Shown one piece after another: positions 1 through 36,874 of a DNA stretch of 36,874 nucleotides. Where the stretch lies: positions 1 to 36,874 of the forward strand of contig CALJAP010000205.1 of assembly GCA_938027655.1 (NCBI GenBank), in the 5' to 3' direction. The notes below the pieces were generated by a model. The model searched no databases. It worked only from the letters and a program-made list of their open reading frames with translations, and was not told the DNA's origin. A program made the position numbers and the translations under genes. Within the stretch, counting starts at the first letter, position 1. Each line of letters starts with the position of its first letter. The stretch is from an uncultured bacterium (GTDB taxonomy: Bacteria; Armatimonadota; HRBIN16).

Positions 1-48
1 TGTGCGAAACTCTATAGCCCTTTACGTGTCTTTGTGCAAGGGTAACCG

Positions 49-78
49 TTGACAAAGCCCCCCAATTGGTGCGATAAT
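49..78 (+). promoter_or_regulatory. sigma70-type promoter for the pspA operon
   Basis: A perfect -35 box TTGACA (49-54) is followed after 18 bases by GATAAT (73-78), five of six matches to the -10 consensus. Transcription would start near 85, giving a short leader that contains the AAAGGAG ribosome binding site (99-105) of the PspA gene at 119. No other gene lies upstream in the window, so this is the likely promoter of the four-gene operon. Confidence 0.6.
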
Positions 79-118
79 ACCGGTGACAACGCCGGGCGAA
101 AGGAGTGGGCTGTAGCGA

Positions 119-910
119 ATGCTCAAGCGACTGTTCCGATACATCCGTGCGCTGTTCGGTAGCCTCCTGGGACAGATAGAGAATCCAGAGGTGATTCTGG
201 AGCAGGCACGTGAGGAGATGCGCGAGAACTTGCTGAAGAACAAGGAGCGCGCTGTTCAGGCAATCACCGAGCGCAACCGACTGCGGGGAGAGGTGGAGAA
301 GCTGGAGCGAGCCTGCATCGACCTGGAGCGACGGGCGGAGATGGCACTTCGCAAGGGCGACAGGGAACTGGCAAAACAGTTTCTGATGGAAAAGGCATCC
401 TACATGCGCTCGCTGGAATCGGTAAAGCAGGCTCTGGCGCAGGCGGACCAGGTGGTTGAACAGGTGAAACTAGCTATCAAGCGCGATGAGGAGCGCGTCC
501 GCCAGAAGACGGCAGAGATTCTGGCGCAGAAAGCGCGCTGGAAGAGCGCACAAATCCAGAACTCCATCAACAAGGCGCTGGAGGGGATGTCGAGCGATGA
601 GGTATCGCGCGATCTCGAACGCGTCGAGGACAAAATCAGTCGGGCAGAGGCAGAAGCGCAGGCGCGCGCGGAGATGGCTCGCGAGAGCGTGACAGGACGC
701 ATAGCACAGCTGGAAGATTACGCCGCCAGCCAGGCAGCCGAGGAGGAGCTGGCAAAGCTGGAGGCGAGGCTGGGGCTCGCTCCGTCCACTACCGAAGCGC
801 AGCCGGCGGCTCAGCCTGCGCAGGCGGATGTCAGCGAGGTAGACAAGGAGCTTCAGGAACTGGAAGCAAGACTCAAAGGGGACAGCAGCACCACAACCTC
901 TAATCCGTAA
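119..910 (+). CDS. pspA: PspA/IM30 family membrane-stress protein
   Basis: This 263-residue protein is a PspA/IM30 (ESCRT-III-like) family member. Such proteins bind the inner face of the cytoplasmic membrane through an N-terminal amphipathic helix and oligomerise to maintain membrane integrity under stress. The sequence begins with an amphipathic stretch (MLKRLFRYIRALFGSLL), then runs as almost uninterrupted charged alpha-helical coiled coil (about residues 25-200), typical of the family in composition and length. The last 60 residues are an Ala/Pro/Gln/Thr-rich linker ending in a short predicted helix (ELQELEARL). The start at 119 has AAAGGAG 13 bases upstream. The stop overlaps the start of the next gene (TAATG), so the two are translationally coupled. 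No PspF-type regulator or PspB/C partner is nearby; the neighbours are a beta-barrel protein and a J-like protein. Confidence 0.9.
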   Translation: MLKRLFRYIRALFGSLLGQIENPEVILEQAREEMRENLLKNKERAVQAITERNRLRGEVEKLERACIDLERRAEMALRKGDRELAKQFLMEKASYMRSLESVKQALAQADQVVEQVKLAIKRDEERVRQKTAEILAQKARWKSAQIQNSINKALEGMSSDEVSRDLERVEDKISRAEAEAQARAEMARESVTGRIAQLEDYAASQAAEEELAKLEARLGLAPSTTEAQPAAQPAQADVSEVDKELQELEARLKGDSSTTTSNP

Positions 911-1788
911 TGAAACCATTTATCCGGTTGTTGCTTGCAGCATGGTTGGCGTTGGCGGTGCCGGTTACGGCGGAGCCGCTGTACGAGTTCGGTTTTAACA
1001 TCCGTGCACGGATGCGTATGGACAATAATCGCAACGCCAACCTGTTGCTCTATTCGCAGTTTGGAGAGTACTCCGATGTACACCTCGCCCTGTACGGAGA
1101 GAACCGGTTGGGCGTTTACTTTTCGCAGAAGCTGCAGAACTTCGATAGACCCGTGGACCCGGATGAGATTGAGCAGGCGTTTCTTCGCTATGAAGGGCGA
1201 GGGTGGCGCGTCTCGGCTGGCAAAATGTGGATGCCGTTCGGGCAGGGGATGGGGGAGCGCGAGCTGGCAAAGGGCGTTTTCGTTTCTGTGCCGCTGTGGC
1301 GAGAGAATGCGCTGGATATTGCGCTCGCCAACAACGGTAGCCGCCGGCAGCAAGGAGTGTTTTGCCGCTTCGGTTCGCGTTCACTGGGTGCATCGGTAGC
1401 GGTCGGCGAGAATCTGGGTCTCAGCAAGACGGCTTTCCGCTTCATACGAGGCGAGGGCTACGAGCCGGAGCTGGGCAAGGGCTATGGCTTGTTGGTGGGC
1501 GTGGATACCCGCCAGATTGCTGGTATCACCCTGTGGCAGCTGGAAGCCATCGTGGCGCGACATGGGCAGGTTCCCGATGCTGATTTCTTCCTCGCGCAGG
1601 CGTCGGTACGGCTTCCCGCCGGGCTGAATCCGGTGGTGCGGGTGGAGGCAAACAGCCGCGTCCGCGAGTTGCGCTGGCTGGTATCTATACAGCAGAACAT
1701 GGGTGGAGGCTTCGTGCTCTATCCACAGGTGGTGTTTCGTCGCTCGGACTTTGAGCAGGCAAATATCGAGCTGAGGGCGAGTTTCTGA
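910..1788 (+). CDS. Predicted outer-membrane beta-barrel (porin-like) protein
   Basis: This 292-residue protein has a clear signal peptide (hydrophobic residues 5-21, cleavage expected after PVTA). The mature part is rich in alternating hydrophobic and polar residues with many Tyr, Phe, Arg and Gly, as in outer-membrane beta strands. It ends in Phe (ELRASF), matching the C-terminal signal recognised by the BAM machinery. The segment around residues 95-120 (EQAFLRY, then SAGKMWMPFGQG) resembles the strand-turn pattern of small porins of the alginate-export or phosphate-selective type, but I cannot assign a substrate. It overlaps pspA by one base (TAATG) and the following gene by one base (TGATG). 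Its place in a PspA operon suggests a link between envelope stress and an outer-membrane protein; this is inference. Confidence 0.7.
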   Translation: MKPFIRLLLAAWLALAVPVTAEPLYEFGFNIRARMRMDNNRNANLLLYSQFGEYSDVHLALYGENRLGVYFSQKLQNFDRPVDPDEIEQAFLRYEGRGWRVSAGKMWMPFGQGMGERELAKGVFVSVPLWRENALDIALANNGSRRQQGVFCRFGSRSLGASVAVGENLGLSKTAFRFIRGEGYEPELGKGYGLLVGVDTRQIAGITLWQLEAIVARHGQVPDADFFLAQASVRLPAGLNPVVRVEANSRVRELRWLVSIQQNMGGGFVLYPQVVFRRSDFEQANIELRASF

Positions 1789-2240
1789 TGGGAATCACGC
1801 GACGCATCCGACGAATCATCAAAGGCTACATGAAAACCGCGCGCGAGCGTCTGGACGAGCTCGAAGCGGAGCTGAACGCGCGGCGTGAACTGGAGGACTA
1901 TCTGGAACCGGCAGCAGGCACTCCTGAAACCGCTCCCCCGCAAGCTCGCTCCACGCAGCCGCCGGTAGAGCAGGGAAGGGCTACGGGCAGTGCTCCGCCG
2001 ATGCCCTCCGACCTGTTGGCGCATTTCCGCTTGCTGGGTATCCCACCGAACGCCGACATCCACCAGGCGCAGGAGGCATACCAGCGGCTGATGGAGCGCG
2101 CGAAGCCTGAACGGTTCCCCGAAGGCTCGGAAGAGCGACGGCGTGCGGAGCAGATTCGCCAGAGGATCCAGCAGGCATACGATGCGGTCAGGCAGTACCT
2201 GGACCCCACTAGCGCACGGTTTGACCGCCTCGAAATCTGA
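1788..2240 (+). CDS. J-domain-like protein with altered HPD motif and PspA-like N-terminus
   Basis: This 150-residue protein has three parts. Residues 1-45 are a basic amphipathic helix (MGITRRIRRIIKGYMKTARE) followed by a charged helix, resembling the membrane-binding N-terminus of PspA-family proteins. Residues 45-75 are a Pro/Ala/Gln-rich linker. Residues 76-150 have the helix pattern of a J domain (LLGIPPNADIHQAQEAYQRL, then a long helix ending QAYDAVRQYLDP). The tripeptide HPD that activates Hsp70 ATPase in true J proteins is replaced by KPE (KPERFPEGS, about residues 105-113), so it probably cannot stimulate DnaK in the usual way. It starts inside the stop codon of the upstream gene. 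A role as a PspA partner at the membrane is a guess from context and the N-terminus. Confidence 0.65.
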   Translation: MGITRRIRRIIKGYMKTARERLDELEAELNARRELEDYLEPAAGTPETAPPQARSTQPPVEQGRATGSAPPMPSDLLAHFRLLGIPPNADIHQAQEAYQRLMERAKPERFPEGSEERRRAEQIRQRIQQAYDAVRQYLDPTSARFDRLEI

Positions 2241-2249
2241 AAACCGGCG

Positions 2250-3245
2250 ATGAGCGCGCTGAGAGCAGAACGGTTCTCCAGATACTCCATCGCACTCTAT
2301 TTGCTGGTGCTCGTCGTTTTCTTTGCGCTGGTGACCGAAGGGCGGTTCATCGAACAGAGAAACCTCGTCAATATCCTCCTGCAAAGTGCCATCAATACCA
2401 TCCTGGCGGTTGGCATGACACTGGTCATTATCACTGGTGGAATAGACCTCTCCGTCGGCTCGGTGCTGGCGCTGTGCGGGCTGGTGGGCACCGACCTCAT
2501 GATGAACGGGCTGGTGCTCGGCGGGCGAACCCTGGTTCCGAAACCGGAGCTGGCGGTGGGCATACCCGTGGCGGTGCTGGTGTCCTGCGTGCTGGGCGCA
2601 CTCATCGGCTGGTGGAACGGCTGGTTGATTGCCCGCTGGAACATCGCTCCCTTTATCGTCACACTGGCAACGATGACCATTGCACGAGGAACCGCCTTTG
2701 TGTACTCCGACGGCAAACCGGTGGGCAACCTGCCAGAAGCCTTCAACCGTCTGGGAGGCGGCACCGGAGGCGAGGTGCTGGGCGTTCCCATCCCTGTATG
2801 GATTGCAATTATTGTGTCATTATGTGCATTAATTGTGTTGCGAGCAACACAGTTTGGGCGTGCGGTGTACGCCGTCGGCGGCAACGAGCAGGCAGCGCGC
2901 CTGTCGGGTGTGGACGTGGCGAAGGTGAAGATGGTCGTGTATGTTCTCTCAGGATTCCTCGCTGGATTATGCGGTATCGTGCAGGCAGCACGGCTGGGCG
3001 CAGGCGACCCCAAATACGGCGAGATGTATGAATTGAACGCTATTGCAGCAGTGGTACTGGGTGGAGCGAGCTTGGCGGGTGGACGCGGTGGCGTTGGCGG
3101 CACGGTGGTGGGTGCAATGCTGATCGGCACGCTGGACAATGGGCTGGTGATGGCAGGAGTCTCCGCATTTTATCAGAAAGTAGTCAAAGGCATGGTGATT
3201 CTGCTGGCGGTGTTGGGCGACGTGTGGCAGCGTCGGCGGCGGTGA
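2250..3245 (+). CDS. ABC transporter permease, ribose/xylose (RbsC) type
   Basis: This 331-residue integral membrane protein belongs to the branched-chain amino acid/ribose permease superfamily (BPD_transp_2), which forms the translocation channel of sugar ABC importers. Family signatures include GMTLVIITGGIDLSVGSVLA near residues 55-75, the periplasmic-to-membrane segment around NIAPFIVTLATMTIARG (about 131-147) and the cytoplasmic loop YAVGGNEQAARLSG (about 208-222) that contacts the ATPase. About eight to ten membrane segments can be read. The gene starts 9 bases after the J-like gene, so it is probably in the same transcript. No ATP-binding subunit or periplasmic sugar-binding protein lies in the window; these must be encoded elsewhere, or the permease is orphaned. 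The product name is safe, the substrate is not. Confidence 0.88.
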   Translation: MSALRAERFSRYSIALYLLVLVVFFALVTEGRFIEQRNLVNILLQSAINTILAVGMTLVIITGGIDLSVGSVLALCGLVGTDLMMNGLVLGGRTLVPKPELAVGIPVAVLVSCVLGALIGWWNGWLIARWNIAPFIVTLATMTIARGTAFVYSDGKPVGNLPEAFNRLGGGTGGEVLGVPIPVWIAIIVSLCALIVLRATQFGRAVYAVGGNEQAARLSGVDVAKVKMVVYVLSGFLAGLCGIVQAARLGAGDPKYGEMYELNAIAAVVLGGASLAGGRGGVGGTVVGAMLIGTLDNGLVMAGVSAFYQKVVKGMVILLAVLGDVWQRRRR

Positions 3246-3414
3246 AACAGCTTATCCGTGAGCGCAGTCGTGTTGGACGGATAAAGCGCATTGATAAAAC
3301 ATAATATTTCTTATCGGACGTTATTTCTACTGGGCGAGAGAAGGCACAAAATGCATGTTCAGGGTGCTTGGGCGGCTCTACAGCACGAGGCTCTTTACCT
3401 TGCAGTGATCGAAA

Positions 3415-3442
3415 ACAGCCCGAAACCGGGGTTTCGGGCTGT
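3415..3442 (-). terminator. Rho-independent terminator between convergent genes
   Basis: ACAGCCCGAAAC (3415-3426) pairs with GTTTCGGGCTGT (3431-3442) around a four-base loop. Read on the minus strand it follows the stop of the small membrane gene (3450) by 7 bases and is trailed by TTTTC, so it mainly terminates the minus-strand response-regulator unit. It may also stop plus-strand transcripts from the permease, although the T run on that side is poor. The 170 bases between 3246 and 3414 hold no gene; an 8-base inverted repeat (TTATCCGT 3252-3259, ACGGATAA 3277-3284) and an AT-rich stretch are the only features I see. Confidence 0.75.
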
Positions 3443-3449
3443 GTTGTCG

Positions 3450-3665
3450 TCACGCGCAGGACGCGCTCGCATCTGGCGACGCGCGGCTGCCTAGTTCGCT
3501 TTCGAGGCGGTGCACAATGTCCTGCGAACGCTGAATCAGGCGTTGCACCTCGTTCAACTCGCTCTGCGTTCGCTCATGGCGCAGGGCGAGATATGCCGCC
3601 ACCCCTACGCCTACTATGGTGGCAACAGCCAGTCCCAACCACAGCCCGAAACGGTTTTTACCCAT
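3450..3665 (-). CDS. Small single-pass membrane protein with coiled coil
   Basis: This 71-residue protein has a basic N-terminus (MGKNRFG), one membrane helix (about residues 8-29) and a cytoplasmic or periplasmic coiled coil with regular leucine/hydrophobic spacing (about residues 33-60), ending in a Ser/Ala-rich tail. I chose the ATG at 3665 because GAGG sits 6 bases upstream of it; an in-frame GTG 12 bases further upstream (3677) would have that same sequence inside the gene. It follows the receiver gene by 19 bases and is co-directional, so it is likely co-transcribed. No family is recognised and no function is proposed. Confidence 0.6.
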   Translation of the reverse strand: MGKNRFGLWLGLAVATIVGVGVAAYLALRHERTQSELNEVQRLIQRSQDIVHRLESELGSRASPDASASCA

Positions 3666-3684
3666 CGCGTGCCTCACTTTTGGG

Positions 3685-4092
3685 TTACAGCTCGTAGCGT
3701 TTCTCGCCGCCGGTCTCTTTGGACTTGAAGATGCGCTTCACGAAGGAGATGAGCTCCATCGGGTTAAACGGCTTCGTCAGGTACAGGTCTGCGCCAGACT
3801 GCCAACCACGGAACACATCCGCGTCCTGTGCCTTCGCGGTCAGCATGATAACTGGCAGATCGCGCGTTTCGGGGTTCTTGCGCAGGGTCTGTAGCACCTC
3901 AAAGCCGTCCATGTACGGCATCATCACGTCTAGCACCACCAGGTCCGGTTTTTCGGTAGCCACTTTCTCCAGCGCGTCTTTCCCATCGGCGGCGGTGATG
4001 ACCTCGTATCCGTGCCGCTCCAGATTGACCTGCACCAGGCGACGAATGTGCGGTTCGTCGTCCACCGCGAGAATCTTGTATTTGCGTTCCAT
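3685..4092 (-). CDS. CheY-like single-domain response regulator
   Basis: This 135-residue protein is a stand-alone phosphoacceptor (REC) domain with all catalytic residues: acidic pair D11-D12 (AVDDEPH), phosphoacceptor D55 (VVLDVMMPYMDG), conserved T85 (MLTAKA) and K107 (LTKPFNP). There is no output domain after the receiver; the last 15 residues are a charged tail (FKSKETGGEKRYEL). Such proteins pass phosphate between kinases or act on protein targets. No histidine kinase is adjacent, so the partner is unknown. The ribosome binding site GAGGAGGAAAGG is 8-19 bases upstream of the ATG. It is probably transcribed with the small membrane protein that follows. Confidence 0.93.
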   Translation of the reverse strand: MERKYKILAVDDEPHIRRLVQVNLERHGYEVITAADGKDALEKVATEKPDLVVLDVMMPYMDGFEVLQTLRKNPETRDLPVIMLTAKAQDADVFRGWQSGADLYLTKPFNPMELISFVKRIFKSKETGGEKRYEL

Positions 4093-4157
4093 GAGTCGCG
4101 CCTTTCCTCCTCTATCCTCCCGTCAGGCTTGTGTGCCCTCGTGTTCGCTCCCTAATC

Positions 4158-4187
4158 ATGCTATCATACCTCTCGGCAGATTGTCAA
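4158..4187 (-). promoter_or_regulatory. Possible sigma70 promoter for the response regulator
   Basis: On the minus strand a perfect TTGACA (4182-4187) lies 18 bases before TAGCAT (4158-4163), a four-of-six match to the -10 consensus. An alternative TATGAT (4163-4168) is too close (13 bases). The leader to the ATG at 4092 would be about 60 bases and contains a strong ribosome binding site. Confidence 0.4.
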
Positions 4188-4214
4188 CCAATTTGTATAG
4201 TAGAGATATGTATG

Positions 4215-5135
4215 CTACTGTCCGCTTCTGGCACGCGCCACCTGCTGCAAGGCGTCCAGATGCTTCTGGCGACACTCTGCCAGCGTGGGTTTCCACGACG
4301 TTTGCAGGAAGCCCAGCAGCTTCTCCGACGGAATGTTCTGGCGACAAAACTGCACGGTGCGCCCGAAGTTCACATCGTTCGACCAGTTGCTGCCGGTAGG
4401 TATCTGGTCGAAGCCGTGTTGAGACAGTTCGATATAAGCGCGCACCGCTACCTCCTGTTTGTCGAACCCCTCCCCGTAGTACCAGTTGCTCTGCACCACC
4501 GAACGCGGCATGTTCTGCAAGAAGACTTCGGGATGATGCCAGTAGTAATCCGACCATATCCACGCCCGCACGTTGTGCCGCTCCACCTGCTCTACGAGAA
4601 AGCGAAAGTCCTCCCACCAGAGCTCATGCTGGCGTACGACCGCGTAGGCGTAATGCCGCTGGTGCTCCCATGTTTCCTCGTCCATGCCCAGGTGGAAGAA
4701 GCGGGGCTGCTCAAAGAGTTCAACAACCTCTTTAATCAGGTCGCGGCAGACGGCGTAGTATCGTGGTGTGGATACGCAGCGAGAGTACTCGCCCAACCAG
4801 GCATCATGCGCGGTGGAGAAATTGAGTTTGGGAATCGGCTCCAGTCCTTTATCCCGAAGGCGTTTCAGTTCTCGCTTCAACTTTGTCGTACTCCACGCAC
4901 CCTGTACAGCGATTTCTGGATGGGAACGGTATTTCACTCCGTCACCGAGGTCTATCACCACCATGTTCACCCCGGCACGAGGCATTTCTTCCAGAAGCGA
5001 GTCCCACAACTCCTCGTCGAAGCGCAGGCGGGGGCTGTAGACGCCGTAGTCGCCCCATTCTTGAGCCTTGCGGTCGCACCACATATTGTAGCTCAGATGC
5101 ATCAGGTATGCCCAGATGGTAGTTTGGTCGGTCAC
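4215..5135 (-). CDS. GH20-like TIM-barrel glycosidase, cytoplasmic
   Basis: This 306-residue protein reads as a (beta/alpha)8 barrel related to the glycoside hydrolase 20 catalytic domain (beta-N-acetylhexosaminidases). The key evidence is HLGMDEETWEH (about residues 148-158), which matches the H-x-G-x-D-E motif whose Asp-Glu pair provides substrate-assisted catalysis in GH20. Barrel strands can be followed from GVNMVVIDLGDG (about 55-66) through EPIPKLNFS (about 98-106) and VRAWIWSDYYWHHPE (about 189-203) to a Trp-rich C-terminal end (GFLQTSWKPT). No signal peptide is seen, and it is shorter than secreted GH20 enzymes, which carry extra N-terminal domains. It starts with GTG (5133-5135), preceded by a GGGGGAG site. 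It is divergent from the large glycoside hydrolase at 5266 with 130 bases between. Substrate unknown. Confidence 0.65.
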   Translation of the reverse strand: MTDQTTIWAYLMHLSYNMWCDRKAQEWGDYGVYSPRLRFDEELWDSLLEEMPRAGVNMVVIDLGDGVKYRSHPEIAVQGAWSTTKLKRELKRLRDKGLEPIPKLNFSTAHDAWLGEYSRCVSTPRYYAVCRDLIKEVVELFEQPRFFHLGMDEETWEHQRHYAYAVVRQHELWWEDFRFLVEQVERHNVRAWIWSDYYWHHPEVFLQNMPRSVVQSNWYYGEGFDKQEVAVRAYIELSQHGFDQIPTGSNWSNDVNFGRTVQFCRQNIPSEKLLGFLQTSWKPTLAECRQKHLDALQQVARARSGQ

Positions 5136-5265
5136 TGGTCACTCCCCCTCGCGACGCTGTTTTCCTCTGCTTCTCCACGCAAAAAGGCTTCTCCTGCTTG
5201 CGCAGGAACACCCGAAACACGACACGAATACTAAAACGCTTAAGTCACCCATGAGGAGGTTCGCT

Positions 5266-7935
5266 GTGGACGAAAAAAGCTGGGTGGTGCTTCTGTTACT
5301 ACTGGTTGTCACAGCAGGTTGTAGCGCCCAACCTCCTGTTCCGCGCCAGACCGCTCAGACAGGGCTGGTATGGGTATGGTGGGAAGGTGAGAAACCATCG
5401 GCAACCAACTTCCCCGAACGCCACTCTTTTGAACCCGCCAATCCGCAGGAGGCGAGTGTGTTATCGGAAGGCAAGTGGATTGGCGCGGACGGCAACTATG
5501 GCGGTAAGAGGCTGTTCCTGGAGTACGAGGTCAAGGTGCCACAGACGGGCAACTACTTCTTCTTCGCCCGCAAGTTCTGGAAACACGGTCCTTTCCGCTG
5601 GCGATTTGACGACGGCGGGTGGCAGATTTGTGACCGCGATGTATCGCTGCTGGACGAAGCGCCGTTGCGTCCGCTGCTGGTAGCGAACTGGGTATCGCTG
5701 GGGCAGGTCAAGCTCACCGCGGGAACACACCGCCTGCGCATCGAGGTGTTGCAAGAGGAGGGCGCAGTGTGCTTTGACGCCTTCCTGCTCACCAGCAGCT
5801 ATATCATCCCACGCGGTAAGCTGAAACCAAATGAGCGGTACAATCTCGCCATGGATGGATGGTTCGCCTTTGAACCCGAGCCGGATTCCTTTCGCCCTTC
5901 CCCCATTGACCTGCGCTTCCTGAACGAGAAGTTCGCAGGCGAGAACGGCTGGATTGCCGTTAAGAGCGGGCAGTTTATCCACAGCAAAACGGGCAAACCG
6001 GTGCGCTTCTGGGCGGTGAACGCCGGTCCCGACATCATTCGTATGGATAAAGCGTCGGTGGACTACCTCGCCCGCCATCTGGCGAAATACGGGGTCAACA
6101 TGGTGCGGATGCACGGTGGCGTGTGGAAGGAAGATAACTTCCTTGAGGTGGACCGCGACTATCTGCACCAATACTTCTACTTCATCGCCGCTATGAAGCG
6201 CCAGGGTATCTACTGCACCCTGTCCATCTACTTCCCTCTCTGGATACGCCTGAAGCCCGAGGATGGATTCGGCGATTATAACTGGCAGCATCCATTCTCC
6301 ATGCCGTTCTTCAACAAGCGGTTTCAGCAGATTTACCGGGGCTGGTGGCGAGAGCTGATGACTACCCCCAACCCGTACACGGGCGTCGCCCTTAAAGACG
6401 AACCGGCGGTGGCGATGGTGGAGCTGATGAACGAGGATTCGTACTTCTTCTGGACGTTCACCCCCTACCAGAACATCCCAGCTCAGCAGATGGAGATTCT
6501 GGAAAAGGAGTTTGGGAACTGGCTGAAGGTGAAGTACGGTTCATTGGGGGCAGCGTTTGCCGCCTGGGGAGGCAACCGTATTCGCGGAGACGATGAGTCT
6601 GCCGGGCGTGCTGGCTTTATGGGCTTGTGGGAGATGTTCAGCCAGCGCAACAAGCGCGCTCAGGACACTGCTGAGTTCCTCGCCAAACACCAGCGAGCCT
6701 TCTTCCAGCAGATGCGAGACTATTTGAAAAAGGAGCTGGGCTACAAGGGGCTGGTGCAGGCATCTAACTGGATTACCGCTAACGCGCAGATACTGGGTCC
6801 GCTGGACAAGTGGAGCAACGCTGTGTGCGACTATATGGACCGGCATGGCTATTTTGGCGGACCGCACGAGGGCGAACGCGCGGGTTGGTCGTTGAGCGTG
6901 GGCGACCGCTACGACGATGCCTGTGCCCTGACCGAGGTCGCAAAGGGTTCCCTGCCGTTGATGGACGTTATCTACAACGGTTTGCCCTCCATCATCAGCG
7001 AGGTGAACTGGACGCCGCCCAACCGCTTTCGTGCGGACTTCCCCTTCCTGTTCGCCACGTATGGCTTGCTCCAGGGCACGGATGGCGTGTATTTCTTTGC
7101 CCTGTCCGGTCCCAGCTGGCAGCAGGTGCTGAGCAAGTTTTCTATCCAGACACCCGTTGTCATGGGACAGTTTCCCGCTGACGCGCTAGTGTACCGCCTG
7201 GGGCTGGTGCAGGAGAGCCAGCCGGTGGTGGAAGCCAATCTGAAACTGCAAGACCTGTTCGCGTTGAAAGGCGCACCCGTTTCACAACCGATGAATCTGG
7301 ACGAGCTGCGCGCACGGGACATCCCTGCCGGACAAACCGCGCAGGTGCAGCAACTGGAGGCGATAGACCCGTTATCACACCTGGTGGGCAAGGTGCAGAT
7401 GAACTTCGTGGAACGGGACATCCTTTCACGCCTCGCCGACGTCTCACGCTATATCGATCGCAAGGGCAGTAGGGTACGCAGTATCACGGGCGAGCTGCTG
7501 TGGGACTACGGGCGGGGGCTGGTGACCGTCGACGCGCCGAAGGCTCAGGGGGTGTGCGGTTTCCTGCAAAGGGCGGGTACAGTCACCTTGCGCGAAGTGA
7601 CCATCGCTTCGCAGATGGAGTACGGCACGGTCTTGCTGGTGCCGCTGGACGGGCAGCCCCTTCGCACGTCGCGCAAGATGCTCCTGCAGGTGATGAGTGA
7701 GGATACCAACTACGGCTGGAGTGCGCCCGGCACAGGCAAGCGCGAAATCAAAAGCCTCGGCACCGCCCCAATCAACGTGCGGCGGTTCAGCGGTATCGTT
7801 ACCTTCACCCGACCCGACGCCAAGCAGCTGAAGGTGACCCCGCTGGACTGGAACGGCTACCCCACAGGCAAACCCTCTGCCGGCGGTAGAATCACCCTGC
7901 AGCCAACGGTAATGTATTACCTGATTGAACGTTAA
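5266..7935 (+). CDS. Large lipoprotein glycoside hydrolase (GH-A clan, GH5/GH42-like) with N-terminal carbohydrate-binding module
   Basis: The likely start is GTG at 5266, because GAGGAGG (5253-5259) lies 6 bases upstream; this gives 889 residues. An ATG at 5251 is in frame but would lie immediately upstream of that site. The N-terminus is a lipoprotein-type signal (WVVLLLLLVVTAGCSAQ) with Cys about residue 19. Residues about 50-178 look like a CBM6/CBM35-type beta-sandwich (FLEYEVKVPQTGNYFFFARK, AGTHRLRIEV). Residues about 225-600 form a TIM barrel of clan GH-A: the Asn-Glu pair at about 389-390 (VELMNEDS) is the expected acid/base and Glu about 579 (IISEVNW) the expected nucleophile. The C-terminal 250 residues are beta-rich. 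It probably acts on polysaccharide at the cell surface; the exact family and substrate cannot be fixed by eye. Confidence 0.75.
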   Translation: MDEKSWVVLLLLLVVTAGCSAQPPVPRQTAQTGLVWVWWEGEKPSATNFPERHSFEPANPQEASVLSEGKWIGADGNYGGKRLFLEYEVKVPQTGNYFFFARKFWKHGPFRWRFDDGGWQICDRDVSLLDEAPLRPLLVANWVSLGQVKLTAGTHRLRIEVLQEEGAVCFDAFLLTSSYIIPRGKLKPNERYNLAMDGWFAFEPEPDSFRPSPIDLRFLNEKFAGENGWIAVKSGQFIHSKTGKPVRFWAVNAGPDIIRMDKASVDYLARHLAKYGVNMVRMHGGVWKEDNFLEVDRDYLHQYFYFIAAMKRQGIYCTLSIYFPLWIRLKPEDGFGDYNWQHPFSMPFFNKRFQQIYRGWWRELMTTPNPYTGVALKDEPAVAMVELMNEDSYFFWTFTPYQNIPAQQMEILEKEFGNWLKVKYGSLGAAFAAWGGNRIRGDDESAGRAGFMGLWEMFSQRNKRAQDTAEFLAKHQRAFFQQMRDYLKKELGYKGLVQASNWITANAQILGPLDKWSNAVCDYMDRHGYFGGPHEGERAGWSLSVGDRYDDACALTEVAKGSLPLMDVIYNGLPSIISEVNWTPPNRFRADFPFLFATYGLLQGTDGVYFFALSGPSWQQVLSKFSIQTPVVMGQFPADALVYRLGLVQESQPVVEANLKLQDLFALKGAPVSQPMNLDELRARDIPAGQTAQVQQLEAIDPLSHLVGKVQMNFVERDILSRLADVSRYIDRKGSRVRSITGELLWDYGRGLVTVDAPKAQGVCGFLQRAGTVTLREVTIASQMEYGTVLLVPLDGQPLRTSRKMLLQVMSEDTNYGWSAPGTGKREIKSLGTAPINVRRFSGIVTFTRPDAKQLKVTPLDWNGYPTGKPSAGGRITLQPTVMYYLIER

Positions 7936-7954
7936 CCTCAAGACATGCTATAAT
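7924..7954 (+). promoter_or_regulatory. Extended -10 promoter for the Uma2 gene
   Basis: TATAAT (7949-7954) is preceded by TG plus one base (TGCTATAAT), the extended -10 form, with a partial -35 TTGAAC (7924-7929) 19 bases upstream, inside the 3' end of the preceding gene. The start site would fall close to the GGAGGTG ribosome binding site (7961-7967), giving a very short leader. Confidence 0.5.
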
Positions 7955-7974
7955 ATGGGCGGAGGTGAAGCACG

Positions 7975-8598
7975 ATGGCGATGACAACCCAACCAGCCTC
8001 CGCCCGTCCCCTGCCTCAGGGCAAAGTCAGCTACGAAGAGTTTCTGCAGTGGCTGGACGAAGACACTTGGGCGGAATGGGTAGATGGAGAGGTGCATATC
8101 ATGAGCCCCGTTAGCGGCGAACACCAGATGGTCGTCATCTATCTGGCGGCTCTGCTTACCAACTATGTCAGTACCCAACAAATCGGTACCGTACTGGGTG
8201 AGCCTTTTCAGATGAAGAGTGGTCCGGACCTACCCGGACGCTCACCAGACATCGTGTTTGTCTCAGCCGGTCGTACGCACCTTATCCGAAGACACTTCTT
8301 AGAAGGTGCGGCAGACCTGGTGGTAGAAGTTATCAGCCCCGAAAGCCGTGCCCGCGACCGCGGCGACAAGTACTATGAGTATGAGCAGGCAGGCGTGAGG
8401 GAGTACTGGATCGTGGACCCTGACCGCAAGCAGGTAGAGTTCCACGTGCTCACCCCACAGGGCATGTACCACCCCGCCTTCGTCGGTAGCGAGGGCGAGT
8501 ATCATTCCACTGCCGTTGAGGGGTTCTGGATACGGGTAGAGTGGTTATGGCGACGCCCGCCCATGCAGGAAGTGCTGAAGGCGTGGGGATGGTTTTAA
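7975..8598 (+). CDS. Uma2 family (DUF820) putative restriction-endonuclease-fold protein
   Basis: This 207-residue protein is a Uma2/DUF820 member, a PD-(D/E)xK nuclease-fold family that is abundant in cyanobacteria and some other phyla but largely uncharacterised. Visible signatures are EWVDGEVHIMSPVS (about 34-47), PDIVFV (91-96, Asp92 metal ligand), ADLVVEVISPES (113-124, Glu118) and AGVREYWIVDP (139-149). The nuclease residues look intact. The start ATG has GGAGGTG 7 bases upstream. It stands alone, with its own promoter, in a strand-switch region between two carbohydrate-active genes, and its stop is 5 bases from the convergent stop of the beta-helix gene. Such genes are often scattered and mobile; no transposon ends are visible here. 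Confidence 0.88.
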   Translation: MAMTTQPASARPLPQGKVSYEEFLQWLDEDTWAEWVDGEVHIMSPVSGEHQMVVIYLAALLTNYVSTQQIGTVLGEPFQMKSGPDLPGRSPDIVFVSAGRTHLIRRHFLEGAADLVVEVISPESRARDRGDKYYEYEQAGVREYWIVDPDRKQVEFHVLTPQGMYHPAFVGSEGEYHSTAVEGFWIRVEWLWRRPPMQEVLKAWGWF

Positions 8599-8603
8599 GG
8601 AAT

Positions 8604-11150
8604 CTACCTCCACCCCTTATATCCTATCTTCTCCACCGGTATTGGTCGGAAGCCCAGCTTCCATGCGGGCGAGTCGCGGCGCAGGCGATAGTCGTCCCTC
8701 TCAGGCGCGACGAACAGCGGGTCGGCAACCAGCGAGTGAGCGTCAAAGCCCCCTCTCAACCACTCCTCGAACGTGCCGAGCGGCGTGATACGGCGGTTTA
8801 TCCCCCGCAGGTCTGTGCCGCGCAACCAGTAGAGGTTATAGTCCCACTCGGTGAAGCGGTCGCGCCGGTTATCCCATGAGAAGATGAGCGTGGATTCGGG
8901 TTTGGAGTAGACCACGATGTTGCGCACGAAGCGGTTGCCCTGCATGAAGTCGTCGCGCGGCTGCAGGCGAATCTGCTCTACCGAAGCGTCTACGAAGATG
9001 TTGTTCTCAAACAGGTTGTTTTTCCCGCCATGCACACAGATACCCCCGTTCACCGTACGCGCCACGATGTTGCCCAAGACGGTGGTGCCACTGCTGTAGT
9101 CGTCCAGATAGATGCCCCACGTGAAGTAGGGCGTGACGATTTTGCCCTCCGGCGTGCTTATCATGCCCACCGAGTCCAGAATCAGGTTGTAGCGGATGAC
9201 GTTGCCGGTATCCTGCTGGTCTCTGCCCAGCGTTTCTATCGCGCCGGTGTCGTTGGTCTCCAGGTTGGTGCGGCGCAGGTCGTTGTACTCCACGATGTTG
9301 CGGTGTGACTGGCGTGTGGGGTCCAGTGTCTTGAGCGAAATGGCGTAGCGAGGGGTATCCCATATCGTGTTGTGTGCGATACGGTTGTCGCTGCCCGTAA
9401 TGACATACACGCCCGCTACGTGCTTGTATACCAGCCCCAACCGCTGCATGATGTTGCCCGCGATGTGGTTGCGGCGTGGCTGGCTGGCGTTGTCGCCGAC
9501 GAGGATAACACCCCCCTGCCCCACGTCCTCCACATGGTTTTTCACAAACTGGATGCGCTCGCTGCGCTCTTCCAGCCGTAGCGCGTAGCCGCCCGTCCAG
9601 CGGAAGGTGCAGTCGGACACCACGCAGTTGCGCACACCCGACATCCATATCACCGCGTCGGCGGGCATGTAGTAGTTGGTGGTGAGGGTGTAGTTGGTGT
9701 CCATGAAGGTAAAGCCTTCGAGACGAAGATGTTCTACCCACCGGTTGTGCTCCGGCTCACCTTTCAGCACAATCAGACGGTCTAACCGCGCCAGCACGGC
9801 GGGTTCTGTGGGAGGCGTATCGCGCTCGGAAAGGTAGAGCAGCTCGCCCTTTTCCCTGTCCAGATACCACTCGTTGGGGGCGTCCAGAGCATCGCGTACC
9901 CCTTCGATGAAATAACGGTTGCCGAGGCGGATGTCGTCGGTATAGCCGTCGGGCGGGAGGAGAACCTTGCGGGTATCATAGTCTATCCGCACGATAGGAG
10001 CAATGGCGTTCACCCACCCCCATGCGGGGAAGATATGCAGTTCTGCTCCGGATGTATCTTCCCAACGCGGGATGTCGCCCTCGCGAAACACCAGATACTC
10101 GCGCGAGCCTGCTGGTTGTGTTGTCGCAACAGTAACCTCTTTGCCGAGTGCCTCCTCGCAGGCTTCCGCCTGAATCAAGAGTAGATGCCCTGTCTTCGGT
10201 TTATCGAGACGAAACGCGCCCCACCATTCGTAGTCCCCTATCGCTTGCTCGGGGTTCCAGTCTGCATCCTGCACCAGCGCAAGCGCGTCCATGTTCAACC
10301 CACCGCCCCGCAAGTTCCTCCAGCGCAGCACGCGCTCCCCTGCTTGCAGCTGCAGGTCAGCAACATGAGACCACCGGAAGTTGCCCCATCCGCCTGTGTT
10401 GGGCAGGTTTGTGAGAGGTATCGGCTCGCCGTCGTCTATCTGAATCGCGCACCGTCCGCTCATGTCGGAAGCGTCGCCTGCGTTGTCGGCGCCGTAGCGC
10501 ATCCAGAGGCGATACGTACCGGTTTCAGGTATGCGAATACGCCATGCCAGCGCATCGCCCGGATTGTGGATGTTGCCCACGCCCTGCCCGAAGACCCCGC
10601 GCTCCCACCGTTCGCCATGAAAGTCGGCGAACAACCAGCCGCCGGTTCGTGGGTTGCGAGGGTCAAAGTTGGGATGGCGGGCACGTATCGCCCAGCGGTC
10701 GCCCAGACGTAATAGACGCGGTACCTCGCCCCTCTTCACCGAATCCGGCACGCGTACCAACCACAGATTGTCCTTTACTCTTCGCCAACCGGAGAGAGGT
10801 ACTCCCCCGCTGAGCACAACGGTTGCTCCCTTCGCAGCGCGATAGGTGATGGGAGCATCGGCGGTACCGGAGTCATCCGGCGTGAACACCAGCGGCTCGT
10901 GCAGGTAGTAGATTCCGCTGCCGACCACCACCTCTATCGGTTGGCGCAGACCTCGCGCTTTGAGTTCCCGCACCGCCTGCTGAGCGCGGCGCAGGGTGGC
11001 AAAAGGTCCGTCTGTTCGTTGCGCGTTAGGGCGGACCAGCCTGCCCGACCACGAGTCGTTGCCCCGTGGAGAAACGTAAAATCGCACGGGGTCTGCGTGA
11101 GCGGTTGATAGCAGCCCTGCCATCATTACAAGCAACACCATCCAGTTCAT
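8604..11150 (-). CDS. Secreted right-handed parallel beta-helix protein, putative glycosidase/lyase
   Basis: This 848-residue protein has a signal peptide (hydrophobic residues 3-19, ending AHA). It then has FYVSPRGNDSWSG (about 24-36), the usual N-terminal signature of secreted parallel beta-helix proteins acting on polysaccharides. Residues about 193-296 look like an inserted carbohydrate-binding beta-sandwich (PETGTYRLWMRYG, AGERVLRWRNL). The main beta-helix covers about residues 470-740, with repeated short strands rich in Asn and Val/Ile (NCVVSDCTFRWTGG, NRIAHNTIWDT, NLFENNIFVD). The domain order is reminiscent of family GH141 and related beta-helix enzymes, but I cannot assign a catalytic residue with confidence. 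It lies 53 bases after glnD on the same strand and may be read through from that operon. The Shine-Dalgarno match is weak. Confidence 0.7.
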   Translation of the reverse strand: MNWMVLLVMMAGLLSTAHADPVRFYVSPRGNDSWSGRLVRPNAQRTDGPFATLRRAQQAVRELKARGLRQPIEVVVGSGIYYLHEPLVFTPDDSGTADAPITYRAAKGATVVLSGGVPLSGWRRVKDNLWLVRVPDSVKRGEVPRLLRLGDRWAIRARHPNFDPRNPRTGGWLFADFHGERWERGVFGQGVGNIHNPGDALAWRIRIPETGTYRLWMRYGADNAGDASDMSGRCAIQIDDGEPIPLTNLPNTGGWGNFRWSHVADLQLQAGERVLRWRNLRGGGLNMDALALVQDADWNPEQAIGDYEWWGAFRLDKPKTGHLLLIQAEACEEALGKEVTVATTQPAGSREYLVFREGDIPRWEDTSGAELHIFPAWGWVNAIAPIVRIDYDTRKVLLPPDGYTDDIRLGNRYFIEGVRDALDAPNEWYLDREKGELLYLSERDTPPTEPAVLARLDRLIVLKGEPEHNRWVEHLRLEGFTFMDTNYTLTTNYYMPADAVIWMSGVRNCVVSDCTFRWTGGYALRLEERSERIQFVKNHVEDVGQGGVILVGDNASQPRRNHIAGNIMQRLGLVYKHVAGVYVITGSDNRIAHNTIWDTPRYAISLKTLDPTRQSHRNIVEYNDLRRTNLETNDTGAIETLGRDQQDTGNVIRYNLILDSVGMISTPEGKIVTPYFTWGIYLDDYSSGTTVLGNIVARTVNGGICVHGGKNNLFENNIFVDASVEQIRLQPRDDFMQGNRFVRNIVVYSKPESTLIFSWDNRRDRFTEWDYNLYWLRGTDLRGINRRITPLGTFEEWLRGGFDAHSLVADPLFVAPERDDYRLRRDSPAWKLGFRPIPVEKIGYKGWR

Positions 11151-11203
11151 TGTCGTTTTCGCTCATCCCTTGATAAGGATTTAACACCTGCCGCGGGTTT
11201 CCT

Positions 11204-13900
11204 CTACAGTGCCCCTGCTCCTTCAGCCAGCGTCTCCTTCAGCCTCTGTGCGTCCGCGCGGATTTTGTTGCCCTCGGCATCGGTGATATAGAAGACGCCG
11301 ACCGCCTTGCCCGCCCAGGTGCTGAGCTTGGCGCTATGGATGTTCCAGCCCAGTTGCGACAGCGCGCGGCACACCCAGTACAGCATCCCGATGTGCTCGG
11401 TGGTGCGCACCTCGATCACGGTGAACTGTTCCGACAGGTCATGGTGAATGACTAGGCTCACCAGCTCGGGACGGGTTTGTTCCACACGCCTGCGTCGCTG
11501 GAGCAGTTCCATCACCGACATCTCACCGGTAAGCACCGCCACCATGTGCTCTTCTATCTCCGCTCGCTTAGAGGGCGGTATCGGGCGTCCGCGATAATCC
11601 ACCCACAGCGTGTCCAGCGCGATCTTGATTTCACCGGAGCGCGTAAACACGTTCGCCGCGTGCACCGCTATCTGTCCGGCATAAAGCACCCCCGCGATTT
11701 TCGCCAGAAGACCGGGCTCCGGGTCGTCAATCGCACAGACGGTCAGTTCGGTCACCGAGGCATCGGGCGGGGTTTGAAATGCCAGCTGCGGCACGCCTTT
11801 AATCGCCTCTTGCACCATGCGGATATGCAGGCCGATCTGCTCCTGCGGTGTATTCAGCAGATAGGTTGCAGGCATCTGGTTCAGGTGGCGGGCAACCAGG
11901 TCCTCCGGCAAGTTTTCCAGACTCAGCTCCTTCGCCAGCCGGCGACGAAACCGCCCGATGTCTGGCGGGGCGTGCTCCACCGCTTCCGATGCCATCAGAA
12001 ATCGCTCTGCTTTGCGATGCAACTCACGCAGGAAAGCGGCTTTGACCTCCGTCCACTGCCCACTACCCACCGCATGGGTATCAGCATACGTGAGGATATA
12101 CAGCATGTTCAACCGCTCCACGGTATCCACAATGTGCACAAAATCGCGTATGGTTTCGTCTAGATTCAGGTCACGTAGACGCGAGGTTTCCGCCATCAGC
12201 AAATGGTGCTTCACCAGAAAGACGAGGTCGGCGATAGCGTCTTCGCTCAAATACAGCCTTCTGCCCACCTCTCGCGCCATCTGTGCCCCCGCTTCGGCAT
12301 GGTCTATCTGCGGGTTCGCTTTGCCTGCGTCGTGCAGCAGCGCAGCGAGATACAGTATCTCCCGATGCGGTGTCTCCTGAAAGATGCGCCGGTAGTCGGC
12401 GTAGTTGGGGTCGGTCATTGTGTTCAACGCCTCAATGTTCTCTATCACGCGCAGGGTGTGCTCGCCTACCGTGAAATCGTGCGACGGGTCGTAAGGAATC
12501 AGCGCACGGGTCGCCTCGAACTCAGGCAGAATCCAACCCAGCACGCCGGTATCCGCCATCTGCCGTAAAGCACGCGCGACCCCTGCCGGCGCACGGAGGA
12601 TGGAAAGGAACGTCTCCGCGAGGTGTTTGGGGTCGTGAGTGGTCGGTTTCTGCTGAACGGTTTGCCTCATCAGTCTTTGCAGAGGCACGCTGAGGTTCAG
12701 TTCGTAATCCTGCGCTAGTCGCACTGCCCAGACCATCCACACGGGGTCCTCACGCTGCAAAAGGTTGTGGGCCGGGATTACCTCTTTGCGCTCGCAATCC
12801 AGTCCGATGCCTAGCACATGCCGTCCCTGTTCCACACGTTGTATCACCTCTTCACAGATGCAGTGCGCAGTAGCGGCATGAAGATAGTAGTCCTGCATGA
12901 ACTGCTCTACTGCAGGCGACTGGTCACGTGAGCGGTATCCTAAACGCGCCGCGATTTGCTCCTGCTTGGCTGCCGTAAGAACGTCCCGTTGCTCTCCAGC
13001 CAGAACGTGCAGATGATTGCGCACACGCAGCAAGAACTCCTGCGCTTGCATCAGGCGGTTCGCCTCCTCGGGCGTTAGCCACTCGCGAGATACCAGCTGC
13101 TCCCAACCTCCCGCCGTGGGTAGACCAGCCGAGCCCGCCGCCAGCCAGCGCACCAGATGAATATCGCGAAGCCCGCCTGCTCCCTCCTTGACGTTCGGCT
13201 CCACCAGATAGGGCGTGGTGCCGTAGCGGGCGCGTATCTGGCGTCGCTCCATGATTTTTCGGAACAGGAAGTCGGTGGGGTTGAAGTGTACCCAGAACTC
13301 TTCCAGAAACCGTGCGAAAACATGACGACTCCCCACCACTAACCGGGCGTCTACGAGGGTAGTCTGGGTCGTATGGTCCAGCGTCGCGCAGTCCTCAATC
13401 AGCCGGTAGGCATAGCCTACCTTCAGCCGCCCGTACTCCATCATCACGTCCATCAGCAGGCGGAACATCTCGCGGATGATGCGGTCGGTGGTCGCATCGC
13501 CGTCACGGTCGGGGATAAAGGTGATGTCGATATCCGAATGCGGCGACAGCTCCATGCGCCCATATCCGCCGGTTGCTGCGACAGCAATTTGCGGCAGATG
13601 CGCGACATGTGCACGCTGGATGGCGAGTTGAAACAAGCGGTGCACCACAGCGTCAGCAAGAGCGGTGAAGGAGCGGCAGGCATCCAGTCCGTCGTGCGGT
13701 GGCTGAATCTCGTGCATTAACTGTTCGCGCTGCTGCGTAATCCACTGCCCTATCTCGCGGGCCTCTTGCATCTCAGCCAGTGCCTGCACCCAGTCCTCGC
13801 GCAGGTGAAGGGCGATGATGCTTCCGCTGGAGGGAGCAACATGTACATCTTCCTGTGCCGTTATCGGCACGTTCTGCGTTTTGGATTTCAAACGGCTCAT
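11204..13900 (-). CDS. glnD: [Protein-PII] uridylyltransferase / uridylyl-removing enzyme
   Basis: GlnD senses glutamine and adds or removes UMP on the nitrogen regulator PII. This 898-residue protein has the full family architecture and length. The nucleotidyltransferase domain carries GGYGRMELSPHSDIDITF (111-128) with the catalytic Asp pair. The GlnD-specific helical linker region follows. The HD domain has ALLHDAGKANPQIDHAEAG (about 513-531), and two C-terminal ACT domains lie at about 716-790 and 823-890. It begins 3 bases after the lptF-like stop, with GGAGTGAAAG as ribosome binding site overlapping that stop. No glnB or glnA is in the window. GlnD is best known from Proteobacteria and Actinobacteria, so its placement in a mixed housekeeping operon is worth noting. 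Confidence 0.95.
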   Translation of the reverse strand: MSRLKSKTQNVPITAQEDVHVAPSSGSIIALHLREDWVQALAEMQEAREIGQWITQQREQLMHEIQPPHDGLDACRSFTALADAVVHRLFQLAIQRAHVAHLPQIAVAATGGYGRMELSPHSDIDITFIPDRDGDATTDRIIREMFRLLMDVMMEYGRLKVGYAYRLIEDCATLDHTTQTTLVDARLVVGSRHVFARFLEEFWVHFNPTDFLFRKIMERRQIRARYGTTPYLVEPNVKEGAGGLRDIHLVRWLAAGSAGLPTAGGWEQLVSREWLTPEEANRLMQAQEFLLRVRNHLHVLAGEQRDVLTAAKQEQIAARLGYRSRDQSPAVEQFMQDYYLHAATAHCICEEVIQRVEQGRHVLGIGLDCERKEVIPAHNLLQREDPVWMVWAVRLAQDYELNLSVPLQRLMRQTVQQKPTTHDPKHLAETFLSILRAPAGVARALRQMADTGVLGWILPEFEATRALIPYDPSHDFTVGEHTLRVIENIEALNTMTDPNYADYRRIFQETPHREILYLAALLHDAGKANPQIDHAEAGAQMAREVGRRLYLSEDAIADLVFLVKHHLLMAETSRLRDLNLDETIRDFVHIVDTVERLNMLYILTYADTHAVGSGQWTEVKAAFLRELHRKAERFLMASEAVEHAPPDIGRFRRRLAKELSLENLPEDLVARHLNQMPATYLLNTPQEQIGLHIRMVQEAIKGVPQLAFQTPPDASVTELTVCAIDDPEPGLLAKIAGVLYAGQIAVHAANVFTRSGEIKIALDTLWVDYRGRPIPPSKRAEIEEHMVAVLTGEMSVMELLQRRRRVEQTRPELVSLVIHHDLSEQFTVIEVRTTEHIGMLYWVCRALSQLGWNIHSAKLSTWAGKAVGVFYITDAEGNKIRADAQRLKETLAEGAGAL

Positions 13901-13903
13901 CTT

Positions 13904-14977
13904 TCACTCCGAGCGCCACAAGATAAACAGTCCCCCGGCGGCGAACAGCGCGTTTGGCGCCCACGCAGCAATCGCCGCAGGCAAGAACCCCTGATTGCCC
14001 AGAAGCCGCGCCAGCAGCAGGGTATTCCAGAACAGGAATACGAGGATAATCGCCAGCAATACTCCCATAAAACTGCCTGCACGCGCAAAGGTCAACGCTA
14101 ACGGCGCGCTGCACAGGGCGAACACAGCGCACGCAAAGGGAATGGAGTACTTGAAATAGTACCCCACCCACAGTCGCGTGGCAGGCAAACCAGCCTTTTC
14201 CAGCTCCTGTGCCTGGCGGCGCAGGTCCGCCGCGTTGGTTTCCTCCGGTGTCGGTGGACTAAGCAGTTCCTCCAGCGCTACTCTCAGGTTAATGGTGATT
14301 TCTCCGGTGGTGCGCGCATCCACCGCAAAGCCATCCTTCCCGTAAATGTGCACATGCGCGTCGTAGAACCGCCATATCCCGTCGTCGTAGACCGCACGCG
14401 GCGCCAGTATCGTCCGCGCGTAGCCGGATACGGGCATCTCCCACACCTGCACATCCCGCAGCTCCGCCCGGTTGCCCCGCACGCTTTCCACCATGCCGAT
14501 ATAGAAAGCGTACTCGCTTACCTTGAACACCACGTTGGAGCGGAACAGCGGCGCAGTTTGCATCAGCAGGATACGATCGCGCACCCGACGAAACTGCCGT
14601 TCCGCAAGGGGAACCACCGACTCCTCAAGCCAGAAGTTTACCACAGAAATGACCATGCCTGCTACCAGCAGAGGCAAAAAAATGCGCCAGAGGCTGGCTC
14701 CGGCATTGCGCAACACCACAATCTCGGAGTCTCTTGCCAGGCGATTTACCGCCAGCGACACCGACAGCGCCGTCGCCACCGGCAGGGTCAGCACCAGCAG
14801 GAAGGGGGTGTGGTAGATAATCATCTGGGCGACGGCGAGCACCGGCACACCTTTGGAGAAGAGCACCTCCGCATAGAAAAACAGCATGTTGCCGATGAGC
14901 ATCAGCACCACAGCCAGCGTGCCCGCTAGGAAGGGCACCAGCAGCTCCGATAGCAACATGCGGTCTATCAGTTTCAT
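13904..14977 (-). CDS. LptF/LptG family lipopolysaccharide transport permease
   Basis: This 357-residue YjgP/YjgQ-family membrane protein is expected to extract lipopolysaccharide from the inner membrane as part of the LptB2FG ABC exporter. The start MKLIDRMLLSELLVPFLAGT followed by a long first helix is characteristic. Three N-terminal membrane helices fall at about 12-32, 55-75 and 95-115. A periplasmic beta-jellyroll-like domain covers about 130-265 (YAFYIGMVESVRGNRAELRD). Three C-terminal helices lie at about 275-355 (FAGSF-type loop, then GVLLAIILVFLFWNTLLLARL). The start ATG overlaps the hom stop (ATGA). Only one paralogue is present here; LptF and LptG cannot be told apart, and LptB, LptC and LptA are elsewhere. 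Its presence supports a lipopolysaccharide-like outer membrane. Confidence 0.88.
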   Translation of the reverse strand: MKLIDRMLLSELLVPFLAGTLAVVLMLIGNMLFFYAEVLFSKGVPVLAVAQMIIYHTPFLLVLTLPVATALSVSLAVNRLARDSEIVVLRNAGASLWRIFLPLLVAGMVISVVNFWLEESVVPLAERQFRRVRDRILLMQTAPLFRSNVVFKVSEYAFYIGMVESVRGNRAELRDVQVWEMPVSGYARTILAPRAVYDDGIWRFYDAHVHIYGKDGFAVDARTTGEITINLRVALEELLSPPTPEETNAADLRRQAQELEKAGLPATRLWVGYYFKYSIPFACAVFALCSAPLALTFARAGSFMGVLLAIILVFLFWNTLLLARLLGNQGFLPAAIAAWAPNALFAAGGLFILWRSE

Positions 14978-16266
14978 TCTTCCACGCGAATGGTGTTACA
15001 CACGTCCATCACAACAGGTAATCGTCGAATCTCGGCGGTAGCATGGCGTATCGCGCCTTCCTGCGCGCGGTGGGTAATCCATACTATCTCCGCCTCTTGT
15101 GGATTAACCTGCCTCTGCACCACCGAAGAGATACTGATGTTATGAATGCCAAACACCCCTGCCACCTGCGCCAGCACGTTCGGGCGGTCCTGAACGCGCA
15201 TTCTGACGTAGTAGCTGGTCTCGATTTGCTCAATCGGTACCACGTAGCGCTGGTCAAAGCAGGTGCACCCCACCCGCCCAGTGGAACCGAAAAGCAGGTT
15301 GCGTGAGACGTCGATAATATCCCCTACCACTGCGCTACCCGTCGGCAGGCTGCCCGCGCCGCGCCCGTAGAACATCACATCACCTACGGCGTCACCGCGC
15401 ACCATAATAGCATTGTACACGTCACGCACACTTGCCAGCGGGTGCGACAGCGGTAACAACGCAGGATGCACGCGCACCTGAACCGCCTTCGCCGAAACCT
15501 CCTGTGCAATCGCTACCAGCTTCACTGCATAACCCAACCGCTGTGCCCATTCCATGTCGGCGCGGGTAATCTTCGTGATGCCTTCGCAATACACATCATC
15601 CACCTTCACGCGGGCGGTGAAGGCAATCGAAGCAAGAATGGCAATCTTGTACTGGGCATCATGCCCGTTCACGTCCGCGCTGGGGTCGGCTTCCGCGTAG
15701 CCCTGCGCCTGCGCCTCTTTCAGCGCGTGGTCGAAGTCGCTACCCTCTTCTGCCATCTTCGTCAGGATATAGTTCGTGGTACCGTTGACAATGCCCATCA
15801 CCCGCTCGATACGGTTGCCTGCCAGTGCGTTCTTCATCGGCTGGATGATAGGGATACCGCCGCCTACACTTCCTTCAAAGGCGAAGTCCAGCTGACACTT
15901 GCCCGCCGCCATCATGATGTCCGCCCCCTCTTTGGCGAGCAGCTCCTTGTTGGCGCTGACCACCGGCTTGCCGTTCTCCAGTGCGCGCAGCACGTACTCC
16001 TTGGCAGGATGCACGCCGCCGATGAGCTCTACCACAATGTCTACCTGCGGGTCGTCGATCACCTCATAGGCGTTGTTTGTCAGCAGAGAACGGTCTACCG
16101 GCACGCGGCGGGGTTTGTGAATATCTCGCACGGCGATTCGGCGGATTTCCAAACGCGCTCCGATTTTGCGCTCAATGCTATCGCGGTTGCGCCGGAGCAC
16201 CTCTACCGTTCCCGACCCCACCACACCGAGCCCCAAGATACCCAGCTGGATGACCTCTTTGCTCAC
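14974..16266 (-). CDS. hom: Homoserine dehydrogenase with C-terminal ACT domain
   Basis: This 430-residue enzyme reduces aspartate semialdehyde to homoserine with NAD(P)H on the way to threonine and methionine. The N-terminal Rossmann motif is GLGVVGSGTVEVL (about 12-24). The conserved segments VVSANKELLAKEG (about 103-115), FEGSVGGGIPI (about 129-139), NGTTNYILTKM (about 160-170) and the catalytic-domain signature around AEADPSADVNGHDAQYK (about 191-207) are all present. An ACT domain for threonine feedback covers about 350-430 (YVRMRVQDRPNVLAQVAGVF). It starts at GTG (16264-16266), which overlaps the accB stop (GTGA), and its own stop overlaps the lptF-like start. It is monofunctional: no aspartokinase domain is fused. 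Confidence 0.96.
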   Translation of the reverse strand: MSKEVIQLGILGLGVVGSGTVEVLRRNRDSIERKIGARLEIRRIAVRDIHKPRRVPVDRSLLTNNAYEVIDDPQVDIVVELIGGVHPAKEYVLRALENGKPVVSANKELLAKEGADIMMAAGKCQLDFAFEGSVGGGIPIIQPMKNALAGNRIERVMGIVNGTTNYILTKMAEEGSDFDHALKEAQAQGYAEADPSADVNGHDAQYKIAILASIAFTARVKVDDVYCEGITKITRADMEWAQRLGYAVKLVAIAQEVSAKAVQVRVHPALLPLSHPLASVRDVYNAIMVRGDAVGDVMFYGRGAGSLPTGSAVVGDIIDVSRNLLFGSTGRVGCTCFDQRYVVPIEQIETSYYVRMRVQDRPNVLAQVAGVFGIHNISISSVVQRQVNPQEAEIVWITHRAQEGAIRHATAEIRRLPVVMDVCNTIRVEE

Positions 16267-16712
16267 GCGACCTCCTCCTCCGGCTCCAGACGGAAAAGCA
16301 CGGCGCCCTGTTCCACCAGCTGCCCGCTCTCCGCGCAGACCTCCACAACGCGCCCCGACCTTTCCGCCGGAACCTCGTTGAATACCTTCATGGCTTCAAT
16401 CAGGCAAACGATTTGCCCCTCCTCCACAAAGTCGCCGACCTCCACGTACGGCGGAGCATCCGGTGACGGCGCGTGATAGAAAACTCCGGTCATCGGGGCG
16501 CATAAGTCCACGAGCTTTGCCTGCGAAGTGACACCGGGAGTTTTGGGCGGCAAGGAGACAGGCAACGACATACCTTCAGGCGTCTCTACCGGCGTGCCTT
16601 CTCGCCGGATGAGAATGCGCAACCCGTCCTCCTGCCACTCCAGCTCCGAGAGATGGAACCGCCTCGCTAGCCGCAGCAACGTCTCCGTTTGGGCTATCTC
16701 ATCGGTCACCAT
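16263..16712 (-). CDS. accB: Biotin carboxyl carrier protein of acetyl-CoA carboxylase
   Basis: This 149-residue protein carries biotin between the carboxylase and transferase of acetyl-CoA carboxylase, the first step of fatty acid synthesis. The C-terminal biotinyl domain (about 68-145) has the motif EAMKV with the biotinylated Lys109, plus the usual thumb region SPDAPPYVEVGD. The N-terminal helix (LLRLARRFHLSELEW) and Pro/Thr-rich linker (about 40-65) fit the AccB layout. I place the start at ATG 16712, with TGAGG about 5 bases upstream; a GTG two codons earlier (16718) is possible. The usual partner accC is not adjacent: an htrA-like gene precedes (12 bases between) and hom overlaps downstream. 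Confidence 0.93.
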   Translation of the reverse strand: MVTDEIAQTETLLRLARRFHLSELEWQEDGLRILIRREGTPVETPEGMSLPVSLPPKTPGVTSQAKLVDLCAPMTGVFYHAPSPDAPPYVEVGDFVEEGQIVCLIEAMKVFNEVPAERSGRVVEVCAESGQLVEQGAVLFRLEPEEEVA

Positions 16713-16724
16713 GCACACCTCACG

Positions 16725-17855
16725 CTACTGAGTCACCTCGGGGGCTCTCCCGATGGTTATCGACAGGCTCACTTCCTTGCCGTTCCTCCAAACGGTCACC
16801 TCTACGCGGTCACCCGGCTTTCTGCTCATAATTTCTTCCAGCAGCTCCTGTGTGGAGTGAATCGGGCGATTCCCAAAACGACGGATTACATCGTCCGCCC
16901 GCAGCCCTGCTTTGTCTGCAGGACTGTCCGGCACCACTTCATTGACAGCCACGCCGTTCAGGTCGGGTAACCGCACACGCTTCATCAGCGAGGGGCGCAC
17001 TGCGTCGAAATAGACGCCAATCCACGGTCTTGCCCGCTTGACCGTCCCGCCCTGCACGAGAATGTCACGCACCACCTTCTTGACGTGGTTGATAGGGATG
17101 GCAAAACCGATGCCTATCGAGCCCCCTCCCGGCGGCGCAGCGATAGCGGTGTTGATTCCTATCAGCTGTCCATGAATATTTGCCAGAGCACCCCCGGAGT
17201 TGCCCTGGTTGATGGCGGCATCGGTCTGGATAGCCACCTCCAGATACCGCCCCTCCTCTACCACCAGCTTGCGCCGGTTCAACGCACTGATGACGCCAAC
17301 GGTGACGGTACTGCCCAATCCGAGCGGATTCCCTACGGCGATTGCCCAGTCACCCACGCGCAGTTTGTCGGAATCGCCCAGCTCGGCGGTAGGCAAGCCG
17401 CGAGCGTCTACTTTGATGACGGCGATGTCGGACTGTTCGTCTGCCCCCACAGGCTTTCCCAGAAAGCGTCTGCCGTCCGCCAGCGATACCACAATCTCAT
17501 CCGCGCCACGCACCACATGGTGGTTGGTGATGATGTATCCGTCGGGACTGATGATAACACCTGAGCCGGAGCCACGCATCGCTTCCTGCTGACCGAAGAA
17601 GTCTTCCAGTCTTAGCGAACGGCGCGGGCGCATGAACGTGTCGATGTTGACCACGGCAGGCTCGATGCGCGCACTGGCGTTAGCCACTGCCTCTGCGCCG
17701 GGCACACTGCCCACCGGTCTGGCGGGCGCATCCAGCGTAGCCAGCACCAGCTGTCTGGATGGGGACGGCGGCTGGTATCCCATCCAGCGCAGGATAAGCG
17801 CACACGCGGCAAAGCCAAACACGAACGCGATGACCGTGCTCCAGGGTTTGGACAT
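16725..17855 (-). CDS. HtrA/DegP-like trypsin-type serine protease with PDZ domain
   Basis: This 376-residue protein is an envelope quality-control protease of the HtrA (S1C) family. An N-terminal membrane anchor or uncleaved signal (about residues 7-25) is followed by a short linker. The protease domain carries the full triad: His113 (ITNHHVVRG), Asp143 (QSDIAVIKVD) and Ser220 (INQGNSGGAL). One PDZ domain covers about 275-370 (PWIGVYFD, GVAVNEVVPDSPADKAGLRADDVI), against two in DegP, so the layout is like DegS or HtrA-type proteins. The gene begins 6 bases after the ribH stop. With PspA and LptF in the window it adds to the envelope-maintenance set. Confidence 0.95.
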   Translation of the reverse strand: MSKPWSTVIAFVFGFAACALILRWMGYQPPSPSRQLVLATLDAPARPVGSVPGAEAVANASARIEPAVVNIDTFMRPRRSLRLEDFFGQQEAMRGSGSGVIISPDGYIITNHHVVRGADEIVVSLADGRRFLGKPVGADEQSDIAVIKVDARGLPTAELGDSDKLRVGDWAIAVGNPLGLGSTVTVGVISALNRRKLVVEEGRYLEVAIQTDAAINQGNSGGALANIHGQLIGINTAIAAPPGGGSIGIGFAIPINHVKKVVRDILVQGGTVKRARPWIGVYFDAVRPSLMKRVRLPDLNGVAVNEVVPDSPADKAGLRADDVIRRFGNRPIHSTQELLEEIMSRKPGDRVEVTVWRNGKEVSLSITIGRAPEVTQ

Positions 17856-17861
17856 TTGCCC

Positions 17862-18344
17862 TCACCGCCTCACTTCCGGCAATTGGCGCATCAGGCTAAC
17901 CATCTCTATCGCGCTGATGGCGGCATCACCGCCTTTATTGCCAGCCTTAGTGCCTGCACGCTCTATTGCCTGTTCGATGTTATCGGTTGTCAGCACGCCG
18001 AAGGCGATGGGTACACCAGACTCCAGCATACTCTGCGCAATGCCCTTCGCTGCCTCCGCCGCGATGTATTCGAAGTGAGGGGTATCTCCGCGAATCACAC
18101 AGCCGAGGCAGATGACCGCGTCGTACTGCCCGCTGCGCGCAAGACGCGCCGCCACCAGCGGGATTTCCCACGAACCCGGCACCCAGGCGACCTCCACATC
18201 GCGCTCGGTGTCCACACCGTGCCGCGCCAGTACATCCAGCGCGCCTCCCAGTAATCTGGAGGTGATGAACTCGTTGAAACGGCTCACCACAATCGCAAAG
18301 CGAAACCCTGTGGCGACCAGCTGTCCTTCATACGTTTTGGGCAT
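17862..18344 (-). CDS. ribH: 6,7-dimethyl-8-ribityllumazine synthase
   Basis: This 160-residue protein is the lumazine synthase that condenses ribityl-aminouracil with dihydroxybutanone phosphate in riboflavin synthesis. Family motifs are present in order: [13 protein letters not shown] (about 16-28), [14 protein letters not shown] (about 53-66), [20 protein letters not shown] (about 79-98, with the catalytic His in TPHFEY) and [13 protein letters not shown] (about 115-127). The C-terminal basic end and the length are normal. It overlaps the 3' end of ribBA by 17 bases, so the two riboflavin genes are translationally coupled. The ribD and ribE genes are not in the window. Confidence 0.97.
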
Positions 18345-19590
18345 GGCAAACAGTACCCTCCGGTTCCTCTTCCACTACCTGTCCGTCCTCTTCGGGCAGG
18401 ATATGTCCCAGCTTCTCCCGTTTGGCGCGCAGGTAGTGCTTGTTGTAAGGAGTGACGGTTCCCACAATCGGCACGATCTCCACAATCTTCAGACCATACG
18501 CCTCCAGTCCGATGCGTTTGGTGGGGTTGTTGGTCATCAGGCGTATCTGCTTGAGACCAAGGTCTGCCAGTATCTGCGCCCCGATGCCATAGTCACGCTC
18601 GTCAGCATGAAAGCCTAGCTCGATGTTGGCATCTACCGTGTCCAGCCCCTGGTCCTGCAGGGCGTAAGCCCGCAGTTTATTCAACAGACCGATACCGCGC
18701 CCCTCCTGCTGGATATACAGCAGCACACCGCGCCCCTCCTCGGCGATTTTGTGCAGGGCGATTTCGAGCTGGCTTCCGCAGTCACACCGCAACGACTCCA
18801 GCAGGTCACCCGTCAGGCAGCTGGAGTGCACCCGCACCAGCGTGGGTTTGCCGTCGGAAACATCCCCCATCACCAGCGCAACGTAGGGATTGGGGTCTAC
18901 CGTGCATTCGTAGGCGTGAACGGTGAAATTGCCGTAGCGAGTGGGCAGTTTGGCTACCGCCACTTTGTTCACTAGCTTCTCGTAGCGACGCCGATAGCGG
19001 ATGAGGTCTTCGATGGTCACCAGACACATATCGTACTGACGTGCCAGTTCGAGAAGCTGCGGCACGCGAGCCATCGTGCCGTCCTCGTTCATAATCTCGC
19101 AGATAACGCCTGCCGGGTACAGCTCGGCCAACCGCGCGAGGTCCACAGCGGCTTCGGTGTGTCCGGCGCGTCGCAGGACGCCACCATCCACAGCGCGGAG
19201 CGGGAACACATGCCCCGGCTTCTCGAAGTCCTCCGGGCGGGCGCGCGGGTCCACAAACAGGCGAACGGTCTGCGCCCTGTCGAAGGCGGAAATGCCCGTT
19301 GTGGTTCCGATTCGGGCGTCGATGGGTTCCATCATGGCGGTGCCATGTCTGGCGGTGTACCTGCTGGTGATAGGACCGATTCGCAGCTCGTCCAAACGTT
19401 GGCCGGTGGCGGCAAGACAAATCAATCCCCGACCATACTTCGCCATGAAGTTAATGGCTTCGGGGGTCACCTTTTCCGCCGCAATGACGAAGTCGCCCTC
19501 GTTCTCGCGGTCTTCGTCATCTACCACGATGATTATCTCCCCACGCTTCAGCCGTTCGAGAGCTTCCTCGATGGGGCAAAAGTCGCTCAT
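18328..19590 (-). CDS. ribBA: Bifunctional 3,4-dihydroxy-2-butanone-4-phosphate synthase / GTP cyclohydrolase II
   Basis: This 420-residue bifunctional enzyme supplies both precursors of riboflavin. The N-terminal half (about 1-205) is the DHBP synthase, with the acidic loop [11 protein letters not shown] near residues 24-34. The C-terminal half (about 210-400) is GTP cyclohydrolase II, with the zinc cysteines in [19 protein letters not shown] (about 255-273) and [20 protein letters not shown] (about 294-313). I chose ATG at 19590 because GGAGGG lies 5-10 bases upstream; an in-frame upstream start at 19608 lacks such a site. It is the first gene of the seven-gene minus-strand run. I looked for an FMN riboswitch in the 120 bases upstream and see none. 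Confidence 0.96.
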
Positions 19591-19664
19591 AACTACCCTC
19601 CGGTGCAACCGGCTATGTTAATGATACCAGCACCTGTATCTTTCACGCAACCGTTGTTATGAAA

Positions 19665-19690
19665 ACGGGGCGCGACGGAGCGCGCCCCGT
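19665..19690 (-). terminator. Rho-independent terminator of the CydA-like operon
   Basis: Ten perfect base pairs (ACGGGGCGCG 19665-19674 with CGCGCCCCGT 19681-19690) enclose a six-base loop. On the minus strand the stem lies 20 bases after the stop at 19711 and is followed by TTTTCAT. It separates the oxidase-like pair from ribBA. Confidence 0.85.
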
Positions 19691-19710
19691 GCTTGTCACA
19701 GATTTTTGTG

Positions 19711-20799
19711 CTACGCGGTTGTGCTTTGCTGAGGCTGGCTCGCCCGGAAGAACTGCCATACCATCCAGCCGACCACTGCCAGCCCTATCACCAGCAGCAC
19801 CGCAAAGATGACAAACATCGCCCACTGGGGATTTACCGGCAGGGTGTTTACGTTCAGGTGCTCCCCCAGGAGCATCTGTCGAACGCGATGGCGCGTCACC
19901 GCCATCAACGTGACGGTCAGCGCAACCAGAACGGTCGCTCCTATCGCGCTGCGCTGTGCCGCCAGCAGGGCCAACACCGCCAGCACAACTCCCGCCCAAA
20001 GCACGACGGTATCCACCATGTTCATCCCCAGGAAGTTCATCATCACCCCCTGCGGCAGCTTCACCAGGAACCACAGCCCAACGGCGAACTGCAGCACCGT
20101 CGCGCCGACGAACCAACGCAAGCCGTAGCGCGTCGCTTCCGCAGACCACTCCGCATCGGTCTTCCGGTAGCCTGCTGCCAGTAGCAGGATACCCAACCCC
20201 GTCACCGCAAACGCGGCCACAACGAAGTGCAGGTAACGCGGGATAAGCGTCGGCTCCGACCAGTTCAGATTCAAGCCCGATGCGCTGGCAGCGTACATCT
20301 CCGCCCATTTAGCCGGAGAGATGCTCAGGGTGGCGTTGTGGGTAAACAGCAGACCGACGGCGAGAATGAACAGCGCGCTAATCCACGCGACCACGCCTGC
20401 CTTCGCACCAAGCCACTCCGGGCGGAACTGCACCAGATACAGCCCGTAGTACGCCAGCAACACCAGCAGTATCACCGACAGCCAGAACCATGCCATCAGC
20501 ACCGAGGCGGTGTAGAAGGCTTGACCGTACAGCACCTGCACAAACAGCAGAGGTGCAATACCGAGCGTGATGGTCAACGACATGGTAACCGGCAACGCTC
20601 TGGACAGACGCTGGCTGAGCTTCGCGCAGAACTCGCTGTGCTTCGCGCGCCAAGTACTCAGCGCCAGCACCACACTACCCCCCAGTAGCAGGTTCATCGC
20701 CAGCACGTGCAGGATAAACGTGAACACCAGCAGTATCTGCAGTAACCACGCAGGAGCAGGCAGCCCTGCCGGGTCAGGTGGGGGAACCACAACTGGCAT
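19711..20799 (-). CDS. CydA-like membrane subunit (second, divergent copy)
   Basis: This 362-residue protein has about nine membrane helices and no soluble domain. Its N-terminal helix has L-H31 with G40 nine residues on (ILHVLAMNLLLGG), the spacing of the haem b595 ligand helix in CydA. PRYLH191FVVAAFAVTG matches the CydA helix carrying the low-spin haem b558 His ligand (H186 in E. coli). The helix corresponding to the CydA Glu-rich helix 3 (about 100-121) keeps YYGLYL but has lost both glutamates. No quinol-binding Q-loop is seen between helices. The gene follows the cytochrome c-containing partner by 18 bases with a strong GGAGGTGG site. I read it as a degenerate CydA paralogue forming a heterodimer with that partner. 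It does not look like CydB or cytochrome c oxidase, but this rests on alignment by eye. Confidence 0.6.
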   Translation of the reverse strand: MPVVVPPPDPAGLPAPAWLLQILLVFTFILHVLAMNLLLGGSVVLALSTWRAKHSEFCAKLSQRLSRALPVTMSLTITLGIAPLLFVQVLYGQAFYTASVLMAWFWLSVILLVLLAYYGLYLVQFRPEWLGAKAGVVAWISALFILAVGLLFTHNATLSISPAKWAEMYAASASGLNLNWSEPTLIPRYLHFVVAAFAVTGLGILLLAAGYRKTDAEWSAEATRYGLRWFVGATVLQFAVGLWFLVKLPQGVMMNFLGMNMVDTVVLWAGVVLAVLALLAAQRSAIGATVLVALTVTLMAVTRHRVRQMLLGEHLNVNTLPVNPQWAMFVIFAVLLVIGLAVVGWMVWQFFRASQPQQSTTA

Positions 20800-20817
20800 T
20801 TGTTTCCACCTCCTTCC

Positions 20818-22122
20818 CTACGGACGCGCCGCGGTCTGCTGCGGCGCATTGTTGAGGCTGTAAAGCCACTCTACCAGCGCTGTGCGTTCCTCATCATTAC
20901 CCAGAAACGGCGGCATGTAGCCCTTCAGCTGGTCTAGTTTCTGTATCTGCATGTCCAGAAAGTCCCTCTCCCAGCCTTTCACCGCAAACTTGATGCCGTT
21001 GAAGCCGTTGACGGTATGGCACGATTGACAGGAAAAGCGAAATACCTTCTCGCCCATCACCAGCGGATTGTGCCTATCCTGCTCGGTCAATAGTGCCCAC
21101 TTCGCGGAGCCAAGCACTCCCTGTTCCCAGACCTTCTGTGTCTCTTCGGCACGTATCGCGTTGGAGTACATGTAGTTGTAGATGATGTAGGGCTTACGCA
21201 CCGCCTCGCGCACCCACTCGGTCACTCCGGTAGTCATCAGCCCCAGCGCGACGATGACAAACGCAAAGGTCACATGGAACCGCCGCGGGAACAGGAAGGG
21301 TCCTACAAGCGTGGCTAGGAAGACGAAGGCGGAAAAGATGATGCTGGCGGCGGCAAACAGGGTGACCACCGGCGCACCACCCATTGAAATCTCTCGCGCC
21401 TGGTCAGGGATACGCGAGATGTACCAGATACCGCCAATCGGGATGATGCTCATGCCCACCAACACCCATTTGGAAGCGTACTTTACCACCTTTTCGCGCA
21501 GCGCTTCATCCGCTTCCGCCGAGGCGGTGATAAGGGCATACAACCCCGCCAGTGCGATGGTAACCGCCGTGCGCACCACCAACGAGGGCAACATCGAGGG
21601 GTTGAAGAAAGCATCTATGATGGAACCTGTCTCCGTCCATCTACCAGTGGTCAACATAAAGGTCAGGATGCCGTTAATCATGAGCAGGCTCAACCACGCA
21701 CCCGCAAAGTAAATCCAGCCGACCGTCATGTGGGTTCGAGCATCCAGACGGTTCCAACCGTAGTAGTAGATGAACGCCGCCAGCAGCTCGATCACGAAGA
21801 ACACCCATTCGATCGCCCACGCCCATACGAAGATATGGATGAGCGCAGAGGTGGCTGACGGGTGCACCAAGCCAATGGCCCACCAGATACCGACCCCGCT
21901 GACCGCACCGAACACCAGCACCACCAGAATGAAGAAGGTGCTGTGGCGTTTGAGGTACTCCAGCAGCGCGCTGTCTCCCTCCTGACGTGCCTTGCGTTCG
22001 GTGAGCACGAGAAACAATCCCGCACCGATGGCGAAGTGTGAGACAAACACGTGCAGGATGGCGATGGTGCCGATGAGCATCCCACCACCGATCAGGGGAA
22101 TGTCCCAAAACGGGTACTCCAT
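20818..22122 (-). CDS. Cytochrome bd-type oxidase subunit I-like protein with C-terminal cytochrome c domain
   Basis: This 434-residue protein has about eight membrane helices that follow CydA. H24 with G33 nine residues on (ILHVFVSHFAIG) matches the haem b595 ligand helix. E112 plus YYYGWNRL matches the Glu-containing helix 3, and E306 in TEWVREAVRKPYIIY matches the conserved Glu before the GRQPW motif. The low-spin haem His helix has Arg184 where His is expected (VVRTAVTIALAG). The region that carries the quinol Q-loop is very short. Residues 355-425 form a cytochrome c domain with CQSCH (365-369) and a likely axial Met403 (GYMPPF). This suggests an oxygen-reducing or related complex fed by a c-type haem instead of directly by quinol. 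It is the first gene of a two-gene operon with GGAGGAGGTG upstream of the ATG. Confidence 0.75.
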   Translation of the reverse strand: MEYPFWDIPLIGGGMLIGTIAILHVFVSHFAIGAGLFLVLTERKARQEGDSALLEYLKRHSTFFILVVLVFGAVSGVGIWWAIGLVHPSATSALIHIFVWAWAIEWVFFVIELLAAFIYYYGWNRLDARTHMTVGWIYFAGAWLSLLMINGILTFMLTTGRWTETGSIIDAFFNPSMLPSLVVRTAVTIALAGLYALITASAEADEALREKVVKYASKWVLVGMSIIPIGGIWYISRIPDQAREISMGGAPVVTLFAAASIIFSAFVFLATLVGPFLFPRRFHVTFAFVIVALGLMTTGVTEWVREAVRKPYIIYNYMYSNAIRAEETQKVWEQGVLGSAKWALLTEQDRHNPLVMGEKVFRFSCQSCHTVNGFNGIKFAVKGWERDFLDMQIQKLDQLKGYMPPFLGNDEERTALVEWLYSLNNAPQQTAARP

Positions 22123-22154
22123 TCCTCACACCTCCTCCCCAATGAGATAAAAAT

Positions 22155-22197
22155 CGTAATCGTTATCATTATAACATCATCAATCCAAACAAGTCAA
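22155..22197 (-). promoter_or_regulatory. Near-consensus promoter overlapped by a Fur-box-like operator
   Basis: On the minus strand TTGACT (22192-22197) and TATAAT (22168-22173) are separated by 18 bases, five and six matches to consensus. The 19 bases from 22173 down to 22155 match the classic Fur box in 14 positions, with the left half (ATAATGATAA) exact. A bound repressor would cover the -10 box and start site. The leader to the ATG at 22122 is about 40 bases. The promoter reading is solid; the repressor could be Fur, PerR or Zur, or none. Confidence 0.65.
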
Positions 22198-22200
22198 TAG

Positions 22201-22547
22201 ATGGAATGTATTTTGCTGGATGGTCTTGTAGCATGGAATGTGAGAGGGAGGCTCCTGTCAAGCGGCTGCGGTTGTTTCCTCACAGTTGAAGTTGCTCCTT
22301 GTCAAACGAAGCCAGCCTGCACTGGCTGTGGAACTTTGTGGAGGGCGAGGCTCCCGCCGAGCCATAACTATTTTGCCGAGCAGGTCGCTGTGTTCGCAAA
22401 CGCCCCTGCGGTGTTTGATAAACCTCACCCCCGTGCCCGCTCCTGCGAGGAGAGGGGAGTCTCGCCGTGCCCCCTCCCTTCTCCAAAAACTACCCTCAAC
22501 AACCGAAAATAGAGAGTGCAAACGCTTTAGCGAGGTGACACACACGG
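22201..22547 (+). other. Gene-free spacer with GC-rich repeat fragments
   Basis: I see no convincing gene in these 347 bases. They contain GC-rich segments of a low-copy repeat also seen at 34800-34902: GGAGGGCGAGGCTCC (22340-22354) and a 24-base hairpin-forming unit (22306-22329). Further imperfect copies of the GAGG-GAGGCTCC theme occur near 22242-22255 and, in altered form, at 22448-22475. The end of the spacer holds the ribosome binding site for the small membrane gene at 22548. Confidence 0.6.
22306..22329 (+). repeat. Hairpin repeat unit, copy 1
   Basis: This 24-base unit differs at one position from the sequence at 34879-34902. Its centre forms a hairpin (AGCCAG 22310-22315 with CTGGCT 22322-22327). 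In both places it sits in an intergenic spacer near a GGAGGGCGAGGCTCC sequence, although the order of the two parts differs. It is probably a dispersed intergenic repeat of the genome. Confidence 0.6.
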
Positions 22548-22718
22548 ATGTGGGCTTTCTTTGCCTATCTCATCGCGGCAACCGCGTTCTATACGATACT
22601 GGTCATGATTGCACAGCCTGACCCATACGACTCGGAGGCATGGGAGATGCCGGACGATGTTGAGCTGCCCATTACCACCGCCGAAGAAGAAGCGGAAACC
22701 TACCGCAAGGCTGCCTAA
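22548..22718 (+). CDS. Small membrane protein, possibly CydX-like
   Basis: This 56-residue reading frame begins with ATG at 22548, with GAGGTG (22532-22537) 10 bases upstream. The product has one hydrophobic helix at its very N-terminus (MWAFFAYLIAATAFYTILVM) followed by a strongly acidic tail (DPYDSEAWEMPDDVEL, then EEEAE). Its stop codon (TAA, 22716-22718) overlaps the convergent stop of the MFS gene (22715-22717). The N-terminus starts MW-x-F and has an N-terminal single helix, as in CydX, the small subunit of cytochrome bd oxidase. It lies 425 bases from the CydA-like operon but on the opposite strand. The family link is speculative; that it is a real gene is supported by the ribosome binding site, membrane helix and clean acidic tail. 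Confidence 0.5.
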   Translation: MWAFFAYLIAATAFYTILVMIAQPDPYDSEAWEMPDDVELPITTAEEEAETYRKAA

Positions 22719-23965
22719 ACGCCGCGCCTCCGGTAAGCGCGCAGGGAGACCGCCTGCATGTACGCACCCAGCAACATCAGCGAAAGGCACACCACGAAGC
22801 TGAGATGGAAGCCAAGCGCACGTAGAATGGGCACCGCAACAAACGGCGCAATCGTGCCTCGCACGCCCAGTAACATGCTGTGCAACGCCTGATACTGTGC
22901 CTCTTTGCCCTCCTCCGACAGGGTAAGGATAACGTTCAAATAAGCCAGTTCGATGCCTGCCCCAGCAACACCCTGCGCCACTGCTGCGGGTATCAAATGC
23001 CACCATGCCTCGGAGAACAGATACACTATAGGCATCAGGCACTGGATGAGGATATTCACCAGCGCAGTCCATAACGCACCATGCCTGTCCATAAAGTGTC
23101 CCCAGTACGCGAAGGCAATCACTGAAGAGATGGAGGCGACGTTCGTTAGAGTGGCTACCTGGGTGTTCGTCACGTGCAGGCGGTCTACCTGATACAGCGG
23201 ATAGAGAGTGAACGCCACCAGATTGCCGAAGCCGTAAGTCATCACCGACGCAGCGAACCAGCGAAAGCCTCTATTCCGCTTCAGGATACCCACCGTCTGC
23301 AACCAGAAACCGAAGGCGGATACGCGCTCTTGCCTGGCAACCGGCGTAACAGACTCACGCACCGGCACGCGGCTGAAACACCATGCTCCCGCGATGCCGA
23401 TAACCGCCGCCGCAGAGAAAACCCATTTGAACGGCACTCCCGAGTCCAGCAAGTGCCCCGCGACGAAGGAGACGACAAGCAGCGCGCTGTACGCGCCCAT
23501 GCGCACCAGTCCCATCGCTCTGCCCCGCTCCTCGTCAGGGTAGATGTCCTTCATCAAGGAGGTGTAGGCGGGGCCCGAGATAGAGCCGATGACTTGCGCC
23601 ATGCCGATTAACAACACAAACTGCCACGCCTGGGTAACCAGAAACATCCCGAAGAACAAGGCGCGGGCAAACGTCCACGAGTACACACAGAAAGGCATTT
23701 TGGACCTGCCCACCATCTGCCTCGCCCACAGAGGAGCCAGCAGACTACCGATGAAGGGCGCAGCTGTGAGCAGGCTGATTTCAAGGCGACTGGCGTGCAG
23801 GTCGGCGCGGGCGATGCGCATCACGAAGGGGAAAATCGCCCCCATGTAGATGCCGCCCAGCAACCCCGCCAGAGCATCCCACCGGTACGCGGGAATGACA
23901 TGCGGAGAGAGTACCCGACCGACTATCCCCTCCCCGTTCAACTTTTCAGCCAACCGTGACAGCAT
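22715..23965 (-). CDS. Major facilitator superfamily transporter
   Basis: This 416-residue integral membrane protein has about 12 hydrophobic segments and the MFS pattern. There is a cytoplasmic loop 2-3 with APLWARQMVGRSKM (an A-motif variant, about 67-80), a loop 8-9 counterpart (GHFMDRHGALWTA, about 282-294), and a charged central loop containing VPVRESVTPVARQE (about 200-213). The substrate cannot be told. The reading frame stays open upstream, but the start is best placed at ATG 23965: the upstream extension has no membrane or conserved features, and it would cross the divergent sigma28 promoter and flgF. There is no clear ribosome binding site. A TG-extended TATAAT ends 9 bases before the ATG, so the mRNA may be nearly leaderless. 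Confidence 0.85.
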   Translation of the reverse strand: MLSRLAEKLNGEGIVGRVLSPHVIPAYRWDALAGLLGGIYMGAIFPFVMRIARADLHASRLEISLLTAAPFIGSLLAPLWARQMVGRSKMPFCVYSWTFARALFFGMFLVTQAWQFVLLIGMAQVIGSISGPAYTSLMKDIYPDEERGRAMGLVRMGAYSALLVVSFVAGHLLDSGVPFKWVFSAAAVIGIAGAWCFSRVPVRESVTPVARQERVSAFGFWLQTVGILKRNRGFRWFAASVMTYGFGNLVAFTLYPLYQVDRLHVTNTQVATLTNVASISSVIAFAYWGHFMDRHGALWTALVNILIQCLMPIVYLFSEAWWHLIPAAVAQGVAGAGIELAYLNVILTLSEEGKEAQYQALHSMLLGVRGTIAPFVAVPILRALGFHLSFVVCLSLMLLGAYMQAVSLRAYRRRGV

Positions 23966-23974
23966 TCCGGTTCC

Positions 23975-23983
23975 ATTATAACA
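23975..23983 (-). promoter_or_regulatory. Extended -10 promoter for the MFS gene
   Basis: On the minus strand TGTTATAAT (23975-23983) is a TG-extended perfect -10 box with no good -35 at the right distance. A start site 6-8 bases on would lie at about 23968, only a few bases before the chosen ATG at 23965. The box is 11 bases from the divergent sigma28 promoter. Confidence 0.45.
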
Positions 23984-23993
23984 CAGCCCCCCG

Positions 23994-24021
23994 TAAAGAA
24001 CCCTGCAACCCTTGCCGATAA
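23994..24021 (+). promoter_or_regulatory. FliA (sigma28) flagellar promoter
   Basis: TAAAG (23994-23998) and a perfect GCCGATAA (24014-24021) match the sigma28 consensus TAAA-N15-GCCGATAA, with 16 bases in place of 15 between TAAA and the -10 element. It lies 53 bases before the flgF ATG and no other gene intervenes. It is the likely main promoter of the eleven-gene flagellar unit. Confidence 0.85.
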
Positions 24022-24074
24022 TCCATACCGGTATCTCACACAGCACTTGAGATTTACAGGTGGAACAAGGCTCT

Positions 24075-24809
24075 ATGTTACGCGGACTGTACATTGCGGC
24101 GTCGGGAATGCTGGCACAACAGGTGCGGCACGAATCCATTGCCAACAACCTCGCCAACGCCGATACCACCGGCTACAAGGCGGACGAGGCGGTGTTTCGC
24201 ACCGCTCTGAATGGGGCAATCTGGCGACATCGCGACCCGCAAAAGGGCGCACCAACGCCGCAGGTGGGTAAGCTTTGCTTTGGCGCAGAGGTAGACGAAG
24301 TGGTCACCGACCTGCGTCCCGGAGCGATTGCGCCTACCGGGCGTCCGCTGGACGTGGCTATCGACGGTGAGGGCTTTTTCGTCATCAACACACCGCAAGG
24401 TGAACGATACACCCGCGACGGCGCATTTCGGCAGTCAGCGGACGGCACATTGGTAACAGCGGATGGGATGCCGGTACTGGGCATACGGGGCATCATCCGC
24501 AGTGCGAACGCGCCTCTGACCGTCGCACCCAACGGCGATGTACTGGCGGACGGGCAGGTGATAGACCGCTTGCGTATCGTGCAGTTGCAGAACGCTTCAA
24601 AAGAGGGCGCAAATCGCTTCGCGGGAAACGCACAACCACTGCAGCAGTTCAGCCTGCAGGTCGGCGCGCTGGAACGCTCCAACGTGTCTGTGGTGCAGGC
24701 GATGGTGGATATGATTGTGGCGATGCGTGCCTACGAGGCATCGCACCGTGCGGTTCTGGCGCATGATGAAACGCTGCAGAGAGCGGTAAACGATGTCGGT
24801 AAAGTGTAA
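24075..24809 (+). CDS. flgF: Flagellar basal-body rod protein, FlgF-like
   Basis: This 244-residue protein is a rod/hook family member of the axial flagellar structure. The N-terminal motif MLRGLYIAASGMLAQQ, then IANNLANADTTGYKAD (about 23-38), and the C-terminal helix ERSNVSVVQAMVDMIVAMRAYEASHRAV (about 203-230) are the two conserved ends that form the coiled-coil core. It is slightly shorter than the following FlgG and comes first, so I call it FlgF; the FlgF/FlgG distinction by eye is imperfect. ATG 24075 fits the family start; a GTG five codons upstream is in frame but adds residues foreign to the family. It is transcribed from the sigma28 promoter upstream. Confidence 0.88.
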   Translation: MLRGLYIAASGMLAQQVRHESIANNLANADTTGYKADEAVFRTALNGAIWRHRDPQKGAPTPQVGKLCFGAEVDEVVTDLRPGAIAPTGRPLDVAIDGEGFFVINTPQGERYTRDGAFRQSADGTLVTADGMPVLGIRGIIRSANAPLTVAPNGDVLADGQVIDRLRIVQLQNASKEGANRFAGNAQPLQQFSLQVGALERSNVSVVQAMVDMIVAMRAYEASHRAVLAHDETLQRAVNDVGKV

Positions 24810-24828
24810 CATGAGGTTTTCGGCTGGA

Positions 24829-24884
24829 CCGTGCGTGCGCCAGGCACGGAAGCCGATGATTGCCCCTGACCGACCGAAGGGGCA
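24829..24884 (+). other. Two RNA hairpins between flgF and flgG
   Basis: The 115-base gap between flgF and flgG is by far the longest in the flagellar operon. It holds two potential hairpins: CCGTGC (24829-24834) with GCACGG (24844-24849), and TGCCCCT (24861-24867) with AGGGGCA (24878-24884). Neither is followed by a T run, so they look like processing or translation-control structures and not terminators. No known riboswitch consensus is recognised. Confidence 0.4.
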
Positions 24885-24924
24885 CAAGGGATGACGCAAA
24901 ACGTACGGAGGAGGTTTGCAGAAA

Positions 24925-25713
24925 ATGATGCGGGCGCTTTTCACATCGGCGACCGGCATGGCAGCACAGCAGTTGCATCTGGATGTTATCGCCAACAACC
25001 TGGCGAACGTCAACACCGTCGGCTTCAAACGTAGCCGAGCGGACTTTCAGGACCTGCTGTATCAAACGCTTCGTCCCGCGGGTACTACCGCCGCTCGCGG
25101 CGCACAGGTACCTACGGGGCTCAACGTTGGACTGGGCGTGCGCCCTGTCTCTACTGCCACCATCTTCACCACCGGCACGCTGCAAAAGACCGACAACCCT
25201 ACCGACATGGCGATAGAGGGCGACGGCTTCTTTAAGGTGCTTTTGCCCGATGGTACGGTGGCATATACTCGTGATGGCGCGTTGAAGCTAGACGTGCAGG
25301 GACGACTTGTGACCTCTGACGGCTACCCCCTGGAACCGGAAATTATCATCCCGCAGGATGCGCAGACGGTCACCGTCGGCAAAGACGGAACGGTTTCGGT
25401 GTTACGCGCGGGGCAAACAACACCCGATGAAGTGGGGCAAATCCAGCTGGCGCGCTTCGTGAACCCCAGCGGCTTACAGCATCTGGGGCAGAACCTGTAC
25501 AAACCTACTGCCGCCTCCGGCGACCCGGTAGAGGGCGCGCCCGGCGAGCAAGGCTTCGGCACGGTCGCCCAGAACATGCTGGAGATGTCCAATGTGCAGA
25601 TAGTGGATGAAATGGTGGCGATGATTATCGCCCAGCGCGCCTACGAAATCAGCGCGAAAGCCATCCAAACTTCGGATGAGATGCTGAATATCGCCAACAA
25701 CCTGCGGCGGTAG
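24925..25713 (+). CDS. flgG: Flagellar distal rod protein FlgG
   Basis: This 262-residue protein forms the distal rod of the flagellum. It matches FlgG at both ends: [38 protein letters not shown] (about 23-44) and the C-terminal segment [38 protein letters not shown] (about 216-253). The FlgG-specific region QTLRPAG (about 49-55) after the N-terminal helix is present, as is the internal [10 protein letters not shown] (about 93-102). The start is ATG 24925, with GGAGGAGG 10 bases upstream; a TTG at 24916 is too close to that site. The length equals typical FlgG (about 260). Confidence 0.95.
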
Positions 25714-25725
25714 AGGTGATAGCCG

Positions 25726-26679
25726 GTGAAACTGTCTGTCCTGACCATGATAGCAGTGGTGGCGACGAACGCATGGTGCACCCAGCAACCGCGCATTGAG
25801 CTGCGTGAGCTGAGCATTGTGAAGAGCGCGCAGTTCACCCTCGGCGACGTGGCGACCTTTGCAGGCATAGACGCCCAAACGCAGGCACGGCTGGCGGGCA
25901 TCGTGGTGGGCACCTCTCCCCTGCCCGGTCTGGAGCGCGTTGTTCCATTGGAGCAGATTGCCACTCGCCTGCGCCAGCACAGTTTTCGCCCGGAGGCGTT
26001 TGATATCGTCGCCCCCCTGAAAATCGTGGTAAGGCGCGAAATGTATCCCTTCCGGGCGCAACAGGCAGTGGAGGCGGCTATCCACAGGCTGCGCGAAGCC
26101 ACCTCTTTGCCGAATGAGGCACAGATAGCCTGTGAGACACCGCCCCGCGACCTCTCGCTGCCGAGCGACGAAGTGCAGGTCACCGCAGGCGAACCTCGTG
26201 CGCTGGGGGCAGGCTTGTATCTGGTTCCGGTCAAAATAGCCTGTGGTGGAGCCTCCCCTATCACGCTCAACGTGCGCCTGCGCGTCAGCCAGTGGCGCGA
26301 GGTGCTGGTAGCTACGCGGGCGATACGCACCGGCGAGGCGATAGAAGCCGATGCGGTGGCGGTTCAGCGAATCGCTATCGACACGGACAGCCCGGACCTG
26401 CTCACCGACCCCGCAGAGGTCATCGGCAAAATTGCTCGCCGTCCCTTCACCGCCGGACAGCCACTTAAGCGTTCAGCGGTAGACGAACCGGCTATCATGC
26501 GGCGCGGGCAGGACGTGAAACTGCTGGTTCAGCTCGATGGAGCGGTCATACAAACAAGCGCCGTGGCACTGCAGGACGGCAAAGCGGGCGCGCGCATCCG
26601 CGTGCAGGTCGCCGACACGCGCAAGACCCTGCTGGCTACTGTGATGGATGAGGAGACGGTCATTGTGCACATGCATTGA
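25726..26679 (+). CDS. flgA: Flagellar P-ring assembly chaperone FlgA
   Basis: This 317-residue secreted protein helps FlgI assemble the P ring in the periplasm. It has a signal peptide (about 1-18, ending NAWC or nearby), a divergent N-terminal part (about 20-190), and a SAF domain (about 195-255: EVLVATRAIRTGEAIEADAVAVQRI). The C-terminal FlgA domain follows (VIGKIARRPFTAGQPLKRSAV, then GQDVKLLVQLDGAVIQTSAVALQDG). The start is GTG at 25726, preceded by GAGGTGAT. It directly follows flgG by 12 bases and precedes flgH and flgI, the ring proteins it serves. It is longer than E. coli FlgA (219), as is common outside the enterics. Confidence 0.9.
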   Translation: MKLSVLTMIAVVATNAWCTQQPRIELRELSIVKSAQFTLGDVATFAGIDAQTQARLAGIVVGTSPLPGLERVVPLEQIATRLRQHSFRPEAFDIVAPLKIVVRREMYPFRAQQAVEAAIHRLREATSLPNEAQIACETPPRDLSLPSDEVQVTAGEPRALGAGLYLVPVKIACGGASPITLNVRLRVSQWREVLVATRAIRTGEAIEADAVAVQRIAIDTDSPDLLTDPAEVIGKIARRPFTAGQPLKRSAVDEPAIMRRGQDVKLLVQLDGAVIQTSAVALQDGKAGARIRVQVADTRKTLLATVMDEETVIVHMH

Positions 26680-26694
26680 GATGGGGGTACAACG

Positions 26695-27264
26695 ATGCGA
26701 ACGTCCATGATAGGGCTAATCATCCTGTTGATTTGCGGATGCGTTGTGGCGGACTCGCTGTGGAAGGACGGCAACCGCAGTCTCTATGCCGACCGGAAGG
26801 CGGTCAAAGAGGGCGACCTGTTGACGGTGCTCATTTACGAGAGCACCACCGCCTCCAGTCGCGCCGACACCAAGACCAGCAAAAGCGACTCGGCGTCCAC
26901 CAAGCCGGGTGTGGGACCGCTGTTGAACATGCTGCCGGAGTGGTCGCTCAACGGTAAGACTAGCTCGCAGACTTCGGGCAGTACCACCCGCAGCGGCAAA
27001 CTGGTGGGCAAAATCAGTGTGGTGGTGAAGGAGGTTCTGCCCAATGGCAACCTGAAGGTAGAAGGCACGCGCACCGTCGGAGTGAACGGCGAGAGGGAGA
27101 AAATCGTGCTCACAGGCATCGTGCGACCGGAGGACGTCTCGGCGGAAAACACCGTCCCCTCCACGGCTGTCGCACAGGCGGAGATTCACTACGAGGGCAA
27201 AGGTCCGGTCGGCAACAAACAACGAGAAGGGCTCCTAACCAAGCTGCTCAAGTGGCTGTTCTAG
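26695..27264 (+). CDS. flgH: Flagellar L-ring lipoprotein FlgH
   Basis: This 189-residue protein forms the outer-membrane L ring, the bushing through which the flagellar rod turns. The signal peptide ends in a lipobox-like LLICGC, with the lipid-bearing Cys near residue 16. Family motifs are SLYADRKAVKEGDLLTVLIYE (about 29-49, the conserved start of FlgH), a Ser/Thr-rich stretch, GKISVVVKEVLPNGNLKVEG (about 104-123) and LTGIVRPEDVSAENTVPST (about 138-156). The C-terminus (GLLTKLLKWLF) is typical. It implies a true outer membrane. Confidence 0.95.
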   Translation: MRTSMIGLIILLICGCVVADSLWKDGNRSLYADRKAVKEGDLLTVLIYESTTASSRADTKTSKSDSASTKPGVGPLLNMLPEWSLNGKTSSQTSGSTTRSGKLVGKISVVVKEVLPNGNLKVEGTRTVGVNGEREKIVLTGIVRPEDVSAENTVPSTAVAQAEIHYEGKGPVGNKQREGLLTKLLKWLF

Positions 27265-27276
27265 TGAGGTGAAACG

Positions 27277-28377
27277 ATGAAAACCACCAGCAACATGGTG
27301 TTCTGGCTGTTCATCTGCGCTGTGGTGGCATGGGCAACGCCTGACGTGCGCCTGAAAGACATCGCCCAGGTACAGGGCGCACGAGGCAACCAGCTTATTG
27401 GCTACGGGCTCGTGGTGGGGCTGGAAGGCACAGGCGATAGCAAAGGCACCCTGTTCACCACGCAGTCGGTCGCGAATATGCTCCAGCGTTTCGGTATCAG
27501 CGTGCCTGCTGGACAGATGAAGGTCAAGAACATCGCTGCGGTGATGGTCACCGCCGACCTGCCACCCTTTGCCCGAGAGGGGAGCCGCATTGATGTCACC
27601 GTTTCATCCATCGGCGACGCCCGCTCCCTGCAAGGCGGCACGCTGCTGCAGACCCCACTGATGGGGGTGGACGGCAACGTGTACGCGGTGGCTCAGGGAC
27701 CGATTTCGGTGGGCGGATTTGGAGCTTCATCCGGTGGCTCCTCTCAGCAGAAGAACCACCTTACCGTCGGGCGGATACCAGCAGGAGCGGTTGTGGAGCG
27801 TGAAGTGCCTGCCAGTGTCGTGCGGGACAACAGCGTGCTGATTACCCTCAACACACCGGACTTCACTACCGCCGCCCGGGTGGCATCCGCTATTCGGCAG
27901 AAGTTTCCGCAGACCCTGCCCCGTGCACTGGACGCTGCCACTGTCAAAGTAGACCTGAGCGGCGAGGACAGAGAGGATGCGGTTACCCTTATCGCCGCCC
28001 TGCAGGAGATTACGGTACAGCCGGATACGCCGGCGCGGGTAGTGATTAACGAACGTACGGGCACGGTGGTATTGGGAGGTAATGTCACGCTCAGTCCGGC
28101 AGCAGTGGCTCATGGCAATCTGACGGTGCGCATCGAAGCCAAACCGCAGGTCTCTCAACCCGCACCGCTATCCGGGGGCACAACAGTGACAACCACCCGG
28201 CGGGATGTGAAAGTGACGGAACAGGCAGAGCGACTGATTGCTTTGCCAGAAGCGGTGACCGTTGACCAGATTGTCAAAGCGCTGAACATGCTGGGAGTTA
28301 GCCCACGCGACCTGATGTCCATTCTGCAGGCGTTAAGGGCAGCGGGTGCACTCCACGCGGAGGTGGAGGTGCAATGA
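27277..28377 (+). CDS. flgI: Flagellar P-ring protein FlgI
   Basis: This 366-residue periplasmic protein forms the P ring, which is bound to peptidoglycan. A signal peptide (about 1-21) is followed by the hallmark segments RLKDIAQVQGARGNQLIGYG (about 25-44), VVGLEGTGDS, MKVKNIAAVMVTADLPPFAREGSRIDVTVSS (about 81-111), GDARSLQGGTLLQTPLMGVDGNVYAVAQGPISVGG and the C-terminal NMLGVSPRDLMSILQALRAAGALHAEVEVQ. The length matches the family. GAGGTG precedes the ATG. Its stop overlaps the next start (ATGA). Confidence 0.97.
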   Translation: MKTTSNMVFWLFICAVVAWATPDVRLKDIAQVQGARGNQLIGYGLVVGLEGTGDSKGTLFTTQSVANMLQRFGISVPAGQMKVKNIAAVMVTADLPPFAREGSRIDVTVSSIGDARSLQGGTLLQTPLMGVDGNVYAVAQGPISVGGFGASSGGSSQQKNHLTVGRIPAGAVVEREVPASVVRDNSVLITLNTPDFTTAARVASAIRQKFPQTLPRALDAATVKVDLSGEDREDAVTLIAALQEITVQPDTPARVVINERTGTVVLGGNVTLSPAAVAHGNLTVRIEAKPQVSQPAPLSGGTTVTTTRRDVKVTEQAERLIALPEAVTVDQIVKALNMLGVSPRDLMSILQALRAAGALHAEVEVQ

Positions 28378-28676
28378 TACGGGTGCAGGCACGCGAGGAC
28401 ATAGACGACCAGCGGTGGCGGTTACGCGAAGCCACACGGCAGATGGAGGCACAGTTCTTGCACCATCTACTGCGCGCAATGCGTCGTACCGTACCCGCTG
28501 CGCAGCCCAGCTACGCCACGCAGATGTATACCGACATGATGGAGATGGCACTGGCGCAACAGTTAGCGCATAGCCACCAGTTCGGTCTGGGGAAGATGCT
28601 ATACGACAAACTTAGCGCTTACCTACAAACATCCGAGAGGGTGACCGGAGGGAGCGACGATGAACAATCAGGATAG
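28374..28676 (+). CDS. flgJ: FlgJ-type rod-binding protein without muramidase domain
   Basis: This 100-residue protein matches only the N-terminal rod-binding (rod-cap) domain of FlgJ: MEAQFLHHLLRAMRRTVPAA (about 23-42), YATQMYTDMMEMALAQQLAH (about 46-65) and GLGKMLYDKLSAYL (about 71-84). The C-terminal glucosaminidase domain that opens peptidoglycan in E. coli FlgJ is absent, so a separate hydrolase must do that work, as in many non-enteric flagellates. The start overlaps the flgI stop and the 3' end overlaps flgN by 17 bases. Confidence 0.85.
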   Translation: MIRVQAREDIDDQRWRLREATRQMEAQFLHHLLRAMRRTVPAAQPSYATQMYTDMMEMALAQQLAHSHQFGLGKMLYDKLSAYLQTSERVTGGSDDEQSG

Positions 28677-29160
28677 CAGCCTGTGGCGCGATTTGGTATC
28701 CAACTTGCGGGAACAACGCAGGCACGTACACGCGCTGATAAACCTGAGCCGAGAGCAAACGCACGTGCTGGCAGCAGCGGACGTCGAACGGCTGGCGGAA
28801 ATCACCCAGCAGCAGGCGGAACACCTTGACGAAATAGACGCGCTGGAGTACCAACGTCAGGAGATTGTTCGCCGTGTGGGGGAGAGTGTGGGGTTGCACG
28901 CACAGCCCCCAACGCTCTCGGATTGCGCGCAGATAGCCCCCGAGCAGGTTTCGCGCACGCTGAAATGGCTCCAGCGCGAGCTGGTTCAAGATGTTCGCCA
29001 GTTGCAAACGCTGAACGAGCGCAACCGTATGCTGGTGCACCACGCTGCGGAAACGGTGAATATGTGGCTGGCACTGGTGGTGAATGCCGCTTGTAGCCAG
29101 ATAAGCTATCATCCGCAGGCAGATGTCGGAACGTCGGTGATACTCAACGCGGAGGTGTAA
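28660..29160 (+). CDS. flgN: FlgN-like export chaperone for hook-associated proteins
   Basis: This 166-residue helical protein is placed directly before flgK and flgL, whose products FlgN escorts to the export gate. It has the FlgN pattern of long charged helices: a first helix WRDLVSNLREQRRHVHALINL, a second with LAAADVERLAEITQQQAEHLDEIDALEYQRQEIV, and a final amphipathic helix around LQTLNERNRMLVHHAAETV. Sequence conservation in FlgN is low, so identification relies on helix pattern, length and position. A GGAGGGAGCG site precedes the ATG. Confidence 0.75.
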   Translation: MNNQDSSLWRDLVSNLREQRRHVHALINLSREQTHVLAAADVERLAEITQQQAEHLDEIDALEYQRQEIVRRVGESVGLHAQPPTLSDCAQIAPEQVSRTLKWLQRELVQDVRQLQTLNERNRMLVHHAAETVNMWLALVVNAACSQISYHPQADVGTSVILNAEV

Positions 29161-29164
29161 GAGA

Positions 29165-30538
29165 ATGCCATGGACTTTCTTCGGAGTGGAGTTGGCGTCA
29201 CGCGCTCTGCAATCGATGCAGATGGCGATGAACACCACCGGTCACAATCTGGCGAACATCAATACACCCGGCTACTCACGCCAGCGGGTAAACCTGGTCA
29301 CGACGGAGCCGCAGGTGTTGCAAGGCGCCAAAACGCTGTTCATGGGCAGTGGAGTGCGCGTGGACAGCATCCAGCGGATTCGAGACATCTTTCTGGACGG
29401 GCGCGTGCAGGCTACCAACAGTGAATACCAGCGGCTGAACACGCTGTACCAGCGGCTCACTCAGGTGGAGGACCTCTTCAGCGAGCCGACGGATGCCGGG
29501 CTTTCACGTCAGATTGTCGCCTTCTTTAACGCCTTCCAGGAGCTGTCTGCCAACCCGGAGAACGTCGGAACGCGCGCCAGCGTGTACCAGCAGGTAGAGG
29601 CGATGACCCGCACTTTCCGGCAGCTGGCAGGTCGTCTAGACGAAATCTTTGTAGAAATGCAACAGCAGCTACAGACGACAGTCAGCGAGATAAACAACAT
29701 CGCTCAAAGTATCGCCGACCTTAATGCGAGGATTCGGTTTAATAAGGCATTGGGTACAATACCCAACGAGCTGTTGGATCAGCGCGCCAATCTGATAGAG
29801 AAACTTTCAGAATACGTCGAGGTTCGCACCACGGACATGCCCGATGGCACGGTGCGAGTATCGCTAGGCCAATTCGTTCTGGTAGACGCTGAACGGGCAA
29901 CTCGTTTGCCCGACGATGTGGACTACATAGGCAAATTGCTTACCGATGGCGCAAACGTGCGGGCATATATTAGCGGCGGCACTGTTCGCGGGCTGATGGA
30001 TGCCATGCAATACGTCCGCAGCTACCGGCAAAGGCTGGACAGGCTCGCGAGCGAACTGATTCGCGCAGCCAACGCCATTCACCAGTCTGGTTATGGACTG
30101 GACGGTAATACGGGCTACCGCTTGCTGGAGGGTGATGATGCGCTGACCATTCGCCTGAGCGACGATGTCGCCGACATCAACCGCATCGCAGCGGGAGCAA
30201 CCCCTGCCTCAGGCGACGGCAACAAGGCGCTGGAACTAGCTCGTCTGCGCCAGCAAGCTCTTGCCAGCTTAGACAACAAGACGATTCCGGACTTCTACAG
30301 TGCACTGGTAGCAGAATTAGGAGAACATGCCCGCAAAGCGTCCACCGGGCAGGAGAACCAGAAGATCATCCTGCGCAACCTACAAGCTGAGCGCGAGGCG
30401 CTCTCCGGAGTCAACATGGATGAAGAGATGGCAAACCTGTTGCGCTACCAGCGCAGTTATCAAGCAGCAGCGCACCTGGTGAGCGTGATGGACGCCGCTA
30501 TCGCCGATATGCTGGCAGCGTTCGTCGGACGCCGATAA
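29165..30538 (+). CDS. flgK: Hook-filament junction protein FlgK
   Basis: This 457-residue protein (HAP1) joins the hook to the filament. The N-terminus FFGVELASRALQSMQMAMNTTGHNLANINTPGYSRQRV (about 4-41) is diagnostic. The C-terminal part has GVNMDEEMANLLRYQRSYQAAAHLVSVMDAAIADML (about 417-452). The central part holds long helices and one variable domain. At 457 residues it is shorter than the E. coli protein (547), so one of the outer variable domains is reduced. It follows flgN by 4 bases with GGAGGTG as ribosome binding site. Confidence 0.95.
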   Translation: MPWTFFGVELASRALQSMQMAMNTTGHNLANINTPGYSRQRVNLVTTEPQVLQGAKTLFMGSGVRVDSIQRIRDIFLDGRVQATNSEYQRLNTLYQRLTQVEDLFSEPTDAGLSRQIVAFFNAFQELSANPENVGTRASVYQQVEAMTRTFRQLAGRLDEIFVEMQQQLQTTVSEINNIAQSIADLNARIRFNKALGTIPNELLDQRANLIEKLSEYVEVRTTDMPDGTVRVSLGQFVLVDAERATRLPDDVDYIGKLLTDGANVRAYISGGTVRGLMDAMQYVRSYRQRLDRLASELIRAANAIHQSGYGLDGNTGYRLLEGDDALTIRLSDDVADINRIAAGATPASGDGNKALELARLRQQALASLDNKTIPDFYSALVAELGEHARKASTGQENQKIILRNLQAEREALSGVNMDEEMANLLRYQRSYQAAAHLVSVMDAAIADMLAAFVGRR

Positions 30539-30559
30539 TGGGAGAGGGGGAATAACACC

Positions 30560-31441
30560 ATGCGAGTCAGCACAGCACAAATGCTTAACGCGATGCAGCA
30601 GGCGATGGAGCGCAACTACGAACGCTTCCATCTGGCACAACAAACGGTAGTGACCGGCAAACGCATCCAACGACCGTCCGACGACCCGTTTGGCACCTCG
30701 CTGGGCATTACCCTGCATCGTCTGCTGCAGGAGAGCGAACAGTACCAGCGTAATATAACCACAGCAAAAAACTTCCTCTCTATCACGGATGTTGCGCTGG
30801 AAAACCTGAACGACCTAATGCGTCAGACGAAGAGCCTGGCGGTGCAAGCCGCCACCGATACCCAAAGCGATGAGGGACGCGCCGCCATCGCCCAGCAGAT
30901 AGCACAAATCATGGCGGAGATTGTTAGCATCGGCAATAACACCACCTACGGCGATCGCTTTATCTTTGCCGGGCTGCGAACACTCACCGCCCCCTTTAGC
31001 GCATCGGGCAATACTCTCGTCTACCACGGTGACGGAGGAAGCCTAAATGTGGAGGTCAGCCCGGCTGTGGTGATGAGCGTCAATGTACCGGGTGCTCCAC
31101 TGATTACCGGCATCTACCACGCCGTGGCGCAAGTGAAACATTACGTGGAAACGAACAACATCGAGGGGCTCTCGCGGGAAGGCTTGCAGGAACTGCAGAA
31201 CCAGCTGAATAACCTGTTGCGTACCCGCGCTGTCGTAGGAAGCAAAATCCAGCAACTGGAAATGATTCAGCAGCGGCTGGACAAGAGAAAGATAGACTTC
31301 ACCGAACTGCTTAGCGGGATTGAGGACGCCGATGTTGCAGACGCCGTTACCAGGCTCAAAATGGCGGAGACGACCTATCAGGTAACGCTGGCAACGATGG
31401 CACGATTAGGGAATCTGAGCCTTCTGGACTTTCTACGCTGA
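30560..31441 (+). CDS. flgL: Hook-filament junction protein FlgL
   Basis: This 293-residue protein (HAP3) is the second junction protein and is related to flagellin. The N-terminal helix MRVSTAQMLNAMQQAMERNYERFHLAQQTVVTGKRIQRPSDDPFG (the ends of the flagellin D0/D1 family) and the C-terminal coiled segment DADVADAVTRLKMAETTYQVTLATMARLGNLSLLDFL are clear. The internal DRFIFAGLRTLTAPF (about 133-147) is typical of FlgL. It starts 21 bases after flgK with GAGGGGG. No flagellin gene follows within the window. Confidence 0.94.
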   Translation: MRVSTAQMLNAMQQAMERNYERFHLAQQTVVTGKRIQRPSDDPFGTSLGITLHRLLQESEQYQRNITTAKNFLSITDVALENLNDLMRQTKSLAVQAATDTQSDEGRAAIAQQIAQIMAEIVSIGNNTTYGDRFIFAGLRTLTAPFSASGNTLVYHGDGGSLNVEVSPAVVMSVNVPGAPLITGIYHAVAQVKHYVETNNIEGLSREGLQELQNQLNNLLRTRAVVGSKIQQLEMIQQRLDKRKIDFTELLSGIEDADVADAVTRLKMAETTYQVTLATMARLGNLSLLDFLR

Positions 31442-31452
31442 GGAACGCAGGA

Positions 31453-31971
31453 ATGACAAGCACTTGCATCGACAGCACTCGTTTCGGTAGAATTGAGGTT
31501 GATGAGGAGGCGGTCATCACCTTCTCTGAGGGTTTGTTCGGCTTCGAACAGTATCGGCGGTTCGTGGTGCTGTGCCCGGATGAGAAAAGCCCCTTCCGCT
31601 GGCTGCAAAGCCTGGAAGAGCCGAGTTTGGCGTTTGTGGTCATTGAACCCCGCCACTTCATGCCGGACTACGCGCCGACTATATCAGACGCCGATGCCGA
31701 AGCACTGGGGCTGCACGCCGACACGCCCATCCTGACGTTTGTCATCGTGACCATCCCCCCGGGCAAGCCGGAGCAGATGACCGCCAACCTAATGGGGCCC
31801 ATCCTTATCAACGGGGTGACGCGCATCGCGCGTCAGGTGATTGTGGAGGACGACTGCTACTCCACCAAACACAGCATCCTGCACGAGCTGATGAAAAGGC
31901 AACCCGATGCCAGGGAGGGCACTGATGCTGGTACTCACGCGCAAAGTGAATCAGAGCATCGTCATCGGTGA
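31453..31971 (+). CDS. fliW: Flagellar assembly factor FliW
   Basis: FliW binds either flagellin or CsrA and so links flagellin export to flagellin translation. This 172-residue protein has the family features: [32 protein letters not shown] (about 8-39), [26 protein letters not shown] (about 48-73) and the C-terminal [31 protein letters not shown] (about 111-141). The last 30 residues are a hydrophilic extension, an Arg/Glu/His-rich tail that overlaps csrA and may have little function. It follows flgL by 11 bases. Confidence 0.95.
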
Positions 31972-32164
31972 TGAAATTGAGGTGGTTGTGCTTGAGGTGC
32001 GAGGTGAACAGGTTCGCATCGGCGTACGTGCGCCCAGAACGATCGCTGTGCACCGTAAGGAAATCTACGAGCAGATACGCCAGGAGAACCTGAACGCCGC
32101 CTCCATCTGTACCGACGACCTGACCAGCCTGCAAGCGCGGCTGGCGAAAGAGGGTGCACCTTAA
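31925..32164 (+). CDS. csrA: Carbon storage regulator / translational repressor CsrA
   Basis: CsrA is a small dimeric RNA-binding protein that blocks translation by binding GGA motifs near ribosome binding sites; in flagellated bacteria with FliW its main target is flagellin mRNA. This 79-residue protein starts at ATG 31925 ([18 protein letters not shown]) and has [19 protein letters not shown] (about 38-56), the RNA-binding strand and helix. The first 47 bases overlap the end of fliW in another frame, so the two are coupled. The GGGAGGG 5 bases upstream could itself be a CsrA target. The C-terminal 20 residues are longer than E. coli CsrA (61). Confidence 0.96.
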
Positions 32165-32184
32165 AGGGTGGCATTCGGGGGTGT

Positions 32185-33081
32185 ATGTCGTTGTCCCGCA
32201 AGACGCTGGCAGCCATACTATCGGTTATTTCCAACAGCACGCTGGTAGTGTTCAAACTACTGGTGGGCTTCCTATCGGGGTCCGTTAGTGTCATCGCGGA
32301 GGGGATACATTCGGCAAACGACCTGATTGCTTCGCTGATTGCGCTCGTTTCGGTTCGCATCGCCGAGCGTCCCCCGGATAGAGAACACCCCTACGGACAC
32401 GGTAAAGCAGAAAGCATCTCCGCAGCCGCCGAAGCGATATTGATTGTGGGGGCTGCGATATGGATTGTCGCCGAGGCAATACAGAAAATACTTCACCCCA
32501 AACCGGTAGAGCACCTTGGCTGGGGTACCGTTGTGATGGCAGCATCGGTAGTGCTCAACGTGCTGGTATCACGCTACCTGTTTCGCGTAGCGCGCGAGGA
32601 AGACTCCCCCGCTCTGGAGGCAGACGCCCATCACCTGGCAACGGACGTGTATACCTCGCTGGGAGTACTCGTCGGACTGACCGTGACTTGGTTGACTGGC
32701 TGGCACGTGATCGACCCATTGATGGCTATCGGAGTGGCGGTGCTGATATTGCGCATCGGCTTGAGCTTGACCATGAAATCCTTGCATCACTTAATGGATG
32801 CCCAGCTGCCGGTGGCGGAGGTATCGCGTATTGAGGGCATCCTGAACGGCGAAACGCGCATCCACTCATGGCATAACCTGCGCACGCGCAAATCCGGCAG
32901 CATACGCCACATCGATCTGCACATCGTCTTTCGCAACGATGCCACCCTGCTGGAGGCACATCAGGTGGCGGACGAGCTGGAGAAGCGCATCGCAGAGGAA
33001 CTCGCTCCCGCTCATGTAGTGATCCACGTAGACCCATACGACCCTGAAAAGGCAGAGCGAAAGAGAGCTAGCTATCGCTGA
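32185..33081 (+). CDS. Cation diffusion facilitator family metal efflux protein
   Basis: This 298-residue protein is a CDF (ZnT-type) antiporter exporting divalent metal ions in exchange for protons. Six membrane helices are followed by a cytoplasmic metal-binding domain. Metal-site motifs are HSANDLIAS (about 34-42, H-x3-D), the loop HPYGHGKAES (about 67-76) and HHLATDVYTS (about 148-157, H-x3-D). The C-terminal domain has HSWHNLRTRKSGSIRHIDLHIVF (about 227-249). H/D residues instead of D/D suggest Zn/Cd or Fe, not Mn, but I do not commit to a metal. It follows csrA by 20 bases and may be read through from the flagellar operon, but it has no known flagellar role. Confidence 0.93.
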   Translation: MSLSRKTLAAILSVISNSTLVVFKLLVGFLSGSVSVIAEGIHSANDLIASLIALVSVRIAERPPDREHPYGHGKAESISAAAEAILIVGAAIWIVAEAIQKILHPKPVEHLGWGTVVMAASVVLNVLVSRYLFRVAREEDSPALEADAHHLATDVYTSLGVLVGLTVTWLTGWHVIDPLMAIGVAVLILRIGLSLTMKSLHHLMDAQLPVAEVSRIEGILNGETRIHSWHNLRTRKSGSIRHIDLHIVFRNDATLLEAHQVADELEKRIAEELAPAHVVIHVDPYDPEKAERKRASYR

Positions 33082-33203
33082 AACAGGGCTTGGGCAGGAA
33101 CACTTTTCATGCGATGTCACGTATATGGATATGCTGGTGGCTCTTAGGTCTGATAGATGCAGGGCAATTTGAGAAGAATCCCACGAGACAAGCCGAAAAA
33201 ACC

Positions 33204-33232
33204 TTGACAGGACTTAGTGGTTGTGATATATA
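33204..33232 (+). promoter_or_regulatory. sigma70 promoter P1 upstream of the sigma factor gene
   Basis: TTGACA (33204-33209), perfect, and TATATA (33227-33232), five of six, are separated by the ideal 17 bases. The start site would be near 33239, giving a leader of about 200 bases to the GTG at 33446. Confidence 0.7.
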
Positions 33233-33303
33233 TAGAGTGGCTAAATAAATAGATGGTTCTCAAGGATAAGCAGGAATTGAGTTACATGTAGAGAAAAATA
33301 TAC

Positions 33304-33331
33304 TTGAAATTCATGCCAATAGTGGTAAAAT
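33304..33331 (+). promoter_or_regulatory. sigma70 promoter P2 upstream of the sigma factor gene
   Basis: TTGAAA (33304-33309) and TAAAAT (33326-33331) are each five of six matches, 16 bases apart. The start site would be near 33338, about 110 bases before the sigma factor start. Confidence 0.55.
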
Positions 33332-33445
33332 CATGAATCCTTTTCGCACCGAAAGGTGTCTAATATAAAAGGCTGTACGAAGAACGTGAAATGGCGCACG
33401 AATGCCCGATTACCGGGCATGGTCACCGAGGGAGGGGAAAACAGA

Positions 33446-34471
33446 GTGAGTCGGCGAAACAGCACACGCAAAATGAGAAACACACCACCGGTAGCAGAGG
33501 AGCCGTTGGAGGACGAGCACCTGGAATCGGCAGAGATGGAGAACGAGGTGATTGACACCCTGCTGGACGAGGATATGCTTGTTGCCGAGCCAGTGGTTTC
33601 CGAACTGCACGAGGAAGGGTTGCTGCAAGAAGACCTTGAGGACGAGGTGCACGAGCGCGACGAGGAAATCCAGATGTGGATGCGTCAGGCGCGCAAGGCA
33701 CGTTTGCTGACCCCCGAAGAGGAGGTAGAGCTGGCACAGCGCGTGGCAGAGGGTGATGAAGAAGCGAAGACGCGCCTGATAGAGAGCAACCTGCGCCTGG
33801 TGGTTTCTATCGCCAAGCGGTACGCCTCGCGTGGTATCGCCTTGCCTGACCTGATTCAGGAGGGCAACTTGGGGCTTATTCGCGCGGTGGAGAAGTTCGA
33901 CTGGCGACGCGGATACCGCTTCAGCACGTATGCCACCTGGTGGATCCGCCGCGCCATCGCTCGCGCCATCATTAACCAGGGACGCACCATCCGCATTCCG
34001 GTATACGTGGCAGAGATTATCCAGAAGGTGGTGAAGGTAAGCAACCTGCTTCGGCAAGAGCTGCAGCGTGACCCCACCACCGAGGAGGTCGCTCGCGCGC
34101 TGAAGATGTCGCCTCGTCGGGTGGAAGAGGTGATGCGCGTCGCGCTGGAGCCGGTCTCGCTGGAGACGCCTGTGGGAGAAAAGGACAGCTCCACCATCGG
34201 CGATTTCGTGGAAGCAGAGAACACCCCCCACCCTACCGATGTGACCGATGCGATGATCCGGCGCGAGCAGATCGAAGCCATCCTGAGCAAACTCACCGAC
34301 CGCGAGGCGGAAGTGGTGCGGATGCGGTACGGGCTGATTGACGGCTACGCCCGCACGCTGGAAGAGGTCGGGCAGGAGTTGGGCGTAACGCGCGAACGGG
34401 TGCGCCAGATTGAGCTGCGCGCCATCAAGAAGCTGCGCCAGATTGGTCCGCAGGAACTCGCCAAGATGTAG
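33446..34471 (+). CDS. rpoD: Primary (SigA/RpoD-type) RNA polymerase sigma factor
   Basis: This protein directs RNA polymerase to housekeeping promoters. I start at GTG 33446, preceded by GAGGGAGG (33428-33435), giving 341 residues; an ATG at 33419 is in frame but lacks a binding site. An acidic N-terminal stretch (about 1-75) replaces the long region 1.1 of E. coli RpoD. Region 1.2 is [29 protein letters not shown]. Region 2 includes [19 protein letters not shown] and the -10 recognition helix [15 protein letters not shown]. Region 3 and region 4 follow ([39 protein letters not shown]). The complete 2.4 and 4.2 helices and the length fit a SigA-type factor. It is transcribed from the tandem promoters upstream. 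Confidence 0.93.
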
Positions 34472-34511
34472 CGTGTCCTTCTCCGGCGCAGCCGGTTTAT
34501 ATAAACGGACA

Positions 34512-34534
34512 GCGGCAGGGTTGCCCCCTGCCGC
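34512..34534 (+). terminator. Terminator hairpin after the sigma factor gene
   Basis: GCGGCAGGG (34512-34520) pairs perfectly with CCCTGCCGC (34526-34534) around a five-base loop, 40 bases after the stop at 34471. The following T run is poor (CGTTGCTC), so termination may be partial. Confidence 0.55.
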
Positions 34535-34946
34535 CGTTGCTCGAGGTAGCCCCCTTGCAACAACCATCAGCCGCCTTTGCCTGTTGTTACTGTGCTCCTG
34601 TGCGCTCCTGACAATCGTGTGATCTTTGCCTTCATGTCGCCGCCTGCAGGATAGCCGCTCTGGCATCGTCAACCCTTTTGCGCCTCCCTCGCGGTGAAGA
34701 TAGTTCCAAATCACACCTCCATTTTCTGAGTGAGTGCTCACTGAATGTGATACCACAGATGTTTGCGAGACGTCAATCCACCGGTGGTTTGTCAAACCCA
34801 TTTGGGGGAGGGCGAGGCTCCTTGCCGTGCCGTTTACCCTGTGCATTAGCGTTGACGGCTGGATTCGCCCCCGTTCAGACGAAGCCAGCCTGCGCTGGCT
34901 GTCGATTGGAGGAACCCCTCCCCTCTCCCCTGAAATACGAGGTGCC
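34535..34946 (+). other. Gene-free spacer with repeat fragments
   Basis: No gene is supported in these 412 bases. They carry copy 2 of the hairpin repeat (34879-34902) and a GGAGGGCGAGGCTCC sequence (34807-34821), both shared with the spacer at 22201-22547. A reading frame runs on upstream of the hydrogenase protease start through this repeat, but it has no protein-like character. I do not see a clear promoter for the hydrogenase maturation genes. Confidence 0.6.
34879..34902 (+). repeat. Hairpin repeat unit, copy 2
   Basis: This unit matches 22306-22329 in 23 of 24 positions. Here the stem is one pair longer (AGCCAGC 34883-34889 with GCTGGCT 34894-34900), because the single difference restores pairing. 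This suggests that the hairpin is the conserved element. Confidence 0.6.
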
Positions 34947-35420
34947 ATGGCAACGCACAGTATCTTGCTCATCGGGGTGGGTAACCCGTATCGTCAAGAC
35001 GACGGGGCGGGCATTGTGGTGGCACGCCGCCTTCGCCCGCTGTTGCCAGAGCGGGTAGAGTGTGTGGAATGTACCGGTGACCTGGTCGCCTTAATGGACG
35101 CATGGCAGGGCTACGACTTGGTTATCGTGATAGACGCCATGCATTCGGGGCGGTCGGCGGGCGAAGTGATACGCCTGGACGCTTCCGAACAGCCTCCCCC
35201 TGCACACGTGCGGTTTGCCTCTACCCATGCGGTGAGCTTGAGCGAAACGCTGGCGCTGGCACATGCGCTGAACCGGATGCCGCCGAAGGTGGTGGTCTAC
35301 GGTATTGAGGGCAAACACTTCGGCGAAGGCGAAGGGCTGTCGGCAGAGGTCGCAAAAGCGGTGGAGGATGTGGTACGCTATATCTTGCAGGAGCTGAGGG
35401 AAGGCAACGGGGATGCATGA
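34947..35420 (+). CDS. [NiFe]-hydrogenase maturation endopeptidase (HyaD/HoxW type)
   Basis: This 157-residue protease cuts the C-terminal tail off the hydrogenase large subunit after nickel insertion. The start ATG 34947 gives the family N-terminus ILLIGVGNPYRQDDGAGIVVARRL (about 6-29), in which an acidic residue of DDG is the first nickel-sensing ligand. VIVIDAMHSG (about 59-68) provides the Asp and STHAVSLSETLALAHAL (about 92-108) the His. A longer upstream reading frame exists but crosses the repeat region and is not protein-like. It is the first of three overlapping hydrogenase maturation genes. The pattern is closer to soluble group 3 type proteases than to HybD, but that is a weak call. 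No hydrogenase structural gene is in the window. Confidence 0.9.
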   Translation: MATHSILLIGVGNPYRQDDGAGIVVARRLRPLLPERVECVECTGDLVALMDAWQGYDLVIVIDAMHSGRSAGEVIRLDASEQPPPAHVRFASTHAVSLSETLALAHALNRMPPKVVVYGIEGKHFGEGEGLSAEVAKAVEDVVRYILQELREGNGDA

Positions 35421-35772
35421 GTTTTCGATAGCCGACGCCATCATACACGTTGCGCAAGAGCTCGTCCAGCAGAACGGAGGCGGAAAAGTAGAGCAGATAC
35501 ACCTGCGCATCGGCGAATTGCGACAGGTGGTGCCCGACGCTCTGCTCTTCGCCTTCGACATCCTCAAGCAGGACACCCCGCTCTCCGACGCCTCTCTGGA
35601 GTGGGAGACGGTCGCGACGCGAGTGCGGTGTAAGACCTGCGGTAGCGAGTACCACCCGAACGACATCTTCTGGGAGTGTCCCTCCTGCGGAGCAACAGGT
35701 GCAGAGGTGGTGGCGGGCGAGGAGCTGGACATCGTGGGAATCACGCTGGTGGAGGGTTCGGATGGAGATTAA
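35413..35772 (+). CDS. hypA: Hydrogenase nickel incorporation protein HypA
   Basis: HypA is the nickel-delivering metallochaperone for [NiFe] hydrogenase, acting with HypB. This 119-residue protein begins MHEFSIADAII; Met1-His2-Glu3 form the nickel site. A zinc domain carries two CxxC motifs (CKTCG about 74-78 and CPSCG about 91-95). Length is normal. Its start overlaps the protease gene by 8 bases and its end overlaps hypB by 11 bases, so translation of the three is coupled. Confidence 0.96.
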   Translation: MHEFSIADAIIHVAQELVQQNGGGKVEQIHLRIGELRQVVPDALLFAFDILKQDTPLSDASLEWETVATRVRCKTCGSEYHPNDIFWECPSCGATGAEVVAGEELDIVGITLVEGSDGD

Positions 35773-36403
35773 AGTAGTCAAGCGCATCATGGAGGCGAAC
35801 GAACAACATGCCGAGGTCATACGCCGCCGGCTACGCGAAGCAGGAGTAGTTGCGCTCAATCTGATTAGCGCACCCGGTTCGGGTAAAACCTCCTTGATTG
35901 AAGCCGCCATCCACAATCTGGAAGGCAGGGTGCGTATCGGTGTCATCGAGGGCGACCCTGATACCACCCGCGACGCCGAACGCATCGCGAGGCTGGATGT
36001 GCCTGTGGTGCAGATTAACACCGAAGGTGGGTGCCATCTGGAAGCGACGATGGTGCTGCGCGCGCTGGAGGAGATAGAGGTAGACAGCCTGCAACTGCTC
36101 TTTATCGAAAACGTCGGCAATCTGGTCTGTCCGGTCGTCTTCGATTTGGGAGAGACCTATCGTGTGGCGGTGGTGAGCGCGGCAGAAGGACATGATAAAC
36201 CCGCCAAATACCCTGCCCTCTTTCGCACTGCGCAGGTGACGGTGCTGAACAAGGTAGACCTGATCCCTTATCTGGACTTCGACGAGGAGCAGTTTACTTC
36301 CGACGTGCGTCGCTTGAACCCGGAGATGCCCATCCTGCGCGTCTCCTGCCGAACCGGCGAGGGGGTAAGCGAGTGGACGGAGTGGTTGCTGGGGAGGCTT
36401 TGA
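35762..36403 (+). CDS. hypB: Hydrogenase nickel incorporation GTPase HypB
   Basis: HypB is the GTPase that drives nickel transfer from HypA into the hydrogenase large subunit. This 213-residue protein starts at ATG 35762 (MEIKVVKRIMEANEQHAE). It has the P-loop SAPGSGKTS (about 36-44), GVIEGDPDTTRDAERI (about 59-74), the metal-binding GGCHLEA (about 87-93), ENVGNLVCP (about 119-127, with the second metal Cys) and the guanine-specificity motif NKVD (about 162-165). The N-terminal nickel-storage extension (CCxxPC or His-rich stretch) of many HypB proteins is absent. The hypCDEF genes are not in the window. Confidence 0.96.
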   Translation: MEIKVVKRIMEANEQHAEVIRRRLREAGVVALNLISAPGSGKTSLIEAAIHNLEGRVRIGVIEGDPDTTRDAERIARLDVPVVQINTEGGCHLEATMVLRALEEIEVDSLQLLFIENVGNLVCPVVFDLGETYRVAVVSAAEGHDKPAKYPALFRTAQVTVLNKVDLIPYLDFDEEQFTSDVRRLNPEMPILRVSCRTGEGVSEWTEWLLGRL

Positions 36404-36562
36404 AGCCTCTGCGTGCTTTGTATCATGGATGCGGATCTGAGCAGGAACCTCACCGCGTGCCGATTTGGAGGGTCGCGCTCTGTCGCGACCAAAAAGGTGG
36501 CGGCTCGGCAGGCTTCTTGCCATCCAAAAGAAGGAATCTCGACAGAACAACCTTGAAATAAG

Positions 36563-36585
36563 AGGGCGAGCGGTTCGCTCGCCCT
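36563..36585 (+). terminator. Bidirectional-looking terminator after hypB
   Basis: AGGGCGAGCG (36563-36572) pairs with CGCTCGCCCT (36576-36585) across a three-base loop, followed by TTTGAC on the plus strand and CTTATTTC on the minus strand. It lies between the convergent hypB and prepilin-like genes. The preceding 159 bases hold a second GC-rich hairpin (GGTCGCG 36471-36477 with CGCGACC 36484-36490) and no gene. Confidence 0.75.
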
Positions 36586-36614
36586 TTGACTACCCTGTGA
36601 GACTAAACTGCAGG

Positions 36615-36874
36615 CTACGGACTCAGGCTACCCGTAGTCATGTTCCCCCACGTCAGCTGCGTCCAGCGGAAGAACTTGGCGTGTCCATCCACAAAAGTGA
36701 CGTTCTCCCCACCGGCGTGGCGCGGCAGTCGGTCAAGCGTGCCCTGACCGAACTCCTGAATCCAGGAATCCGCCGTGCGACAGCAGTTCCATATCTTGCA
36801 GCAGCCTTCGGTGGCGAACGCCGTGCGCGCCGCAATCCAGTTGAAGTTGTTCGCATCCGGCCTCTGCCACACCC
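36615..36874 (-). CDS. C-terminal part of an H-X9-DG (DUF1559-like) prepilin-type protein, partial
   Basis: The frame runs off the right edge, so only the last 85 residues are seen. The motif HAGGENVTFVDGHAKFFRW contains His, nine residues and Asp-Gly, the hallmark of the prepilin-type processing-associated H-X9-DG domain found at the C-terminus of type II secretion-like pseudopilins. These proteins are very common in Planctomycetes and Armatimonadota. The upstream part has an unusual cluster of four cysteines (CCKIWNCC), which could form disulphides or bind metal. The N-terminal pilin-type signal would lie beyond the window. Confidence 0.8.
   Translation of the reverse strand, partial: VWQRPDANNFNWIAARTAFATEGCCKIWNCCRTADSWIQEFGQGTLDRLPRHAGGENVTFVDGHAKFFRWTQLTWGNMTTGSLSP

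Follow-up and report, generated by a model that had tools for sequence, protein, structure and literature searches.

Two neighbouring genes of an Armatimonadota genome encode a conserved pair of cytochrome bd-related membrane proteins, probably a cytochrome c-fed oxidase

Introduction

The window, i.e. the whole stretch of 36,874 nucleotides analysed here, belongs to an uncultured bacterium of the Armatimonadota and carries two neighbouring genes coding for CydA-like membrane proteins, the larger of which ends in a cytochrome c domain. What kind of enzyme could such a pair constitute, and from which donor would it receive its electrons? In the cytochrome bd superfamily, the qOR, OR-C and OR-N families are recognised (PMC10839748, PMC11707229, PMC13189123), and CydAA' pairs as well as OR-N5 pairs beside alternative complex III are known (PMC12342949). 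In the solved bd enzymes, the low-spin haem b558 is held by His186 and Met393, b595 by Glu445 and haem d by His19, with Glu99 facing haem d (PMC8585947, PMC6853902). The general kind of protein encountered here, CydA families devoid of a quinol site and CydA-CydA' pairs, is already described. To our knowledge, no bd-type oxidase taking electrons from cytochrome c has been purified so far.

A first-pass annotation of this DNA had proposed a heterodimer with complementary haem-ligand loss, a shared active site and electrons supplied by a c-haem rather than by quinol. In the present analysis, its observation was confirmed and its interpretation was partly supported.

Organization of the locus

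The two genes are read in the same direction on the minus strand and are separated by 18 nucleotides which contain a strong ribosome-binding site ahead of the small gene (Table 1). Riboflavin synthesis genes and a trypsin-like protease are found downstream of the pair (16725-19608 of the window), a MFS transporter and flagellar basal-body rod-like genes (24060-25713) upstream of it. These neighbours are apparently unrelated to the pair.

Table 1. Genes and residues of interest in the window
Feature	Position	Strand	Basis
Large subunit gene	20818..22122	(-)	ORF, 434 aa; CydA-like, 8 TM helices and C-terminal cytochrome c domain
H24 of large, E. coli CydA His19 column (haem d ligand)	22051..22053	(-)	Alignment; 111/112 rows covering H24
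E105 of large, E. coli Glu99 column	21808..21810	(-)	Alignment; 122/124
E112 of large, second conserved Glu of TM3 (E. coli Glu107)	21787..21789	(-)	Alignment; 122/124
R184 of large, beside low-spin haem His186 column (V183)	21571..21573	(-)	Arg in 127/127; alignment
E306 of large, E. coli Glu445 (b595 ligand), in REAVRKPY	21205..21207	(-)	Alignment; 125/127
Cytochrome c domain of large, residues about 351-424	20851..21072	(-)	PF13442 match 357-420; model
CQSCH haem c motif, C365-H369	21016..21030	(-)	C365, C368, H369 in 127/127 large sequences
Met403 (MPP motif), presumed sixth ligand of haem c	20914..20916	(-)	127/127
Ribosome-binding site AAGGAGGTG of small gene	20807..20815	(-)	Sequence; between both genes
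Small subunit gene	19711..20799	(-)	ORF, 362 aa; CydA-superfamily paralogue, 9 TM helices
H31 of small, counterpart of H24/His19	20707..20709	(-)	130/130
R188 of small, one turn before H191	20236..20238	(-)	129/130
H191 of small, low-spin haem His186 column	20227..20229	(-)	Profile alignments; clade-specific, always with M299
M299 of small, on TM8	19903..19905	(-)	55/55 with H191, 2/75 without H191
H304 of small, E306/Glu445 column	19888..19890	(-)	Mostly H or D in the window's clade, Q in the other

The large subunit is a CydA homologue fused to a cytochrome c domain

Analysis of the large protein by hmmscan revealed a match to PF01654 (CydA; E 4e-12) followed by a match to PF13442 (cytochrome c; E 6.3e-8, residues 357-420). 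Its AlphaFold2 model (pLDDT 90) was compared with the PDB by Foldseek and the top match was 9r2g_A, a CydA of the qOR-2 type (E 5.7e-8), so that homology to CydA is found in both sequence and fold. The haem-ligand columns were assigned by profile alignment with canonical CydA and by alignment with 9r2g_A, and conservation was counted on up to 127 large sequences. E112 and E306, which had been noticed as standing at CydA-like positions, align with Glu107 and Glu445, the latter via the motif REAVRKPY / E-x-GRQPW; E105, in the Glu99 column, had been overlooked. E302, R305 and R309 are also invariant or nearly so. The spacing of seven residues between E105 and E112 fits a CydA without the extra Leu101 of the E. 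coli protein (PMC6853902).

The low-spin haem histidine is absent from the large protein, as had been claimed, but the profile alignment puts V183 in its column, and R184, first thought to occupy that position, stands beside it. The four commonest residues at position 183 in the 127 sequences are A, L, V and M. Since the TM6-TM7 linker counts only about 13 residues in the AlphaFold2 model, the large protein has no Q-loop, in agreement with the first reading. A Q-loop and a full ligand set are not found together in one chain, the large one lacking both the Q-loop and the low-spin histidine.

The positive-inside loops of the large protein fit an N-out topology which, with the eight transmembrane helices, would place the C-terminal cytochrome c domain in the periplasm. 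The CQSCH motif by which this domain had been recognised lies inside the PF13442 match, and Met403 is invariant. The same layout, eight transmembrane helices and a C-terminal cytochrome c, is that of the membrane urate oxidase PuuD (PMC4562309), and electrons could be imagined to flow in the reverse direction, the pair oxidising a substrate or quinol and reducing the c-haem like PuuD or a complex III analogue. This is very improbable: the urate oxidase membrane domain (DUF989) was not matched in the Pfam scan, both sequence and fold assign the family to CydA, and it has retained the ligands of the O2 site and is devoid of Q-loop.

The small subunit is a paralogue of the large one

For the small protein, nothing was matched in Pfam and nothing significant in NCBIfam. 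By hhalign, a profile of 55 small proteins was matched to a profile of 55 large proteins at 96% (E 2.6e-9), and the small-family HMM matches large proteins down to E 2e-10. In the case of the small AlphaFold2 model (pLDDT 95), all Foldseek matches in the PDB with E <= 0.01 were bd oxidase chains, CydA and CydB, with TM scores of 0.48-0.68 by query length; cytochrome bd subunits are the only good PDB matches for either model. Direct hhalign comparison of the small protein with a few canonical CydA or CydB sequences yielded E-values of about 0.1-0.2 and, as nothing came from it, the link between the small protein and bd enzymes rests on the large family and on the fold. Judged from these profiles and models, the small protein is a CydA-superfamily paralogue of the large one, and the relationship to CydA on which the first-pass annotation depended is upheld. 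The fold E-values slightly favour a position nearer CydA than CydB, the sequence alone being undecisive.

The L-H helix with a glycine nine residues on was found again in both chains (H24...G33 in the large one, H31...G40 in the small one). Q88, Y117, Y121, R188 and R303 of the small protein are kept in 128-129 of 130 sequences. Its TM3 has no Glu or Asp within the helix and H304 occupies the E306 column, in line with the loss of the glutamates already reported. A shared active site, which had been deduced from these differences, is not retained because all the high-spin haem ligands, E105 included, sit in the large chain, where they are nearly invariant, which leaves the low-spin site as the sole candidate for the partner.

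Both genes are found together across phyla

The survey of gene pairs proposed at first pass was carried out on 151 Armatimonadota genomes: the same 34 carry both the large and the small gene, which are paired in every genome where both could be searched, and the search with the large protein gave one additional weak match (G021). At least 530 relatives of the large protein were detected by a scan of one genome per species in bacteria and archaea. The best 80 of these loci belong to Bacteroidota, Acidobacteriota, Zixibacteria, Chloroflexota, Bipolaricaulota, Planctomycetota and others; the small gene adjoins the large one in 62 of them, often with a 4-nt overlap. Four of the 18 other loci reach a contig end, and the small gene was found elsewhere in all of the 14 remaining genomes (14/14). 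A relative of the small protein is also present in 68 of 297 Acidobacteriota genomes, and lineages carrying the pair include gut ones and others which probably live anaerobically. The observation is far beyond chance given the PF01654 E-value and the conservation across phyla, and the two neighbouring genes are those of a conserved two-part membrane enzyme related to cytochrome bd.

H191 and M299 of the small subunit as a candidate low-spin haem site

According to profile alignments, H191 of the small protein stands in the canonical low-spin histidine column, as the first-pass annotation had stated, and in the window's clade it is conserved with M299. Among 130 small proteins, both residues are present in 55, H191 alone in none, M299 alone in 2 and neither in 73. 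The 55 proteins with H191 and M299, a set defined by H191, have a median pairwise identity of 34% and only seven fully invariant residues, M299 being one of them. As the two residues are not found together in 75 of the 130 partners, they are clade-specific and can be neither essential to the whole family nor defining for it. At one stage, complementary ligand loss was held to be refuted since the Armatimonadota set shows no conservation of H191; this verdict was dropped when wider sampling revealed a deep clade keeping H191 and M299. What stands of the idea is its low-spin part in the window's clade, the catalytic ligands being all in the large chain and the H191/M299 pair being absent from 75 of 130 partners.

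Trees of the small proteins display two large clades. In the larger tree (127 rows), the first clade (72 rows) contains the H191/M299 proteins and a group encoded with Rieske and cytochrome b genes, whereas neither occurs in the second (55 rows). H191 changed about three times on the tree and M299 went along in the available independent comparisons, about three events being too few for statistical significance to be assessed. H191 and M299 lie at a similar depth near the periplasm, M299 being located one residue off the column of Trp441, a residue discussed for intramolecular electron transfer (PMC8585947). These positions make a His/Met low-spin haem on the small chain plausible in the window's clade. 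M299 is on TM8, whereas the canonical Met393 lies on TM7.

The pair could also be a bd relative of the OR-C type whose small subunit is purely structural, a CydB substitute in which H31, H191 and M299 pack the protein or contact lipid or quinone and bind no haem. This is a serious possibility, though we do not lean towards it: in fold the small protein resembles CydB no less than CydA, and the proteins devoid of H191/M299 make up a large and intact clade, but H31 is kept in 130 of 130 sequences, H191 and M299 are co-conserved despite the low identity of their carriers, and H191 falls in the canonical low-spin column at a depth similar to that of M299.

Operon variants and the electron donor

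The gene order small - Rieske - cytochrome b - large was found in the Armatimonadota families f7, f12, f13, f15, f22 and f25 and in 7 of 20 Acidobacteriota loci which were inspected together with wide flanks, the Rieske and cytochrome b genes being recognised by PF00355, PF00033 and PF00032. Since no separate cytochrome c1 gene is present between Rieske, cytochrome b and large in these operons, the c-haem of the large subunit would be the natural acceptor, and the organization of this sister group suggests a route from quinol to Rieske, c-haem and O2. The feeding by c-haem instead of quinol put forward at first pass fits these operons, the absent Q-loop and the invariant CxxCH...M.

Most small proteins of the Rieske/cytochrome b operons lack H191/M299. 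In one Acidobacteriota operon (L227) with Rieske and cytochrome b, the small protein still has H191 and M299. As L227 clusters, together with five relatives, with the Rieske set in the tree of the large proteins, the Rieske module may predate the loss of H191/M299. The L227 operon is a possible intermediate between both variants. A rule by which H191/M299 would be lost whenever Rieske/cytochrome b joins the operon was rejected, for L227 combines these residues with the Rieske genes, and no more than about two changes of the Rieske gene set are seen on the tree of the small proteins; loss of the two residues on gain of the module is put forward as a suggestion only.

No Rieske or cytochrome b gene adjoins the pair in the window's genome, where it stands by itself. 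No CydB (PF02322) was detected in this genome, and the absence of a canonical CydA is deduced mainly from that of CydB, a genome-wide PF01654 search having given no match, not even to the large protein. Elsewhere in the same genome, an ActF-like alternative complex III gene is followed by genes of a caa3-type cytochrome c oxidase (L175:4003-9719, G000:C94). Another cluster (L174:6034-10865, G000:C121) codes for an unusual bc-type complex: besides a Rieske gene, it contains one for a cytochrome b which continues into a long multihaem c domain (755 aa) and one for a multihaem/membrane cytochrome of 680 aa.

Proposed function

We infer that the two chains form a heterodimer which is probably a cytochrome c-fed O2 reductase of the bd type, i.e. 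a cytochrome c oxidase rather than a quinol oxidase, on the basis of sequences and models. The large chain would hold the di-haem site of O2 reduction, with a haem d-like part (H24, E105) and a b595-like part (E306), and the periplasmic c-haem at its C-terminus (C365/C368/H369/M403) would hand electrons to this site. The small chain would take the place of CydB as a paralogue and, in the window's clade, may carry the low-spin haem (H191/M299), a type of site which the large chain has lost. The c-haem should be fed by a quinol:cytochrome c oxidoreductase, which in one related group could be the Rieske/cytochrome b complex of the same operon. In the window's genome, the donor would probably be encoded at another locus and be an alternative complex III, a Rieske/cytochrome b complex or a soluble cytochrome.

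The reduction of O2 is deduced from the conservation of the di-haem ligands, from the respiratory operons and from six pair-bearing genomes of gut Planctomycetota (G474-G477, G153 and G155) in which neither COX1 nor CydB was found; these genomes are MAGs and may be incomplete. Three genomes of family f24 had been considered as a further case of the pair as sole oxidase and were discarded, COX1 being absent but CydB present. The complex could instead reduce another small molecule such as NO or peroxide, or mainly scavenge O2, and not be an energy-conserving terminal oxidase. The presence of the pair in gut and other likely anaerobic lineages would agree with this, as would the second oxidase of the window's genome and the quinol peroxidase activity of E. 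coli cytochrome bd (PMC4899803). We consider it unlikely since the ligand set is typical of a bd site which reduces O2, the operon coupling with Rieske/cytochrome b points to the respiratory chain, and nitrogen-oxide or peroxide genes were not recognised as recurring beside the pair in the loci examined. If the pair is the O2 reductase which we favour, its role in the window's genome may nevertheless be minor because of the caa3-type oxidase encoded there.

A more tentative proposal, to which we give less than an even chance, is that the haem set of a bd enzyme is split over the paralogous chains, the catalytic di-haem site and the c-haem on the large one and the low-spin H191/M299 site on the small one, the latter being replaced or bypassed in the sister group by a Rieske/cytochrome b module wired to the c-haem. 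If so, the sister group would possess a quinol:O2 supercomplex encoded by one operon and built on a bd oxidase. On the question of the electron source, the Rieske and cytochrome b operons offer a direct and testable answer for one group; for another, an additional low-spin haem on the partner is predicted from H191 and M299. The pair, widespread in environmental and gut bacteria, would represent a largely uncharacterised respiratory enzyme.

Comparison with known systems

Members of the OR-C family of the cytochrome bd superfamily carry cytochrome c and have no quinol site; the family itself was reportedly described by Murali, Gennis and Hemp in 2021 in the ISME Journal. The window's pair most likely belongs to OR-C: its large protein is a CydA homologue outside the quinol-oxidising families and carries a cytochrome c (PF13442, invariant CxxCH...M). 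The window's pair also resembles the CydAA' pairs (OR-N, archaeal) in that two CydA paralogues are encoded together. In the OR-N CydAA' of Nitrospirota and Nitrospinota, two CydA-type paralogues are thought to pair and to use cytochrome c (PMC12342949, PMC10839748); compared with their description, the c-haem is here carried by the catalytic polypeptide itself, and the catalytic Glu ligands have been lost from the partner.

With canonical cytochrome bd (CydAB, qOR; 9r2g, 5doq, 6rko), the pair has the fold in common, and the large protein keeps the counterparts of His19, Glu99, Glu107 and Glu445. It differs by the missing Q-loop and low-spin His (V183/R184 there) and by the added cytochrome c, and its partner is not CydB (PF02322). 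The actinobacterial bcc-aa3 supercomplex, in which quinol oxidation and O2 reduction are wired via a bound c-haem, is an analogue in function of the Rieske-cytochrome b-large operons; here, however, the oxidase is of the bd type and not a haem-copper enzyme, and the window has no adjoining Rieske or cytochrome b gene. In the literature covered, to which Murali et al. 2021 did not belong, neither the H191/M299 pair of the partner nor the Rieske-cytochrome b-large operon was found described.

Variants of the pair

In two gut Planctomycetota (L190 and L191, genomes G164 and G166), an insert of some 260-270 bp with an in-frame TAA interrupts the small gene, its position being identical in both genomes, and their large ORF is also unusually long (L162, L164). 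Some Planctomycetota loci have a YgaP-like membrane gene (PF11127) ahead of the pair, and a HlyD-type protein and then a long RND pump-like protein after it (L107:7647-7880; L111:10657-11763; L122:4226-7750). Finally, two Acidobacteriota homologues of the large protein have changed active-site ligands (H24F, E105F and E112Y in L239, E112S in L240) with an intact c-haem motif and R184/E306, and perhaps have a new function.
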